DNA from: Fimbriimonadia bacterium | GTDB lineage: Bacteria; Armatimonadota; Fimbriimonadia; Fimbriimonadales; JABRVX01 | Reading direction: 5' to 3' | Assembly (NCBI GenBank): GCA_039961735.1 | Contig: JABRVX010000003.1 | Location: forward strand, 1-64,000 | DNA length: 64,000 nt | Part shown: in pieces, positions 1-64,000 of the stretch | Layout of the letters: every line of letters starts with the position of its first letter | Position numbering within the stretch: the stretch's first letter is position 1 | Translations under genes and position numbers: made by a program | Notes under the pieces: generated by a model | What the model was told of the DNA's origin: nothing | The model's database searches: none | What the model saw: only the letters and a program-made list of their open reading frames with translations

Positions 1-1690
1 ACCGTCCTACGCCTTCGCAATTGTCCGATGTCTCCACTTCCAGCTTGTCAACCGGACTGCACACACAGTCGCCAGTTGGGGAAGGATTGCGGAACGTCGG
101 TGGAGTCTTATCCACGTCGAAGGTCCATGTGTAGGTCTTGCTGTTGCCACACTTGTCCGTCGCCACGACTTCGACCGTGTGCAGGCCCCCGGCCAGGTCG
201 AACGGTCCGGGGCACGTGATCGGTGTCCACTCGTCTGGAACCAGGAATTCAGTATTCCTGCACTTCTCGACCCCGTCAAGCTTCAGCACCCAAGTAACTT
301 CGGGACAGTTGTCCTTTAGCTCGAAGCGGAGGTTCTCCACCGGACTGCACACACAATCGCCCTCGGGAGAACCGTTGCGAAGGTCCGGAGGCGTAACGTC
401 AGGATCGTAGATGCAGCAAGCAGACCCTCGCAAACCGTCTGGGTCAGTCACCTCGACCCCGACCTGGGTCCTTCCCAGGAACGTGTACTCGAACTCGATG
501 CAGACCTCTTGTCCGGGTACTAGGCCACCGAATGTTCCAGACCGGATAACTGTCTCACCGGGGTCGAACCGACAGTTCTCGTTCAGATCGAGCCATACCG
601 TATAGCTGTACGTTTTGGTAAAATCCGCGTCGGCGTCACTAACGCAGAAGCGGACGGTCAGCGGGTTACAGCTGCAGCTCGGTGGCGGCTCACAACGTAC
701 GGTGGGGGGGATGATCAGTACAAAGGTATCGCTTGCTGAGTTCGTGTTCGGGCCGGTGTAGCAAAACGCCCGCACAAAACCAGCCCCATCCGACGCAGTG
801 ACAGTGACCTCATACTGCCCAGGAACCAACGGTTCTGGTGGCCATGCACCTTGCCACTCCGTCCATGTCGCGAGTTGATCAGTCGTGCACGGTTGTATGG
901 GAACCACCCACTGCGATACAATCTGGTCTAGAGGATTCTTGACCGTTACCCGAACCTCGGTCAACCCGGATCCAGGCGGGTCTCCGTTAAGCAGATCCTG
1001 TGCTTGGGCCCAGACGCGAGGCGGGGTATCGTTGGGAGTGTAGGTGTCGAACTCAACGGCTGTAACCACGTCAGGGCCCTGTCGGTCCAACACGAAGTCC
1101 AGGGTTTGCACAACGGGTGGGGGAGGCGGAGGTAACAGACGGTCCACGAAATCGTAGGGTTCCTCGCCAGGCGGCAGAGGCCAATTTGGGGCCTTGAACA
1201 GGAACGCTACGGCGAGCCATCGCCCATCCTCGTAATCAGACCCCGCAACAGCAAAGTCCACGCACTTCACGGCCGTACCCTGGCCGCCAAATGGGAAGTA
1301 GTCGCCAGCGAGTTCCAGCTTGCGACCCGCGGGCACATTCTTGAGTGCCTTGATATTGGGAATCGTGGGGGCCCAGTCACTTGACAGCGCCCGACGGTCT
1401 ACAAGTACGATGAACACACCGACGCCCGGTGTGCATTCGTAGTCAACCTGCACTTCAAACTGGCTAGAGACCCTGGGCGGATCATGGGGGCACACCAGTG
1501 TCGCGGGAGGGTTGGTTCTCCCTAGCCGGAGGTTGTCCAGCCCGTTCGTGAAAAGTGGGCCTTGCGACACAGGCGGGGGATTTAGAAGGGGATCCTCTGG
1601 AGGCGAAACGGTCTGACTCGAGACAGGACTCGCTCCCCCAGCCCACATTGCTATAGCGGACAAGATTAGCAGTGCTCTGCCAAAAACCAT
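1..1690 (-). CDS. Secreted Ig-like repeat protein (3' end outside window)
   Basis: Open frame of 563 codons with no stop before the left edge, so the C-terminus is missing. It starts at ATG 1690, preceded by an AAGGAG ribosome site 10 nt away; an ATG five bases upstream is followed directly by TGA. Residues 1-26 form a signal peptide (ALLILSAIAMWAGGAS). The rest is beta-rich extracellular sequence. Near the visible end two copies of a roughly 96-residue Ig-like unit repeat, each opening with GDCVCSPV and containing conserved Cys pairs and a DKCGN-type turn. The same DxCGN turn occurs in the protein at 4665-6776, so the two are probably paralogues. A cell-surface or matrix role is inferred; no enzymatic motif is seen. 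Confidence 0.75.
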   Translation of the reverse strand, partial: MVFGRALLILSAIAMWAGGASPVSSQTVSPPEDPLLNPPPVSQGPLFTNGLDNLRLGRTNPPATLVCPHDPPRVSSQFEVQVDYECTPGVGVFIVLVDRRALSSDWAPTIPNIKALKNVPAGRKLELAGDYFPFGGQGTAVKCVDFAVAGSDYEDGRWLAVAFLFKAPNWPLPPGEEPYDFVDRLLPPPPPPVVQTLDFVLDRQGPDVVTAVEFDTYTPNDTPPRVWAQAQDLLNGDPPGSGLTEVRVTVKNPLDQIVSQWVVPIQPCTTDQLATWTEWQGAWPPEPLVPGQYEVTVTASDGAGFVRAFCYTGPNTNSASDTFVLIIPPTVRCEPPPSCSCNPLTVRFCVSDADADFTKTYSYTVWLDLNENCRFDPGETVIRSGTFGGLVPGQEVCIEFEYTFLGRTQVGVEVTDPDGLRGSACCIYDPDVTPPDLRNGSPEGDCVCSPVENLRFELKDNCPEVTWVLKLDGVEKCRNTEFLVPDEWTPITCPGPFDLAGGLHTVEVVATDKCGNSKTYTWTFDVDKTPPTFRNPSPTGDCVCSPVDKLEVETSDNCEGVGR

Positions 1691-1765
1691 CACATCCACT
1701 CTCCTTACCAAAAAGACCGCAATCAATCGGTACTCGGAAAACTACTGTCCAGCAGCTCTACCGTG

Positions 1766-1774
1766 ATTATATCA
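1766..1774 (-). promoter_or_regulatory. Extended -10 promoter for the gene at 1-1690
   Basis: On the minus strand the sequence reads TGA-TATAAT, a perfect -10 hexamer (1771-1766) with the TGn extension. No good -35 lies at 17 nt. Predicted transcript start is near 1759, leaving about 70 nt of leader before ATG 1690. Confidence 0.5.
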
Positions 1775-1888
1775 CACGAATGCAATTCCTGCCAGCGTTG
1801 ACAAATCTTGTTGGGAACCTAACCTGCACCCTCGGGCCCAATGCGTTTGGTACAAGCTTCGGCCACGAGTTCCGTCAATAGCGCAGCG

Positions 1889-1977
1889 CCCGTGATGCGC
1901 GGTTCTTTGCCGCGCATCACGGGGGAAAGGGCGCGCATATGCCCAGGGTGGACGACTCGCGCGCTCTAAGAGCGCGC
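1889..1977. terminator. Two perfect GC-rich hairpins after the gene at 1984-3918
   Basis: The first hairpin has 14-bp arms (1889-1902 and 1910-1923) and a 7-nt loop TTCTTTG. The second has 9-bp arms GCGCGCTCT/AGAGCGCGC (1959-1967 and 1969-1977) and lies 7 nt beyond the stop codon of the minus-strand beta-helix gene. Neither is followed by a T-run on either strand, so a classical intrinsic terminator is not certain. The remainder of the 1691-1983 gap shows only the promoter noted separately. Confidence 0.45.
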
Positions 1978-1983
1978 TTGGAG

Positions 1984-3918
1984 CTAATCTCGGTTGAAGT
2001 TCGTGAGAACAGCGTTCAGGTCGAAGACGGTCAGGAATCCGTCCCCATCGACATCGAGTGCGCTGGGCGCACCCCAGTCATTGGAGGCCAAGAGCAACGC
2101 GAGGTCGACCGCATTTATACACCCGTCGTCATTCAGATCGCCTCCATACAGCAGCACGCCGTAGCGATCCAACTGCTGGTGATATGGATTGATGCCAGTG
2201 GAGTTGTACGCCGGGAATGTAATATTGGATAGAACGACCCCGCAGTAGTTTTTCGCAGATATCCTTATCGAGTACGATCGGTCCGGCTCCCACTGCCAGC
2301 CGCCGCGAGTCACGTAGTACCCGTCAGGGCTCTGGGGAACCATGTCGTCGTAGGCGAGCTCGCCCTCCTCGTTCCAGACCTGAATGCGCAGCAGGCAGCT
2401 AGATTGGTCCCCAGGCTCGGGGCCGTCACCGCGCCATCCAACGAGAATAACATGCTGATCGTGTCTTTGGTATTCGAAGGCACCAGCATCTGGCCAAGGG
2501 TGACCGGCGGCAGGTCGAGGCATTATACCCTTACTTCGGTCCGAGGCCAAGTAGAACTCGGAAGGCTCACCGAGAGCACACCAATCGATCGCGCTTGAGC
2601 CCGGTAGGATTTGATAGGCTAGAGGGTCGTCTGTGAGCCTGCGGTTCAGGAAGCCGTTCCATTGTTGACAAATCTCACTCGTGAACTGCGCCGCAAGGTC
2701 GTCATTATGAAACAAGACGCCAGTATTCTCCCAGCTATGTAGCCACGCGAGATACCATATGCAGTTGTCGGACTTCCCGAACATACTCGGGGCATCATTG
2801 TGAGCCAACAGCGAGTTACGAAGCCAAAACCTGGACACACCCACTCCAGTCATGATCAGGGGGTCTTCGGCTGTTCGGTTATCTGCGATGGTAAAGTGCC
2901 AAGCGTCTATGCTCGTTAGGTCTCCATCAGCCAAGATGGTTGCATATTCGCCCTCGTTGTTCGTGACTATCAGGTTCGATGCCGATGTTCTCGCTCCGTC
3001 AGATACCGCAAGCGCCGAGCCACGGACGGCCACGTTACGATTGATGAATGCTCGGGTGATCTTCACGTTCACGCCGCCGTCAATGAGAATGCCGCCCCCT
3101 TTCGAGTCTGGCCAGCCCGTGGCAGCGTTGCGCTCGATCCGGCACTCGTCGAGGTCTGCGTTGGCAGACACGCACAGGCCACCCCCGTAACGAGCCGAGT
3201 TGTCTGACAGGTACAAGCGGGAGGCCGTGAGGCTTCCCCCAGACACGTAGAGCCCGCCTCCGTACACAAGCGAATGCGACCTAAGTACGCTGACTCTATC
3301 GAGAGATGATGTGCACGACAGGAGTGCAATTCCACCACCACTCTGGCCGTAGTAAGGTCGGCAGTCAGTGACCGTAACAGAGGTCATCTGGAGGTCTGAA
3401 CATTCCTCGGCAAGCATCCCGCCTCCGCGGCTGAAAGCCCTTCCGTTCTTGAGGGAAAGACGGTCAAGGCGCATCCCCTCGCATCGCCTCACTACTAAGC
3501 AGTGGCCGAGTTCCCGACCATCGATCACCGTCTCCCCACCGGATCGGTTGTCGTTGTCGGGGGGGTTGAAGTCGGATGTGTCTTCTGTACCGGCAAAGCC
3601 GCCGTAGAGCTCCAGCTTGTGCTTGGCGTTGATGGTCAGCCATTCCTTATAGACCCCATCGAAGACGACGGTCTCATCACCCTGATCGTTGCGCTCGACG
3701 ACCTTGCCTACGATGAAGATGCGGGTGGGAGAGGAGGGGTCGGACGGAGCGGCGGAGATGGCAGCGCCGATGGTGCGTTTGGCAGTGGCCCAAGAAGAGC
3801 CGTCGTTGGCGTCGTCGCCGTCCGGGGAGACGTGGATCACGACCCCGGCCAAGGCGGCGAGATGCGATAGCGTGAGGACGAGAGTGCCAACCAGGAAGCG
3901 GATGCCGAATCGGTTCAC
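1984..3918 (-). CDS. Secreted beta-helix protein with C-terminal dockerin repeats
   Basis: The protein has 644 residues from GTG 3918, chosen because GGGGTG lies 5 nt upstream and a clean signal peptide follows (FLVGTLVLTLSHLAALAG); another GTG at 3948 is possible. Mature sequence starts VVIHVSPDGDDANDG, the usual opening of right-handed beta-helix (polymorphic outer-membrane/pectate-lyase-like) proteins. GGG-rich coils follow to about residue 430. A beta-sandwich segment containing GDQSSCLLRI comes next, then two dockerin-type calcium loops, DLNDDGCINAVDL and DVDGDGFLTVFDL. It is a paralogue of the protein at 7116-9026. Cell-surface attachment through the dockerin is inferred; no cohesin is visible in the window. 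Confidence 0.8.
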   Translation of the reverse strand: MNRFGIRFLVGTLVLTLSHLAALAGVVIHVSPDGDDANDGSSWATAKRTIGAAISAAPSDPSSPTRIFIVGKVVERNDQGDETVVFDGVYKEWLTINAKHKLELYGGFAGTEDTSDFNPPDNDNRSGGETVIDGRELGHCLVVRRCEGMRLDRLSLKNGRAFSRGGGMLAEECSDLQMTSVTVTDCRPYYGQSGGGIALLSCTSSLDRVSVLRSHSLVYGGGLYVSGGSLTASRLYLSDNSARYGGGLCVSANADLDECRIERNAATGWPDSKGGGILIDGGVNVKITRAFINRNVAVRGSALAVSDGARTSASNLIVTNNEGEYATILADGDLTSIDAWHFTIADNRTAEDPLIMTGVGVSRFWLRNSLLAHNDAPSMFGKSDNCIWYLAWLHSWENTGVLFHNDDLAAQFTSEICQQWNGFLNRRLTDDPLAYQILPGSSAIDWCALGEPSEFYLASDRSKGIMPRPAAGHPWPDAGAFEYQRHDQHVILVGWRGDGPEPGDQSSCLLRIQVWNEEGELAYDDMVPQSPDGYYVTRGGWQWEPDRSYSIRISAKNYCGVVLSNITFPAYNSTGINPYHQQLDRYGVLLYGGDLNDDGCINAVDLALLLASNDWGAPSALDVDGDGFLTVFDLNAVLTNFNRD

Positions 3919-4506
3919 CTTTTCACCCCGGAAAGGGCCGCCGGGCACACTTGCCCGCGGATGCGGCCGTATGGGGGTGCTGTTCCGCCTCCTTGCAGCC
4001 GCCCTAACCGGTGGAGGTGCCGGAACAGGCAGGCATTCGTCGGTGGGCGTCTGTGAAAACTAGTAGTGCTACCGGGTAGCCCTGAAGAGCCGTTCGGCAT
4101 GGCGGGCGGGGTGAGGCGAGCCGGTCGGGCGGGGCCGGTCCGGCGGTTGGAGCCTGGTCTGCAGGTCTCCCACCTCAACACTCTCCCTTCCGCTTCGCTT
4201 CGATGGGAGGAGGGTGAGGCAGCGCACGAGGGTGCCGACGAAGCCCGGGGGGTAGGCAAGGAGTCTGCTGTGCGGGACCGAGAGGCCAAGATGGTGGAAA
4301 GGGTTGTGGAGTGGGTCAAGAAAAGGTGGGGCTTACCCAGCGTGCGGCCAGCACGCTGGGCTGCCAAAGCAAGTGGCTGCGCGGTCCTTTCCTTTACCAA
4401 AAAACTCAAGATGGTCTAGCCTGCTTCCTACGGGCGTCTAGGCCACACTACAACAATGCCGCTGGGCGGTCCGGCCCCGCAGTTCATTAATAATTCTACC
4501 TGGTTT

Positions 4507-4554
4507 CTTGCCGGTAGGTGAAGTAGCGATCCTGCAAACCGGCAAGTTTGCAGG
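4507..4554. other. Mutually exclusive hairpins
   Basis: CTTGCCGGT (4507-4515) pairs perfectly with ACCGGCAAG (4538-4546). CCTGCAAAC (4531-4539) pairs perfectly with GTTTGCAGG (4546-4554). The two 9-bp stems share bases, so only one can form at a time. Which strand is transcribed is unknown. Confidence 0.4.
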
Positions 4555-4610
4555 GTGACCGTCAGATTAGTGGTACTTATTGTTACAATTACAAAATATC
4601 ACAAACAGAA

Positions 4611-4640
4611 CTGCCCACCGAGCAGAAGCCCGGTGGGCAG
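4611..4640 (-). terminator. Hairpin terminator of the Ig-like gene at 4665-6776
   Basis: Perfect 10-bp inverted repeat CTGCCCACCG (4611-4620) and CGGTGGGCAG (4631-4640), 25 nt beyond the minus-strand stop codon. On the minus strand it is followed by TTCTGTTTGTGATATTTTG, which is T-rich but interrupted. Confidence 0.6.
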
Positions 4641-4664
4641 CGTGCTTCGTCTAGTCCGACTAGA

Positions 4665-6776
4665 CTACGGGTGCCACAGCAGCGAGTTGGCCTGCTCGAT
4701 GAGCAGACAGCCGATCGGCTCCTCGTCACTGTCAATCAGGTAATGGTGCAACCACCGAACGTCACGCTTGCCGTCCGCCCCGATGAAGGTCCGGAAGTCA
4801 ACCGCGTACATCCCGATGACCTGCTCGAAGGCAATCAGAGCGTCCAGGTCGTTCGGAATGTCCAGGGCATCGTTGAGTGCCTGGGCCACGTGCGGCGGGA
4901 TCTTCGGCTTCTGGGTGCGACCCGCAGCCACCGTCGAGAAGTACTCGATGTTGGCGCGAATGACGTCCTTATCGGGCATCTCCACGCACCAGCAGAGGAC
5001 CTTGGTGATCGGCGGGCCGGTTCGGCCAGTGTTCGGGTCGCGGATGACGTAGGTCACCGACAGCTCGTAGCACGTTCCCGGAGGCGAGAACAGCAGCGAG
5101 CGGTTGCCCAAGTACTTGCGGTACGCGGTGTACACGACCGAGTCGTCAATGTTCGCGCTCGTCGCAAAGGCCAGCGTGTACCAGTTGGTGTTTAGGTCCG
5201 AACCCGGGCCGAACACGAAGGCACCGCACTTGTAGAGCGGAGTCACCTTGCGCACGTCTACCGCCTGAATGATCAGGTTCTCATCGAACGTCACCCCGTG
5301 GCAGTTGAGAATGTCACGGATCGTGAAGCCGTCGAGGTTGATGACCTCGGGTCGGAACGTCCGCTTGGTCTCGTTGTCGAACGGGTCGGTCGTCGTCAGG
5401 TTGCCGCGCCAGATCAGGTTCGGCAGAATGACGCATTCGCAATCGCCGGGCGGCTCCTCTTCCTGCTGCAGGCGGAACCGGGTCTGGGTCTGATTGCCAC
5501 AGGTGTCGGTGGCCGTGATCAGGAAGTCGTGGCAAGCGAAGTCGCCAGGCGTCCACTGAACGGAGCCGCTGGTGCCCGAGCCGTTGGTCGGGTTGAGGCC
5601 CGTGGTCCCGCCGTCCACGGTGATGGTCCAGTTGCTCGCCTCACTAATCGTGAACGAGATGGCAACCGTCGGCCCCTTCACCAGCTTGCACTGGCCCGGG
5701 TCGGTGATTACCGGAGTGACCACCGTGATCACCGGGTCCGTATTGTCGGTGGAGAAGGCCGACTGGCTGAAGCCGACGTTGCCGCACTCGTCACGAACTT
5801 CCACGCGCAGCGTGTGGTTGCCATCCGCCAGCGTGGTGGTGTCGAAAGCGAGTGTGGTCTCGGTGGGCAGCAGGGTCGCTTTCAGCACGCCGTCCACGTA
5901 CACCTTCGTGTCCACCAGTGCGGTGGTTGGCGGGCTATTGTTCACGCTCCAGTTGAAGTTGACCGTGCCCCGCAGGCAGCTACCAGGGCTCTGAACGTTG
6001 ACGACCGGCGCGGTCGAGTCCACGGTGAATTCGAGCGTTCGGACGGTCACGTTCGGTCCACTCTTGCAAACGTCGGGCGGCAAAAAGCCGGCGGCATCTG
6101 CAACCTCGAACTGAATGGTATAGATACCGTCCGCGAGCAAGGCCATGTCAATCGTGCGGTTCACGTTCAGCGGGCTCGAAGCTGCGCCATGGGACTCGTT
6201 GGCGATACCGTTGCCGGTCAGGCTCCAGGAGCTGAAGCCGCTGGCATCCGTCGCGTTCGCGGTGAACTGAACGTTGGTGTCGCCGTTGTTGTAGCAACCC
6301 TTGTCCGGGTTCAGCGAAATTGACGCAACTGGCGCGGTCTTGTCCAGAACGATCTGGATCACATCGCTGAAGATCGTGGCGTTCGTCTGCATGTCGTAAA
6401 TACGCGCAGTGCAGGTGTAAGTGCCGTCCGGAAACGGCCCGCCCACCGCGAAGTCCGCGCACGGAGGCCACAGGCCCGGAATACCACCATCCGGGAACGT
6501 GGGTCCGCTAATGAACTTGGTCTCGCCCGTTCCGTTGCGCACGCACCGGAGGTCCAGCGCGAGACCCGGCGATATGGCAGTGTGGCTGATGGAGAACTGT
6601 ACCGAACTCGTCACCTTCTGGCCATCCGCAGGCGAATCGATGTTCAGCTCGTTAAGGTCTCCAAGCTTGCCGACCTGTCCTAGATTGCCAGGCTCTCCAG
6701 GGCGAATGACCTGAGAGTGCACCGCAATCGCGGACAGAAGCAGCAAGCTGCAACACAGGAGTCGTATTGGCTGCAT
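4665..6776 (-). CDS. Secreted multi-Ig-domain protein
   Basis: The protein has 703 residues. ATG 6776 is preceded by AGGAAGAGGG. Residues 1-21 are a signal peptide (LLCCSLLLLSAIAVHSQ). From about residue 45 to 445 there are four or so Ig-like/bacterial adhesin-type units, each with a DKTAPV- or DSTAPV-like start, an NPD..CYNNGDT- or CGNQT-type loop and a paired Cys. A roughly 250-residue C-terminal region of unknown family follows, beginning after the acidic linker QQEEEPPGDCEC. It resembles the truncated protein at the left edge of the window, with which it alternates along the DNA with two beta-helix/dockerin genes. No catalytic motif is seen; an extracellular structural or adhesive role is inferred. 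Confidence 0.75.
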   Translation of the reverse strand: MQPIRLLCCSLLLLSAIAVHSQVIRPGEPGNLGQVGKLGDLNELNIDSPADGQKVTSSVQFSISHTAISPGLALDLRCVRNGTGETKFISGPTFPDGGIPGLWPPCADFAVGGPFPDGTYTCTARIYDMQTNATIFSDVIQIVLDKTAPVASISLNPDKGCYNNGDTNVQFTANATDASGFSSWSLTGNGIANESHGAASSPLNVNRTIDMALLADGIYTIQFEVADAAGFLPPDVCKSGPNVTVRTLEFTVDSTAPVVNVQSPGSCLRGTVNFNWSVNNSPPTTALVDTKVYVDGVLKATLLPTETTLAFDTTTLADGNHTLRVEVRDECGNVGFSQSAFSTDNTDPVITVVTPVITDPGQCKLVKGPTVAISFTISEASNWTITVDGGTTGLNPTNGSGTSGSVQWTPGDFACHDFLITATDTCGNQTQTRFRLQQEEEPPGDCECVILPNLIWRGNLTTTDPFDNETKRTFRPEVINLDGFTIRDILNCHGVTFDENLIIQAVDVRKVTPLYKCGAFVFGPGSDLNTNWYTLAFATSANIDDSVVYTAYRKYLGNRSLLFSPPGTCYELSVTYVIRDPNTGRTGPPITKVLCWCVEMPDKDVIRANIEYFSTVAAGRTQKPKIPPHVAQALNDALDIPNDLDALIAFEQVIGMYAVDFRTFIGADGKRDVRWLHHYLIDSDEEPIGCLLIEQANSLLWHP

Positions 6777-6964
6777 TACCCTCTTCCTTCCGTTCTAACA
6801 ATTAGAGATAGCGAAACTGCCGTCGTCCCGATAGATCGGGAAACCCACGGCGCGCCCCTCTCTCCCTCTCGAGCCGCAGGCCCGCGAGGATGCTGAAAAG
6901 CACAAAACCGTTTCACACGGCATGCGGTCCGAGCAACCGAGTCGCACCGAACCTACCACCCTAT

Positions 6965-6993
6965 ATTCTACATGCAGTTTTGCCGTACGTCAA
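6965..6993 (-). promoter_or_regulatory. Sigma-70-type promoter of the gene at 4665-6776
   Basis: Minus-strand TTGACG (6993-6988), a 17-nt spacer and TAGAAT (6970-6965) make a near-consensus promoter. Predicted start is near 6958, giving a leader of about 180 nt before ATG 6776. The rest of the 6777-7115 spacer holds nothing I can name. Confidence 0.65.
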
Positions 6994-7115
6994 TCTTCTT
7001 GTGTAGAATTAGCACAGTCCGGTTTTCTTACCTGAGCGCAAAGGCACGGTGAAATGCGCCCTCTGCGTGCCAGTATTGATACGAGGTTGCGAGTGCGACC
7101 GTGCGATAGGTTACT

Positions 7116-9026
7116 TTAGTCACCCAGCGCACCGAAATTCGCGAGCACCGTGCTCATGTCCGGCACGTCTACCGACCGATCGCCGTTGATGTCTCCCGGC
7201 GTAGGCCCGATCGCACCGAACGTGCTCATGATCAGGTTGAGGTCCTGAAGGTCCACCCGATTGTCGTCGTTCGCATCGCCGGGGATCAACGTAACGTTCA
7301 CCCCGGTAGATCCGTGCGCCGGAAGCGCAGGGACCACGATCTGTCTGGTCAGATATCCCTTGGCCGAGATTCGGATGGTCCACGGGCCGCTCTGCGGCGC
7401 AAAGACATCTCCGGGTAGCACATAGAAGCCAGCTTCACACTGCGGCACCCAGGCGTCCAGAACTAGCCGACCGTCTCCATCTTGCGCACGGATTCGCAGC
7501 AGAGCCGACGACTGGTCGCCGTTGCCCTGTGGACCACGCCAGCTCGACATGGCCACGTATTGGGCTACGGCCTGATACTCGAAGCAGCCCTTGTCCGGAT
7601 ACGGCGTTCCGTAGCCGCTCGAGTCCACGGGTCGAGGTGCCCCGCAATAGTCGAACTGCACTTCCACGTACCCATAGTCCCGAACCAAGCTGTCTGGGCG
7701 AAGATTGTAGCTCCACGGCACATCCAGGAAGAGCCTGTTGACGTAGCGGGGGTCAACCTGAGTCGTCGTCGGTCCGGCAGCATTCAAGTCTTGGGGGAGC
7801 GAGAATGGCGCCACAGAGTTCATGTAGAAGTTGCCGTACGACCAGTAGTAGGAAACCGAGGCGTCCCTCCCAACGGCGGCCTCGGGGCCCGTATTGAATG
7901 TGATGTTCTCGTTGCGGATCGTTCCAGAGGCCTGATCGTAGAAGTACATCACGCTGTTCCCGACCGTGGAGACGTTGTCGGAGTACGTGTTGTTGACCAG
8001 CCGGGGCCAGGTTCCGGAATTGCGCACCAAGACTGCGGCTACCCCAGCCGTGTTTCGGGTGATGAGGTTTGCGTAGATCTTCGTATTGGTGCGGTTTAGG
8101 ATGTCGAGTGCTGCCCCTGCACCAGCCTGATTCTCTGTAAACCAGTTCCTTTCGATCTGCACTTGCTGCACGGTGCGCAGCCAAGCGCCTCCGCCGCCCT
8201 CCAGTCCACCACAGGTCGCGACATTCCGGCGAAACACGCATGACCGCACGTACCCGACTCCCCCCTCGAGGGCGAGCCCGCCACCTTTCGAAGCGACGTT
8301 GTCTTCGAAGGTCACTCGCGTTAGGTAGACATCGGCACCAATCGCTCTCATCCCACCACCGACATCTGCCGATACGCACCTCCGTATTATGGTGTCCGTG
8401 ATCGTAATGGATCCGTTCGAGGCATAGATGCCACCGCCGGAGTTGTTGGTGCTGGATGTGCAGTCTTCGAGAACGCAGTCCGTTAGCGTGAGGTTGTTCG
8501 CCGAGGCTGCATACAGGGCGCCACCGAATCCCACGGCATTACCATTGCGCAGCGTAAGCCGATCGAGGAGTACGTCGGCGACGAAGTTGATCCGCATCGG
8601 GCGTCCAGATAGCGCTGCATCAATGACCGTGGCGCTGCCTCGCCGCTCCTCGAGCGACGTCTCGTCTCCCAGAAAACCACCGTAGATACGGAGGCCGGCG
8701 GTCTGGATCACGATGTTCTCCTGGTACACGCCTTGCCGCACCCAGATCTCTGCTCCCTGGGGAGCAACGGCTACCGCCTGACCGATAGTCTTGAATGCTG
8801 TGGCCCAACTACCGCCCCCCATGTCGTTCCCAGTAGGCGAAACGTAAATCACCGCAAAGGTCGGAACGAAGAAGGCGAGGAGGGCAACGCATGCAGAGGT
8901 GGCGCGAGTGGCCCCTAATATGAGCCGCAGAACCGGACGAGATTGTTTCAACAGACCCAACACCCCGAAAGAGCAATCCCAGCGGGCGGAAAACTGCGGA
9001 CCGTGCCCAGCACCGGCGGCGGCCAC
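7116..9026 (-). CDS. Secreted beta-helix protein with C-terminal dockerin repeats
   Basis: The protein has up to 636 residues from GTG 9026. The start is uncertain because a predicted -10 (9041-9049) would place the transcript start almost on this codon, and a GTG at 8963 would give a tighter signal peptide. The hydrophobic segment SACVALLAFFVPTFA precedes AVIYVSPTGND, the beta-helix opening. Repeated GGGG/ASNNLTLTDC coils extend to about residue 420. A GDQSSALLRI beta-sandwich follows, then two dockerin-like loops, GDANDDNRVDLQDL and GDINGDRSVDVPDM. Domain order and several motifs match the protein at 1984-3918. A surface or extracellular location is inferred from the signal peptide and dockerin. 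Confidence 0.8.
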   Translation of the reverse strand: MAAAGAGHGPQFSARWDCSFGVLGLLKQSRPVLRLILGATRATSACVALLAFFVPTFAVIYVSPTGNDMGGGSWATAFKTIGQAVAVAPQGAEIWVRQGVYQENIVIQTAGLRIYGGFLGDETSLEERRGSATVIDAALSGRPMRINFVADVLLDRLTLRNGNAVGFGGALYAASANNLTLTDCVLEDCTSSTNNSGGGIYASNGSITITDTIIRRCVSADVGGGMRAIGADVYLTRVTFEDNVASKGGGLALEGGVGYVRSCVFRRNVATCGGLEGGGGAWLRTVQQVQIERNWFTENQAGAGAALDILNRTNTKIYANLITRNTAGVAAVLVRNSGTWPRLVNNTYSDNVSTVGNSVMYFYDQASGTIRNENITFNTGPEAAVGRDASVSYYWSYGNFYMNSVAPFSLPQDLNAAGPTTTQVDPRYVNRLFLDVPWSYNLRPDSLVRDYGYVEVQFDYCGAPRPVDSSGYGTPYPDKGCFEYQAVAQYVAMSSWRGPQGNGDQSSALLRIRAQDGDGRLVLDAWVPQCEAGFYVLPGDVFAPQSGPWTIRISAKGYLTRQIVVPALPAHGSTGVNVTLIPGDANDDNRVDLQDLNLIMSTFGAIGPTPGDINGDRSVDVPDMSTVLANFGALGD

Positions 9027-9040
9027 GCCGAACCTCGTCT

Positions 9041-9049
9041 ATATTATCA
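9041..9049 (-). promoter_or_regulatory. Extended -10 element upstream of the gene at 7116-9026
   Basis: Minus strand reads TGA-TAATAT. The predicted start lies only about 8 nt before GTG 9026, so this gene is either leaderless-like or starts further downstream. Confidence 0.35.
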
Positions 9050-9196
9050 TAGGATTGCCGTGCTCCCTGTGAGCCTGCCCGCCCACAGCCGATCGTCGTC
9101 GGCTGTTCAGACGCGGAAACGACCCGGCGTGTTCCTAAGGCGGCGCCTCGGCTCGGCTCGGGACAGTCCATCTGGTACCATCCGAACGAAATCGGG

Positions 9197-9589
9197 ATGT
9201 CACGTTCTTCACTCTCTCTTGCCGTCGCAGTGATTTTGAGCGTCACCGTGTTGGGTGTGTTTTCCACTCATCAGTGGCATGGCCCCGTCGGCACGCTGCA
9301 GCGCTACTTGCTTGCGGCGATGGAAGGCGACGGAGCAACGATGGAAAGGCTCGAGTACCCGCCGACTTCGCTCTTCCGCACCCGCTTGATGCACGGCTAC
9401 CGGGGAGCCCGCAATGTGAACATCCGAGCCGAAAGACAGGTAGGCGAGTACAGAGTGTGGATCAACACGGAGATCTATAATCCGCGCTATCGGCAGATAA
9501 TCGTTATGTCTTGGGTGATGATCAGAACGCCGGAAGGCTGGAAGGTGGATATCCCGAAAACGATCCAGGTGAACCCATGGGCGCGGTGA
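9197..9589 (+). CDS. Membrane-anchored NTF2-like hypothetical protein
   Basis: The protein has 130 residues. One N-terminal hydrophobic segment (SLAVAVILSVTVLGVFS) is followed by a small alpha+beta domain with GPVGTLQRYLLAAMEGD and a terminal WKVDIPKTI. This pattern recalls Lumazine-binding/NTF2-like domains in which a helix bearing an acidic residue precedes a cone-shaped sheet. It overlaps the next gene by 13 bp; that product has the same layout (SPVSAVNEFLTALRVRD, WKVDVTRLV), so the two are probably tandem paralogues. No ribosome site is strong at ATG 9197. The function is unknown; a periplasmic or outer-face location is inferred. Confidence 0.6.
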   Translation: MSRSSLSLAVAVILSVTVLGVFSTHQWHGPVGTLQRYLLAAMEGDGATMERLEYPPTSLFRTRLMHGYRGARNVNIRAERQVGEYRVWINTEIYNPRYRQIIVMSWVMIRTPEGWKVDIPKTIQVNPWAR

Positions 9590-10026
9590 TCCGAAGGCGA
9601 CTCAAGTGGACGACCGTGGTCGGATGGGTTGTCGCGCTGGCTATGATAGCCGCGATCGTACTGCTGATCTTCACTATCGGCAACTCACCGGTCTCGGCAG
9701 TCAACGAGTTCCTTACCGCCCTACGCGTGCGTGACGTGAATCGGCTCTCCGCGGTCACCTGGCTTCCAGAAGGCAGCCCGCCTGCGGAGGAGCAATGGCG
9801 CGAGATCTTTGCCGAGGTAAAGCCGTTGCCCATCTCGCACGTAGAGGAGCCGCTCATGGCTTCCATCACCGGAGACACTGCGCTGGTGAAGATGCTGGTG
9901 CGTATTCACGACCGCACGCCGCCGCAGGAGAGAGAAATCCAGTTCTTCGTGCGACGCGTGAACGGCAAGTGGAAGGTAGACGTGACGCGACTCGTCCGCG
10001 ACCCCTTCGAAAAACTGCCTCTCTAG
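9577..10026 (+). CDS. Membrane-anchored NTF2-like hypothetical protein
   Basis: The protein has 149 residues from ATG 9577, with AGGTGA 6 nt upstream; the same frame is open further upstream, but that part overlaps the preceding gene in shadow. A single transmembrane helix (VVGWVVALAMIAAIVLLIFTI) leads into a domain of about 115 residues. Its helix NEFLTALRVRDVNRL and final strand WKVDVTRL match the preceding protein. Translation is probably coupled to that gene. No catalytic residues can be assigned and I do not know the function. Confidence 0.6.
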   Translation: MGAVIRRRLKWTTVVGWVVALAMIAAIVLLIFTIGNSPVSAVNEFLTALRVRDVNRLSAVTWLPEGSPPAEEQWREIFAEVKPLPISHVEEPLMASITGDTALVKMLVRIHDRTPPQEREIQFFVRRVNGKWKVDVTRLVRDPFEKLPL

Positions 10027-10177
10027 CGGGTTCAGCCTCAGCCCCGTCCCGAGCTCGCGCAAATCCGGCAATGCCAGCCGGCGGATGCCCGAACTTTCCG
10101 ACCCCATCGAACCGAATATTTAATGGAGCGCAATGAAGCGCCCCGGAGCGGTTCCCCAAGGCGCGGGGATGCCGAAT

Positions 10178-10197
10178 CACGGAATCCGTGTTAGAAT
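10178..10197 (+). promoter_or_regulatory. Palindromic operator and -10 of the structured RNA
   Basis: CACGGA-A-TCCGTG (10178-10190) is a perfect 6-bp palindrome. It lies immediately before TAGAAT (10192-10197), a good -10 hexamer, where a repressor would block polymerase. No convincing -35 is seen. The predicted start is near 10204. Confidence 0.45.
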
Positions 10198-10203
10198 GAT
10201 ATG

Positions 10204-10439
10204 GAGGTGACGGAAGGATAGAAGAGACGCTGAACAACTTGGTCGCCGGCTTCGGCGAGAATGTCGAATAGCTCCGAGGAGCGACTTCGATAGGCCAACA
10301 AGTGGTGCAGGGGATCCCAACGACGGGGGAACCGTAGGTACTGCAAAGACAGTGGAGCTTCTATCGCTCCGTGGCGACCCGCCAAGCCGGCGACCAGACC
10401 ACAATCGCGGCTTGCATCCGACCCAGGTGGTCGGTTTTT
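10204..10439 (+). ncRNA. Structured non-coding RNA, 6S-like long hairpin
   Basis: No open frame fits this stretch, yet its two halves are strongly complementary. Bases 10240-10252 pair perfectly over 13 bp with 10384-10396. The pairing continues inward as 10254-10257 with 10380-10383, 10263-10266 with 10375-10378, 10278-10284 with 10364-10370, and 10306-10310 with 10341-10345, leaving an open internal bubble and an apical loop. A rho-independent terminator follows: CCGACC (10418-10423), loop CAGGT, GGTCGG (10429-10434), TTTTT. The next gene, hemW, is on the opposite strand, so this is a free RNA and not a leader. The shape and length resemble 6S RNA, but identity is inferred. No tmRNA tag, RNase P core or SRP GGAAGGAAGC motif is present. 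Confidence 0.65.
10418..10439 (+). terminator. Intrinsic terminator of the structured RNA
   Basis: A 6-bp GC-rich stem CCGACC/GGTCGG with a 5-nt loop is followed by TTTTT on the plus strand. It lies 16 bp before the converging stop codon of hemW. Confidence 0.75.
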
Positions 10440-10454
10440 CGCTTTCTGCACACC

Positions 10455-11582
10455 TCACGGCAGCAGACGCATGGTCACCGAGTCGTGAAACTTCAGTCCC
10501 TCGCGCGTGAGGCGCACACTGCACTCGTCGACCTCCACCCAGCCCTTTTCTTTCAGATCGTTAAGAGCTGAAGCGAGCCGCGCTCTCGAATCGGGGACAC
10601 GGCTTTCCAATCGCTCGAAGGGTACGCCCTCTATCACGCGAAGCCCGACCATCAGCGTCTCCGCGAGCCACAGGTCCTCGCCCACCTTCTCGCGCTCCTC
10701 GACGTGGTCCCGAGCCTGTAGAACTGCAGCCGCATAACGCGCAGGGCTCCGCAAGTTCTTGCGCCTTTCGCCATCGAGATACGAGACCGCTCCCGGGCCG
10801 AACCCTGCGTAGGGCTCGTTGCGCCAGTACGACAGGTTGTGCTCGCACTCCCGACCGGGCTTCGCGTAGTTGGAGATCTCGTATCTCCTTAGGCCAGCAG
10901 CCGCACATAGCCTCTCGGCTTCCTCTTGCATCGCAATCTGCACGTCCTCGTCGGGAAGGTCGAGTAGACCATGCCGGTCCAGTGCGGCGAAGCGGGTGCC
11001 AGGCTCAATGGTGAGGCAGTAAAGTGACAGGTGCTCGGGCTCGAACGCCAGTGCGGCCTTTACACTCTCGATCCAGCGGCCCAACGTCTGACCAGGCAGC
11101 GCATACATCAGATCGAGACTCAGATTGCCAAAGCCGGCACGGCGAGCAGCACACACGGCTCGCGATATCTCGCTCGACGAGTGCACCCGCCCCAAGGTAC
11201 GAAGCTCGTGATCGTGGAAGCTCTGCGCGCCGATGCTGATCCGGTTGAAACCCATCGCCCGAAGTGCCGTAAAGCGCTCGGCGTCAACTGTGCCCGGATT
11301 CGCTTCTGCCGTGATCTCTGCCTCGGTCGTGATGTCGAACGTGCTGGTCAATGCAGAAAACAGCCGCTCCAGCCGCTCCACCGAGAGAAACGTTGGCGTG
11401 CCCCCACCGAAGAAAACCGTCCCGACCCGCGCCCCTCTCATCTCCGAGCGGCGAATCTCCAGTTCGCAGGCGCGGGTGAATGTCTCGTGTTCCTCCTCCG
11501 GCCGAGCGTACGAGTTGAAGTCGCAGTACGGACACTTCGACGGACAGAAAGGCGTGTGAACGTAAACGGCCAGTTCCCCCAC
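10455..11582 (-). CDS. hemW: Radical SAM haem chaperone HemW
   Basis: The protein has 375 residues from GTG 11582 (MGELAVYVHTPFC); the frame is open further upstream, but that part is not HemW-like and would overlap the divergent amidohydrolase. The radical SAM cluster motif is CPSKCPYC near residues 12-19. GGGTPTFLS and NPGTVD follow, and the C-terminal HemN-type domain ends the protein. The motif CxxxCxxC followed by D-F rather than the CxxxCxxCxC of true coproporphyrinogen dehydrogenase points to HemW, which transfers haem to respiratory enzymes. It is divergent from the M20 peptidase gene, with about 110 bp between. Confidence 0.9.
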   Translation of the reverse strand: MGELAVYVHTPFCPSKCPYCDFNSYARPEEEHETFTRACELEIRRSEMRGARVGTVFFGGGTPTFLSVERLERLFSALTSTFDITTEAEITAEANPGTVDAERFTALRAMGFNRISIGAQSFHDHELRTLGRVHSSSEISRAVCAARRAGFGNLSLDLMYALPGQTLGRWIESVKAALAFEPEHLSLYCLTIEPGTRFAALDRHGLLDLPDEDVQIAMQEEAERLCAAAGLRRYEISNYAKPGRECEHNLSYWRNEPYAGFGPGAVSYLDGERRKNLRSPARYAAAVLQARDHVEEREKVGEDLWLAETLMVGLRVIEGVPFERLESRVPDSRARLASALNDLKEKGWVEVDECSVRLTREGLKFHDSVTMRLLP

Positions 11583-11694
11583 GAATCGACTGTACCTGCG
11601 GCGAAGCGGCGCGATCTGCTCACGGTATCCTATGTCCGCACCGCATCCGAAGTCTTCGTCTGCGGCGCCGACGAGACACGGGAGGCTCCAAAAG

Positions 11695-12852
11695 ATGCAA
11701 CCCGACCTAACCGACCGAATCCAGAAACTGACGCCGGACTTGATTGATCTCCGGCGCGATCTGCACGCACACCCCGAGATCGCATTCGACCTACCGCGGA
11801 CTTCGGGCATCGTCGCAGAACGGCTCCAGTCGCTCGGCCTACAGACCAAGACTGGCGTAGGCGGATGCGGCGTCACGGCCCTCATACCATCCGACGGCGG
11901 CGGGCCCACCATCGCACTGCGCGCAGACATGGACGCTCTCCCGATGGAAGAAGAAACCGGGCTTCCCTACGCATCACAGATAGCTGGGGCGATGCATGCG
12001 TGTGGTCATGACGGTCACACCACCATGCTGCTTGGAGCGGCATCGGTGCTTTCGGACCTACGAGAGCGACTTCCGGGGCCGGTGCTTCTCATCTTCCAGC
12101 CCGCCGAAGAGATCGTGCGCGGAGCCGACGCCATGATTCATGACGGAGCGCTGGACGATCCTCGCCCCGCAGCGATCTTCGGGCTGCATGGTTGGCCCGG
12201 CATCCCGGTGGGCACCGTCGGTCTGCGAGAAGGCCCGCTCATGGCCTCGGCAGACACATGGGATGCCGTAATCCGGGGCAAGGGGGGTCATGCGGCACAT
12301 CCGGAAGGCACGAGCGACCCCATCGTCGCCGCCGCGCACTCGATCACGGCGTGGCAGACCATCGCCTCGCGCCGTACCCCTGCCGTCGCCTCCGTAGTCC
12401 TTACCGTTACGCGCATAGAGGCGGGAAGCGCCTACAACATCATTCCGCCAGAGGCACGCCTGTCCGGCACTTTCCGCACCCTGTCCGCGGAGATGCGTGA
12501 GCGCGTTCCGCAGCTGATGACCGAGATCGGATCCAACATATGCCGAGCCTTGGGCTGCTCCTTGGAGCTTACGGTTACGCCAGGCACCACGGTTACTGTC
12601 AACCATGGCGGTCTGGCACGGCACGTAGCGACGGTGCTGGGCGAGGATCGCGTGCGTTGGGTGGATGCACCTTCGATGGGAGGCGAAGACTTCGGCCGCT
12701 TTGCCGAAGTAGTACCCGGTTGCTTCCTTTGGCTCGGCCTAGGAGACCGCCCATTCTGTCACCACCCTGGCTTCGATTTCGCAGACGAAGCTCTGCCGGT
12801 CGGTGTCGAAGTGCTGTGCCGGCTCGCACTTCACCCACTCCCTCCGCTGTGA
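11695..12852 (+). CDS. M20-family amidohydrolase (N-acyl amino acid hydrolase type)
   Basis: The protein has 385 residues from ATG 11695, with GGGAGG about 9 nt upstream. Metal-binding and catalytic signatures of the M20D group are complete: RADMDALPMEE, MHACGHDGHTT, FQPAEE, GLHGWP and a final MGGEDFGRF. The lid/dimerisation domain begins at GKGGHAAHPEG. Family members hydrolyse N-acyl or N-carbamoyl amino acids, hippurate or indole-3-acetyl conjugates in the cytoplasm with a dinuclear metal centre; the exact substrate is not readable. It overlaps the nucleotidyltransferase gene by 4 bp (GTGA), so the two are cotranscribed. Confidence 0.88.
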   Translation: MQPDLTDRIQKLTPDLIDLRRDLHAHPEIAFDLPRTSGIVAERLQSLGLQTKTGVGGCGVTALIPSDGGGPTIALRADMDALPMEEETGLPYASQIAGAMHACGHDGHTTMLLGAASVLSDLRERLPGPVLLIFQPAEEIVRGADAMIHDGALDDPRPAAIFGLHGWPGIPVGTVGLREGPLMASADTWDAVIRGKGGHAAHPEGTSDPIVAAAHSITAWQTIASRRTPAVASVVLTVTRIEAGSAYNIIPPEARLSGTFRTLSAEMRERVPQLMTEIGSNICRALGCSLELTVTPGTTVTVNHGGLARHVATVLGEDRVRWVDAPSMGGEDFGRFAEVVPGCFLWLGLGDRPFCHHPGFDFADEALPVGVEVLCRLALHPLPPL

Positions 12853-13610
12853 ACGCCGTCGTCGTCGCGGGTGGGTTCGCTTCTCGGGACCTCGCTGACG
12901 TCGCCGGTGAGCATCGAAAAGGGCTGATCCGCCTCGGCGGCCGCGAGGCGCTCTACTACGTTCTCGAGGCCCTTCAGGGTTCGCGGGGCGTGGACAAGAT
13001 AGCTCTGGTCGGCCCAGAAGAGATGGAATCGCTTGCCAACGGGGTGACCTTCGTCGCCGAAGGAACGAACGTTTCGCAAAACATCCTGCGTGGCATCGGC
13101 GCACTCGGCATGGAGGAAGTAACCGAGCCCGTGCTCGTAATCCCCTCCGACTTACCACTATTGCGGTCGGAAGACATCGAGGGTTTCCTGGCTCGCCTTC
13201 CAAGCGGGTTGGGAGCCGCGGCGTCTTTCGTACGGCGGGAACGCGTCGAACGAGAACAACCCGGGGCGCCTTATACCTACATCAAGGTGCGAGAGGGCCA
13301 GTTTGCCACAGGTGGCATCACGATGGTCACGCCTGCAGTGGCGAGATGCCTGGCGGACCTGATTCAGCAGCTGCACGAGTCGCGCAAGTCACAGCTTCGC
13401 GTGGCACTGATGTGTGGGCTCGGACTGCTCGTTCGATTCCGGCTGGGCCGTCTGCGGATTGACGAAGGTGTACGAGCTGTACGCCGACTCGTCGGAGAAG
13501 ACGTCTGGGTCGATCTCGACGCGTCGCCCCGCACTTCGCTCGACTTGGACGGACCAGAGGACTACCTATACTTACGCGACAACTGGGATCGCCTCCGGTC
13601 TCCTCAGTAA
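12849..13610 (+). CDS. MobA-like nucleotidyltransferase
   Basis: The protein has 253 residues from GTG 12849, inside the stop codon of the preceding gene. It has a Rossmann-like NTP-transferase fold, opening with NAVVVAGGFASRDLADVAGE. Here the usual GG(x)GTR loop is degenerate. A later IPSDLPLL corresponds to the metal-binding D-P-L motif. The closest broad families are MobA-like and CoxG/2-phospholactate guanylyltransferase-like NTP transferases. The acceptor cannot be told from sequence. Its stop overlaps the converging URO-D gene by 7 bp. Confidence 0.7.
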   Translation: MNAVVVAGGFASRDLADVAGEHRKGLIRLGGREALYYVLEALQGSRGVDKIALVGPEEMESLANGVTFVAEGTNVSQNILRGIGALGMEEVTEPVLVIPSDLPLLRSEDIEGFLARLPSGLGAAASFVRRERVEREQPGAPYTYIKVREGQFATGGITMVTPAVARCLADLIQQLHESRKSQLRVALMCGLGLLVRFRLGRLRIDEGVRAVRRLVGEDVWVDLDASPRTSLDLDGPEDYLYLRDNWDRLRSPQ

Positions 13611-14683
13611 GTCCAGTTCTGCCGGAAGACGTCGAGCGCGTACCGATACGTGTCGTATCGGATGTTCGGCGGGATGGAGTGATCCGAGTGGAAGAAGTAG
13701 GGGACCCGCATCTCTCGCATTGCCCGCACCTTCGTAAGTACCTCGGCTTCGACGCGTGTCTTGTCGTTCGTGGTCAGCTCGACCACGTTAATGTTGCCCA
13801 TGAACGCAAGGCGGTCGCCGTATTCCCGAGCGAGTTCCACCACGTCACATCCAGCCTTAGCCTCCATTGGCTGAAGGCAGTCGTACCCGGCTTCAATGAT
13901 GATGGGAACTGCCTGCCGTACATCCCCGCACGAGTGAAGGATGACGGGCAGGCCGTACTCCTTGAGGAACCCAACCAGTTCGCGCTCGTAGGGCAGAATC
14001 AGCTCACGGAGTGTAGCAGGTGAGCAGAACAAACCGTTGCTGAAGCCGAGGTCCTCGTAGATGAACATCCCGTCCGGAAGGCCCGCCTCGCGGAACAGGT
14101 AGTCGAAGTGCAGCCGGTAATGTTCCAGATACACCTGACAAAAGTCACGGATCAGGTCGGGCTCTAACAGGAGTGCGGGAAGGAAGTTCTGGTCGCCCAT
14201 CGTGGCGCGAAGCAACTCGAACACGAATAGTTGACCGTACACCGTGAAGCGTCCCTTTTCTCGTGCCGATGCGAGCCGCTTGCGTACCTCCTCGATGTCA
14301 CCCAGACGGCTGGGGTCTAAGGTAAGCAACGGCTCTCGGTACCGCTTCCAGGTGTCCCAGTCGGTAACGGCGAAGTCGACGTGCTCTGGAGTCCCGGACT
14401 TGCCCTTCCAATAGCGCAGCGTCGCCCCCCGACCGTCCCTCCGGAGGATCCACTCGTCGGTCTCCTCTAAGGTCTCCGTGGTACCGTGAAAGGGCTCGGT
14501 GTTGAACCAGCCGCCACAGTTCTCGATGTCGTAGTCGAAAACGTCCTCAGGGGCGGCCCCTTCGGGATAGCCCTGGCTGGGCCATGCGTCCCGCAGCGTC
14601 TCTTCCCACCAGTGCTCATACACTCCCATGCGTTCAGAGATCTCGTGTCGCAGAAGGGCTTGTACGACTTCTCTCGGTTGCAT
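13604..14683 (-). CDS. URO-D-family (uroporphyrinogen decarboxylase-like) protein
   Basis: The protein has 359 residues from ATG 14683, with GGGAG 7 nt upstream. Conserved URO-D barrel features include FELLRATMGD, MFIYEDLGFSNG, LPVILHSCGDVR and FMGNINVVEL. The short HSCGDV loop and absence of the N-terminal RQAGR motif of genuine HemE suggest the methyltransferase-like branch (MtaA/CmuA-related or of unknown function), common near sugar-degradation genes. It is divergent from the GH116 gene, with 86 bp between. Confidence 0.75.
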   Translation of the reverse strand: MQPREVVQALLRHEISERMGVYEHWWEETLRDAWPSQGYPEGAAPEDVFDYDIENCGGWFNTEPFHGTTETLEETDEWILRRDGRGATLRYWKGKSGTPEHVDFAVTDWDTWKRYREPLLTLDPSRLGDIEEVRKRLASAREKGRFTVYGQLFVFELLRATMGDQNFLPALLLEPDLIRDFCQVYLEHYRLHFDYLFREAGLPDGMFIYEDLGFSNGLFCSPATLRELILPYERELVGFLKEYGLPVILHSCGDVRQAVPIIIEAGYDCLQPMEAKAGCDVVELAREYGDRLAFMGNINVVELTTNDKTRVEAEVLTKVRAMREMRVPYFFHSDHSIPPNIRYDTYRYALDVFRQNWTY

Positions 14684-14769
14684 AAGGATCTCCCGGTGCG
14701 AACAGGTGTCGGCAGGGATTTCTGGGTCGGCAGGCGAACTCCTGTTCATCCCTCTTGTTGGAGGCCCAC

Positions 14770-17424
14770 GTGCCCAAAGGACGCCTGAATCTCGCCACGT
14801 GGATCCGCACACTCACGGAGCGGACTGTGCCGCGCGAGTACACGGGAGAAGACCTGCGTTGCGTCGCCATGCCGCTTGGTGGCATCGGCACTGGCAGCAT
14901 CGCTATCTGCGGAGACGGTAGTCTGCGTCAGTGGCAGGTAGTGAACCAGGTCAACCACATCGCTTGCGTGCCCGATTCCTTCTTCGCTGTGTGGGCTCGA
15001 CAGCGTGGCATGGAACCGGTGGCGAAGCTGCTGCAATCGGCGGCCTTTGCAGAGAATGGCTTCGATCCCGCCCCGGCGGTCAGCGACCACTATGTGCCTC
15101 CGACCCTGGTCCGCCGACTCCGCCGCCTGCCCTGCGTGGAAGAGACCCGGTTTGCAGGCGAGTACCCCATCGCCCGCCTCACTTACCTGGACCATGCGCT
15201 GCCCGTTGACGTTTCCATGGAGGCGTTCAGCCCGTTCAAGCCGTTCGACGCAGAAGCATCGGGAATCCCCGCCATCCTGTTCACCTTTCGCGTGAAGAAC
15301 CGTACCAAGGACCGCGTAGCGGCAGCGATCATGGCTGGCCTGCAGAACTTCGTCGGTTGGGATGGTGTAAGCCTGATGAGCGGCGTGCAGAACCCTGGAT
15401 ATGGCGGCAATCAGAACATACTGCACCGTACGGCAGGGTGCTACACCCTGGAGATGGTGTCGTCGCGCCTACAAGATGACCACCCGCACTGGGGGGAGCT
15501 GGCGTTGGCAGCCCTTGCAGACGATGTTAGCGCCCTGCCCCAGTGGGACGACATCGAACAGATGTGGCACGACTTTCAGCCCGACGGCGCCTTCCCCGCG
15601 GTTTCCGGCATCTCTCCGAGCGCACCCTGGCGCACATGGAACGGATCACTCGCGGCGAAGTTCGAACTGCAGCCGCAAGAAGTGCACGAGGTCACCTTCG
15701 TGCTGGCATGGTACTTCCCGAACCGCATGGTGAACTGGCGTCAGCCTGCAGGCATCGTACGAGACGAGAAGAGCCGCTTCTGGCTCGGGAACTACTACAA
15801 CCGATTCGGCTCGGTGGCCGCGGTCGTGCATCACGTGCGTGAGAACTTCGGTCGCATGCGTGAGGACGCTAGGCGGTTCGTCGAGACGATGTACCAATCG
15901 TGTCACCCCTATTGGTTGCTCGACGCTGTCACCGCAAACATCGTTCCCGTCCGGACGAACATCTGCCTGCGAACCCAGAAGGGCGAGTTCTTCGGTTTCG
16001 AGGGAGGGTGCGGCGCGTCCACCGATAGCATGAGATCGGTGGGTGGATGCTGCCCACTGAATTGCACCCATGTGTGGAACTACGTACTGACAGTTGGGAG
16101 GCTATGGCCGGAACTCGAGCTCTCCATGCGTCGCACGGATTGGCTCGTCAACCAGCACCCCACCGGATACCTGCCTCATCGAACCCCACTGCCAGAGTAC
16201 CTACCACGGCTGTGGGATATGCCCATCGGTGGACCACCCAATCCCGCACTGGACGGCTTGTTCGGAGCCGTGCTGAAAACGCTACTCGTGTATCAATCCA
16301 CTGGAGACAAGAGCATACTGGAGACGCTCGTGCCACGAGTGTTCCTCGCGATGGACTACGTGATGGAAAAGCACGACACCGACGGGGACGGTGTCCTGAA
16401 AGGCGAGCAGCCAAATACCTACGACATCCACATCTATGGACCTAACACCTTCATCGGCTCGCTGTATCTGGCTGCCCTCTTGGCGGCTGCCAAGCTGGCA
16501 GAGGCGACGGGGGAGAACAAGCGTGCGGCACGATATCGAGACCGTTCGGAGAAGGGGTCCAAGGGCTACGATACGTTGTGCTGGAACGGCTCCTACTATA
16601 TCCAGGTAGTGGACCTCGAGGAACACCCAGAGTATCAGTATGCAGAAGGCTGCGCATCCGATCAACTACTGGGTCAGTGGTGGGCACACATCTTGGGACT
16701 GGGTTACGTGTTGCCGCAAGAGCACGTACGAAGTGCACTCAAAAGCATCTTCGAACGAAACTTCCGCGACGGGTTCGAGGGCTTCGTTCAGGAGCCGAGA
16801 GTGTTCGCGTCGCCGAACGATCGTGGTCTGCTCGTGGCATCGTACGAACCTGGGAAGCGACCGAAGGTGCCGCTGCTCTACTCGGACGAGGTGTGGACCG
16901 GTATCGAGTATGCAGTCGCCGCGCTAATGCTACACGAAGGACTGACGACCGAGGGCCTCGCAATCGTGAAGGCCGCCCGCGATCGCTACGATGGGTACGA
17001 ACGCAATCCCTGGAACGAGGTCGAGTGCGGCGACCACTATGTACGACCGATGAGTAGCTGGTCGCTCCTAGACCTGACGTCTGGTGTGGTATACGACGCG
17101 CACGAAGCGCGAATCCGCTTCCGGCCAACCTACCAGCGGGAGGAGTTCTGCGGCTTCTTCACGGCAGGCAGGTCCTACGGCTTGTACCGTCAAACACTCA
17201 AGCCCAACCGGCTGGACGCAGCCATCGAGGTGGCCGATGGCGAGCTCGCGTTAGAGGAGATCGTCCTGGAGGTGCCTGGTCAGAAACACGCGGGTGAAGT
17301 GTTGCTGGATGAAACGCCATGTGCCGCCAAGATGACACGTGAAGGGGATGATGTGCGAGTCAAGCTCTCCTCGCGCTGGTCGCTCGCTGGAGGGCAAACA
17401 CTAACACTCCGCCTCTCGACCTAG
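14770..17424 (+). CDS. GH116 family glycoside hydrolase (GBA2-type)
   Basis: The protein has 884 residues from GTG 14770, chosen because GGAGG lies 5 nt upstream; TTG 14755 is also in frame. The N-terminal beta-sandwich (GBA2_N) begins at MPLGGIGTGSIAICGDGS. The (alpha/alpha)6 barrel (DUF608) has CPLNCTHVWNY and GEQPNTYDIHIYGPNTF; the Asp of NTYD corresponds to a catalytic position in this family. There is no signal peptide, so it is probably cytoplasmic. GH116 enzymes cleave beta-glucosides or beta-xylosides from lipids or oligosaccharides; the substrate here is not known. Confidence 0.85.
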   Translation: MPKGRLNLATWIRTLTERTVPREYTGEDLRCVAMPLGGIGTGSIAICGDGSLRQWQVVNQVNHIACVPDSFFAVWARQRGMEPVAKLLQSAAFAENGFDPAPAVSDHYVPPTLVRRLRRLPCVEETRFAGEYPIARLTYLDHALPVDVSMEAFSPFKPFDAEASGIPAILFTFRVKNRTKDRVAAAIMAGLQNFVGWDGVSLMSGVQNPGYGGNQNILHRTAGCYTLEMVSSRLQDDHPHWGELALAALADDVSALPQWDDIEQMWHDFQPDGAFPAVSGISPSAPWRTWNGSLAAKFELQPQEVHEVTFVLAWYFPNRMVNWRQPAGIVRDEKSRFWLGNYYNRFGSVAAVVHHVRENFGRMREDARRFVETMYQSCHPYWLLDAVTANIVPVRTNICLRTQKGEFFGFEGGCGASTDSMRSVGGCCPLNCTHVWNYVLTVGRLWPELELSMRRTDWLVNQHPTGYLPHRTPLPEYLPRLWDMPIGGPPNPALDGLFGAVLKTLLVYQSTGDKSILETLVPRVFLAMDYVMEKHDTDGDGVLKGEQPNTYDIHIYGPNTFIGSLYLAALLAAAKLAEATGENKRAARYRDRSEKGSKGYDTLCWNGSYYIQVVDLEEHPEYQYAEGCASDQLLGQWWAHILGLGYVLPQEHVRSALKSIFERNFRDGFEGFVQEPRVFASPNDRGLLVASYEPGKRPKVPLLYSDEVWTGIEYAVAALMLHEGLTTEGLAIVKAARDRYDGYERNPWNEVECGDHYVRPMSSWSLLDLTSGVVYDAHEARIRFRPTYQREEFCGFFTAGRSYGLYRQTLKPNRLDAAIEVADGELALEEIVLEVPGQKHAGEVLLDETPCAAKMTREGDDVRVKLSSRWSLAGGQTLTLRLST

Positions 17425-17429
17425 CATTG

Positions 17430-18236
17430 CTACCGTATTCCGTCCCCCATCACACTGGTTGCCCTGCTGTACGCTTTCGGATCCAGCTTCAGGAGCCGGG
17501 CAGCCGCCTCCTTGCGAGATGCATCACTCGGCCGTGCGGTTTCCAGACAACGGACCAAGTGCTCGATTGCAGCAGGCTTGTCACCCATGCCTTCCAGCGC
17601 AATACCTAGGTGTAGCAGCACTTCGGAGTTGTCGGGATACAATTCGAGGGCTTGCTTTAGCTGCTCGACCGCCTCTCGATACCTACCAGCTTTGCACAGC
17701 GCCCAGCCCATGGTATCACGTGCCTCGGGACGATCCGGTCTCGCCGCCACGGATCTGCGTGCGAGGTCGAGCCCTCGCGGTATGTCCTTTTCCGTGTCAA
17801 CTAAGAAGAACGCGAAGTCGTTCAGCACCTGGGGGTCCTCGGGGGCCATTTCGAACGCGATCTCGAACTCGGTGATTGCCGCTTCGTTATCGCCCTGGGC
17901 GAAGGAGTCGGCGGCTATCAGCCGATGCACCTGTGCCTGATCCGCTTTGCTGAGGTTCGGCATCGCAGTAAGCGCCCGTTGCATCACCCGTCGCGCGTCC
18001 TCGAAGTGCCCGGCGAAGGCATAGGACCGTCTGAGCCGTTGATAGGTGTCCAGGTCGCCGCCCCCGCGCGCCAGGATGCTGTCTTCCAGGGCCCTCGCTT
18101 TGTCCATATTGCCGGCGCGCGCTGCGATGTCGTGTTGCTGGGTGAGCGGTGTGTCGTCTCTCGTAGGTGCGCTGCGGCAACCCCCGAGCATACTGGCAAG
18201 CAGGATCACGACTAGCCAAAGGTAGCTTGTAGGCAT
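17430..18236 (-). CDS. TPR-repeat lipoprotein
   Basis: The protein has 268 residues from ATG 18236, with GAGG immediately upstream. A lipobox LGGC ends the signal sequence (LVVILLASMLGGC), so it is lipid-anchored at the cell envelope. About five tetratricopeptide repeats follow, for example AREAMGWALCKAGRYREAVEQLKQALELYPDN-type helices near residues 170-205. It starts inside the 3' end of the Sua5/TsaC gene (25-bp overlap), so it is cotranscribed. It probably scaffolds protein complexes; the partner is unknown. Confidence 0.8.
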   Translation of the reverse strand: MPTSYLWLVVILLASMLGGCRSAPTRDDTPLTQQHDIAARAGNMDKARALEDSILARGGGDLDTYQRLRRSYAFAGHFEDARRVMQRALTAMPNLSKADQAQVHRLIAADSFAQGDNEAAITEFEIAFEMAPEDPQVLNDFAFFLVDTEKDIPRGLDLARRSVAARPDRPEARDTMGWALCKAGRYREAVEQLKQALELYPDNSEVLLHLGIALEGMGDKPAAIEHLVRCLETARPSDASRKEAAARLLKLDPKAYSRATSVMGDGIR

Positions 18237-18853
18237 TTCCTCACCTGTTCCTCTGAGATGGCACCGACTCGCAAAACCTTCGGGCTGTCCCCTGTTACGT
18301 CCACGACCGTCGAGGGGGTGCCCAGCGGGGACGGTCCACCCGAAAGCACCATCTCGACGGCGGGCCCGAACGTGGTAACGATCTCCTCGGCGCACAGTGC
18401 CGGCGGCGAGCCCGTCTTGTTCGCGCTGGGGCATGCGACCGGCCCACCGAATGCCGACAAGAGCGCCAGCGCCACCGGATGATTCGGCACCCTGACACCC
18501 ACGCTGCCACCCGCACCGCGAGCCCGACGTGCAATCCTCGGATCACCGGGGACGACCACCGTAATGGGGCCGGGTGAGAAGGCATCGAACAACCGCCTCG
18601 CAGCTTCTGGCAGCGGCTCCGTCCACCATGGAGACTCCGGCCGAAATACCTGAATCGGAAACGGGTGGCTTTCGTTACGGCCTTTCAGCTCGGCCAGACG
18701 TTCACAAGCGGACGGATTCGTCGCGTCGCAGGCAAGACCGTACACGGTCTCGGTGACATACGCGACTATACGACCGGCACGCAGAAGGGCTGCCGCCTCC
18801 CGGACCTCGTTTCTAACCTCCGTAATGTCGTCGTCGAGCGTTGCCACGCGCAT
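18212..18853 (-). CDS. tsaC: L-threonylcarbamoyladenylate synthase
   Basis: The protein has 213 residues and a full YrdC/Sua5 domain. Motifs are the phosphate-binding ETVYGLACDATN, the substrate loop ELKGRNESHPFPIQVF and CPSANKTGSPP. It makes threonylcarbamoyl-AMP from Thr, bicarbonate and ATP for t6A37 modification of ANN-decoding tRNAs. The C-terminal Sua5 domain is absent, so it is the short TsaC form. It lies upstream of and overlaps the TPR lipoprotein gene. Confidence 0.9.
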   Translation of the reverse strand: MRVATLDDDITEVRNEVREAAALLRAGRIVAYVTETVYGLACDATNPSACERLAELKGRNESHPFPIQVFRPESPWWTEPLPEAARRLFDAFSPGPITVVVPGDPRIARRARGAGGSVGVRVPNHPVALALLSAFGGPVACPSANKTGSPPALCAEEIVTTFGPAVEMVLSGGPSPLGTPSTVVDVTGDSPKVLRVGAISEEQVRKCLQATFG

Positions 18854-19071
18854 TCCACGCCTCTATACCGCATTGTCGGCGCGGCCATGACCCGATTGGC
18901 ACGAAGCTTGCTGCAGATTGGTGGAGCGACCGCACCCCGCAATCAGAGGGAGCGGCGCCATCTCGATTGCTTGCGCGCCGGACTTGGCGCGACGGTTTGT
19001 TTGGCGAAAGGAGAGCCTAGCTCTGCGAGCCTGCGCTGCCGCGCGTGTCCAGGCGCTGATTGGAGTGCGCT

Positions 19072-19680
19072 ATGGAATCCGTGCGGCTGGTATTGGCTGA
19101 GAAGAGCATAGCTCTGCAGAAAGTGCTGCAAGCAGGGCTGGAGAGGCTCGACTTTCAAGTAACTCCCGTCCGTACCCTTTCAGCTGCGCTCGCGGCTTGC
19201 ATTGAAGGAAGGGTGCAAGCTTTGGTCCTCGACGAAGACCTAGTGAACGGGGCCTCGCTCGCCCTCGATCCCTACATCACGCTCGTTATGATGACGGATG
19301 CCGCTCCCCCGGATACTCCCTGCCTATGGATTCGCAAGCCCTTCGACCCTGCATTGCTTGCCGCATTCCTGCAGCGGCGTTGTCGGCACCAGCACGCGCA
19401 ATACGACCGCCGCCACCACTATCGCGAGCAGGTCCGCAGTTCGGCGGTGGTTGTGGCAGAGAAGACCGGTATCACCACATTCTCCGAGCTGCTCGACCTG
19501 AGCCCCGACGGCTGCAGCGTCTTCTGCAGCCACGGGGCGAGCGAGGGCGACATCGTGCAGATGCTCTTGCGGGTAGGTAGGTGCGAACGGGCGCTGCGGG
19601 GCGTGGTGCGCAACGCCCGGCTGGTGGTCACTGAAGACGGCGAACTCCGCCGTGCCATCGGCGTTGAGTTCGTAGAGTAA
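19072..19680 (+). CDS. Response regulator with receiver and PilZ domains
   Basis: The protein has 202 residues from ATG 19072, with GGAG 8 nt upstream. Residues 4-110 look like a receiver domain. Candidate residues are E10, phospho-acceptor D54 in LVLDED, T75 and K89 in IRKPFD, though the acidic pocket is reduced to one Glu. Residues 120-202 resemble a PilZ domain with an R-containing start and DLSPDGCSVFC, corresponding to the D/NxSxxG c-di-GMP-binding motif. It is a standalone gene with no kinase beside it. It may join phosphorelay and c-di-GMP signalling. Confidence 0.6.
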   Translation: MESVRLVLAEKSIALQKVLQAGLERLDFQVTPVRTLSAALAACIEGRVQALVLDEDLVNGASLALDPYITLVMMTDAAPPDTPCLWIRKPFDPALLAAFLQRRCRHQHAQYDRRHHYREQVRSSAVVVAEKTGITTFSELLDLSPDGCSVFCSHGASEGDIVQMLLRVGRCERALRGVVRNARLVVTEDGELRRAIGVEFVE

Positions 19681-19822
19681 CCTCCGCACCGCGTGCCCGA
19701 GGCTCGATGCTGACTCCAATGACCGCGCCAGGGCATGCTTTGGCAATGCCATGGGCCCGCCACCTCACGACGCATACGCGTATCTGCGAGCAGGGCTCGT
19801 CGGTTCAGATGGCCACGGATGG

Positions 19823-20755
19823 CTACGAGTGTTTCCTCCTAAGCGCGAGTAAGACCGTACATCCCGCTGCCACGGTCGCCAGTGCTCCCGGCTCGGGAAC
19901 CGGTACGAAGGCGCCGAAAACCCCCGGGTTCGAGAAAGTCCGGATGTGGTTTAGATTCGAGTCCAAGAGAACCGTCCCGCCGTTCGCCATCAGCATCACC
20001 AAGCCATCGTCGCTCAGACGGACGTCCGTGGACCAGCCCGACACGTTGTAGCTCGCGAGTAACTGCATCGTTGGCGAGAGTTTCATCACTCCCCCGTACA
20101 ACTGCGAGACATAGACGTTGCCTGCAGCATCGACTGCGATACTCCGGTTCGTGAACGTGGGATTCGGTGGCGAGAAGGTCTGGACGCTCGTAAGCGCCCA
20201 TGGATCGAAGCTCTCGATCTCGGTTCCACTCGGGCTACCAGAACCCCACAACGCATACAGCAGCCCCTCCTGTCCCGCAACGACGTCTATGGAATCATCC
20301 TGTGGCGCGAACCGTGTCCATGTTCCATCGGTCAGGTCCAGTCGGACTATCCCGTTCGCTTCGCCGCCGCCATACGTGAAGCAGTCGCTGGCAAATACGT
20401 AGTTGCCGAATGTCGTCACCTTGCCCATCGTCACGTTGTTCACCGTGGAGAGCCCCGGCACCAGATAATGACTCCAAGTTCCTGTGTTCATCCTGAGGTG
20501 CGAAATCGCGGCTTGGAAGGTTCCGTTGAAGACCACCAAGTCTCCGCTTGAGGTAACGGCTATTCCGCGAGGCCCACCATCGCCTCCGGGTGCTTGCGGG
20601 ACCGACAGACTCTGAACTAGGCTGCCTTGCCGTGTGTACTCGAACACCAGGCCGCCGCCACACACGAGGATGTTGCCGTAAGCGAACGGCTGGAGGGCCG
20701 ACGCTGCACTCAGACACAGCCCAAGCGCGGCGCTAGTGACGACCAAGCGTTTCAT
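19823..20755 (-). CDS. PEP-CTERM-anchored secreted protein
   Basis: The protein has 310 residues from ATG 20755, with AGGAGA upstream. A signal peptide (SAALGLCLSAASA) precedes a beta-propeller-like body of repeating blades such as GPRGIAVTSSGDLVVFNG and NRSIAVDAAGNVYVSQ. The C-terminus is a classic sorting tag: VPEPG, a hydrophobic helix and terminal RRKHS. This implies processing by an exosortase (not in the window) and export to the surface. The binding target is unknown. It has its own consensus promoter. Confidence 0.85.
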   Translation of the reverse strand: MKRLVVTSAALGLCLSAASALQPFAYGNILVCGGGLVFEYTRQGSLVQSLSVPQAPGGDGGPRGIAVTSSGDLVVFNGTFQAAISHLRMNTGTWSHYLVPGLSTVNNVTMGKVTTFGNYVFASDCFTYGGGEANGIVRLDLTDGTWTRFAPQDDSIDVVAGQEGLLYALWGSGSPSGTEIESFDPWALTSVQTFSPPNPTFTNRSIAVDAAGNVYVSQLYGGVMKLSPTMQLLASYNVSGWSTDVRLSDDGLVMLMANGGTVLLDSNLNHIRTFSNPGVFGAFVPVPEPGALATVAAGCTVLLALRRKHS

Positions 20756-20856
20756 GTTTGCATCTCCTGACTGCACGAATCTCCGCCAGGCAGGGGCAAA
20801 CAGAAACATCGGTCTGCCGGTTGGCAGCCGTGGGCATGTGTACGTCAGGCTGGGGC

Positions 20857-20885
20857 ACTATACTGCCAAGGAACCGATCTGTCAA
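20857..20885 (-). promoter_or_regulatory. Promoter of the PEP-CTERM gene
   Basis: Minus strand TTGACA (20885-20880), exactly 17 nt, then TATAGT (20862-20857). This is the strongest promoter match in the window. Leader is about 95 nt. Confidence 0.7.
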
Positions 20886-20931
20886 TGCCACGCTGGTATC
20901 GCCCTGGCTTCCGGTCGGTTTCCCGGCAAGG

Positions 20932-22113
20932 TTACGGTGTTCCAGTGCCTAGCTGAGACCTAACGCGAAAGCGCAGGGGCACCCGCGGCAGGCGGACTCT
21001 GCGCTTCGGGCGGTCCTCTACCACGTGCTTCAGAATGCGCTCCAGCACCACCTTGATGCTGCCGGCCACAGGGAACGCGACGATCACGCCCACCAGCCCG
21101 AAGAGAACGCCTCCGCAGGCGATCGAGAAGAAGCTCATGAAGAGGTTCAGCCCTACGGCGGTTCCGGCAATCCGTGGGACCACCAGGGAGTTCCAGGACT
21201 GATCGAAGAGCACGTACAGGATCAGCGTGCCCGCAAAGTGCACGCCTGTGCCACCGATGGCGAGGTACGGCGAGAGACCCTCGTGGGGATTGGCCAGCAG
21301 TACGATGGTAAGCAGTGTCAGGTTGAGCGCCGGGCCGACATAGGGCGCGATCGTGAGCAGCCCCGTCACGAATCCGAGAAGCAACGGGCTCGGCAGACCG
21401 AGAAGTGCAAACAGCCCCGCCGCCACGACGCTGTACAGCGACACGCACAGTAGTAAGCTGCGAAGGTAGTTGGTGAAGACGTCTCCAATATCGTCCAGCA
21501 GCTCCAGCGTGGAGGGTCGGATGGACATCGGGATCAGACCGATCGCCCGTCTTCGCAAGTTGTCGTAGTCAATCATCACCACGAACGTGAGAATCGGGAT
21601 GAGGGCAAGTTGGAATATCCATCCGGCAACCTGGGATAGCTTGCTCAGAAACGACTGGCCGAGTGCCACGGCATAGGACTGCGCATCATCCAGACGCGGC
21701 TTGACGACCTTCTCGAAGATGGCCTCTCGGCTCGGCTCCAGTCCGACCGCCCGCAGGGTCTTCTCGTTCTTCTTCAGCCAGGCGTCATCCGGAATCGCAT
21801 CCGAGAGCGTGGATTGAAGACTGGCAACGTACTTTGGCATCTGCTTCTCGAGTTCGCCAAGCTGTCGGACCGCGGGAGGGCCCAGCAGCAGTGCGCTCAG
21901 AGTCAGGACTAGGAACACCAAGAGGTAGACGAGCCCGACTGCCCTGAGCCGCGAATAACCCGAGGCCCGCAGCTTGACGATCGTCGGCTCCATCAGTATG
22001 CCGATCAGCCATGCTGCGATGAAGGGTGGCAGGATCGAGCGGACCTGATACAGGAACCAAAGGGCGGCCAACAACAGGACCGCCCAGATCGTTACACGCC
22101 AGTAGTTTCGCAT
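20932..22113 (-). CDS. AI-2E family transporter (PerM/YdiK type)
   Basis: The protein has 393 residues and about eight transmembrane helices, in the usual arrangement. Paired N-terminal helices (VLLLAALWFLYQVRSILPPFIAAWLIGILMEP-like) come first. A cytoplasmic segment rich in charged residues follows at about 90-170, then a C-terminal bundle with PSPLLLGFVTGLLTIAPYVG and VVPRIAG. The family exports small molecules or acts as a Na+/H+ antiporter; substrate is not known. It ends in a basic tail RPKRRVRLPRVP. It lies 16 bp downstream of the YtxH-like gene and is probably cotranscribed. Confidence 0.85.
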   Translation of the reverse strand: MRNYWRVTIWAVLLLAALWFLYQVRSILPPFIAAWLIGILMEPTIVKLRASGYSRLRAVGLVYLLVFLVLTLSALLLGPPAVRQLGELEKQMPKYVASLQSTLSDAIPDDAWLKKNEKTLRAVGLEPSREAIFEKVVKPRLDDAQSYAVALGQSFLSKLSQVAGWIFQLALIPILTFVVMIDYDNLRRRAIGLIPMSIRPSTLELLDDIGDVFTNYLRSLLLCVSLYSVVAAGLFALLGLPSPLLLGFVTGLLTIAPYVGPALNLTLLTIVLLANPHEGLSPYLAIGGTGVHFAGTLILYVLFDQSWNSLVVPRIAGTAVGLNLFMSFFSIACGGVLFGLVGVIVAFPVAGSIKVVLERILKHVVEDRPKRRVRLPRVPLRFRVRSQLGTGTP

Positions 22114-22129
22114 GCGCTACAGGGGAACT

Positions 22130-22378
22130 CTAACCGGCTTCGGCCTCCAACTCGGCCTCTTCCTTCCCCTTACCACGCTTTGCCTTCTGCTCGGCGTACC
22201 ATTCACTCAGCTTGCGCTTCATCTCAGCGAGCTGCTTCGCGACGTCTTCCCGGGTCTCGGTGCCGGGCTTCGGCGCGAACATCAGACCTGCCGCGGCGCC
22301 GATCAGCGCTCCCAGGCCGATGCCGGCCAACATGTAGATCAGAACGTTGCGGTCCTCGCCGCCGCTCTCGTCACTCAT
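22130..22378 (-). CDS. YtxH-domain small membrane protein
   Basis: The protein has 82 residues from ATG 22378, with AGGAGG 7 nt upstream. One glycine-zipper transmembrane helix (MLAGIGLGALIGAAAGLMFAPKPG) is followed by a charged helix rich in Lys and Glu. The GxxxGxxxGxxxGxxFAPxxG pattern is the YtxH signature. Related proteins are often linked to envelope stress, but the function is not established. Confidence 0.8.
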   Translation of the reverse strand: MSDESGGEDRNVLIYMLAGIGLGALIGAAAGLMFAPKPGTETREDVAKQLAEMKRKLSEWYAEQKAKRGKGKEEAELEAEAG

Positions 22379-22520
22379 CACTCAACCTCCTCTTGCTGTT
22401 CACGCTTCGGCTGCATGGTGAGCGAAGCGTCCTCATCGCAATTGTCGGGTCATGGGGCTCGGTACGAATTGAAGGGATCCTGCACCGACGTCCTCCCGAG
22501 CCCTGGTTCGAACGCCGCGC

Positions 22521-23621
22521 CTACTGCGTCTCACGAGGGGCTATCGTGCCTCCCGCGACTACCGTCTCACCGCGGTAGAACACCGCCGCTTGACCTGGCG
22601 TAACCGCCGACACTGGCTCCACGAAGCGAGCGGTGAGACGACCACTCTCCTCCGGAGGCAACAACACTGCCTCCCGAGCCGCCATATTATACCGTATCTT
22701 TGCGGATACCCTTAATGGCTCGGCGATCCCCTCGATGGCACCCCACACAACGTCTTCCACCGTTACCTCGTGCGAGAACGTGTCCCGCTTGTCGCCAACG
22801 ACCAGCGCATTGCTCGCGGGGTCCAACGCTAGTACGAACAAGGGCTTGCCGCCCGTTGCGATGCCGATGCCCTTGCGCTGCCCGACGGTGTATTGCGCCA
22901 GCCCGTCGTGCGTGCCGATGCGATTGCCCTCGCGGTCGAGTATGGGACCATCACGGAACGCCTGGGGAACTCGCGCGCGCAGGAACTCGCGATAGCCTCC
23001 GGCCTCGCTCACGAAGCAGATGTCTTGCGATTCCTGCTTGTCGGCGACCGCCAGCCCAGCCGAGCGCGCAAGTGCCCTCGTTGCCGTCTTGTCGCGCACC
23101 GTGCCCAGGGGGAAGCGCAGTCGGGCGAGCTGCTCTTGGGAGGCCGCGTACAGCGCATACGACTGATCCTTCTCCTTGCAAAGAGCACGCATCAGTGCGA
23201 ACCGCCCGCTCGGTTGCCGGCGCACGCGGGCATAGTGTCCGGTAGCGAGGGAATCGCACCCCAACTCTCGGGCCTTGTCCAACAACAGGTCGAACTTCAC
23301 GTACCGGTTGCAGGCAATGCATGGGTTGGGTGTGCGACCGTGCGTGTACTCTTCGATGAACCGCTGGATCACGCTCTCCCGAAACGAGTCGCGAAAGTTC
23401 AGCACATAGTAGGGAATACCGAGGGTGTGTGCGACCCGCCGCGCATCCTCCACCGCCCCGAGAGAGCAGCATCCGGCATGACGGGAGTCGGTCTGGCTCT
23501 CCTGCCAGATCTGCATGGTGAGGCCGATGACCCGGTGACCGTGCTGGACGAGCAAAGCGGCAACTGCAGAGCTATCTACCCCCCCACTCATGGCCACGGC
23601 AATCTTCAGCTTCCTGGCCAT
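22521..23621 (-). CDS. mnmA: tRNA-specific 2-thiouridylase MnmA
   Basis: The protein has 366 residues. PP-loop AMSGGVDSSAVAALL occupies residues 9-23, the first catalytic Cys is in NPCIACNRYVKF, the second in SQDICFV, and GHYAR and QRKGIGIATG are the tRNA-binding signatures. It thiolates U34 of Lys, Glu and Gln tRNAs using persulfide sulfur and ATP. It sits 22 bp after metY, with the VKOR-DsbA gene upstream, forming a minus-strand run of sulfur/thiol genes. Confidence 0.95.
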   Translation of the reverse strand: MARKLKIAVAMSGGVDSSAVAALLVQHGHRVIGLTMQIWQESQTDSRHAGCCSLGAVEDARRVAHTLGIPYYVLNFRDSFRESVIQRFIEEYTHGRTPNPCIACNRYVKFDLLLDKARELGCDSLATGHYARVRRQPSGRFALMRALCKEKDQSYALYAASQEQLARLRFPLGTVRDKTATRALARSAGLAVADKQESQDICFVSEAGGYREFLRARVPQAFRDGPILDREGNRIGTHDGLAQYTVGQRKGIGIATGGKPLFVLALDPASNALVVGDKRDTFSHEVTVEDVVWGAIEGIAEPLRVSAKIRYNMAAREAVLLPPEESGRLTARFVEPVSAVTPGQAAVFYRGETVVAGGTIAPRETQ

Positions 23622-23643
23622 CCGAACCCCCTAAGCCCAAGCA

Positions 23644-24927
23644 CTAAGCATGCGCCAGCGCCTGCTCTAAATCCTCCCGCAGGTCGTCCACGTTCTCGGT
23701 GCCGATGCTGAGTCTTACGAAGTCGTCGGTGACACCGGCGGCCTCGCGCTCCTCACGGCTTATCGGTGAGTGCGTGGTGCTGGCGGGATGAATGGCCAGC
23801 GACTTCGAATCGCCTAGACTGACGGCGTGCGTGAACACTCTTAGGCTGCGGAGAAAGCGGACACCAGCGTCGAAGCCGCCCTCGAGCCCCATGCCCATCA
23901 TTCCGCCATACCCACCTTTCAGGTACCTGCGTGCGTTCTCGTTGGTCGGATGGGATGCCAGACCGGGATAGCGAACCCAAGCGACCTTCGGGTGACGCTC
24001 GAGCCACTCGGCCAAAGCCATGGCGTTCTCTGAGGCACGCTGTACGCGCAGGTGCATGGTCTCCAGTCCGAGCAGGAACAACCACGCGTTGAAGGGTGAC
24101 ATACAGCCGCCGACGTCCCGCAGCATGTAGGTGCGCAACCGCTTTATGTACGCCATACTGCCGTACTTCTCGAACGGTCTCGCATTCCGCAGTGCAGGAT
24201 CGGGCTCCGTGAACTCGCTGAACCGGCCGTTATCCCACGGAAAGTCGCCCTTGTCTACAAGAACGCCACCGATTGCCACGCCATGTCCCCCGATGTACTT
24301 GGTGGCGCTGTGGACGACGATGTCGGCGCCGTGTTCGAAGGGCCGGCACAGGAATGGCGTGACCATCGTGTTGTCCACGATGAGCGGCACACCATGCCGA
24401 TGGGCGATCTCGGCGATGGCCGAAAGGTCGGGCACGTCCACCAGCGGATTGCCAATCGTCTCGACGTAGAAGCAGCGCGTGCGGTCGTCAACCGCGCGAT
24501 CCCAAGCGTCTAGGTCCAGAGGATCCACGAAGCGCGTCTCGATGCCCATACGCGGGAGGGGGTTGTTGAACAGCGCATGCACTCCGCCATACAGACTGTG
24601 CGAAGACACCATGTTGTCGCCGCAGCGCAGCAGCGAGCAGCACGCGTACATGACGGCCGTCTGACCGGATGCAGTGGCCACCGCGGCGATGCCACCTTCG
24701 AGCAAAGCCATCCGCTTCTCGAATGTCTCGATGGTCGGGTTCTGAATGCGCGTGTAGCTGAAGCCGAAAGCTTCGCCGGAGAACACACGCTCGGCATCCT
24801 CCGGAGTGGGGAAGGAGAAGCCGCTGGTTTGATAGATGGGGACTGCCTTGGCATGCGTGGTGGGATCGGGAGACCAGCCGCCGTGAACGGCGATGGTTTC
24901 CATGCGACAATGCATCGGTTCGTCCAT
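23644..24927 (-). CDS. metY: O-acetylhomoserine sulfhydrylase
   Basis: The protein has 427 residues; ATG 24927 follows GGGAGG. A Cys/Met-metabolism PLP enzyme: YTRIQNPTIETFE, the PLP lysine in SATKYIGGHG, and IHPASTTHS near the C-terminus. Length over 420 and the GGYGGMMGMGLEGG insertion place it with MetY rather than cystathionine lyases. It makes homocysteine from O-acetylhomoserine and sulfide in the cytoplasm. It is spaced 22 bp from mnmA and 15 bp from the upstream fusion gene. Confidence 0.92.
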   Translation of the reverse strand: MDEPMHCRMETIAVHGGWSPDPTTHAKAVPIYQTSGFSFPTPEDAERVFSGEAFGFSYTRIQNPTIETFEKRMALLEGGIAAVATASGQTAVMYACCSLLRCGDNMVSSHSLYGGVHALFNNPLPRMGIETRFVDPLDLDAWDRAVDDRTRCFYVETIGNPLVDVPDLSAIAEIAHRHGVPLIVDNTMVTPFLCRPFEHGADIVVHSATKYIGGHGVAIGGVLVDKGDFPWDNGRFSEFTEPDPALRNARPFEKYGSMAYIKRLRTYMLRDVGGCMSPFNAWLFLLGLETMHLRVQRASENAMALAEWLERHPKVAWVRYPGLASHPTNENARRYLKGGYGGMMGMGLEGGFDAGVRFLRSLRVFTHAVSLGDSKSLAIHPASTTHSPISREEREAAGVTDDFVRLSIGTENVDDLREDLEQALAHA

Positions 24928-24942
24928 CGAATCCTCCCTGGG

Positions 24943-26106
24943 CTATTGATCCTGCATCTTTGCAGGGCCCAACAATCTCTTGATGTGTGGTTCTTCTAGA
25001 TACCGCTGCAGACCGGCCCCCGCGGAAGTGCGGTCGATCGTCTGCTTCCCATCCGCGCCTCGCACGACGATGAAGAAGGTGGGGGTGGTCTGGATGTCCA
25101 GCTTGTCCGCATCCACTAGGTCCCGCAGGGTTCGCTGAAAGGCGCGCTCCCTGGCCGAACCCTTCTCGGACCGGTCCTGCTTGAGAAACTTCTCTAGCTC
25201 GTTCGGGTCCAGACCAGCGGCGCGTGCGTAGGGCAGGAAGTTGCCCTGTTGTCCCAGTTCCGGCTTGGCGAAAATCGCGTCGTGCATCTCCCAGAACTTG
25301 CCGTGTTCGCCGGCCCACTCGGCAATTTCCGACAGCACCTGCGCGTTCGGGTGAAGGCGGTAGAGCGAGCGGTGACGGTACACCTCTCGCAGCGTGTTCG
25401 GGTACTTGGCGAGCAGCTCCTTGAGCAGCCCGGCGTTCCTTGTGCACGAAGGGCACTGGAAGTCCGAGAAGACCACGATGGTCACCGGCGCGTCGGCCGG
25501 CCCTCGTGACCAGCTATCGGGCCTGAGAATCTCCGCTCGGCTGTCCACACGCTCCACGCGCATCACCGGACCGTTCCAGACCCCGAACCACCCGTAGCCT
25601 GCCGTGGCTACGATGCCGAGCGCGAAGACGATGCCGAGTCGGGCAGGCTCACGAGCGATGCGCATCGGTGACACTCCGCGGACGGCAATCTGCCACTCGA
25701 CGGTGGCGGCCATCCAGATGAGCAGGATAAGTGCTGCGTGTGCCGCGCACCACTCGCACCATACGTGGAGACTCTGATAACCGACGAACAGTAGGAGCGT
25801 AGAGACGGCCAACGCGACGGACGTCAGGCTCCATAGGATGGGCGTGGTCTTCTGCCAGGTGCTCTCCGGTCTGTTTGCTCGCCACCAGCAGAGCCAGATG
25901 ACGAACAGGTCGAACAGCGCGCCGAACGCGGCAACCGGGATGCCACCGACTCGGGAGAGCTCGCTGGCAGCGACGCTCGCACAGCCCTTGGCGTCCGTGC
26001 AGGGTAGTTCCTTCATCAGTGCATGCGACAGCCAGAGGTTCGCGGAGATGAAAAACGCCAGTACGGCTAGGAAGAAGATAATCCTGTTCGTCCAAACAAC
26101 GTGCAT
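24943..26106 (-). CDS. VKOR-DsbA fusion disulfide-forming protein
   Basis: The protein has 387 residues from ATG 26106 (MHVVWTNRIIFF); ATG 26160 is an alternative, and neither has a strong ribosome site. Residues 8-180 are a vitamin K epoxide reductase module of four to five transmembrane helices, with loop cysteines CTDAKGC and the active WCEWC. A fifth helix leads to a periplasmic DsbA/thioredoxin domain with active site CPSC in FSDFQCPSCTRN and cis-Pro TTPTFF. Such fusions oxidise secreted proteins and pass electrons to quinone. Genes for metY and mnmA follow closely. Confidence 0.88.
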   Translation of the reverse strand: MHVVWTNRIIFFLAVLAFFISANLWLSHALMKELPCTDAKGCASVAASELSRVGGIPVAAFGALFDLFVIWLCWWRANRPESTWQKTTPILWSLTSVALAVSTLLLFVGYQSLHVWCEWCAAHAALILLIWMAATVEWQIAVRGVSPMRIAREPARLGIVFALGIVATAGYGWFGVWNGPVMRVERVDSRAEILRPDSWSRGPADAPVTIVVFSDFQCPSCTRNAGLLKELLAKYPNTLREVYRHRSLYRLHPNAQVLSEIAEWAGEHGKFWEMHDAIFAKPELGQQGNFLPYARAAGLDPNELEKFLKQDRSEKGSARERAFQRTLRDLVDADKLDIQTTPTFFIVVRGADGKQTIDRTSAGAGLQRYLEEPHIKRLLGPAKMQDQ

Positions 26107-26409
26107 AGGCGAGTAGGCCGAGTATACCGCCCTGCCTCCCAGTCTCCTTACGGCTGGCATGCCCTGAACGCCTTCCGAGCTTCCCGCCGCCGGGCTGGCA
26201 GAAGCAGTCTCTATACCCTGGCTCGCGTCCGCCACGCTGCACCCGCGGAATTCGCACAGTGCCCCCTGGGGCCGGGCGGGGGCACTCGAGGATGGCGGCA
26301 CTGTAGCAATGGGTTCCTCGCTGCGCTCGGAAGGAAAGCAGGAGCGGCAAGGCGACGAATTGCCCAGGCCCTCGGACCCGCTGGCAAGCCGAAGTGACGC
26401 CGGCGAAAG
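26107..26409. other. 303-bp spacer without recognised gene
   Basis: Frames open here give Pro/Ala/Ser-rich sequence that continues the upstream part of the VKOR frame, but no domain or start signal supports them. A short imperfect palindrome lies near 26311-26333. I see no promoter that I would defend. Confidence 0.3.
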
Positions 26410-26841
26410 CTAGCCCTGGCCGCTGATGGTCGTGCCCGGGCGGCCCCGCGGCCCTGTGTCCTTCTTAGCTCGGCGCAGCCGGAAGTACCGCCTCTTGCCC
26501 GCCCGAAAAGCATCGGCCAAGCTATGGAGCAGCAAGACCACCTTGTCGTACTGCATCAGCCGAAGTATGCGCTGGACCTTTCCCCCTGCCGGCGCCACGA
26601 CACGCAAGCGCACACCCTTGGGTTCGAGCTGGGAACGCACCTCTTCCAGCCAGTCGAGACCCTCTGAGTTGAGTAGTGGGGTGTGGCTAAGGTCGAGAAT
26701 GGCGATGCGCGTATCGGGTTGAACCGCCTCTTTGATGACTTCCTTGGCGCTGGGTGCCGTCCGATCAAGACATCCGTCCACGGTGATCAGGGCGGTTCGG
26801 CCGTTCACTCGGGACGTTACGGTGCACGTCTGATGAATCAT
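26410..26841 (-). CDS. STAS-domain protein (anti-sigma factor antagonist type)
   Basis: The protein has 143 residues from ATG 26841, preceded by AGGGGGAAAG. Residues 1-110 form a STAS domain with LITVDGCLDRTAPSAKE and the phospho-site-like loop DLSHTPLLNSEGLDWL, where Ser of NSEG aligns with the regulatory Ser of SpoIIAA. A basic tail (RAGKRRYFRLRRAKK) extends beyond the domain and is unusual. It is divergent from yebC. No partner kinase or sigma factor is in the window. Confidence 0.75.
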   Translation of the reverse strand: MIHQTCTVTSRVNGRTALITVDGCLDRTAPSAKEVIKEAVQPDTRIAILDLSHTPLLNSEGLDWLEEVRSQLEPKGVRLRVVAPAGGKVQRILRLMQYDKVVLLLHSLADAFRAGKRRYFRLRRAKKDTGPRGRPGTTISGQG

Positions 26842-26989
26842 CTTTCCCCCTGCTCCGACGCCGTTGTCGGAGCGTTCGTCCAATGATATAGACGGCAGAA
26901 TGGCCGCCGTACGTTCTCCCTTTCCGACATCAACCCTCAAATCTTAAGTACTCATTCGGACCGCCCCAGCGTTACAGCCGGGGAGTTCT

Positions 26990-27019
26990 TTGACAGCGAA
27001 AACGGCCGGGTGATACACT
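26990..27019 (+). promoter_or_regulatory. Promoter of yebC
   Basis: TTGACA (26990-26995), an 18-nt spacer and TGA-TACACT (-10 at 27014-27019). Predicted start is near 27026, 59 nt before ATG 27085. Confidence 0.6.
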
Positions 27020-27084
27020 CCCGCCAAGCTGCACCGGCTACCGAGCATTCGCAGCCTGTCCCCGGTGGAGGTTCTGTAGCAAGC

Positions 27085-27831
27085 ATGGCGGGTCATTCCA
27101 AGTGGCACAACATTCGGATACGGAAGGAGAAGCAGGACGCCCAACGGGGCAAGATCTTCACGCGCATCGCCCGCGAGATCATCGTTGCTGCTCGCAATGG
27201 TGGGGGCGACCCGGAGATGAACCCCTCGCTCCGGGTAGCCGTCGAGAAGGCCCGCGAAGCCAACATGCCTGCCGACACAATCAAGCGCAACATCCAGCGC
27301 GGCACCGGCGAGATGGAGGGAGTCGTTTATGAGCAAGTAAGTTACGAAGGCTATGGCCCCGCCGGTGTAGCAGTCGTCGTCATGTGCCTGACGGAGAATC
27401 GGAACCGAACCGTTGCCGACGTGAGGCATGTGTTCAGCAAACATGGTGGGAACATGAGCGAGCCCGGCTCGGTGACATGGCAGTTTCGGAGCGTCGGGCT
27501 GATCTCCGTAGACGCACAAGCCCTACCTGAAGACCGCATGGTCGAACTCGCCATGGAGGCCGGTGCCGAAGACCTCTCTACGGAAGACGGCATCTATGAG
27601 ATCACCACAGCCCCCGAAGACCTGCACAAGGTCCAATGTGCCTTGGAGGCTGCGGGGGTGAAGGTCCAGGGATCGGAGCTGACGCTGACCCCCATCAACG
27701 TCGTTGCCGTCGCGGAAGCTGACGCACCCGCCGTCATGCGCTTCATGGACGCGTTGGAGGACCTAGACGACGTTCAGAACGTGTATGCCAACTTCGACAT
27801 CCCCGACGAGGTCATGGCCAAGCTCGGGTAG
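27085..27831 (+). CDS. yebC: YebC/PmpR-family protein
   Basis: The protein has 248 residues from ATG 27085 (MAGHSKWHNIRIRKEKQD), the invariant start of this family. The frame extends upstream, but the conserved start fixes the gene. The signature GRGTGEMEGV-like loop (QRGTGEMEGVVYEQVSYEGYGPAGVA) and C-terminal MRFMDALEDLDDVQNVYANFD are complete. Members bind DNA or relieve stalled ribosomes in the cytoplasm. Seven bp separate it from the rhomboid gene. Confidence 0.93.
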   Translation: MAGHSKWHNIRIRKEKQDAQRGKIFTRIAREIIVAARNGGGDPEMNPSLRVAVEKAREANMPADTIKRNIQRGTGEMEGVVYEQVSYEGYGPAGVAVVVMCLTENRNRTVADVRHVFSKHGGNMSEPGSVTWQFRSVGLISVDAQALPEDRMVELAMEAGAEDLSTEDGIYEITTAPEDLHKVQCALEAAGVKVQGSELTLTPINVVAVAEADAPAVMRFMDALEDLDDVQNVYANFDIPDEVMAKLG

Positions 27832-27837
27832 GGGCCA

Positions 27838-28935
27838 ATGAGAGCTCTACCCAATCGCATTCCTTACCTGTCTGCCGCGCTGGCTGGACTGCTCGTGCTC
27901 TTTTTCCTTCTTGGGCGCACGGCCGACACTCTGGACCTCGCCGAGCGCTACGGCTTCTCGCTCTCTTCGCCGGCGCTGCTGACGTCGCTTACCTACTTGT
28001 TCGTACATGGCGGGGCCTGGCACTTGCTGCTCAACCTACTGCTCCTAGGGGTATTCGCGACGTATACCGAGATTTACGGACGACGCACGGTGTGGCTCGC
28101 CCTCGCGGTCGTCGGAGCCGTCGTGGCTGCCTACGGGGAGTTGTTGATGGCGGTCGTCACGGGCGCGCCGCGCACTGGGGTGATGGTCGGGGCATCCGGT
28201 GCGATCTCGGCGATGGCAGGCTGGTCTTTCATTCTGGGGGCACGAGACCGTGAGCCGGACCTGGTGACGAGGCTCGTGCGGGCGGCAGCTGTCGGTTGGC
28301 TGGCGTTGCAGATTGTGGCCATCCTCTTGGTGACGTGGCAGGGAGCGCCCTCAGCTACTGCCCACTGGGCGCACTTGTGGGGCTTCGTTGTCGGCGGAGC
28401 GGTCGGAGCGATTACCGGACCGTCGTCTGGCGGCGTCCTGCGGCGTGCCTCGGCCCTGATCCGAGGGCAGCGGCCCGCAGACGCCTTGGCCCTGCTTTCC
28501 GAGCCGATGCAAGGACCGGCAGAACAGGAGAGGCTCCTGTTGACCGTTGAAGCGTGGAATGCCTTGGGTGACAAGGAGCAGGCAGCCGCCTCACTGGCAG
28601 CCCTTGTTCAGACCTGCCCAACGCCGGAGAACATACAAAACCTCGTCGAGGCCGTTGGGGCGGGTGGAGTCCGTGTTCTGCAGCCAGATCAGCGAGTGCA
28701 CTTGGCCTCGCTTCCAGGCGTGCCACTGCAGGCACGCATCGCCCTACTCGCTAGCTTTGTAGAGGAAGCCAGAAATGTGCAGGGTAGGGCATCAGCAATG
28801 CTGCAGCTCGCCGACTTGCTCAAGGTATCCGAGCCCGATCACGCCCGGGCTCTGCTCCAGCAATTGACCGAGGAGTATTCTGGAACGGAGACGGCCGACC
28901 TTGCGGCCAGCCGTCTCCGTGCTTTCTCGACCTAG
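27838..28935 (+). CDS. Rhomboid-family intramembrane serine protease
   Basis: The protein has 365 residues. Six transmembrane helices fill residues 10-200. The catalytic Ser lies in GASGAIS and the His in AHWAHLWGF; the oxyanion-side HGGAWHLLLN motif is present. Residues 215-365 form a soluble helical domain of TPR/armadillo-like pattern (RPADALALLSEPMQG, ARALLQQLTEEYSGTETADL), probably cytoplasmic. It is translationally close to yebC and converges with ctpA, with 6 bp between stop codons. Substrate is unknown. Confidence 0.85.
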   Translation: MRALPNRIPYLSAALAGLLVLFFLLGRTADTLDLAERYGFSLSSPALLTSLTYLFVHGGAWHLLLNLLLLGVFATYTEIYGRRTVWLALAVVGAVVAAYGELLMAVVTGAPRTGVMVGASGAISAMAGWSFILGARDREPDLVTRLVRAAAVGWLALQIVAILLVTWQGAPSATAHWAHLWGFVVGGAVGAITGPSSGGVLRRASALIRGQRPADALALLSEPMQGPAEQERLLLTVEAWNALGDKEQAAASLAALVQTCPTPENIQNLVEAVGAGGVRVLQPDQRVHLASLPGVPLQARIALLASFVEEARNVQGRASAMLQLADLLKVSEPDHARALLQQLTEEYSGTETADLAASRLRAFST

Positions 28936-28941
28936 GGATGT

Positions 28942-30231
28942 CTAGCCGCCCGGTCGCCCGTGTTTCGCGAGAACCTCCAGCGCCTTCTGGAGTTGCGCAT
29001 CTGTCGCATCCTCGCCGAACACGTAGTCCTTGCTCTGTTCAATCTCGATGTCCGGCACGAGGCCACCTCCCACGCGCTCACCGCTCGGCAGGGTCTTGCC
29101 GTTGATGTCGGTGTGGTTCGGCGTGTAGTACCTAGCAGTGGTGATGGCGACGGCAGAGCCGTTGCGCATATCAATCAGCGTCTGCACCAAGCCCTTTCCG
29201 AACGTCTTCTCGCCGATGATCGTGGCAACGCGATGGTCCTTCAGCGCGCCTGCCACGATCTCCGATGCACTGGCCGAGTTCTTGTTGACCAAGACCACCA
29301 TCGGCGGTGGAGCAGCCTTGTACATGCTCGGCTCGGTGTAGATGGTCTTCTCCGGTTTGTCGCGCTCCTTCACGATAACCACGGACTTACCGTTCAGGAA
29401 CTGCCCGGCTACGGACACAGCCTGAGTCAGAAGTCCCCCGGGGTCATCGCGGAGGTCTAACACGAGTGCGGTCATACCCTTCGAGCGCAGGTCGGATAGT
29501 GCCGCCGCGAGCGCGTCCGAAGCCTTCTCGTTGAAGTGGGAGAGAGACACATAGCCGACTCGTCCCGCGGCCGCGTTCAGCATCCGATACTCGACGGTCG
29601 GAAGGTCCACGCGGGCACGGATCAACCTATAGTCCTTCGTCTGCAGCTCTCCGTTGGTTTTTCGCTCGATGGTCAGCGTGACCGGTGTCCCCTCTTCACC
29701 CCGAATCATGCGGACGATGTCTTCGATATCCATCCCGGCAACGGGCTTGGTGTCCACTGCGATGATCAGGTCGCCGGCCTTGATGCCTGCAGCCATGCAC
29801 GGGCTGTTGGGCAACGGCCGCTTGACGATGGCTCCCAGGGGAGACGGATCCAGAGTGGCACCAACACCGACGTACTCGCCTGCAGTCTCCTTCTCCATCG
29901 CACTCCAGGCTTCAGGAGTCATGAAGCGCGTGTACGGATCGCCCAGCCCACTCAACATGCCCGAAATCGCGCTGTAGGTGATCTGCGTCTCGTTCACCGG
30001 CTGGTAGTGACTCTTCTGAAGCTCCTGCAGCGTGTCGCTATAGGTCTCGACAACGGGAATGCCCGCGGGCGAACGACCGCTCCGCGCGACAATCCGGTCG
30101 GCCACATGCGAGAGGTCGCTGACGAGCGCATCCGGATCCGACAAGCTCTGCCAGGCGTATCCGAGAACGAATGCGAAGACGGCGGCGAGGAGAACCCCGG
30201 TACCTCGCAACACGCGTCGAATCCCTTTCAC
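28942..30231 (-). CDS. ctpA: S41 carboxy-terminal processing peptidase
   Basis: The protein has 429 residues from GTG 30231, which directly follows the stop codon of the upstream S41 gene. It has an N-terminal signal/anchor helix, a PDZ domain at about residues 105-190 (GVGATLDPS, ADLIIAVDTKPVAGM-like) and an S41 core. The catalytic Ser is in NKNSASASE and the Lys 25 residues later in TFGKGLVQT, matching the Prc/CtpA dyad. It degrades or trims C-termini of envelope proteins. A partner role for the inactive upstream paralogue is plausible. Confidence 0.92.
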   Translation of the reverse strand: MKGIRRVLRGTGVLLAAVFAFVLGYAWQSLSDPDALVSDLSHVADRIVARSGRSPAGIPVVETYSDTLQELQKSHYQPVNETQITYSAISGMLSGLGDPYTRFMTPEAWSAMEKETAGEYVGVGATLDPSPLGAIVKRPLPNSPCMAAGIKAGDLIIAVDTKPVAGMDIEDIVRMIRGEEGTPVTLTIERKTNGELQTKDYRLIRARVDLPTVEYRMLNAAAGRVGYVSLSHFNEKASDALAAALSDLRSKGMTALVLDLRDDPGGLLTQAVSVAGQFLNGKSVVIVKERDKPEKTIYTEPSMYKAAPPPMVVLVNKNSASASEIVAGALKDHRVATIIGEKTFGKGLVQTLIDMRNGSAVAITTARYYTPNHTDINGKTLPSGERVGGGLVPDIEIEQSKDYVFGEDATDAQLQKALEVLAKHGRPGG

Positions 30232-31692
30232 CTACGCATTCCCCTTTCGCAGCAGATCGATTGCCTTACGCACCGCGGGGTCGGTGGCCGGCGGCCCAAT
30301 CTTCGCCGCCTCGCGCACCTCGGCATCCGGCTGCAGGCCGACTTCCGAGAAGTCCAACCCGCCGGCCGTGAAATACTTGCCGGTAGGAATGACCAGAGAT
30401 GCGCCGTCCTCCAGGCTGATGCGTTCACGAGCCATCGTGTCCCCTGCCGTGCGAGAGCCGACGAGGGGTGCCTTGTTCTTCTCGCGTAAGGCCGCAGCCA
30501 TTACCTCTGCCAGACCTGCGGTTCCACGGTTGGTGACGACTGCGATGGCCCCGGTCCACAGAGCCTCACCAGAAGGTGTTCGCACAGGTGTGCGCTCCTC
30601 CGAACCCTGCTTGTTCTGCAGACGCGCCACCGTCGCGCCTCCAAGGAGCATCCCAGTCATCTGCAGCATTTCCGCTCGCGAGCCTAAGGCACAGTTACGC
30701 AAGTCCAAGACTATCCGCGTTCCCCGTTTGCTCTTGAGCGCGTTGAGAGCTGAGCGGAACTGCGCGGGCGCCTCGGCGCTGAACGCCGAGATGCGAACGT
30801 AGCCGGCGCCTGACCCGAGGTCCTCCCACGTGACGGGAGTGGTAGTGACCGACCCAGGGGTCACGGTCACGGTTATGGGGTCTGCGCTGCCTGGTCTCTG
30901 CACCTTAAGCCGAAGCGGCTCTTTGCTCGTAGCAAGCAAGCCTATGGCCTTCTCGGTCGTTAGCGCGGCCTTCAGTTTGGCTTCCAAGGCCTCCGCCGCG
31001 GCGTCGTATTCCTTGCGGGGAATTCGCTGGTTTCGCAGCGCCGTGCGCTTCTGCAGCAGGTCGAGCGTCGCCATGTAGGATATGACCCACTGGTCGTTGA
31101 TGTAGTCCACCCGGTCTCCGGCGAGCAGGCCGGCGCGGTCCGCGGGCCCTCCGGGTATTGGGGCGACGATAGTCACGTTCGTTTTCGTGATCGTGTCCTC
31201 GGTGAAGCCGATGTTGGAAGAGGTCTCGCCCTGATCCCGGACCTCCTTCACTAGCTTTGCCAGCTCGGCGCGCTGGGCAGGGTCTGTGACAGGCTCCTGA
31301 ATGCGCCGGACCTCGATCACCGCACCAATCCCCTCGAACTGACCCGAGGCTTCGCGGTCCATGCGCTCAGCCTCTTCCGGAGTGACAAACCTGGTTAGCG
31401 GGTCCGGAAAGTATGCTGCCATTCCGCGGAGCACGCCGTGGCTCAGGGGCGTTTGGTCCTCGATACGGTCCACGTAATGTGTCCGCACGTGCCGGAACAC
31501 CTCGTAGAAGAGGTCGAGCGGCGAGACGGACGGGGTGACGTCGAGGCTCGCGTAACGACGGTCTGCGGCGGCGTTTCCGGTAAGCGGCTTGCTGGGCCCG
31601 AAATGGTTCCGCGCATATAGCCCGCCCGCAAAGCTGGCAAGGATCAGGGCGATCGGAGCAAGCCTCCAGAGACTCATCTTTCGATTGGTCAA
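30232..31692 (-). CDS. Catalytically dead S41-family paralogue
   Basis: The protein has 486 residues from TTG 31692 (GGAGG 10 nt upstream), or from ATG 31677. An N-terminal hydrophobic helix, PDZ region and S41 core are recognisable (IVLDLRNCALGSRAEML, ISLEDGASLVIPTGKYF). Aligned with the downstream peptidase, the Ser-dyad segment NSASASE reads RGTAGLAE, so the catalytic Ser is Gly. The Lys position, 25 residues on, is Asp (TAGDTMARE). Both dyad residues are therefore lost while the fold is kept. Stop and downstream start codons abut, so the pair is cotranslated. It probably acts as an adaptor or regulator. Confidence 0.85.
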   Translation of the reverse strand: MTNRKMSLWRLAPIALILASFAGGLYARNHFGPSKPLTGNAAADRRYASLDVTPSVSPLDLFYEVFRHVRTHYVDRIEDQTPLSHGVLRGMAAYFPDPLTRFVTPEEAERMDREASGQFEGIGAVIEVRRIQEPVTDPAQRAELAKLVKEVRDQGETSSNIGFTEDTITKTNVTIVAPIPGGPADRAGLLAGDRVDYINDQWVISYMATLDLLQKRTALRNQRIPRKEYDAAAEALEAKLKAALTTEKAIGLLATSKEPLRLKVQRPGSADPITVTVTPGSVTTTPVTWEDLGSGAGYVRISAFSAEAPAQFRSALNALKSKRGTRIVLDLRNCALGSRAEMLQMTGMLLGGATVARLQNKQGSEERTPVRTPSGEALWTGAIAVVTNRGTAGLAEVMAAALREKNKAPLVGSRTAGDTMARERISLEDGASLVIPTGKYFTAGGLDFSEVGLQPDAEVREAAKIGPPATDPAVRKAIDLLRKGNA

Positions 31693-31839
31693 GGTCGTAG
31701 GGCCTCCCTCTCTGCGCTCCTAAGAGGCGCAAGGACAATGATCGTACGGTAACGTTATCCTATACGCTATTCGGCCGTTTCGCAGCGGCGGCTCCCCCCC
31801 CTGCTCTAAGAAGTGCCGGCCGACTGCGTGTAGCCGCAC

Positions 31840-32361
31840 TCATTGTGACAGCGATACCAGGAGCCCCGCGATGGTCTTTGCATCGCGAATCTCCCCTTTG
31901 CGGATCATCTCCAGCATTCTGTGCGTCGGCACAGACTCCAGTTCCACTCGCTCGTCGCTGTCCAGCTTCTGCACTCCCGGCCTCAAGTCGCGGGCCTCGT
32001 ACACGATGAGCCGTTCACTCGAGTACCCGGGCGCCAGAAACTGTTCGAACAGCCGTGTCATCGTCCCAGCCGAGTATCCGGTCTCTTCAACCAACTCTCG
32101 TCTAGCGCACTCGTCAGGGTCTTCGCCCTTCTCCCGCGTTCCTGCGGGTATCTCGAGCAGCACTTGGTCAACCGCGCGCCGATACTGCCTGACCATTAGC
32201 ACGGTCTCTGGGTCCAGGAACGGAACGATGGCCACCGCGCCCTCGTGTGCGACCACCTCGCGTGTGGCGATCGAACCGTCGGCCAGGCGCACCGTGTCCA
32301 ACCGCAACGTAACCACGCGACCGGAGAATATGGTTTCCGAGGAGATCAGCGTCTCGCGCAC
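31840..32361 (-). CDS. Nudix hydrolase (ADP-ribose pyrophosphatase type)
   Basis: The protein has 173 residues from GTG 32361, two bases after the folB stop. The Nudix box is intact: GEDPDECARRELVEETGY, preceded by EIPAGT, the signature of ADP-sugar hydrolases such as NudF. The N-terminal strand set EVVAHEGAVAIVPFL is typical. It would hydrolyse ADP-ribose to AMP and ribose-5-phosphate in the cytoplasm. Confidence 0.88.
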   Translation of the reverse strand: MRETLISSETIFSGRVVTLRLDTVRLADGSIATREVVAHEGAVAIVPFLDPETVLMVRQYRRAVDQVLLEIPAGTREKGEDPDECARRELVEETGYSAGTMTRLFEQFLAPGYSSERLIVYEARDLRPGVQKLDSDERVELESVPTHRMLEMIRKGEIRDAKTIAGLLVSLSQ

Positions 32362-32363
32362 CG

Positions 32364-32756
32364 CTAGACCCCCCTCTCCGGCAGCCCGAAGTCTGACCGG
32401 GTGCGCCGCAGCACCACCGCTGCCCGGTGAACAACAGCTCGGGCAGGCGGATGCAGCTTCCCAACCGTGACTTCGACCTCCGCGATCCGCTCATCGTCCC
32501 GCAGAACCCGCTCCGCCATCGTCTCCGCCAGCTTCTCGAGAAGTGCGAAGCGCTCGCTGGTGCCGATCTCGACTGCCATTCGGGCTAGCTTGGAATAACT
32601 GATCGTGTCCTCGAGCCGGTCCGAAGTACAGGCAGCTCGAAAGTCGCCGTACACACTCAAGTCGGCCCAATACCTATGGCCCACGCTGCGTTCTTCCTCC
32701 GAGACGCCGTGATGCGCGTAAAACTCGATACCCTCGATGCGGATGTGGTCAGTCAC
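32364..32756 (-). CDS. folB: Dihydroneopterin aldolase
   Basis: The protein has 130 residues. FolB signatures: IEGIEFYAHHGVSEEER with the active-site region, SYSKLARMAVEI, and a C-terminal catalytic-Lys strand VTVGKLHPPAR. It converts 7,8-dihydroneopterin to 6-hydroxymethyl-dihydropterin and glycolaldehyde in folate synthesis. FolP and FolK are not adjacent. It is divergent from panC, with 63 bp between them. Confidence 0.9.
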   Translation of the reverse strand: MTDHIRIEGIEFYAHHGVSEEERSVGHRYWADLSVYGDFRAACTSDRLEDTISYSKLARMAVEIGTSERFALLEKLAETMAERVLRDDERIAEVEVTVGKLHPPARAVVHRAAVVLRRTRSDFGLPERGV

Positions 32757-32819
32757 CGCGTCATTCTACCTGTAGGTCCTATGCTCTCCACTGGCCCGGA
32801 ATCGCGTAAGATCACGCTG

Positions 32820-33668
32820 ATGGAAGTGCTAGCTACCGTTCGCGACGTGAGGGTATGGGTGGCGGAAAAGCGTAAGCTCGGCCATACCATCGGCCTCGTG
32901 CCCACGATGGGTGCTTTTCACGAAGGACACCTGGCCCTGATGCGCCAGGCAGCATCGGAGTGCGAGTCGGTTCTGGTTAGCATCTTTGTCAACCCCACCC
33001 AGTTCGGACCAGGAGAGGACTTCGAGCGCTACCCGAGAGACCTGGAAAGCGACCTGCGCCTCGCCGAGGGCGTTGGGGTGACGGCGGTCTTCGCGCCTTC
33101 CCAAGAGGTGATGTACCCACCCGGCTCGGAGACCCGAGTGCTACCCGGAAGGCTGGCGGAAGGGCTGTGTGGCCCGTTCCGTCCCGGGCACTTCGTCGGC
33201 GTGGCAACGGTCGTGGCCAAGCTGTTCGGCATCTGCCTGCCGGACCATGCCTACTTCGGCGAGAAGGACTTCCAGCAGTTGCGCATCATCGAGCAGATGA
33301 CGGCCGATCTCTGCCTTCCCGTGGCTATCGTGCGGTGCCCAACGGTGCGTGAAACCGACGGCCTGGCCATGAGCTCACGGAATGCCTATCTCTCTGCCGA
33401 AGAACGGCGACAGGCGCCAGCGATCTATCGGGCCATTCGGCGGGCGGCCGAAGTCGTGCGGAATGGCGAGCGCTCGGCGCGGGAGGTCGAGCGTATGGCA
33501 GAGCAAGAGATACGCAGCGAACCTCTTTTCCACACTGTGGAATATGTCCACATCGTGGACCCGGTAACGCTTCAACGAGTGGAAACGGTAGAGGGGGAAG
33601 TGAGGCTCTGTGTCGCTGCTCGAATCGGTACTACAAGACTGATAGACAACGGAGTGCTAGCCCCATGA
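32820..33668 (+). CDS. panC: Pantothenate synthetase
   Basis: The protein has 282 residues from ATG 32820; a -10-like TAAGAT at 32807-32812 sits only 7 nt before, hinting at a leaderless transcript. Motifs: [20 protein letters not shown] with the HxGH ATP site, [27 protein letters not shown] and the KMSKS-like MSSRNAYLS. It condenses pantoate and beta-alanine with ATP. It overlaps the next gene by 4 bp (ATGA). Confidence 0.94.
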
Positions 33669-34078
33669 AGTCCCATACCGAGTACCTCTGGTTCGAGACC
33701 CCGAGAAGGCGGCAGTACGTCCACATCACCGACAAAGTGGCGAAGATCGTGAAGCAGTCCGGCGTTCGAGAGGGGTTCGTGCTGGTCAGCGCGATGCACA
33801 TCACGGCTTCGATCTACGTCAACGACCACGAGAGTGGGCTCATTCAAGACATTGACCGGTGGGTGGAGGATCTGGCACCTGTTCGCCCAGACTATCTGCA
33901 TCATCGTACCGGCGAAGACAATGGCGATGCACATCTCAAGCGCCTGTTGCTAGGTCACCAAGTCGTCCTGCCGATCACAGACGGCGAACTGGACCTCGGG
34001 CCGTGGGAGCGCGTGTTCTATGCGGAATTCGATGGGCAACGACGCAAACGAGTGGTTGTGAAGGTAATCGGAGAGTAG
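33665..34078 (+). CDS. YjbQ/UPF0047-family protein
   Basis: The protein has 137 residues; ATG overlaps the panC stop. Family signatures are [15 protein letters not shown] and [15 protein letters not shown], ending with [13 protein letters not shown]. The conserved His residues lie in a beta-barrel pocket. Some members have thiamine-phosphate synthase side activity; the physiological role is unsettled. Confidence 0.85.
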
Positions 34079-34095
34079 AGGAGCCCGACTTCCTA

Positions 34096-34104
34096 TGCTA
34101 TACT
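34096..34104 (+). promoter_or_regulatory. Extended -10 upstream of the aminotransferase
   Basis: TGC-TATACT with -10 at 34099-34104. Predicted start near 34111 gives a leader of about 15 nt holding GGAG before GTG 34126. Confidence 0.45.
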
Positions 34105-34125
34105 GCCGCTCCTGGAGACGCCCCT

Positions 34126-35300
<1,175 letters not shown>

Positions 35301-35304
<4 letters not shown>

Positions 35305-35342
35305 AAAAACGCACCCCTATCGTGAAAAAACGCATCCCTATC
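35301..35342 (+). repeat. 21-bp tandem duplication at the rnc start
   Basis: Bases 35301-35321 and 35322-35342 are identical but for one C/T change. Each begins GTGAAAAAACGCA, so either GTG could initiate translation. Confidence 0.9.
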
Positions 35343-35996
35343 AAGAACCGCGATCTGCTCCGTCAGGCACTAACGCACAGATCCTCGGTCGGAGACGATT
35401 CGCCCGCATCCAACGAGCGACTGGAGTTCTTTGGTGACTCCGTGCTAGGCGTGGTGATCTCCGAGTACATGTTCCAACGGTTCCCCCAGTGGGATCAAGG
35501 GGCGCTATCCAAGGCTAAGTCCGCGATCGTGCAGGAGTCCTCGCTGGCAGAAGCAGGCCGTCGCCTCGGCCTCGATGAGATGGTGATCGTGGGAAGCGGT
35601 GAGGAAGCCGCAGGCGGACGACGGCGCACCTCTATCCTCGCCGACGCGTATGAAGCCGTAATCGGTGCCGTGTACCTCGACCGAGGCTTCAAAAAGGCGC
35701 ATGCCTTCGTGCTCGAGACCCTAGACTTCGCATTGCAGCAAGTGGCATCCGGAAAAATGCAACTTATCGACGCAAAGTCCAAGCTGCAAGAGATAACACA
35801 GGCACGCTGGAAAAGCACACCCGTCTACCGGGTTACCGCAGAGCACGGCCTGCCGCACGAACCATCCTTCGAAGTCGAAGTTCTGGTGAACGGAACGCCG
35901 CTCGGGCAAGGCTCCGGCCGCAGCAAGAAGGAAGCCGAACAGGCTGCCGCAGCTCGAGCCCTGGCCCAAATGCACAACCTATCGCCGGAAGAGTGA
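35301..35996 (+). CDS. rnc: Ribonuclease III
   Basis: The protein has 231 residues from GTG 35301. The signature NERLEFFGDSVLGVVI lies near residues 40-55, with second metal-binding motif ADAYEAVIGAVYLD. A double-stranded-RNA-binding domain occupies residues about 157-228 (DAKSKLQEITQ, GSGRSKKEAEQAAAARAL). It processes rRNA and other duplex RNAs. The first 14 codons arise from a 21-bp tandem duplication, giving a second in-frame GTG at 35322. Its 3' half and the next two genes favour A-ending codons. Confidence 0.94.
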
Positions 35997-36002
35997 CCCT
36001 GC

Positions 36003-36011
36003 TGGTAGAAT
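36003..36011 (+). promoter_or_regulatory. Extended -10 just before the zinc-ribbon gene
   Basis: TGG-TAGAAT, with -10 at 36006-36011 and the start codon at 36021/36024. The transcript would carry almost no leader. Confidence 0.4.
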
Positions 36012-36023
36012 CCTCCACGCGTG

Positions 36024-36731
36024 ATGAACCCAGAAGCCCTCAAGCAGGTATACCTCGTTCAGGAACTGGACACCCAGATATCACAACTCCGCTACCGACT
36101 GAATCACCTCGACCGGGGCGAGCGGGAACAAGCAGAACGCGACCAGGCACAAGACGACTTCCATAGGGCGCAACAAAGGCAAAAGCAACTCCACATCGAA
36201 CTCACTGACCGAGAACTCGAACTGAAATCTGTCGAAGACAAAAAGAAAAAGTTCGAAACACGACTCTTCGCTGGCACTATCCTCAACCCAAAGGAGTTGG
36301 ACGCCACACGAAAAGAAGTAGAAGCCCTGGCAAGGCAACGGGAACACCTCGACGAACGCATCCTGAACCTATGGGACGAAATAGAAGCCGCAAAACAAGC
36401 AACGGAAAAAGCCGAGAAAAAACTGAACGCCACACAAACTCTCTGCACGAAAAAACTCGCCGAGTATCAAAGGCAAAAGGACGAACTGCAACGCACACTG
36501 CACGCCCTGCAACGAAAACGAGACGAAGCCGCAGCAGTAGTGCACCCCGACCTGCTCCAACGGTACGAACGATCACGTAAAAAACATAACGGCGTGGGTA
36601 TCGCAAAGGTATACGATGGCACCTGCGAAGCCTGCGGAATGACCCTCCCCGTCAGCACCATCGAGGCCCTGCGCGATGGCTCCCAACTCGCAACCTGCGA
36701 TGCATGTGCACGCCTCTTGTGCATAGAATGA
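36024..36731 (+). CDS. Coiled-coil protein with C4 zinc ribbon
   Basis: The protein has 235 residues from ATG 36024, or from the adjoining GTG 36021. Residues 1-175 form a long antiparallel coiled coil rich in Glu, Gln, Lys and Arg. The C-terminal 40 residues hold a zinc ribbon: CEACGM and CDACARLLC. This is the CT398-like (zf-RING_7) family, implicated in sigma-54 or flagellar/type III functions in some bacteria and conserved next to rnhA in others. It overlaps rnhA by 4 bp. Confidence 0.88.
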   Translation: MNPEALKQVYLVQELDTQISQLRYRLNHLDRGEREQAERDQAQDDFHRAQQRQKQLHIELTDRELELKSVEDKKKKFETRLFAGTILNPKELDATRKEVEALARQREHLDERILNLWDEIEAAKQATEKAEKKLNATQTLCTKKLAEYQRQKDELQRTLHALQRKRDEAAAVVHPDLLQRYERSRKKHNGVGIAKVYDGTCEACGMTLPVSTIEALRDGSQLATCDACARLLCIE

Positions 36732-37138
36732 ATGCGGAAAGATTCCAAGCCACACTCTTCACCGACGGCGCTAGCAAAGGCAATCCCGGACCCGCCTCCA
36801 TCGGAGTGCTCCTCCAAAACGCAAAAGGAAACGCTCTGGCAAAAATCTCGGAACGCATAGGCATCGCCACCAATAACGAAGCAGAATATGCCGCCCTGAT
36901 CCGGGGCCTAAAGGAGGCGAAAAGACTCGGCCTGCGAAGAATACGCTGGCACACCGACTCCCAACTGCTGCACCGACAGTGGATAGGCCGATACCGAGTC
37001 CGCTCGCCCCGCCTGCAAAAGCTATACGCCCAGGCCAAACTGCTCGCTGCCCAATTCGACGCCGTATTGCCCGAACACGTGCACCGAACCAAAAACACGA
37101 AGGCGGACGCACTCGCCAACGCGGCTTTTCATTGTTGA
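36728..37138 (+). CDS. rnhA: RNase H-like protein
   Basis: The protein has 136 residues from ATG 36728, overlapping the preceding stop (ATGA). The RNase HI fold is evident: TLFTDGASKGNPGPASIG (first Asp), ATNNEAEYAALIRGL (catalytic Glu), WHTDSQLLHRQW (Asp) and NTKADALANAA (final Asp). It is the short, basic-protrusion-lacking RVT_3 type. It cleaves RNA in RNA-DNA hybrids. Confidence 0.88.
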   Translation: MNAERFQATLFTDGASKGNPGPASIGVLLQNAKGNALAKISERIGIATNNEAEYAALIRGLKEAKRLGLRRIRWHTDSQLLHRQWIGRYRVRSPRLQKLYAQAKLLAAQFDAVLPEHVHRTKNTKADALANAAFHC

Positions 37139-37141
37139 GGT

Positions 37142-37717
37142 ATGAAACCCGATGTGGCCCTCGCCGAGCTGCTGGCAGGCAACGAGTGCTTCTACACGGG
37201 TCGGTCTCACGGTTACGTGTACTCCTCTACCGATCGGATGGAACTGGCACATGCGCAGCATCCCATCGCCTGCATTCTCTGCTGCTCGGACTCCCGCGTG
37301 ACACCCGAGGTGCTATTCGACCAACCACTGGGTCGGTTGTTCGTCGTTCGGAGCCCGGGCAACACCTCGAGCCCCGAGGCACTTGCGGGCTTCGAGTTCG
37401 CACTACAGTCTGTGGGTGTCAACCTGTTCGTGGTGCTGGGTCACACACACTGTGGCGCGGTGACTTTGGCGGTAGAGGGCCTGGCCGCGACCGGGGCGAT
37501 TGGAAGCATCCTACTCCGAATTCAGCCTGCCGTATATCGCATACCGGCAGATGCTCCGAACCGCATCACGGCAGTTGCGGAGCAAAACGTCCGGGCCACC
37601 ATCGAGACCCTCCAGATGCAGAGCATGGCGCTGCGGGACGCCGTTCGCTCCGGCGGGGCGAAACTGCTGGGTGCCATGTACGACCTCGAGAGCGGCCGCG
37701 TGGCCATTTTGGAGTAG
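37142..37717 (+). CDS. Beta-class carbonic anhydrase
   Basis: The protein has 191 residues. Zinc ligands are visible: Cys in CCSDSRVTPEVLFD with the Asp-Arg dyad, then His and Cys in GHTHCGAVT. The signature GDLFVVR-like LGRLFVVRSPGN is present. It interconverts CO2 and bicarbonate in the cytoplasm. It follows rnhA by 3 bp but is compositionally more like the bulk of the window. Confidence 0.93.
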   Translation: MKPDVALAELLAGNECFYTGRSHGYVYSSTDRMELAHAQHPIACILCCSDSRVTPEVLFDQPLGRLFVVRSPGNTSSPEALAGFEFALQSVGVNLFVVLGHTHCGAVTLAVEGLAATGAIGSILLRIQPAVYRIPADAPNRITAVAEQNVRATIETLQMQSMALRDAVRSGGAKLLGAMYDLESGRVAILE

Positions 37718-37725
37718 TGTGTGGC

Positions 37726-39456
37726 TCACTTCTCGCTGGGCAGGATGATGCCTCGCATGATCACGTTCTGAGCGAACATGAACACGACCAGTGTAGGGAT
37801 TGCCGCGAGCGTCAGGGCCGCCATCGTGAGGAACTTCGGTGCGCGCACCTGTAGTTGGTAGAGCCATACCATAACTGTCCACATGCGCTGGTCCTGACAC
37901 ACCAGAAACGCATACATGAATGCGCCATAGGCAGCCAGAAAACTCTGCAGTGCTATCACTGCGAAGATCGGCTTGCTAAGGGGCATCGTAACCCGACGAA
38001 ACAGCGTCAATTCCCCCGCTCCGTCGATCGTGCCCGCTTCGTACAACTCGCGGGGAAGACTGTCGAAGAAGCCCTTTAGCAGGAAGATTGCAAAGCCGCT
38101 GGCCATGCCTGGCAACACCAGCGCCCAGTAGGTGTTCAGCATTCCCAACGACTTTAGGAGTAGGAAGTTGGGGATCATCGCGACCTCGGCAGGGAATGCC
38201 ATCGTAGCGAGCAGAAAGAGCAGGATGCGCCCAGTGGCACGCATGGGAAAGCGTGACAGCGCATAGGCGCACAGGGGGTTCACGATCAGATGTGTGACCA
38301 CTACGGCGATGCAGAAGAAAAGTGTGACCCATACCGCTCGCCCGTGCAAAAGGATGTAGTTCAACACATAGCGGTAGTTGCGCGTGGCGAAGTCCCATCG
38401 CAGTGCGCCGAGATGACTCTGTACATAGTCCCACTCGTTGTGCGCAATCAGGTTCCCCACGGGCATGTCGAGCTTCGTCCCCACTTGCGCGGCGAAGCGA
38501 TGCTCCAACGTGTCGGGGCGCAGGGCCGCGAGCGGTGCCTGCTTGATGCGCCTCTCCAACTCGTCACGTTGCAGTGGGTCGGTTAGGTCCAGACCCTGAT
38601 CGCAGCGTCGGAAGACGCCGTCCGGGCCTGCCATCAACACATACCGATAGGGAAGCCGCTCCCGAAGGCACCGTTCCCAGAGCTTTGCTGCGACTGGCGA
38701 CGAGGGAGGGTGGTCGCCGAACGGAATCTGTTGGATCGATGCGTAGTTCGTGCCCCATGCTGCGTTGAGCTTCTCGACACTGCTCTTGTACTCGCCGTTT
38801 AGCATCTCTTGCCACACGCGATCTCCGCAAATCGGGATGCGAAAGTGGGTGGGCAGCGTTTGTTTGAACTCGAGCCAATCCTTGGTTTTCCTGTCGTTTC
38901 GGTGCTGAAAGTCGCGCCGCTGCAGTTTCTCGAAGGGCGGCTCGATGGTCTGAAGAACCGTGTTCTCCTCTGCGTACTCACGATTGAGGCGTTCGAGGTC
39001 GCCCCCGAACTTGACGCGACAGTACTCCTGATACTTCTCGTTCAATAAACTGATGAGCCGCTGCTGTGTGATGCGATAGCCGATGTTGTAGTCCTCCGGC
39101 GGCAGCGCGGCGACGAACTCCCGCCACCGTCGCACCAAATCGGGCGCGGGCGGAGAAACGGGCACCCCCAGCTCCCCCACCTTAAAAATCGTGACCCCGT
39201 GGGCGTAGCCGGCCTCCTCCGCACTGTCGGCATACTTATCCTCCACAAACTTTACGAATACACGCTCCGCATCGGTCAGATACTTTGGCAATACGGCCTG
39301 CTCGTGCTGGTCCACCGCGCTCGTCATCCCTTTGCCCACCATAACCAAAAACGGATAGACCATGGAAAGGGCACCGATACTCAGCACCGAATATAGCCCG
39401 ACGAAAACGAGCCGAACCCTCCACGACCCACGACCGACCCTAGGAACGATTGGCAT
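37726..39456 (-). CDS. MalG-type ABC permease with large extracytoplasmic insertion
   Basis: The protein has 576 residues from ATG 39456; ordinary MalG-type subunits have about 280. A first transmembrane helix (LYSVLSIGALSMVYPFLVMV) lies at residues 17-40. About 280 soluble residues follow, containing YKSSVEKLNAAWGTNYASI, a motif seen in beta-galactosidase-like enzymes, and an earlier related LLNEKYQEYCRVKFGGDL. The permease core begins near residue 340 (VWVTLFFCIAVVVTHL) with the EAA loop EAGTIDGAGELTLFRRVTMPLSKP. No ATPase, partner permease or binding protein is nearby. Sugar import is inferred. Confidence 0.82.
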   Translation of the reverse strand: MPIVPRVGRGSWRVRLVFVGLYSVLSIGALSMVYPFLVMVGKGMTSAVDQHEQAVLPKYLTDAERVFVKFVEDKYADSAEEAGYAHGVTIFKVGELGVPVSPPAPDLVRRWREFVAALPPEDYNIGYRITQQRLISLLNEKYQEYCRVKFGGDLERLNREYAEENTVLQTIEPPFEKLQRRDFQHRNDRKTKDWLEFKQTLPTHFRIPICGDRVWQEMLNGEYKSSVEKLNAAWGTNYASIQQIPFGDHPPSSPVAAKLWERCLRERLPYRYVLMAGPDGVFRRCDQGLDLTDPLQRDELERRIKQAPLAALRPDTLEHRFAAQVGTKLDMPVGNLIAHNEWDYVQSHLGALRWDFATRNYRYVLNYILLHGRAVWVTLFFCIAVVVTHLIVNPLCAYALSRFPMRATGRILLFLLATMAFPAEVAMIPNFLLLKSLGMLNTYWALVLPGMASGFAIFLLKGFFDSLPRELYEAGTIDGAGELTLFRRVTMPLSKPIFAVIALQSFLAAYGAFMYAFLVCQDQRMWTVMVWLYQLQVRAPKFLTMAALTLAAIPTLVVFMFAQNVIMRGIILPSEK

Positions 39457-39506
39457 ATCGGCGATCCTTTGCCCACCCGAACGGAATGCGACTTCGACGA
39501 AGAAAG

Positions 39507-40265
39507 CTAGCCCCCTGCCGAGAAGCGCAACGCCGATAGCCCACAGATTGCAGCAAAGGCAGCATGCTCGGTGCGCAGCACGCGTGGGCCGAGCGAAGCG
39601 ACGAGCCATCCGCACGAGCGCGCGAGCGAAACCTCGGCATTCGTGAAACCCCCTTCGGGCCCGATGACGAGGGCGATTTCGTTGCCGCCCGGGACGACCT
39701 CCGCGAGAAAAGGGCAATCGGCCCCTTCGTACAAAAACACGGTCGGCATGCCGGCAGGTGGTGCGGTCGCTAGGCCGCTCGCCCACCCCACCGCAGGGAC
39801 GCACGCGCGAAGGCTCACCTCGGCCGAATCGCGCGCGATGACCCGTAGCCTTTCCAACCGGCTTGCGACCCGCGCCTCGGGCCACCGCGCGACGCATCGC
39901 TCGGCCCCGAATAGCGTGAACCCGGACGCGCCCACCTCTGTGCAGGAGCGAACGACGGCCTCCAACTTATCGCCCTTGGCAATGGCCTGGCAAACGTGAA
40001 TGCGAATCGCAGGCTCGGTATCCAGCGAATGGCGCTCTAACACCTCCGCCGAGAGGTTGCCTCGCTCGACCCACACCACGCGGCACACGAAGCAGTCTCC
40101 CGACCCGTCCATCGCCGCCAGAGGGTCCCCTACCCGCAACCTAAGGACGCGACTCGCCTTATGCGCCTGGTCCCCGTCCAGGTTCACGCGCCCTCCCGTG
40201 ATCTGCTCGGGCAGCACATGAAAGCGGGGAAGTGCCCTTATCGCCTCACGAGCAGTGCCACCCAC
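39507..40265 (-). CDS. rsmE: 16S rRNA (uracil-1498-N3) methyltransferase
   Basis: The protein has up to 252 residues; the family normally begins at PRFHV, so GTG 40265 is the only usual start and adds a few residues. The SPOUT-type SAM knot is clear: LVIGPEGGFTNAEV and LGPRVLRTEHAAFAA. It methylates U1498 of 16S rRNA. It overlaps the prmA end by 28 bp, so the two methyltransferases are cotranscribed. Confidence 0.9.
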   Translation of the reverse strand: MGGTAREAIRALPRFHVLPEQITGGRVNLDGDQAHKASRVLRLRVGDPLAAMDGSGDCFVCRVVWVERGNLSAEVLERHSLDTEPAIRIHVCQAIAKGDKLEAVVRSCTEVGASGFTLFGAERCVARWPEARVASRLERLRVIARDSAEVSLRACVPAVGWASGLATAPPAGMPTVFLYEGADCPFLAEVVPGGNEIALVIGPEGGFTNAEVSLARSCGWLVASLGPRVLRTEHAAFAAICGLSALRFSAGG

Positions 40266-41296
40266 TCCCCCTCCTCCCGGCGCTCTACAGGCGCGAATCC
40301 GGCCTCTCCGCAGGCCGCTAGTACACCGTTCTCGTTGTCACGGGAGACTCCCGAGAGAATCCACGCTCCCCCCGGCCTCGAGCGCGCTGCCACATCGCCT
40401 GCGAGGCGCACTAGAGTAGCCGAGACGATGTTGGACACGACGAGGTCGAACATTGCACGACACCAGCGTATACCCTCCGCGAGCACCACATCGGCCTTGT
40501 CGCCACACCCGTTCCGCTGCAAGTTTTCCCGGGCGGCTGCCACGCTGACCGGGTCCACGTCGCAACATACGGCGCGGTCGGCACCGAGCTTGAGGGCCGC
40601 GATCGAGAGAATGCCCGATCCCACGCCGATGTCCAGTACCTTGTCGCCAGGTCGTATGTGCTGCTCTAGCAGCTCGAGGCACATCTGCGTGGTTGGATGC
40701 TCTCCCGTACCGAAAGCCTGCCCAGGATCGAGGTCGAGAACGATGTCGTCTGGTCCCGCCTCGGCTTGCTCCCAGGATGGACACACCACGAGCCGCCGTC
40801 CGATCCGCCTGGGTCGGAAGAATGCTTTCCACGCCTCGGACCAGTCCGTCTCCTCGATCACGCGCGACGAGAGGAGCCATGCTTCGACAGGCTCAGCATG
40901 ACGAGGTGGCTGGGCATAGCGAGACGGCTGAGCATGACGAGGTGGCTGGGCATGCGGAGACGGCTGGGCATGACGAAGTGCCTCAGGATGCGGAGACGGC
41001 TGAGCATGACGAGGTGGCTGGGCATGACGAGGAGACTCGGCATGACTATGGTGGTGAACAGGGTGTCGCTCGTGCTCAGCGTGACGAAGAGTCATCAGAT
41101 GCCTTTCAGCCTGGGCCGCTGCCTCGTCGGCGCGGTCGTCATCCGGCAGGTACGCGGCTACCCGGGGCGGGTCATCGTACAGAACGGAGCCTGGGGCACC
41201 GACCTGATCGAACATCGAGAAGAGGGCCTCGACCATGTCTGGAGTGGCTGACATCGGCAGGGCTACCGACAGCTCGCGCCAGCGGGCAGGGCTCAT
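40238..41296 (-). CDS. prmA: Ribosomal protein L11 methyltransferase with repeat-derived insertion
   Basis: The protein has 352 residues against about 300 for typical PrmA. Residues 1-68 are the substrate-recognition domain and residues 140-352 the methyltransferase, with linker IEETDWSEAWKAFF and SAM motif VLDIGVGSGILSI. Between them, residues 70-140 are low-complexity His/Pro-rich repeats (PPRHAQP, SPHAQP), ending RHAEPVEAW. That insertion is the translation of a dispersed palindromic repeat (40878-40902) and decayed tandem derivatives. The start abuts the dnaJ stop. It trimethylates L11. Confidence 0.9.
   Translation of the reverse strand: MSPARWRELSVALPMSATPDMVEALFSMFDQVGAPGSVLYDDPPRVAAYLPDDDRADEAAAQAERHLMTLRHAEHERHPVHHHSHAESPRHAQPPRHAQPSPHPEALRHAQPSPHAQPPRHAQPSRYAQPPRHAEPVEAWLLSSRVIEETDWSEAWKAFFRPRRIGRRLVVCPSWEQAEAGPDDIVLDLDPGQAFGTGEHPTTQMCLELLEQHIRPGDKVLDIGVGSGILSIAALKLGADRAVCCDVDPVSVAAARENLQRNGCGDKADVVLAEGIRWCRAMFDLVVSNIVSATLVRLAGDVAARSRPGGAWILSGVSRDNENGVLAACGEAGFAPVERREEGEWVALLVRR
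40878..41089. repeat. REP-like element and degenerate tandem copies inside prmA
   Basis: An intact element CATGCTTCGACAGG...GCATGAC occupies 40878-40902. Roughly ten shorter units of the type GCATGACGAGGTGGCTGG follow to about 41050, each with GCAT or CATGACGA spaced by 18-21 bp. The frame is kept throughout. Confidence 0.8.
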
Positions 41297-42424
41297 CTAC
41301 CCTTCGCCGCGCAACGTGTCTTTGAACTGGTCCAGGAAGCTTTTCCCCTTCTTGCGCCTTGAGGGCTGGCGACCGGATTCGCGCTCGAACTCCACCAGAA
41401 GCTCTTTTTGGCGCTCCGTGAGGTCCGTGGGAACCGTCAGCCGTAAACCGACATGTAGATCCCCGCGCCCCTCCTGCCCCAGCGCAGGCATGCCTTTGCC
41501 TCGAACGGTGATCTCTGATCCCGGCTGGGAGCCGGGCATGATCTCCACTTCGACAGGGCCATCTACTCCCTCGACAGTCACGGTGTCGCCGAGGGCTAGT
41601 TGGGCGAACGAGGTCTCTAGAACGGTGTACAGCTCGGTGCCGCGACGCTGGAGCCGTTTGTCTGCCGCCACCGAGACGTTGATGAACATGTCTCCCGGCG
41701 GGCCGCCCTTGATACCATCGTGCCCTCCGCCAGACACCTGAAGCGTGGCCCCGTTCTCGACACCGCGAGGAATCTCGACACTCTGCTTGACCGTTTTCTT
41801 TATGCGTCCGGCACCACGACACGTCGGGCACGGGTCCTGAATCACCATGCCTTCGCCTCTGCAGGCGTAGCAGGGTGTGCTGATAACCGTTGTGCCGAAC
41901 AAGGTCCTACGCTGCTCATTCACCTGGCCGAGCCCGCCACAGTGCGGGCAGCCGACCGGCGAGCTGCCGGGCCGCGCCCCGGACCCGTTGCAGGTGTCGC
42001 ACGTGGTTAGCCTGGAGAACGAGAGGTCCTTACGGACGCCCGTGAGGGCCTCCTTGAGCGTGATCTGCAGGTCTATCTCGACGGGTTCGCCCGCCTGAGC
42101 ACTGGATCGGCGACCTCGTGCCCGGCCACCGCCACCGAAAAACATCTCGAAGATGTCGCCCAGGCCGGTGAACGGGTCCTCCACCGTCATCCCGCCCATG
42201 TCGTCGCCCGCGATGCCGAAGCGGTCGTACCGAGCTCGCTGCTCGTCGTCGGACAGCACCCGATACGCCTCGTTGATCTCCTTGAAGCGCTCTTCGGCTT
42301 CTCGGTCACCCGAGTTCACGTCGGGATGGTGCTCTCTGGCAAGCCGCCGGTAGGCACTCTGAATGGCAGAGCGCGAGGCGTCGCGTGGGACCCCGAGAAC
42401 CTCGTAGTAGTCGCGAGTGGGCAT
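41297..42424 (-). CDS. dnaJ: Chaperone DnaJ
   Basis: The protein has 375 residues from ATG 42424 (MPTRDYYEVLGVPRDAS). It has a J domain with HPD at residues 33-35, a short Gly/Phe segment FFGGGGRARG, four zinc motifs (CDTCNGSG, CPHCGGLG, CYACRGEG, CPTCRGAG) and C-terminal substrate domains. It stimulates DnaK ATPase. DnaK and GrpE genes are not in this window. The stop abuts prmA, and rpoZ lies 13 bp upstream. Confidence 0.95.
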   Translation of the reverse strand: MPTRDYYEVLGVPRDASRSAIQSAYRRLAREHHPDVNSGDREAEERFKEINEAYRVLSDDEQRARYDRFGIAGDDMGGMTVEDPFTGLGDIFEMFFGGGGRARGRRSSAQAGEPVEIDLQITLKEALTGVRKDLSFSRLTTCDTCNGSGARPGSSPVGCPHCGGLGQVNEQRRTLFGTTVISTPCYACRGEGMVIQDPCPTCRGAGRIKKTVKQSVEIPRGVENGATLQVSGGGHDGIKGGPPGDMFINVSVAADKRLQRRGTELYTVLETSFAQLALGDTVTVEGVDGPVEVEIMPGSQPGSEITVRGKGMPALGQEGRGDLHVGLRLTVPTDLTERQKELLVEFERESGRQPSRRKKGKSFLDQFKDTLRGEG

Positions 42425-42437
42425 TCTGCAGGAGAAG

Positions 42438-42980
42438 CTAGTCGAGTGGCTCTTCGGTTGCGTCGAGCGGCGTTTCCTCGTCGCTGCTGTCGGCGTCATC
42501 CTCGATCACCACGTCTCCCGGCAGGTCGTCGGGATCGATTTCGATCAGAGGTTCCTCGTCTTCGTCTTCGCTATCAACCGCCTCCTCGTCGTTGAGCAGC
42601 ACCGACATGTCGGCAGCTTCTTCGTCACTGACGGCCTCCTCGGTTTCCTCGTCCTCCTCCAATAGAGAGCGGATATCCGCAGTCGCGGCCAGTGTCTCTT
42701 CCTCGATGTCGAGAGCAGGGAGCGCCACCGTAGCCTCGAGAGCCAGCAGTGTCTCCTCCGGTGTCGGTTCTTGCTCCACTTCCTCGGTCTTGACCTCCAG
42801 GATCGGCCTAACCTTGTTTTGGGCTATCTCCGCAAGAGCGATCGTGAGGCTGTGATTCGAGTCCGAGTCCACCAAGGGTGGAGCGCCTTCCTTCAGCTGC
42901 TTCGCGCGCTTGGCGGCCATCAGCGCCAACACGTAGCTGCTTCCGATTCGTTCCACCAAGTCTGATGTGGATTGGAACAT
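42438..42980 (-). CDS. rpoZ: RNA polymerase omega subunit with acidic tail
   Basis: The protein has 180 residues; AGGAGG precedes ATG 42980. Residues 1-65 match omega (SSYVLALMAAKRAKQL, SLTIALAEI), the small subunit that assists beta-prime folding. About 115 residues beyond are extremely acidic (EEDEETEEAVSDEEAADM, DSEDEDEEPLIEIDPDDLP), more than double the usual 60-100 residue length. The tail is probably disordered. The gene heads a minus-strand set with dnaJ, prmA and rsmE. Confidence 0.82.
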   Translation of the reverse strand: MFQSTSDLVERIGSSYVLALMAAKRAKQLKEGAPPLVDSDSNHSLTIALAEIAQNKVRPILEVKTEEVEQEPTPEETLLALEATVALPALDIEEETLAATADIRSLLEEDEETEEAVSDEEAADMSVLLNDEEAVDSEDEDEEPLIEIDPDDLPGDVVIEDDADSSDEETPLDATEEPLD

Positions 42981-43171
42981 GAACTACTGAACCTCCTAGT
43001 TCGCGGACCTCGCGTGCGCGTATGCTTCAGATTGCGGCAAGTGACGGGCGGCGCGCACCTCACGGGAAAGCACGCTCCCCCCGCAAGCGAAAAAGTCTAC
43101 CCGCGTTCCGTGAACCTGCGCAACGGTCAGTTTTCCCAGGTCCGCTCCTTTCCGGCACTAGGCCCGACCGG

Positions 43172-43180
43172 TGCCATAAT
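43172..43180 (+). promoter_or_regulatory. Extended -10 before the lipoprotein gene
   Basis: TGC-CATAAT with -10 at 43175-43180, only 8 nt before ATG 43189; this suggests a leaderless transcript. Confidence 0.4.
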
Positions 43181-43188
43181 CGTGGATC

Positions 43189-44130
43189 ATGAAGCTATCC
43201 TCAGCGCTGCTCTGGCTGAACAGCCGACTGACACTCATCGTGACGGTCGCCGCCTGTTTGCTCGTGCCCAGCTGCCGCAGCTCATCACCGAGCCCCCCGA
43301 CTACGCCCGAAGTCGAACATGCAGGGACGCCCCAGTCGCACGAAATCCCGAAGGGCCAGAACCCAGAGAGTGCCCAGACGGGCCAGGTCGTTCGTCTCCG
43401 AGTCGAGCTTCCTACCGACAAGCCGATCCGCTACGACTTGGCCTCGCGCATGTACGTGTCAGAAAGTGTCGGGGCAAGCGATGCGTCGAAACTACAGATG
43501 ACTAGTACCGCTGTGGCGGTGCAGACGGCAAAGCACGCTGACAAGGCAGGTGTGTTTTCGGTGGAGACTCGGCTCCAGTCTCCCAAAGTCACCGTCGAGA
43601 GAGGAGGGCAGGCCGATGCCGACCACGCACGCCTGCTCGAGGAGCGGCTGCGCTCGCAGGTCCAGTCTTACCGATTCGATAAACTGGGGCGGCTGTATCT
43701 CGGCGAAGGGGGCGAGGTCCCGTTCGAGGTTGGACTGAATGGACTGGTATTTCCTGAGGAACCCGTTGGAGTCGGCGCCACTTGGGAACACTCGTGCAAG
43801 CTGAACCTAGCGAAAATCGTGGACGCAGGGGCGCCCATCATCCCGGTGACCGCCAAGTTCCGACTGCTGGAGATTGCAGAGCGCAACGGCTCGTACCACG
43901 CCAAAGTCCGAATGGCAGTGGATTCGGCCGTCGCCGACGACTCGCCTGATGACAAGACCATTCGTTACACAGGCACGGTCAAGCTAAGCGAGGATGCCTG
44001 GGTCGAGGTCAAGACGGGCATCATTCAGAGCGCAGAGAGCAAGATAGACGTGCAGGTAAGCAAGCTCCAAGGCGGCATCCTTCACACTTTTGTGCGAACA
44101 GCCGAGCAGACGACGATACGAAAGCCGTGA
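43189..44130 (+). CDS. Hypothetical lipoprotein
   Basis: The protein has 313 residues. A hydrophobic signal (LTLIVTVAACLLVPSC) ends in a lipobox-like LVPSC, followed by a Ser/Pro-rich linker. The remaining 250 residues are beta-rich (VRLRVELPTDKPIRYDLA, GVGATWEHSCKLNLAKIV) and resemble DUF6263-type proteins that fold into paired sheets; this is a weak match. The gene overlaps the next by 4 bp; that product is also a lipoprotein of similar layout. Function is unknown. Confidence 0.72.
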   Translation: MKLSSALLWLNSRLTLIVTVAACLLVPSCRSSSPSPPTTPEVEHAGTPQSHEIPKGQNPESAQTGQVVRLRVELPTDKPIRYDLASRMYVSESVGASDASKLQMTSTAVAVQTAKHADKAGVFSVETRLQSPKVTVERGGQADADHARLLEERLRSQVQSYRFDKLGRLYLGEGGEVPFEVGLNGLVFPEEPVGVGATWEHSCKLNLAKIVDAGAPIIPVTAKFRLLEIAERNGSYHAKVRMAVDSAVADDSPDDKTIRYTGTVKLSEDAWVEVKTGIIQSAESKIDVQVSKLQGGILHTFVRTAEQTTIRKP

Positions 44131-44951
44131 TCTCGCGCCCCGGCCTGCTGCTTCTCGCCCTTCTTGTGGCCGGATGCGGATCGGTTCGCGGGCCGAACGA
44201 CAACTCGGCCGCGCTTCCGGACAATGGTCCAGTGTCAAGTCAGCCGAGGCTTACCTTCCAAGATGGTGAGGTACTACGCTACTCGTTGACCCACGATACC
44301 AAGTACAGCCTGACAGGCGAGATAGCCCCCTCGCCCGTCGAGATGCATATCTCCTTCACGGCTATGCAGGTTCACACAGTTGCAGACATCGAGGGTTTTC
44401 GAGCGAGGCTCGAGGTCCGGCTGGAAGATGTGAAGTTGGCCAATGGCGACGACGCCTTGGCACGACGGATCGCCGGTCAGGTAGCCACACTGCGGGTTGC
44501 ACCGACTGGAATCGCCGAGGCCCGCCATTCGGAACCTGGCAAGGGTCCCGGCGCACCGGCCTCGGTAGCCTACCTCGGCGTCGCTTTGCCTGACCGCAGG
44601 CTGCAGCCGTTCGATCGATGGGACGCCCAACTCTCGTTCCCCGTCGGTAGACTGCTCGGGCGGGTCGTGCCTGAAGAACACGTGATCCCAGTCACCATCC
44701 ACTACACCATCGAAACACCCAAGGAACTAGGTCGAGTGCTGCGCTACTCTGGCAACGCGGACTTCAGTTACGAGCACGCCGCCGAACGTGCAGTCGGCAG
44801 ACTCCAAGTGCACGGGTTCACGAAACTCACCCGAGACGGGTCGCGAGTATCTTTCAACGAGGAGTCCGCTACGGTGACCGCCGAGATTGCAATGGCGGGA
44901 GCGAGCGGCTTCGTCAGAGTCGTAACGTCGTCCAATCTCCGGCTTCCCTGA
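44127..44951 (+). CDS. Hypothetical lipoprotein, paralogue of the preceding one
   Basis: The protein has 274 residues from GTG 44127 (overlap GTGA). The signal LLLLALLVAGC has a perfect lipobox. The mature part begins with a Pro/Asn/Ser-rich linker, then beta-rich sequence (LTFQDGEVLRYSLTHDTKYS, PFDRWDAQLSFPVGRLLG, VIPVTIHYTIETPKELG) parallel to segments of the upstream protein. Pairing of two such lipoproteins suggests a heterodimer. Function is unknown. Confidence 0.72.
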   Translation: MISRPGLLLLALLVAGCGSVRGPNDNSAALPDNGPVSSQPRLTFQDGEVLRYSLTHDTKYSLTGEIAPSPVEMHISFTAMQVHTVADIEGFRARLEVRLEDVKLANGDDALARRIAGQVATLRVAPTGIAEARHSEPGKGPGAPASVAYLGVALPDRRLQPFDRWDAQLSFPVGRLLGRVVPEEHVIPVTIHYTIETPKELGRVLRYSGNADFSYEHAAERAVGRLQVHGFTKLTRDGSRVSFNEESATVTAEIAMAGASGFVRVVTSSNLRLP

Positions 44952-45074
44952 GGACTTGCCGAAACTAGTGGTGCAGTAGATGGTCTACGCTCGTTAAGGT
45001 AAGTGTCCAACTGCATCCGGCTGGTCGGGGTCCCAAACGCCTGGGATGCATCTTGGGTGTTGCATACCCATAGG

Positions 45075-45080
45075 TACAAT
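45075..45080 (+). promoter_or_regulatory. -10 box of mfd
   Basis: TACAAT ends 10 nt before ATG 45091, with a weak TTGGGT 16 nt upstream. It supports ATG 45091 over ATG 45046 as the mfd start. Confidence 0.35.
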
Positions 45081-45090
45081 CGCACACCAC

Positions 45091-48000
45091 ATGCATATAA
45101 GCGATTGGGCTCTCCAGCTTCGTAGGCTGGGGGGGCTGTCCTCGTTCTGGGACGACGCCGAAGGGCGGGCCGAGTGGCGTGACCTTGCGGTCGAGGCGCG
45201 GGCGCCCTTCGTTGCGGCGATGGCTCGACCGCGCCTAGAGCAGGACGCCTTTCGCGCTCTCATCGTCACGTCCACGTACGAAAGTGCCCTGCAATGGCAA
45301 GCTCGCTTAGCACTGTACGGCGTGCCAGAGCGATGCTTACTCCAACTCCCGAACGGCTCTTCCACCCTATTCGAGGACACCTCTCCAGAGCTAAACGCCC
45401 TCTCGGAGCGGGTCGGATCGCTGCTTCGCCTGGCTTCCGGCGGTGGTGTCATCGTGATCGCATCCCCTACCGCCGCACTGGAATACACCCTGCCTCCGGC
45501 TCGGATGATCAAGGAGACCATGTTGCTCAAGGTCGGGCAAGAATGCGACCTCGAGCTCCTTTTGCGGCGGCTCGTACGAAAGGGATACGAGGCCCAGGAA
45601 CCCGTTCGCATGCCGAGCGGCTTCTCGCGACGCGGCGGCATCGTAGACATCTACCCCATGGGCCGGGGCCTTCCCGTTCGCCTGGAGTTCTTTGGTGACG
45701 AGATCGAGAGTATGAGGGAGTTCGACCCGCAATCGCAGCGGTCCGTACGCGAGGTCGAGGAGGTTGCTATCCCCCCCGCACGGGAGACCCTCGTCGGAGA
45801 CCGTGGTGCTGAAGTGGCCAGGCACCTTGCCGCCCGCCTCGAGCGCGAGGCAAGCACCTTGACCGGAGAGGCCAGGGAAACGCTGGAGGAGGCGATTCAG
45901 GCCGACATCGCTGCACTTCAGTCTGGCCTCTGCTTCGACCGGGAGACCCTCTACCGCCCGCTCGTCAACGACGCTACGACGTGTGCGCTGGACTACCTCG
46001 GTGACGATGGCCTTCTCATCGTGGACGAACCCTTGGAGATAAGCGTGCACGTCGAACGAGCCCACCAGGAGATGCAGCAGGCACTGGAGACCCGCATGGG
46101 ACGCGGCGAGATGCTGAGCGCAGAGGCCGACTGGTTCCTCGCCCCTCCCGCGCGATTAGGTGAAGTGAAGCGTCTTATCTCGATGTCGCTGGGGGATTCG
46201 ACGGCCGACTGGCTGCACGATACCGTCGTTCGCTCGGCGGGTGTCGCGAGCATGGCACCCTACCGAACGAACCCGCAGTCGTTGGTGGACACGATCCGCA
46301 ACTGGTTGGGGTCTGGCTTCACCGTCGTAGTAGGCACGGACCAACCCACTCGCGCTCGCCAGACTCTCACTGGGATTGACGTACCCTGGCTGGAAGGGGA
46401 GATCAGACTAGGGGGATTCCATCTCGCATCGGGGAACCCTGCGGGCGGGTTCGCGATTCCATCGGAACGATTTGCGGTGTTGACGGACGCAGAGCTGTTC
46501 GGCGTGGGCCGGCTACGACTCCCGCAGAAGAGGTATCGCGAGGGGGCGCCGATTGCCACGGTGCTCGATCTCAAGCCCGGCGATTACGTCGTACACATCT
46601 ACTTTGGAATCGGGATCTACCGTGGCTTGGTGACGCGGCGATTCGAAGGGGTGGAAAAGGAGTTCCTGCACATCGAGTATGCGCCGCCGGACAAGCTGTT
46701 CGTGCCGGTGGATCAACTCGACCGCATCCAGAAGTACCTGGCTCCCACCGATGAGCCTCCGAAGGTTAACCGGCTGCACAGCGGAGAGTGGCAACGCACC
46801 GTCAAGTCCGCCAAGCAGGGCGCTCGTGAGATGGCCGAAGATCTGCTCAAGATCTACGCCGCACGCGCTAAGGTGACCAAAGACCCTTTTCCGCCGGACA
46901 GCCCGTGGCAGGCGGAGATGGAAGCGACGTTTCCGTGGGTGGAGACGAGGACGCAGCTGAGGGCGATCAACGAGGTGAAGAGAGACCTGGAACAGCCCCA
47001 CCCGATGGACCGATTGGTATGCGGTGACGTCGGCTTCGGCAAGACCGAGGTGGCTGTTAGGGCAGCCTTCAAGGTGGCACAGGAGGGCAGACAGGTAGGT
47101 GTGCTCTGCCCGACGACCATCCTGGCCACACAGCACTACGAAACCTTTCGTGAACGACTCGCCCCCTATCCCGTGTGCCTGGACTTCATCTCGCGCTTCA
47201 AGTCCCCGAAGCAGCAGAAGGAGATACTGGCCAAGCTGAAAACGGGCGAGCTGGACGTAGTGATCGGCACGCACCGACTGCTATCTAAGGACGTCGTGTT
47301 TCACAACCTCGGATTGCTTATCGTAGACGAAGAGCAGCGCTTCGGGGTGATGCAGAAGGAGCAGATCAAGAAGTTGCGAGCACAAGTGGATGTGCTGACA
47401 CTTACTGCTACGCCAATCCCGCGTACGCTCAGCATGGCCATGATGGACATTCGCTCGATGTCAGTCATCACAGACCCGCCGCCCGGAAGACTGCCGATCC
47501 GGACCTGCCTCAGGGCGTATCATGATAGCGTAGTGCGAGAGGCGATTCTGCGTGAGTTGGCGAGGAATGGACAGGTGTATTATGTGTACAACCGCGTCCA
47601 GCACATCCATCACATCGCGGATCACATAGCACGCATGGTCCCCTCTGCGAGGATAGCTGTCGGCCACGGTCAGATGGATGAGCGCGAGCTAGAAGCAGTT
47701 ATGCTCGCATTCTATCGCGGAGAGTTCGACGTGCTCGTGTGCACCACGATCATCGAGAACGGCTTGGACGTACCACGGTGCAACACGATCATCGTGGACG
47801 GGGCTGACCGACTGGGCCTCGCCCAGCTCTATCAATTGCGCGGCCGCGTCGGTCGCTCAGACCGCCAGGCATACGCATACCTGCTCTATCGCAAGGAGAA
47901 GGTGCTGACGGAGACTGCGCTGCAACGCCTCAAGGCGCTGGAGGAGTTCTCCGATTTGGGATCGGGCTACTCGCTCGCCTTTCGGGACCTACAGATTCGC

Positions 48001-48585
48001 GGCGCCGGGGAGCTGCTCGGCTCCAAGCAGCACGGGTTCGTGGTGAGCGTCGGATATGACCTGTTCGTGGAAATGATTCGCGAAGCGGTGAACGACCTTC
48101 GCGGCGTGCCGTTAGAGGAAGCGTTTGCGACGCTCCCCACCTTCGACCTGCCCATCACCGCGCAGATTCCCGCCAGCTACGTTACCGACCAGGCACAACG
48201 CCTGTTCTTCTACCGCCGACTGACCAGTTCTAGGACCGAGGAAGACCTTGCCGAGGTACTATCGGAGCTGAAAGACCGATACGGTCCCCTCCCCGCCGAC
48301 GTGGAGGCCGCGGCCGAGGTTATGCGCCTGAGGATGCGCGCGTATCGTGTGGGCGTAGCCAAACTCGAGATGCGCGAAGGGGTCGCCGACCTCGTGCTGG
48401 GTCCTGGCGCGAAGCTGAGCCCCAAAGTATGTACGCTGCTGACGCAGGCTGTCGGTACGGCTACGTTCAAGCCAGAGGGAGTGAGGTGGCATCCGAGGTC
48501 GGACATCCTCGGTTCCATCCGGAAGATACTCGGAGCGATCGAGAAGGCGCCGGAAGTGGCGCGGAGGGCGGCATCGCCCGCTTAG
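45091..48585 (+). CDS. mfd: Transcription-repair coupling factor Mfd
   Basis: The protein has 1164 residues from ATG 45091; ATG 45046 is possible but lies upstream of the apparent promoter. It holds the UvrB-like N-terminal module (GFSRRGGIVDIYP), the RNA-polymerase-interacting domain (DLKPGDYVVHIYFGIGIYRG), and the RecG-like translocase with Walker A GDVGFGKTE, DEEQRFG and LTATPIPRTL. The C-terminal TRCF domain is present. It removes stalled RNA polymerase from lesions and recruits UvrA. The E1 genes follow directly. Confidence 0.96.
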   Translation: MHISDWALQLRRLGGLSSFWDDAEGRAEWRDLAVEARAPFVAAMARPRLEQDAFRALIVTSTYESALQWQARLALYGVPERCLLQLPNGSSTLFEDTSPELNALSERVGSLLRLASGGGVIVIASPTAALEYTLPPARMIKETMLLKVGQECDLELLLRRLVRKGYEAQEPVRMPSGFSRRGGIVDIYPMGRGLPVRLEFFGDEIESMREFDPQSQRSVREVEEVAIPPARETLVGDRGAEVARHLAARLEREASTLTGEARETLEEAIQADIAALQSGLCFDRETLYRPLVNDATTCALDYLGDDGLLIVDEPLEISVHVERAHQEMQQALETRMGRGEMLSAEADWFLAPPARLGEVKRLISMSLGDSTADWLHDTVVRSAGVASMAPYRTNPQSLVDTIRNWLGSGFTVVVGTDQPTRARQTLTGIDVPWLEGEIRLGGFHLASGNPAGGFAIPSERFAVLTDAELFGVGRLRLPQKRYREGAPIATVLDLKPGDYVVHIYFGIGIYRGLVTRRFEGVEKEFLHIEYAPPDKLFVPVDQLDRIQKYLAPTDEPPKVNRLHSGEWQRTVKSAKQGAREMAEDLLKIYAARAKVTKDPFPPDSPWQAEMEATFPWVETRTQLRAINEVKRDLEQPHPMDRLVCGDVGFGKTEVAVRAAFKVAQEGRQVGVLCPTTILATQHYETFRERLAPYPVCLDFISRFKSPKQQKEILAKLKTGELDVVIGTHRLLSKDVVFHNLGLLIVDEEQRFGVMQKEQIKKLRAQVDVLTLTATPIPRTLSMAMMDIRSMSVITDPPPGRLPIRTCLRAYHDSVVREAILRELARNGQVYYVYNRVQHIHHIADHIARMVPSARIAVGHGQMDERELEAVMLAFYRGEFDVLVCTTIIENGLDVPRCNTIIVDGADRLGLAQLYQLRGRVGRSDRQAYAYLLYRKEKVLTETALQRLKALEEFSDLGSGYSLAFRDLQIRGAGELLGSKQHGFVVSVGYDLFVEMIREAVNDLRGVPLEEAFATLPTFDLPITAQIPASYVTDQAQRLFFYRRLTSSRTEEDLAEVLSELKDRYGPLPADVEAAAEVMRLRMRAYRVGVAKLEMREGVADLVLGPGAKLSPKVCTLLTQAVGTATFKPEGVRWHPRSDILGSIRKILGAIEKAPEVARRAASPA

Positions 48586-48594
48586 GAGGTGCAC

Positions 48595-49611
48595 GTGAGT
48601 ACACCGGCAAGGAATAGGCCCGCAGTGGCGGATGCCGAACAACTGAAGCAGTTTTATAAGGACATGCTGCTGATCCGTCGCTTCGAGGAAAAGTGCGAGT
48701 TCGCCTATCGTGCAGGCAAGATCGGCGGATACCTTCACCTGTACATCGGGCAGGAAGCAACAGGTGTCGGCTGGCTTTCGGCGCTGCATCCCGGGGACTC
48801 GGTGATAGGTGCGTACCGAGTGCACGGCTTTGCGCTGCAGATGGGTACCGACCCCAAAGTGGTGATGGCGGAGCTGTTAGGGCGGGTGACCGGCTGTGCG
48901 CGTGGAAAGGGCGGGTCCATGCATCTCTACGACATCCCGCGGGGCTTCTATGGGGGATGGGGGATCGTAGGCGGACACGTGCCGTTGGGGGTCGGGCTGG
49001 CGTTCGCAGCCAAGTACCATAACACGGGCCAGGTGGTGCTCTGCTTCATGGGCGACGGCGCCGTGAATGCCGGAGTCGTGCCCGAGGTGATGAACATGGC
49101 TTCGCTATGGGACCTGCCCATCGTGTTCATCATCGAAAACAATCAGTTTGCCATGGGAACGCGCTTGGAATACCATGCTGCAGACACAGAACTGCACAAG
49201 CGGGCCGCTCCCTTCGCAATGGGTCACGAGAGACTGGATGGCATGGACGTGGTACAGGTACGCCGTGATGCCGATCGTATCATCGCGCAGGTGCGCGAGA
49301 CCTCCCGTCCGTACTGCGTCGAAGTGATGAACTACCGTTTCGTGGGACACGGCGCCGCCGATGTGAGCCAGAATCTCTACCGCACGGATGAAGAGGTCGC
49401 CGAGTGGCGCAACCGTGACCCACTTCGTATCCATGGTGACCGATTGATCCGGGAGGAGATAGCTACCGAAGCCGACATGGAATTGTGGGACATCGAGATA
49501 CAAAGGGTGGTGGAGGAGGCGTATGCGTTCGCGGATACATCCCCCGAACCACCTATCGAAGAGGTGTACCAGCACGTTTACACCGACATGATGCCGGAGG
49601 TGGGGCACTGA
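48595..49611 (+). CDS. pdhA: Pyruvate dehydrogenase E1 alpha subunit
   Basis: The protein has 338 residues from GTG 48595, with AGGAGG 6 nt upstream. It has the ThDP-binding motif GDGAVNAGVVPEVMNMASLW...IENN, phosphorylation-loop-type GHGAAD, and GYLHLYIGQEATGVGW near the start. It forms the heterotetrameric E1 of a 2-oxo acid dehydrogenase with the next gene; GRVTGCARGKGGSMHLYD fits pyruvate or acetoin type. It lies 9 bp after mfd. Confidence 0.9.
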   Translation: MSTPARNRPAVADAEQLKQFYKDMLLIRRFEEKCEFAYRAGKIGGYLHLYIGQEATGVGWLSALHPGDSVIGAYRVHGFALQMGTDPKVVMAELLGRVTGCARGKGGSMHLYDIPRGFYGGWGIVGGHVPLGVGLAFAAKYHNTGQVVLCFMGDGAVNAGVVPEVMNMASLWDLPIVFIIENNQFAMGTRLEYHAADTELHKRAAPFAMGHERLDGMDVVQVRRDADRIIAQVRETSRPYCVEVMNYRFVGHGAADVSQNLYRTDEEVAEWRNRDPLRIHGDRLIREEIATEADMELWDIEIQRVVEEAYAFADTSPEPPIEEVYQHVYTDMMPEVGH

Positions 49612-50588
49612 TGGCAACGATGACCTATCGTGACGCCCTTCGAACAGCTCTGATCGAGGAGATCGAACGCGATGACAATGTGTTCATCATGGGCGAAGAC
49701 ATCGGTCGCTACCAAGGCACGTTTCGGGTAACTGCGGGGTTGTTCGAGCAGTTTCGGGAAGCACGAGTCTGGGACACTCCCATCTCCGAGCCCGGTATCG
49801 TGGGCATCGCAATCGGCGCGGCGATGGCAGGATTGCGGCCGGTCGTCGAGATGATGACGATGTCCTTCTCCATCCTCGCCATGGATCAGATCATCAACCA
49901 TGCGGCCAAGATCCATTACATGACGGGTGGTCAGGCGAAAGTACCGATGGTAGTGCGTGGGCCCGGGGGCGCGGGGCGTCAGCTCTCCGCCCAGCACTCC
50001 CAGTCGCTGGAAGGCATCTATGCACATGTGCCAGGCCTGAAGGTGGTGTGCCCGTCCACTCCGGCGGATGCGAAGGGAATGCTGAAGACTGCGGTACGCG
50101 ATGAGAACCCCGTCATCTTGATCGAGGCGCCTGGCCTGTACGCAGCGAAGGGCGAGGTGCCGGAAGACTCCGAGTTCATGACACCATTCGGTGAGGCGGA
50201 GGTGGTGCGCCAGGGTACGGACCTGAGCATCATCACCTGGTCGCGGATGCGGGTGGAATCTCTCAAAGCCGCGGAGATGTTGGAGAAGGACGGCATTTCC
50301 GCAGAGGTCGTGGACGTGCGCAGCCTGCTACCACTCGACACGAACACCATCTTCGCATCGGTCAGGAAGACACACAGAGCGCTGGTTGCGTATGAGGCAT
50401 GGAGGTCTGGCGCTTTCGGAGCTGAGATTGCTGCGCGGATCGGGGAGTCCTGCTTCGACGACTTGGACGCCCCCGTGATGCGCGTGGGAGGCCTCAACGT
50501 GCCGATGCCCTACGCCGCGAACCTGGAGCTCGAGGTGGTGCCCAACGCTTCCCGCATCGCCTCCCGCTGTCGGGAACTGGTGGGGTAG
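49611..50588 (+). CDS. pdhB: Pyruvate dehydrogenase E1 beta subunit
   Basis: The protein has 325 residues; ATG 49611 overlaps the pdhA stop by one base (TGATG). Motifs: MGEDIGRYQGTFRVT, DTPISEPGIVGIAIG, and the C-terminal transketolase domain with RSLLPLDTNTI. E2 and E3 genes are not downstream, where repeats and a pseudogene fragment follow, so the complex must be completed from elsewhere. Confidence 0.92.
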   Translation: MATMTYRDALRTALIEEIERDDNVFIMGEDIGRYQGTFRVTAGLFEQFREARVWDTPISEPGIVGIAIGAAMAGLRPVVEMMTMSFSILAMDQIINHAAKIHYMTGGQAKVPMVVRGPGGAGRQLSAQHSQSLEGIYAHVPGLKVVCPSTPADAKGMLKTAVRDENPVILIEAPGLYAAKGEVPEDSEFMTPFGEAEVVRQGTDLSIITWSRMRVESLKAAEMLEKDGISAEVVDVRSLLPLDTNTIFASVRKTHRALVAYEAWRSGAFGAEIAARIGESCFDDLDAPVMRVGGLNVPMPYAANLELEVVPNASRIASRCRELVG

Positions 50589-50661
50589 GTACTGCTCTGT
50601 ACCGAGCACTGTCATGCTGTTCGTGCTCGTCCCGCCCTAACACCGTGTCATCTGTTGTGGC

Positions 50662-50813
50662 GTCATGCTGAGCCCGTCGAAGCACCCGTCATGCTGAGCC
50701 CGTCGAAGCACCCGTCATGCTGAGCCCGTCGAAGCATGCGCTCGTGGTCCGCATGGTGGTATCTCCACTCTGGATAGTCGGGCATCGTCATGCTTCGACA
50801 GGCTCAGCATGAC
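50662..50813. repeat. REP-like palindromic elements, three direct copies and one inverted
   Basis: Copies begin at 50662, 50688 and 50714 with an exact 26-bp period (GTCATGCTGAGCCCGTCGAA...). An inverted copy lies at 50787-50813. Each full copy has 8-bp arms GTCATGCT/AGCATGAC around an 11-nt centre. The same element appears at 40878-40902 and 56637-56663. Confidence 0.85.
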
Positions 50814-51036
50814 GATAACCCGCGCTCGCAGCCCAAGCTCGGCATCAGGGTAACACTCGTTCGCTCGCGTATGAGGCACAGGTGAGAGGCGCAATCTCCA
50901 TCGCCGCTATCACGAGGGAATGGCGAGACGACCTGGCCACTCTCATCCAAGCCCCACCACGACCGAAGGCCCCATCTATGACAGACCCTCACATCCCACC
51001 TGGATCGGTCCGCAGTGAACGGCCTCGCAGGCTCGA
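50814..51036. other. Intergenic stretch without recognised gene
   Basis: A plus-strand frame opens at 50882, but its product (MRGAISIAAITREWRDDL, then Pro/Arg/Ser-rich) shows no domain and runs into the pseudogene fragment. I see no promoter or RNA here. Confidence 0.35.
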
Positions 51037-51039
51037 TGC

Positions 51040-51153
51040 CTATTCAGTCCCCACATCCACCCCGCACCGAGCTGCAAGCTCTTCGATCAGCAGCAGGTAC
51101 GGAACCTCCATCCCGTTCCTTTGCCAGCCGACCGGCACGCGTGCGCTGCCGGA
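51040..51153 (-). pseudogene. Truncated duplicate of the gene at 53533-54036
   Basis: Bases 51071-51153 are identical to 53567-53649, and 51056-51153 match 53552-53649 with two differences. On the minus strand this encodes the last 33 or so residues of that protein (ARVPVGWQRNGMEVPYLLLI) and then a different ending with stop TAG at 51040-51042. The rest of the gene is missing, so this is a relic of a partial duplication flanking the multicopper oxidase gene. Confidence 0.85.
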
Positions 51154-51236
51154 CGGCGCTACGGCACGCTCAGCGCGACCCCTAAGTACTCCTAGGGATG
51201 CCCGCCAGGCTTACGAGCAACTCGTGGGTGTCCGTA

Positions 51237-51272
51237 ATCTACCGAGGGCCGCTTTCAGGGCCCTCGGTAGAT
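51237..51272 (-). terminator. 14-bp perfect hairpin after the multicopper oxidase gene
   Basis: ATCTACCGAGGGCC (51237-51250) pairs with 51259-51272 over 14 bp, 18 nt beyond the stop at 51291. No T-run follows on the minus strand. Confidence 0.5.
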
Positions 51273-51290
51273 GGCCGGTTCCCGAGTCTT

Positions 51291-53276
51291 CTACGGACCC
51301 ACTCGATAGGGTCGCATCATCTCGTTGTCTTCGTGCTCCACGATGTGGCAGTGCCACACGTACAGGCCTGGGATGTCGAAGCGCGCCTTCACGCGGGTGA
51401 TTTCGCCAGGATACGCAATCACTGTGTCCTTGAAGCCGGTCTCCCATAACTCGGGCCCCCGGGTCATTGCGCTCCCGATCACGTCACCCATCGGCGTGCG
51501 ATCCACGACCTCGAACATGACCAAGTGGAGGTGAATCGGATGCGCGTCCATGGTGAAGTTATGGATCTCCCAGATCTCTGTGTCTCCGACGCCAGGGTTC
51601 TCGGTGATCGGATCCATCCAGCGCAGCAGGTTCGGGGAGCCGTCGGGGTTAAGCGTACCCAGTAGCGCAGCCGTCGGTCCGAAGGGCTCGCCGTCCCCGC
51701 AGTCCAACACGATGTTGCCGTCGTTGTCCTCGCTCACCATCACCGTCGCGGAGTCCACTTCGCCGAGGGCCAACCGCCGCGAGCGCACCTCCGTACCCAG
51801 TCTTTTCTGCTTGGGCAGCTTGAGCTGTGCAGGTGGAGTGCTGAGGTCTCTGCTCACGAGTGACCCCACTGCAAACTTCAGCACTTGGCCCGTGGTAAAC
51901 GGGTCTGCGTAGTCGAAGTCCTGTCCCGGAACTCCTCCCGAAAACGGCTCGTCCGGTCCTTCGTTGATCAGATACAGGTCGGTACCTTCGGGTAGCCCGG
52001 TGAAGTCCACTATCACATCGGCACGCTCGGCAGGACCCATCAGAAGCGCATCCCGTTGCACGGGCGCAGGGAGGAAGCCGCCTTCAGCTCCGATCTGCCA
52101 GAACGGCAATGCAGCCGAGGCAGGGCGGACCGTCGGATTGCCGGCCACCAGCTTCAGAATCAGGAATCGCGAGTTGCAGCCGTTGAGAAGCCGGAAGCGG
52201 TACCTTCTGGGCTCGACGTCCAGTGTAGGCCACGTGCGCCCGTTCACAACCATGGTATTCCCGAAGAACTCGGGGTTCCAGATGGGTGAGACATCGCTGG
52301 GACCCGTGCAGCCGTAGTCCGGGATGAACGGAATCTGCAACTGACTGGGTAGCAAGCCCTCGAAGTATGCGCGGTTGGCAGGGTAGAAGAGCGAGCCGTC
52401 CTCATTGAATGTGCGGTCTTGAATGGCGATCGGAATCTCGTAGTACCGCGTGCCCGGTCTGTCACCCCAGGCGGGGGCTGGACCCGGAAGCCGGTTACCT
52501 TGAACGTCGGTCGGCCCGCCACGCAGGATGTAGAAGCCTGCCGGTCCGGCATAGACGTTGGCCCGGGTCATACCTAGTGTGTGGTCGTGATACCACAGGG
52601 TCGCGGCAGGCTGGTCGTTCGGATACTGGAACACAGCGGTCCCAGGATCGGTGTTCGACTGGTCGAACTGACCGAAGTGAGTGCCGACGGTGGCATAGCC
52701 TGGTGGAATGTTCCGCGCGTTGGGGAGATACCACGCCTCGGGATAGCCATCGCTCTCCGGTCCGACGTGGGCTCCGTGCACGTGCGTCACGATTGGAACG
52801 GGGCCCGTATAGGGCGTCGGATCGTACCCGTGCATGTCACGACCCATGAGGCCACCTGGGGGGTTGGCCCAGTGCAATGTCTGATCGATCGGCAGCAGGT
52901 GAGGAAGGAAGTCCCCGTTCGCGTCCACTAGATCGTTGATCCACTTCACTCGCACAGGCCGGTTTACCCTTGCCTCGATGGTGAACGATGGGTAGTTGAA
53001 AGAACCAGGGTGGTTGACGGAACCGTAGCCCCAGACGGTCGTGGCCGGGTAGGGTGAAGGCAATATCTGTTGCTCGAACTGCCTCACCGCAATCTCATAG
53101 TAGTCTACGCTCGGCGACCCCTTCTGCAACGCTTTGGTGGTTTTGGGCATTGCGGGCGGAATCACGAGTGACTGGCCATACTTGGGAATAAGATTCGGAT
53201 CGAGGATGTCAGCGGGTGTCGCCAACGGGCCGGCTATGACCGCGCCGGCGAGCAGTCGCCAAAAAGAACTTGTCAC
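51291..53276 (-). CDS. Secreted multicopper oxidase (CotA/bilirubin-oxidase type)
   Basis: The protein has 661 residues from GTG 53276, with GGGAG 8 nt upstream. An N-terminal signal peptide (LLAGAVIAGPLATPA) is followed by three cupredoxin domains. All copper ligand motifs are present: THVHGAHVG, LWYHDHTLGMTR, HPIHLHLV and HCHIVEHEDNEMM. Spacing between the second and third motifs and the loop DHTLGMTRANVYAG match CotA-like laccases. Substrate (phenols, bilirubin, Mn or Cu) is not readable. It is flanked by two copies of the same short sequence (51056-51153 and 53552-53649). Confidence 0.92.
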   Translation of the reverse strand: MTSSFWRLLAGAVIAGPLATPADILDPNLIPKYGQSLVIPPAMPKTTKALQKGSPSVDYYEIAVRQFEQQILPSPYPATTVWGYGSVNHPGSFNYPSFTIEARVNRPVRVKWINDLVDANGDFLPHLLPIDQTLHWANPPGGLMGRDMHGYDPTPYTGPVPIVTHVHGAHVGPESDGYPEAWYLPNARNIPPGYATVGTHFGQFDQSNTDPGTAVFQYPNDQPAATLWYHDHTLGMTRANVYAGPAGFYILRGGPTDVQGNRLPGPAPAWGDRPGTRYYEIPIAIQDRTFNEDGSLFYPANRAYFEGLLPSQLQIPFIPDYGCTGPSDVSPIWNPEFFGNTMVVNGRTWPTLDVEPRRYRFRLLNGCNSRFLILKLVAGNPTVRPASAALPFWQIGAEGGFLPAPVQRDALLMGPAERADVIVDFTGLPEGTDLYLINEGPDEPFSGGVPGQDFDYADPFTTGQVLKFAVGSLVSRDLSTPPAQLKLPKQKRLGTEVRSRRLALGEVDSATVMVSEDNDGNIVLDCGDGEPFGPTAALLGTLNPDGSPNLLRWMDPITENPGVGDTEIWEIHNFTMDAHPIHLHLVMFEVVDRTPMGDVIGSAMTRGPELWETGFKDTVIAYPGEITRVKARFDIPGLYVWHCHIVEHEDNEMMRPYRVGP

Positions 53277-53440
53277 CGGTCATCTCCCTTTCTGTTGCTG
53301 CGTGAACCAGCGTTGTGGGACTACGCGGCACAGTATGACCTGCTCGGGACCCGCTCCTGGGTGCACTTCGCACCGGGAACGCATTGCCGCAGCCTCGCCT
53401 GCGGATGCGCGCAGCACTGTTTAGCATGTCTGCTCTAAGA

Positions 53441-53449
53441 ATTGTATCA
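53441..53449 (-). promoter_or_regulatory. Extended -10 of the multicopper oxidase gene
   Basis: Minus strand TGA-TACAAT (-10 at 53446-53441). Predicted start near 53434 leaves a leader of about 158 nt. Confidence 0.45.
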
Positions 53450-53518
53450 CGGAGTGGGATCTGTGCCAACATGCGAGCGACGTGACGAGCCCCGGAGCTA
53501 CCCGCAAGCCACCCGGGG

Positions 53519-53545
53519 CGGGCTGGGCTGCGTCAGCCCAGCCCG
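53519..53545 (-). terminator. 12-bp perfect hairpin across a stop codon
   Basis: CGGGCTGGGCTG (53519-53530) and CAGCCCAGCCCG (53534-53545) with a 3-nt loop. It contains the stop codon (53533-53535) of the gene at 53533-54036. No T-run follows. Confidence 0.5.
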
Positions 53546-54036
53546 GTGACCTCCACCCCACACCGGGCTGCAAGCTCTTCGATCAGCAGCAGGTACGGAA
53601 CCTCCATCCCGTTCCTTTGCCAGCCGACCGGCACGCGTGCGCTGCCGGAGACTAAGTAGGCCACTGGCGACAGAGTGTGCTCGCCCGAGCGCAGGGTGAG
53701 CGTATACCGGTGCTTGCCACCCGGCGAAGGCGCGATGGAGCGCACCTCCTTGTAGGGGATGGAGACCGTCTTCAGCAGCGAGACCAGCTCGAAGTGGTCT
53801 TCGTACAGCCGGACCTCGGTGGCCTCGCTGCGCTTTCCCGCCAGGTTCGCCATCGCTGCCCGACCCGCGCGCATCGCCGCCGAGAGACCCTCCTTCAGCG
53901 CCGTGCCCAGGTCCTTTTCCTGCAGCCCGACCTTCGCTGCCTTAGCCTTGGCCCTCGCGTCCTGCTTGATTCCGCCCGCACCGACCTCGAACCACTGGAT
54001 GCACGCGGGCGGTGAATAGACTACGGGTTCCTCCAC
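53533..54036 (-). CDS. Hypothetical protein
   Basis: The protein has 167 residues. It begins with a Cys-containing segment (MEEPVVYSPPACIQWFEV), then an Ala/Lys-rich helix at residues 23-68, then a beta-rich half (ATEVRLYEDHFELVSLLKTV, RYTLTLRSGEHTLSPV) resembling a PH-like/short lipid-binding fold, and a C-terminal helix. No signal peptide is seen. Its last third is duplicated as a fragment at 51040-51153. I do not recognise the family. Confidence 0.65.
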   Translation of the reverse strand: MEEPVVYSPPACIQWFEVGAGGIKQDARAKAKAAKVGLQEKDLGTALKEGLSAAMRAGRAAMANLAGKRSEATEVRLYEDHFELVSLLKTVSIPYKEVRSIAPSPGGKHRYTLTLRSGEHTLSPVAYLVSGSARVPVGWQRNGMEVPYLLLIEELAARCGVEVTGLG

Positions 54037-54061
54037 TCGCTTCGCCTCCTCGCTACCGCTC

Positions 54062-54769
54062 TTACGTCATCGGCCCGGCGCCGGGTTGCGTCCCGTGTCG
54101 AAACGCATACCGCAGGAACAGCTCGCCCTCCTCCTCGAACACCGAGAGAAGCCTCAGACGGGGCAGGGCGTCTGACGGGAATGCAGGCGCGGTAATGACG
54201 GTCGGCCCGTCGCCGCCGCGCAGCTTCGGAGCGAGCGTAAGGAACAATTCGTCCACGTAACCAGCCCGAATCAGGTGCCCGTTCAAGATGGATCCACCCT
54301 CCACGAGCAACGTCCGAACCCCTCTCGCACGTCTCAGGTGCCGGACAGCATCCGTGGCGTCGGCCACCCGCACGACCTCGGCGCCGGAGGGCAGAGCAGG
54401 GACATCGCCGCTGGCCAGGTACAGAATCGCCCTCTCCGGTGCCTCCTCGAAGAAGCTGAGGTCCTTCGGCAGCTGCCCACTCTGAGATAGAACGGCCCGC
54501 GTAAGCCCCAGCGGATACCCCATCCTCGGGTCGGCCCGCAGAGTCCCCGCCCCAATCAGCACGGCGTCCACCTGGGTCCTTATCCTCTCCATCAGGCGCT
54601 TGTCTGTCGCAGAACCGAGGCCTTTGGCGTTCTGAACGTTGACGATACGGCCGTCAAGCGTGCAAACCATGTTGATCACGGTATGGGGGCGCGCATCCGG
54701 CGGGTCTGGGAACGTTAAGGACAGGTAGGGCTCGGTTTCGCGTTCATTGGGCGGAAGAAGGGCTCTCAT
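54062..54769 (-). CDS. RibD C-terminal-type reductase
   Basis: The protein has 235 residues from ATG 54769 (TTG 54781 also in frame). It has the dihydrofolate-reductase-like fold of RibD_C: MVCTLDGRIVN, DAVLIGAGTLRADPRM, TLLVEGGSILNGHLI and VDELFLTLAPKLRGG. It probably reduces a pyrimidine or a similar carbonyl compound with NADPH. The deaminase domain of bifunctional RibD is missing. No other riboflavin genes are nearby, so the pathway is not certain. Confidence 0.82.
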   Translation of the reverse strand: MRALLPPNERETEPYLSLTFPDPPDARPHTVINMVCTLDGRIVNVQNAKGLGSATDKRLMERIRTQVDAVLIGAGTLRADPRMGYPLGLTRAVLSQSGQLPKDLSFFEEAPERAILYLASGDVPALPSGAEVVRVADATDAVRHLRRARGVRTLLVEGGSILNGHLIRAGYVDELFLTLAPKLRGGDGPTVITAPAFPSDALPRLRLLSVFEEEGELFLRYAFRHGTQPGAGPMT

Positions 54770-54841
54770 CTCGATGGTCAACGTACCGGACGACGTACAC
54801 TATTAATCAAGTCATCCCGAGTGGACGGGACTAGGGAGAAC

Positions 54842-56524
54842 ATGAGCGACAGCGTTTTCGACGGCACAAGAGACGAAGAGCAACGGGGGAGCAACGCTCT
54901 GGCCATCCTGGAGGAGCTAATCCGCATGGTGCCGCGCGACAACCCGCGACTGCTGAACTACCTCCGGAGCCTTCAGGTGCGGCTCCAGATGGACGCCGAA
55001 GACCGCGAGAAGATGCAGCAGGCGCTGGCCGAGTTCGAGGAAGCGTACGAGAAACTGACCTCGCCCGCCAATCGGGTCTGCGTGTATTTGGGCAAGAAGG
55101 ACGATTACGCACTGATCGCGCTCGGTGACACCGAGTTCGTGGCCAATCTCGATCCGAAGGCAGACTTGGCAAACCTTCAGCCCGGCACGCAGGTACGTGT
55201 GAACGAGGCGTACACCGTGTTGGAAGACCTCGGCGTGCATTCGGGTGGGCAGATTGTCAAGGTTACCGATGTGTACGACGAGGGTCGCCTTCGTGTAGCC
55301 ACCGACGTGCAGGGCTCGGGTGGACGCATAGTGCGGCGCGGTGCGCCCATTATGGACGCCAAGATCGAGCCAGGCGATGAGGTGCGAATGGACCCGACCT
55401 TCCGCCTCGCGGTGGAGCACTATGGGCGTAACGAAGTGCGTGACTACTACTTGGAGGATGTCCCCGAGCTTCCGTGGAGCAAGGTGGGAGGCCAAGAAGA
55501 AGCAATCCGCCTAATCAAGGACACGATCGAATACCCGCTGCTCCACCCCGAGGTGTACCGGAGGTTCGACAAGAAGCCAATCAAAGGCATCCTGCTTTAT
55601 GGCCCGCCCGGCTGCGGGAAGACGCTGATAGGGAAGGCGACCGCTTACAACCTGACACAGGAGTACTCCAAAGTCCGCGGAGAGAAGGTGGAGGAGTACT
55701 TCATGTTCATTAGCGGCCCGCGCATCCTGAACATGTGGCTGGGCGAGACCGAACGCATGGTGCGCGAGATCTTCACCACCGCACGCGAGAAGGCGAGCGA
55801 TGGGAAGCTGGTGTTCATCTTTATTGACGAGTGCGAGTCGATCCTGCGCACACGCAGTTCGGGCCGATGGCTGAACATCTCCAACACCGTCGTACCGCAG
55901 TTCTGTGCGGAGATGGATGGGTTGGTAGAGCTGCAGAACGTGGTGGTGATGCTCACTTCCAACCGACCCGACTACATAGACCCGGCGGTGCTGCGGCCCG
56001 AGCGAATCGACCGCAAGGTGAAAATAGGTCGTCCGGACCGACTCGCGACCGAGGACATCCTACGTATCTACCTTCACTCCGGCGTGCCGCTCGACCCCGC
56101 GCTTCGCGCGGAGTTCGACGGGGACTCCGATGCTGCCCGAGAGTGCGCCATCCATCGGGCGGCCGAGTACCTGTGGCGCCGCACCACCGAGACGCAGTTC
56201 CTCACCGTGTTCCTGCGCAACGGTAGCCGCGACGTTCTGCACTGGTCGGACTTGGTGAGTGGTGCGCTTCTCAAGTCGTCGGTGGATCGAGCGAAAGACT
56301 ATGCCATCCGTCGCGCTATCGAGCAGGGGGAGCAGGATGGGGGTGTGTCCGTGGAAGACCTGACAACCGCCATCCGCACCGAGTTCCGCGAGAACGAGAT
56401 CTTCCCAAAGACGGATACGCAAGAGGACTGGCTGAAGCTGCTGGACTATGAGGCAGAGGACGTTGCGGGCCTGAAGCCGGTCCGCGAGGACGACTACGAC
56501 GCGCTCCAGGGCCAGATCGTCTGA
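54842..56524 (+). CDS. ARC/Mpa-type AAA ATPase
   Basis: The protein has 560 residues from ATG 54842, with GGGAGA upstream. It has an N-terminal coiled coil (about residues 15-75), tandem OB folds (about 78-190), and one AAA module: Walker A GPPGCGKT near residue 254, pore loop MWLGETE near 299, Walker B FIFIDECES near 326. This is the bacterial proteasome-ATPase (Mpa/ARC) architecture. The C-terminus ends ALQGQIV rather than the proteasome-docking GQYL, and no 20S, Pup or PafA gene is present. It may unfold proteins independently or with another protease. Confidence 0.88.
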   Translation: MSDSVFDGTRDEEQRGSNALAILEELIRMVPRDNPRLLNYLRSLQVRLQMDAEDREKMQQALAEFEEAYEKLTSPANRVCVYLGKKDDYALIALGDTEFVANLDPKADLANLQPGTQVRVNEAYTVLEDLGVHSGGQIVKVTDVYDEGRLRVATDVQGSGGRIVRRGAPIMDAKIEPGDEVRMDPTFRLAVEHYGRNEVRDYYLEDVPELPWSKVGGQEEAIRLIKDTIEYPLLHPEVYRRFDKKPIKGILLYGPPGCGKTLIGKATAYNLTQEYSKVRGEKVEEYFMFISGPRILNMWLGETERMVREIFTTAREKASDGKLVFIFIDECESILRTRSSGRWLNISNTVVPQFCAEMDGLVELQNVVVMLTSNRPDYIDPAVLRPERIDRKVKIGRPDRLATEDILRIYLHSGVPLDPALRAEFDGDSDAARECAIHRAAEYLWRRTTETQFLTVFLRNGSRDVLHWSDLVSGALLKSSVDRAKDYAIRRAIEQGEQDGGVSVEDLTTAIRTEFRENEIFPKTDTQEDWLKLLDYEAEDVAGLKPVREDDYDALQGQIV

Positions 56525-56636
56525 CGGGACCCGGGTTACTGGGCGGCTATCATGACCTTGCTCGTTTGGTCTCGCCATTCGGCGTCTGTCTCGATATGAG
56601 CACTGCACTTCGTCTCGGGGCTAAGTGACAAGACCC

Positions 56637-56663
56637 GTCATGCTGAGCCTGTCGAAGCATGAC
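56637..56663. repeat. REP-like palindromic element
   Basis: Complete copy with arms GTCATGCT and AGCATGAC and centre GAGCCTGTCGA. It lies in the 175-bp gap between the converging ARC and hydrogenase-protease genes. Confidence 0.85.
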
Positions 56664-56699
56664 GGGGTTGGGGTGGCGTGGTATGCTGTTACCTCAGCA

Positions 56700-57212
56700 T
56701 TACCGTGATGGTCGGTTCTCGCCACCCTGCGCTACGAATAGGGCGATCTCGGCTGCCACGGTGTCTACGGCTGCGGCAACCCTGGGAGACGCATCTGCCC
56801 CCACGCCGAACTGCGCCCCCTCTATGCCATACACGGTCAGGCGCGGTGGTAGTCTTAGTAGAGATCGGGCCAGCTCTATCGCCTCTGCAACGCTGAATAG
56901 GTGGGTGGAGGGGTTGTGGCGAAAGGCAGCGGGAATGGGCTGCTCACATGCGTCGAACCGATGGATGGTACCAGGAGGTGATCCGGAGTGGACCGAGTCT
57001 ATCAGGACAACCTCTTCCGCATCGCGCCAAAGCTCCATCATCTCAGCCCCGTCGCCGTCGCACTCACGGAGATCGGCATCCACGCCCAACTCGCGAAGGC
57101 GCCGAACCACGAGCAAGCCTGCTGCGTCATCCCCCCGCATGTCGTTGCCGATGCCCACAATGAGCGCGCGAGCGCTCAGAAGGTCACCACCCGGTCCGAT
57201 GTCAGCGTCCAC
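56700..57212 (-). CDS. Hydrogenase maturation protease
   Basis: The protein has 170 residues if started at GTG 57212; the exact start is uncertain because the reading frame runs through the end of the DsrE-family gene. Signature IVGIGNDMRGDDAAG with the metal-binding Asp, followed by VVLIDSVHSG and the C-terminal His-containing NPSTHLFSVAEAIEL, matches HyaD/HycI peptidases. It removes the C-terminal peptide of the large subunit after Ni insertion. The substrate is encoded two genes upstream, ending with a classic cleavage site. Confidence 0.85.
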   Translation of the reverse strand: MDADIGPGGDLLSARALIVGIGNDMRGDDAAGLLVVRRLRELGVDADLRECDGDGAEMMELWRDAEEVVLIDSVHSGSPPGTIHRFDACEQPIPAAFRHNPSTHLFSVAEAIELARSLLRLPPRLTVYGIEGAQFGVGADASPRVAAAVDTVAAEIALFVAQGGENRPSR

Positions 57213-57529
57213 TCGGATAGCTCCTTCATAGTCGCATGTTCGACGCCGGCGATCAGCTTGTGGCCCCACAGCCCACGATGATCGAGACACGTCGCACAGG
57301 CGAGCACCTTAGTCCCACCGGCAATTGCATCGGTGAGCATGGCCTCGATGTCATAGCTTCCCTCTGGCCGCTGATGCTGGGGTATCGCGCAGTACACTCC
57401 GTCGGATAGCAGGAACACTCTCAGCTCCGCAGTCGGATCTGCAGTGCGGAGTGCGGAATGCAGCCTGAAGGCGTTGAACGCCTTCTCGTTGCCGTAGGGG
57501 CTATCGTTGATAACGAACAACACCTTCAA
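57176..57529 (-). CDS. DsrE/TusD-family protein
   Basis: The protein has 117 residues. DsrE fold: MKVLFVINDSPYGNEKAFNA at the start, RVFLLSDGVYCA in the middle, and the Cys pair in KVLACATCLDHRGL that in this family often carries a persulfide. It lies between the hydrogenase large subunit gene and the protease gene, suggesting a sulfur-transfer or sulfide-producing role linked to this sulfhydrogenase-type enzyme. Confidence 0.82.
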   Translation of the reverse strand: MKVLFVINDSPYGNEKAFNAFRLHSALRTADPTAELRVFLLSDGVYCAIPQHQRPEGSYDIEAMLTDAIAGGTKVLACATCLDHRGLWGHKLIAGVEHATMKELSEWTLTSDRVVTF

Positions 57530-57541
57530 AGCATGCTACTC

Positions 57542-58831
57542 CTAATCTCGGATGATGTTCAGCTTCAAGAAGTGCGTTGCACACGAAATGCATGGATCGT
57601 AGTTGCGGACTGTCATCTCACAGCGTTTGGTCAGCTCGTCATCGGGCAGATTCATAAACTGACGCACAACATGTTCGAGGTCCGCCTCGATCGTAGGCTG
57701 GTTCTGAGAGGTGGGCGGTACGATCTGTGCGTCCACTATAAGACCTTCGTTGTCCACGCTGTATCGGTGGTAGCAGATACCACGGGGTGCTTCCGTGCAG
57801 CCATAGCCCGTCGCAGCACTCACTTCATATTCCACGCACGGCGCTTCCGGTGGCTCGTACTGCTCTATGATTGCCAGTGCCTCGTCGCACGCGTGGAGCG
57901 TCTCTACGGCCCGGACCGCGATACTCATAAAGGGATTGCGGCAGTCCTTCTTCAGCCCGGCCTCCAACGCCGCCTGTCGGGCGATGGGTCGCAGCTTGTC
58001 GAAGTTGAGGTTGTAGCGGGCAAGCGGTCCGACCTTGTACGCCCCACCGTCCTTGTTCCTGGACTGAAGCGCATTCGAATGGGCGACATGCTGCTCGGCA
58101 AAGTGTGCGTCGTATTCGCGTATCGCGATGTTCAGCCCCTTGTTCGAGACCAATCGGCCCTCGCAGAACGGGTACTCGTCCGGGTGGCTGAGGGCGACGA
58201 ACTCGTAATCACGCTCGACATCCGGGAAGGGAAGGGAAGCAGTCCAGCTGACAGCATCCAGCGCAATGTCTCTGGCAGGTTTCAGCTTCTCTGCCAGTTC
58301 GTCCAGTTCTCGGCGAGAGGGGGTGCGATAGAACCCACCCACTCTCACATTCACCGGATGAATCTCCCTGCCACCGAGAAGCGCCACGATCTCGTTGCCA
58401 GCCTTCTTGAGTTGCAGCGCCTTCTGCACGAGCTCGGGGTGATCCTTGGAGACGGCAATCACGTCGGGATAGCCGAGGAAGTCCGGGGCGTGCAACATGA
58501 AGATGTGCAGGACATGGCTTTCGATCCACTCACCGCAGTAGATCAGTCGTCGCAGGGCTCGAAGCTGCCCTCCGACCTCTACACCAAAGGCATCCTCCAT
58601 CGCGTGAACTGCGCTCATCTGGTAAGCGATGGGACAGATGCCACAGATGCGCGCCGTGATGTCCGGCGCTTCCCGATGATCCCGTCCGCGAAGGAACGCT
58701 TCGAAGAAGCGAGGCGGCTCGAAGATGCGGAACTTGACGTCCTGTACCTGGCCGTTCTTGATTCGAACAGTCAGCGCGCCCTCCCCCTCGACGCGCGTCA
58801 TGTAGTCCACCTTGATCCGTCTATTGCTCAT
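57542..58831 (-). CDS. hydA: [NiFe]-hydrogenase large subunit (group 3b type)
   Basis: The protein has 429 residues from ATG 58831, overlapping the small subunit gene by 11 bp. L1 motif RICGICP (C63, C66) and C-terminal DPCISCATH (C414, C417) bind the Ni-Fe centre. Nine residues follow His420 and are expected to be removed by the protease encoded downstream. The sequence [10 protein letters not shown] is typical of group 3. It belongs to the soluble NAD(P)-linked hydrogenase/sulfhydrogenase, acting in the cytoplasm. Confidence 0.93.
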
Positions 58832-59600
58832 GGGCCTCGCTCTCCGCACGGAAGGGCTCCGCATAGGCGTTGTAGCTTCGGAACATGCGTACCAGCTCGC
58901 GGTTATGCTTGCCGTGTTCCCCGAACCAGTGGGCAAGGGAACTGGTGTTAGGCGTCTCCTTGGGCCCGAAGCAACCGTAGCAGCCGCGGTCGTACGCGGG
59001 ACAGATCGCCCCGCAACCCGCCTGCGTGACGGGCCCGAGACAGGCAGTGCCGTGCGCGACCATCACGCAGACAGTCCCGCGACGCTTGCACTCCATGCAC
59101 ACGCTGTATGCGGGCACATTCGGCTTGCGCCCCGCCAGGAACGCGGCGATGACCTCGATGAGTTGGCTCTTGTTGATCGGGCATCCGCGGAGCTCGAAGT
59201 CCACCTTCACGTGGTCCGCAATCGGTGTGGACTTTCCGAGCGTGTCTATGTACTCCGGCGAAGCGTAGACGATCCGCGTGAAGTCCTTCACGTCGCGGAA
59301 ATTACGGAGTGCCTGAATACCACCAGCAGTCGCACACGCTCCTATCGTAATCAGCGTCTTGGAGGATCGCCGTATCCCGTGTATCCGCTCGGCATCGTGC
59401 GGAGTAGTAATCGAGCCCTCCACCAGCGACACGTCGTACGGTCCTTTCACGAACGTGTCGGTAGCCTCCGGGAAGTAGCATATCTGCACCGCCTCGGCGA
59501 CCGCGAGCAGCTCGTCCTCGCAGTCCAATAGCGACAGCTGACACCCGTCGCAGGACGCGAACTTCCACACCGCCAGTTTTGGTTTCTTACCGTCACTCAT
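58821..59600 (-). CDS. hydD: [NiFe]-hydrogenase small subunit
   Basis: The protein has 259 residues. The proximal cluster motifs are FASCDGCQ (C17, C20), IGACATAGG and the later RGCPINK. A Cys-rich C-terminus ([26 protein letters not shown]) binds further iron-sulfur clusters. It relays electrons from the Ni-Fe site to the flavin subunit. It overlaps hydG by 4 bp and hydA by 11 bp. Confidence 0.92.
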
Positions 59601-60442
59601 AGCTCACGCTTTCCGAGTAGCGGACTCACGCGCTCATACGAGAACACAGGCCCGTCCTTGCACACGAAAGTGGGACCGTACTGACATCTCCCACACAGGC
59701 CGACCCCGCACTTCATGTTTCGCTCCTGTGATAGGAAGATACGGTCGGGAGAGACGCCGTGGTTCACCAGTTCGCGAGCACAGAAGCGCATCATGACTTC
59801 CGGCCCGCACACGAGCGCGACTACGTCTACCGGGTCGAAACCTGCCCGTGGAATTAGCGTAGTCACCACACCCACGTTGCCCTTCCATCCTGGCTCCGCT
59901 CGGTCAACGGTGACACGCACCGATACATCCAGGCGGCCCCTCCACTTTTCGAGCTCTTTGCGAAACAACATGTCGTGCGGCGTCCGGGTACCGTAAAGGA
60001 TCACTAGACGCCCAAGTTCCTGGCGATGCGCAAGTCCCCAATAGATGGCGGGACGAAGAGGGGCAAGACCGATCCCTCCTGCAATTACTAGCAGGTCGTT
60101 ACCCCTAGCTGTCTCCATGGGCCACGCGCTGCCATAGGGGCCACGCACACCGATCATGTCACCCTTGCCCATCGCTTGCATCGCCTTGGTGACAGGTCCG
60201 ACAGCGCGTATGGTGTGCACCAACTTCTCGGGCTTCGCCGGGTCACCACTGATAGAGATGGGTACCTCGCCCACTCCCATGGCATACAGCATGTTGAACT
60301 GCCCCGGCTCGAAGGTGATCGGGCCGCCGCCATCCGCGGGCTCCAACTCGATGGTGAAAGTGTCGTGTGTGTCCCTGACGTATCGGGTGATGGCGAACGG
60401 ACGGGGCAGGAGAACGTCAGGGGCGACTGCGGCTAGCGCCAT
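59597..60442 (-). CDS. hydG: Hydrogenase FAD/NAD(P)-binding subunit
   Basis: The protein has 281 residues. A ferredoxin-NADP reductase-type fold: [16 protein letters not shown] (flavin), [20 protein letters not shown] (nucleotide) and a C-terminal [2Fe-2S] site [17 protein letters not shown]. It exchanges electrons between NAD(P)H and the cluster chain. It lies between the cNMP-binding protein and the small subunit gene. Confidence 0.92.
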
Positions 60443-60452
60443 ACCAAAGACC

Positions 60453-60914
60453 TCACGGCGTCACCCTGTACACGTCGAGGAGCTGCAGTCGAGTCGCCTC
60501 CAATCGCTCCACCACCACATGCCCGAAGCGTTTGAGGATCTCGTAGCCCAGATGGTGATCTGCTTCGCACTTCGTGCGAAGGCACGTCGCATCGAGTGCA
60601 ATAGCTCGCACCAAGTCCAAACACCGTGCGTCGAAATGCCACTTGTAGGGCCAAATAAGCCAAGACCAACCTAGGATATCGCCTTCGCCGAGCGTCTGCA
60701 CGACGAGGGGCCCGCGATCATGCGTGTTGATCTCCAGCGCGACGCTACCTGCACGAATCAGGAAGAACTGCGTCGCCTCGTCGCCCTCACGGCAAATGAA
60801 CTCCCCCTCACTGAACCGGACGTTCGAGGCGCACCCGACCAGCAGCTCGATGTGCTGCGGTTCCAAATCGCGAAAGAACTTGTGCTCCCTAAGAATCCTC
60901 TCCAGCGTCTCCAT
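60453..60914 (-). CDS. Cyclic-nucleotide-binding-domain protein without DNA-binding domain
   Basis: The protein has 153 residues. It is a single CRP-type beta-barrel (EGEFICREGDEATQFFLIRAG, LVVQTLGEGDILGWSWL) and a C-terminal helix ending RLQLLDVYRVTP. The phosphate-binding cassette with R and S/T of CRP is not clearly conserved, and there is no helix-turn-helix. Its place inside the operon suggests a protein-protein or redox sensor that tunes the hydrogenase rather than a transcription factor. Confidence 0.8.
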   Translation of the reverse strand: METLERILREHKFFRDLEPQHIELLVGCASNVRFSEGEFICREGDEATQFFLIRAGSVALEINTHDRGPLVVQTLGEGDILGWSWLIWPYKWHFDARCLDLVRAIALDATCLRTKCEADHHLGYEILKRFGHVVVERLEATRLQLLDVYRVTP

Positions 60915-60922
60915 CTTGCTCC

Positions 60923-62116
60923 CTATCCCGGGCGATCAACGCCTCCGACGATCGCCGCGGCCTCCTCTGTGATGTCAATGCCGACCGGGCACCACACGAT
61001 GCATCGCCCGCATCCCACGCACCCGAATGAACCGAACTGATCTTGCCATGTCGAGAGCTTGTGCATCAGCCACTGCCGATAGCGGGATGCAACGGAATCG
61101 CGCACGTGCCCTCCATGAATATACGAGAACTCCTGGCTGAAGCACGAGTCCCACAGACGTCTGCGCTCCGCATTCTCGTTCGTCAAATCGCTGTGATCTT
61201 CGATCGTCATGCAGAAGCAGGTTGGGCACACCATCGTGCAGTTGCCGCACGAGAGGCATCGCTTGGCAACCTGCGCCCAGCGGGGATGCTCGTGGCTCCC
61301 CGCAAGCTTCTCGGCAAGTCCACGCGTGTTCAGCGCACGACCCATCTGGTAAGCGGCCCTGGCAACCTCCGCATCGGCGGCCTTACGCTCGGCCTCTTTC
61401 ACCGGCCGAGTGGACAACTCGGCAAGAATCTCGTGCCCCGAGTCGCTCCCGGCTTCGAGCACGAAATAGTGCTCATCACCATCGAGAACTTCGGTCAGGG
61501 CCAGATCGAAGCCGCTCGCTGCCTTGGGCCCCGTGTCCATGGACACGCAGAAGCAGCAACCTTTCGCCTCACTGCAGTTCACCGCTATGATCAGGGCATT
61601 CCTACGGCGCGCCCGGTAGCGCTCGTCTGCATAGGGCCCTTCCAGCATCACGCGATCCATGATGCGGATGCCAGCGACGTCGCACGAGCGGACGCCGAGG
61701 AACGCATACTTCTCAGTCGGCAGCGGCTCAGAGGTGATGGCGATCCGGCCGTTCTCCCTGCGAACCCGCATCAAGGTCGTCACCGGCGGGTTCAGGAAGC
61801 GCTTCCACGAGTGCTGTCCGACCACGTAGCCGAACAAACGCTGATCGCTTCGCTTCTCGATGCGGTAGCTGCCTGGTGCATGAACGTCCGTCCAGCCGAT
61901 GGGGAGGTCGTTTTCGCCGGTAATGCGATCGATGGTGATGGTTCCTTCGCGCAGTACCGGCCCTAGAATCCGATAGTCACGTCTCTCCAGTGCGTCAAGC
62001 AGCGTGTGGAAGGCCGAGCGCGGCAGCACCACGGCATCATGAGCGTGCCGGTGTACGGACTCTTGCGATGGGGTACTGCTCTCTGGTTGAGATGTACGGC
62101 TCGCGTCTTTGCTCAT
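60923..62116 (-). CDS. hydB: Hydrogenase iron-sulfur subunit (HydB type)
   Basis: The protein has 397 residues from ATG 62116, with GGGAG upstream. After a Ser/His-rich N-terminal tail, the middle part has NCSEAKGCCFCVSM and the C-terminus two [4Fe-4S] motifs, CLSCGNCTMVCPTCFC and CVGCGRCIVWCPVGID. This is the beta subunit of group 3b hydrogenases, which ties the electron chain to sulfur reduction. It starts the operon of seven minus-strand genes. Confidence 0.9.
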   Translation of the reverse strand: MSKDASRTSQPESSTPSQESVHRHAHDAVVLPRSAFHTLLDALERRDYRILGPVLREGTITIDRITGENDLPIGWTDVHAPGSYRIEKRSDQRLFGYVVGQHSWKRFLNPPVTTLMRVRRENGRIAITSEPLPTEKYAFLGVRSCDVAGIRIMDRVMLEGPYADERYRARRRNALIIAVNCSEAKGCCFCVSMDTGPKAASGFDLALTEVLDGDEHYFVLEAGSDSGHEILAELSTRPVKEAERKAADAEVARAAYQMGRALNTRGLAEKLAGSHEHPRWAQVAKRCLSCGNCTMVCPTCFCMTIEDHSDLTNENAERRRLWDSCFSQEFSYIHGGHVRDSVASRYRQWLMHKLSTWQDQFGSFGCVGCGRCIVWCPVGIDITEEAAAIVGGVDRPG

Positions 62117-62201
62117 GACACTCCCGGGCGGACTCCTGAACCGTCGCAATAACCGGTGGTTTCGGTCGGCTCCGGGATCGCCCGGTGATAAGTTACCGTA
62201 T

Positions 62202-62219
62202 TTGCGCAATAATACGCAA
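62202..62219. promoter_or_regulatory. Inverted repeat upstream of the hydrogenase operon
   Basis: TTGCG-N8-CGCAA, centred about 95 bp before ATG 62116. The spacing of the half-sites resembles operators of CRP/FNR-type dimers, but the half-sites differ from TTGAT or TGTGA. Confidence 0.4.
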
Positions 62220-62222
62220 ACC

Positions 62223-62307
62223 GGACGGGGCGTCCGACCCGGTACCTAATGCGGGCACAAAAACGTAAGTCCACCCACACGTCGGACCGTCCCCTAGACC
62301 GGGTCGG
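62223..62307. other. Nested inverted repeats upstream of the hydrogenase operon
   Basis: CCGACCCGGT (62234-62243) pairs perfectly with ACCGGGTCGG (62298-62307), enclosing 54 nt. A second hairpin GGACG-GGG-CGTCC lies at 62223-62235. Function is unknown; it could be a leader structure or a relic. Confidence 0.4.
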
Positions 62308-62361
62308 CAGCCTCCGACCGGCGCAATCTGCCGTTCACATCGGTGTTGTGACTTTGGCCGC

Positions 62362-62378
62362 GGGCCTCCGTGAGGCCC
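62362..62378 (-). terminator. 7-bp hairpin after the small gene at 62400
   Basis: GGGCCTC (62362-62368) and GAGGCCC (62372-62378) with loop CGT, 22 nt past the stop codon. No T-run follows. Confidence 0.4.
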
Positions 62379-62399
62379 CGACCAGCGCACAAGCCCGCT

Positions 62400-62597
62400 C
62401 TACTTGACCTCGGGGACCTTGAGCGACTTGAACGTCTCCTCGTTGATGAACTTGAACAGCTTGGTCCCGTCCACCGTCGCAGTTACGGCATAGCGGACCT
62501 GCTTGCCCTTGGAGGTCTTGCGTTCCATCTTCTGCTTCTTGATGTCCTTCTCGGCCACCTCGACGGGCTGTCGTGTCTTCACATTGTAGAACTGCAT
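62400..62597 (-). CDS. Small hypothetical protein
   Basis: The protein has 65 residues from ATG 62597, with GAGG upstream. It is Lys-rich, with MQFYNVKTRQPVEVAEKDI followed by KKQKMERKTSKGKQVRYAV and a short strand-turn ending KSLKVPEVK. The pattern of a short beta-hairpin followed by basic loop recalls a ribbon-fold nucleic-acid- or protein-binding module, but I do not recognise a family. It stands alone between the hydrogenase operon and the M61 peptidase gene. Confidence 0.7.
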   Translation of the reverse strand: MQFYNVKTRQPVEVAEKDIKKQKMERKTSKGKQVRYAVTATVDGTKLFKFINEETFKSLKVPEVK

Positions 62598-62763
62598 TGT
62601 ATCCTCACTCTCCACCAATTTGGCTCTTCCGGCGGTCAGGGACGGCCCCGATCCGTGGAGCCCGGGTCAGGATGAATTTGACCTTCCGTTCCTTCCGCAC
62701 CCTCCTGCCAGATTCCTTCCTGCACCTGTGCGTTTTTTGGGTACAAGATCGGGTTCGATGAAC

Positions 62764-64000
62764 CTACCGCTTCAGCCAGCCGTCGAGGACACGCTGTTGC
62801 AGCGGCGTTGGGTTGGGTGCGAGCGATAGGGAAGCGCCGGAGTAGGTCCGCGAGCCCATTGTGCCGGCCAGCGACAGCTTCTCGCTCCGACGCAGCGCCG
62901 AGATGGCCACGTCCGTACCTGCAGCGATGCCTGCCAACGGGTCCACACGCCCGCGTGCGTCGGTGCCGTTCACCGAGACGATGAAGTCCCCCGGCTGAAG
63001 CCCCATCACCTCTGCCATCGAGTTCGGGCTCACCTCCTGCACCCGCGGGTAGGCCTGAGCGTTGGCCAGCACCAGCGTCAGCCCCGATTCGCCTTGCTCG
63101 CCACTTCCATATTGCAACCCCGCGGCCGTGAACACCTCGCCATAGGGCAGTTCCTCCGTCGTGCGCGCCAGGCGCGTATAGAGGGGGGTGAAGTCGAGCC
63201 CCGTCACTTCGTTGATTGCGACAAGGATGCCGTCTTCGTCATAACCGGGTTTGGGAGGATTGTGCTTCTTCATCATGTGCCGCATCACGTCGTCCAGCGA
63301 TTTCTCGCCGCCGGTCCGAGTGCGGATGGACAAATCGAGCAGCAGACCCATCAGAAAGCCCTTGTTGTAGTAGCTCAGGTTGCCGTAGCCCTGGCTTCCG
63401 CCCTCCCAAGCCCGACGGCTAGCCTCCTCGGCGGTGTATTTCAGCCTATCGCTGCTGCCCTGCAGTGTCTCTATTTGGTTCGTGATGGTCCGCAGCCACT
63501 GATCGCGGTCAATCATGCCGGATCGGTAGAGAGTCAGATCGCCGTAGTAGCTGGTCACCCCCTCGGCGAACCATAGGTTGCCCGTCCGCTGCGGCCCCGT
63601 GTAGTCGAACGGGCCGAGAAGCTTGGGCCGAATCCGCTTTACGTTCCACAGGTGGAAAAACTCGTGCGAAGCAAGCCACCGCAAGTCCAAGTCGGCGTTG
63701 TTCTGCACGTTGAGCGTGGTGGAGGCGCGGTGTTCCAGCCCTCCGCCGAAGCTCCCAGTATCCAAATGGATGTTCCAGAAGTACCGCTTCATGGGCGCCC
63801 CACCGAACATCGCGATCTGGGTCTCGGCAATCAGCTTCAGGTCGGAGACGATCTTGTCGGCGTTGGGCCGCATCTCGCCGCGATACGTGAACGTCGCGAA
63901 CATCGGCACCCCCGCCGCCTGGAAGTCCACACGCTTGAAGTAGCCCAGTTCGAACGGACTGTCCACCAGCTCGTCGTAGTCCTGCGCCACGAACTCGCTC
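62764..64000 (-). CDS. M61 glycyl aminopeptidase-type peptidase (5' end outside window)
   Basis: The frame stays open to the right edge, so the N-terminus lies beyond the window; 412 codons are present. The zinc motif HEFFHLWNVKRIRP is intact, with GNLWFAEGVTSYY supplying the third ligand region. A C-terminal PDZ domain is visible (SPNSMAEVMGLQPGDFIVSVNG). These three features define the M61 family of gluzincin aminopeptidases. Catalytic specificity for N-terminal Gly or Ala is assumed from the family. Confidence 0.9.
   Translation of the reverse strand, partial: SEFVAQDYDELVDSPFELGYFKRVDFQAAGVPMFATFTYRGEMRPNADKIVSDLKLIAETQIAMFGGAPMKRYFWNIHLDTGSFGGGLEHRASTTLNVQNNADLDLRWLASHEFFHLWNVKRIRPKLLGPFDYTGPQRTGNLWFAEGVTSYYGDLTLYRSGMIDRDQWLRTITNQIETLQGSSDRLKYTAEEASRRAWEGGSQGYGNLSYYNKGFLMGLLLDLSIRTRTGGEKSLDDVMRHMMKKHNPPKPGYDEDGILVAINEVTGLDFTPLYTRLARTTEELPYGEVFTAAGLQYGSGEQGESGLTLVLANAQAYPRVQEVSPNSMAEVMGLQPGDFIVSVNGTDARGRVDPLAGIAAGTDVAISALRRSEKLSLAGTMGSRTYSGASLSLAPNPTPLQQRVLDGWLKR

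Follow-up and report, generated by a model that had tools for sequence, protein, structure and literature searches.

The intergenic spacer and its predicted transcript

The window, the whole stretch of DNA analysed here, is 64,000 nucleotides long and comprises bases 1–64000 of contig C3 of a genome of 3.24 Mb in 77 contigs. Within it, the interval 10204–10439 sits in a 430-nt spacer between a two-gene unit on the plus strand (9197–10026) and hemW on the minus strand, which ends at 10455 and was assigned from its Radical_SAM and HemN_C domains. hemW lies 16 nt beyond a plus-strand terminator and on the opposite strand, and we found no plus-strand gene close downstream of the interval. This agrees with an earlier note on this DNA, which had argued from the orientation of hemW that there is no gene to be regulated in cis. 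The genome contains one copy of the interval. The neighbouring open reading frames (ORFs) that were scanned include no nuclease, reverse transcriptase or transposase, making it unlikely that the locus encodes a guide RNA or a retron RNA.

Sequence signals at both ends of the interval delimit a predicted plus-strand transcript (Table 1). Stem P1, which is described below, begins 9 nt after the end of the extended -10 promoter-like box, TGTTAGAAT; matches to TGNTAKAAT number three in the window versus 0.61 expected. In the same genome, the genes for 6S RNA, RNase P RNA and tmRNA have -10 boxes (TACACT, TACAAT and TATAAT, respectively) that lie at a similar distance, 14–17 nt upstream of the matched 5′ ends, compared with 12 nt for 10204–10439. 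No convincing -35 box was found upstream of TGTTAGAAT, and a promoter scan yielded no full match there, which counts against an RNA with a promoter of its own. At the 3′ end, the proposal in the earlier note that the RNA is closed by a proper terminator was confirmed.

Neither a codon-usage signal, in any frame, nor a Pfam match was detected in 10204–10439; a conserved protein in this interval, which the earlier note would have taken as evidence against an RNA, was thus not found. We considered an 86-aa minus-strand ORF as such a protein and rejected it. Its match in one other genome (G038, E = 6e-5) lies antisense inside a real gene; at the DNA level the two are only 48% identical, and shuffled sequences reach local scores as good. 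We judged the match to be due to chance.

Table 1 Predicted features of the interval and its flanks (window coordinates)
Feature	Position	Strand	Basis or remark
Extended -10 promoter-like box, TGTTAGAAT	10189..10197	+	Sequence; no good -35
Predicted transcript, ~236 nt	10204..10439	+	Ends inferred from the -10 box (5′) and the terminator (3′)
P1 5′ arm (20 bp with symmetric 1x1, 2x2 and 3x3 internal loops)	10207..10232	+	Pairing probability ~0.97; z boundary scan
Helix B 5′ arm (13-bp perfect)	10240..10252	+	Inverted repeat; overlaps P2
Hairpin P2, TCGCCG/CGGCGA	10243..10258	+	Inside P1; overlaps helix B 5′ arm
Hairpin P3 in the P1 junction	10262..10292	+	z -3.47 on +, -1.83 on -
Hairpin P4 in the P1 junction	10302..10344	+	z -2.39 on +, -0.71 on -
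P1 3′ arm	10350..10375	+	Pairing probability; z boundary scan
Helix B 3′ arm	10384..10396	+	Competes with a local 3′ hairpin (~10381–10415)
Intrinsic terminator, CCGACC-CAGGT-GGTCGG then TTTTT	10418..10439	+	Stem 10418–10434

Stem P1 and the 13-bp helix

The interval 10204–10439 has a predicted minimum free energy (MFE) of -95.3 kcal/mol (z = -3.22). In the dominant predicted fold, stem P1, with a duplex strength of -32.0 kcal/mol, closes a junction of three hairpins, P2, P3 and P4. The earlier note had instead read the interval as one long interrupted hairpin built from a 13-bp long-range helix, here called helix B, together with several inner helices. The perfect repeat behind helix B is indeed present, and its duplex strength of -28.1 kcal/mol is similar to that of P1, but the helix is absent from the MFE fold, which is built on P1, and a pseudoknot-free model gives it an ensemble probability of only about 0.03. 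When B was forced, the nested fold reached -92.4 kcal/mol, about 3 kcal/mol worse than the MFE.

One arm of helix B lies inside P1 and the other outside, so the two helices cross and could form together only as a pseudoknot; otherwise they would have to alternate. A naive sum of P1 and B comes to -105.8 kcal/mol before any loop penalty, a figure from programs that do not model pseudoknots; with it, a P1 + B pseudoknot would be possible. The predicted main stem, P1, was overlooked by the earlier note and crosses the 13-bp helix, illustrating that an obvious perfect inverted repeat need not be the main stem of an RNA and that a better-supported stem may, as here, run across it.

The local TCGCCG/CGGCGA hairpin that had been noted as a competitor of the long helix is present and corresponds to P2. 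The refolding that it was thought to permit is supported in principle, because both arms of helix B have competing partners. In addition, GGCGACC occurs twice in the 3′ part of the RNA, at 10373–10379 and 10390–10396, and each copy can pair with GGTCGCC at 10241–10247, which gives the arm shared by P2 and B several competing partners.

We compared the stability of these structures with that of shuffled sequences. On the plus strand, the P1 domain (10204–10378) had a z score of -4.99, with none of 150 shuffles equally stable, versus -2.11 on the minus strand, and P3 and P4 showed a strand bias in the same direction, with the plus strand more stable. The signal was maximal for a start at 10207 and an end at 10378 and fell to about -2 once the 5′ arm of P1 was removed, where the boundary values carry a scatter of about one unit due to the limited number of shuffles. 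Among 600 shuffles, one produced a helix that equalled B, and none produced two crossing helices that together equalled B and P1. On the same measure, the known RNAs of this genome had z scores of -5.1 (6S), -3.8 (RNase P), -1.2 (tmRNA) and -1.1 (SRP). Among 1278 strand-specific segments of 175 nt, the P1 region ranked 9th; the eight that scored equal or better were mostly repeats or inverted repeats, most of them at 50.7 and 51.1–51.2 kb, and the window contains six pairs of inverted repeats of at least 13 bp with a gap of up to 200. The stability signal is strong, but other sites in the window equal it, and the choice of this site was made after the fact.

Known RNA families and the search for relatives

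At gathering thresholds, Rfam returned no match in the window, and a cmscan of 10040–10500 with permissive filters and E values up to 10 returned nothing credible. The check suggested in the earlier note, a search with the Rfam models of 6S, SRP, tmRNA and RNase P, gave no match at 10204–10439 with E values up to 10, and ARAGORN found no tmRNA there. All four identities were rejected for this interval, as each of these RNAs has a gene scoring above the cut-off elsewhere in the genome: RNase P RNA (RF00010) at C67:17221-17563 with 304 bits, tmRNA (RF00023) at C4:54874-55227(-) with 163 bits, SRP RNA (RF00169) at C22:20683-20782 with 69 bits, and a genuine 6S RNA outside the window, at G000:C3:103638-103811 (-), with 48.2 bits relative to the Rfam cut-off of 46.4 bits for RF00013. 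Because the true 6S gene is located there, we dropped 10204–10439 as the 6S RNA of this organism.

6S RNA associates with the holoenzyme of the housekeeping RNA polymerase and is the template for pRNA synthesis. The earlier note had described the interval as having a 6S-like architecture. This architecture was not supported: beyond the missing RF00013 match and the real 6S gene elsewhere, no rod with a large central bubble is predicted, and the largest internal loop of P1 is 3x3. A central bubble is a feature of 6S RNA (PMC4064990). The candidate resembles 6S RNA (SsrS, RF00013) in being free-standing, in its size class of roughly 180–240 nt and in its strong, strand-specific folding, whereas it differs in lacking a covariance-model match and in having a multi-hairpin junction in place of the central bubble between closing and terminal stems.

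DNA searches detected no homologue in 61 genomes of the same order, which share the order of the source but not its family, or in 113 genomes of the class and 291 of the phylum. Searches of phage and plasmid DNA likewise gave no homologue of 10204–10439, and one exact 18-nt match to the RNA in a viral contig is expected by chance. A DNA match in genome G085 (E = 7e-4) covers only about 39 bp, and its antisense reading resembles, by eye, a common FAD-binding motif; we took it as chance. A covariance model of the P1 domain, which is weak because it was built from a single sequence, recovered only itself and chance-level matches in the 113 class genomes, and the same result was obtained with more sensitive filters in 39 genomes. 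One covariance match, in genome G034 (E = 0.006), spans 70 nt at the end of a contig and is at chance level over 113 genomes. Downstream of hemW in 30 same-order relatives, both the RNA and the genes next to it were missing. A HemW search of genome contigs yielded matches from distant phyla only, and nothing useful was found in the literature on RNAs of candidate host lineages. With no homologue found, a free-standing RNA gains no support from covariation, which counts against it. Other orphan candidates for structured RNAs have come out of comparative genomics (for example, PMC2864571 and PMC8040213) and rest on homologues and covariation; like them, 10204–10439 is intergenic, structured, non-coding and without an assigned function, but it rests on one genome and on thermodynamic folding.

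Readings of the locus and other folded sites in the window

We propose, with a probability of roughly one half (0.48), that 10204–10439 encodes a free-standing, structured small RNA of about 236 nt on the plus strand that has its own sigma-A-type promoter and terminator, acts in trans and is restricted to its lineage. That the locus might specify a free-standing structured RNA was the central claim of the earlier note, and it draws support from the z score of the P1 domain and its strand specificity, the coincidence of the boundaries with the stem, the promoter-like -10 box, the terminator, the crossing helices, the lack of coding signal and the single copy. A sigma-A-type promoter would start the RNA and the intrinsic terminator would end it. 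Its 5′ three quarters would fold into the P1-closed junction with three hairpins, and the 3′ tail could pair back into the junction hairpin P2 through helix B, forming a pseudoknot or a two-state switch. Since there is no sense gene downstream and no coding capacity, such an RNA would most likely work in trans, as a protein-binding or ligand-binding regulator. Provided that it is transcribed, the RNA would fold as strongly as 6S while lacking any relative in Rfam or among the genomes searched from the phylum, and it would define a new RNA family from a lineage that has been sampled only sparsely. More speculatively, and in our view doubtfully, it could be the first of a new family of pseudoknotted RNAs that act in trans, the 3′ tail of the P1-closed junction invading hairpin P2, or else an orphan aptamer that controls hemW antisense; it would be confined to a poorly sampled bacterial family.

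The alternative we take most seriously, while considering it unlikely, is that the two-gene unit upstream ends in this interval, which would serve as its structured 3′ UTR and terminator and possibly survive as a stable processed 3′ fragment. No terminator was found between the stop codon at 10026 and position 10418, so read-through transcripts would end at the 10418–10439 terminator. However, the 177 nt that separate the stop codon from P1 have no excess stability (plus-strand z of 0.44), and the extended -10 box stands directly before P1. It is also rather unlikely, in our estimate, that the signals reflect chance, namely a GC-rich spacer between convergent genes that has a strong terminator and in which inverted repeats occur by coincidence. 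The absence of homologues wherever they were searched for would fit this explanation, as would the several other sites in the window that fold equally well and the selection of this site by an earlier reader out of 64 kb; it fits poorly with the strand-specific z of about -5, with limits that fall at the promoter and the stem, and with two crossing helices that exceed 600 shuffles.

We regard as improbable an orphan riboswitch-like element in which the P1-closed junction serves as an aptamer governing how often transcription passes the terminator and, hence, how much RNA antisense to the hemW 3′ end is made. The layout is like that of a riboswitch aptamer with an intrinsic terminator: P1 closes a multi-helix junction, competing tail pairings and the terminator come next, and hemW lies 16 nt past the terminator on the other strand; nevertheless, riboswitches differ in having a downstream gene on the same strand, inspection of the folds revealed no clear antiterminator that would exclude the terminator, and there was no match to an Rfam riboswitch. 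Less probable still is a small MITE-like mobile element with helix B as 13-bp terminal inverted repeats: its perfect ends, 157 bp apart, would suit such an element, but it is present in single copy, no target-site duplication is visible in the sequence, phage and plasmid DNA gave no match, and the stronger structure, P1, reaches beyond the repeats. Least probable of all is a second, diverged 6S RNA, which the length, stand-alone position and z score would suit but which scores nothing against the 6S model at E values up to 10, lacks a central bubble in the predicted folds and would coexist with a bona fide 6S gene elsewhere.

Four other sites in the window were recorded for their folding. The region 50640–50840 contains three direct copies of CGTCATGCTGAGCCCGTCGAAGCA and an inverted copy (14-bp arms, CGTCATGCTGAGCC), folds very strongly on both strands and looks like a dispersed intergenic repeat; a related CCCGTCATGCT inverted repeat lies at 56634–56666. 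A perfect 14-bp inverted repeat, ATCTACCGAGGGCC, with an 8-nt loop and a strong fold on both strands, lies at 51237–51272. The intergenic stretch 4480–4690 folds strongly on the minus strand (z = -4.9), where two GC-rich hairpins are followed by T-rich sequence, and, lying between the genes at 3948 and 4668, may have a regulatory or terminator role. Finally, at 22563–22640, an 11-bp inverted repeat, CGTCTCACCGC, with a 56-nt gap folds strongly on the plus strand (z = -4.7) and lies inside the end of a minus-strand ORF (22521–23621) whose product is, judged by its sequence, putatively MnmA-like.
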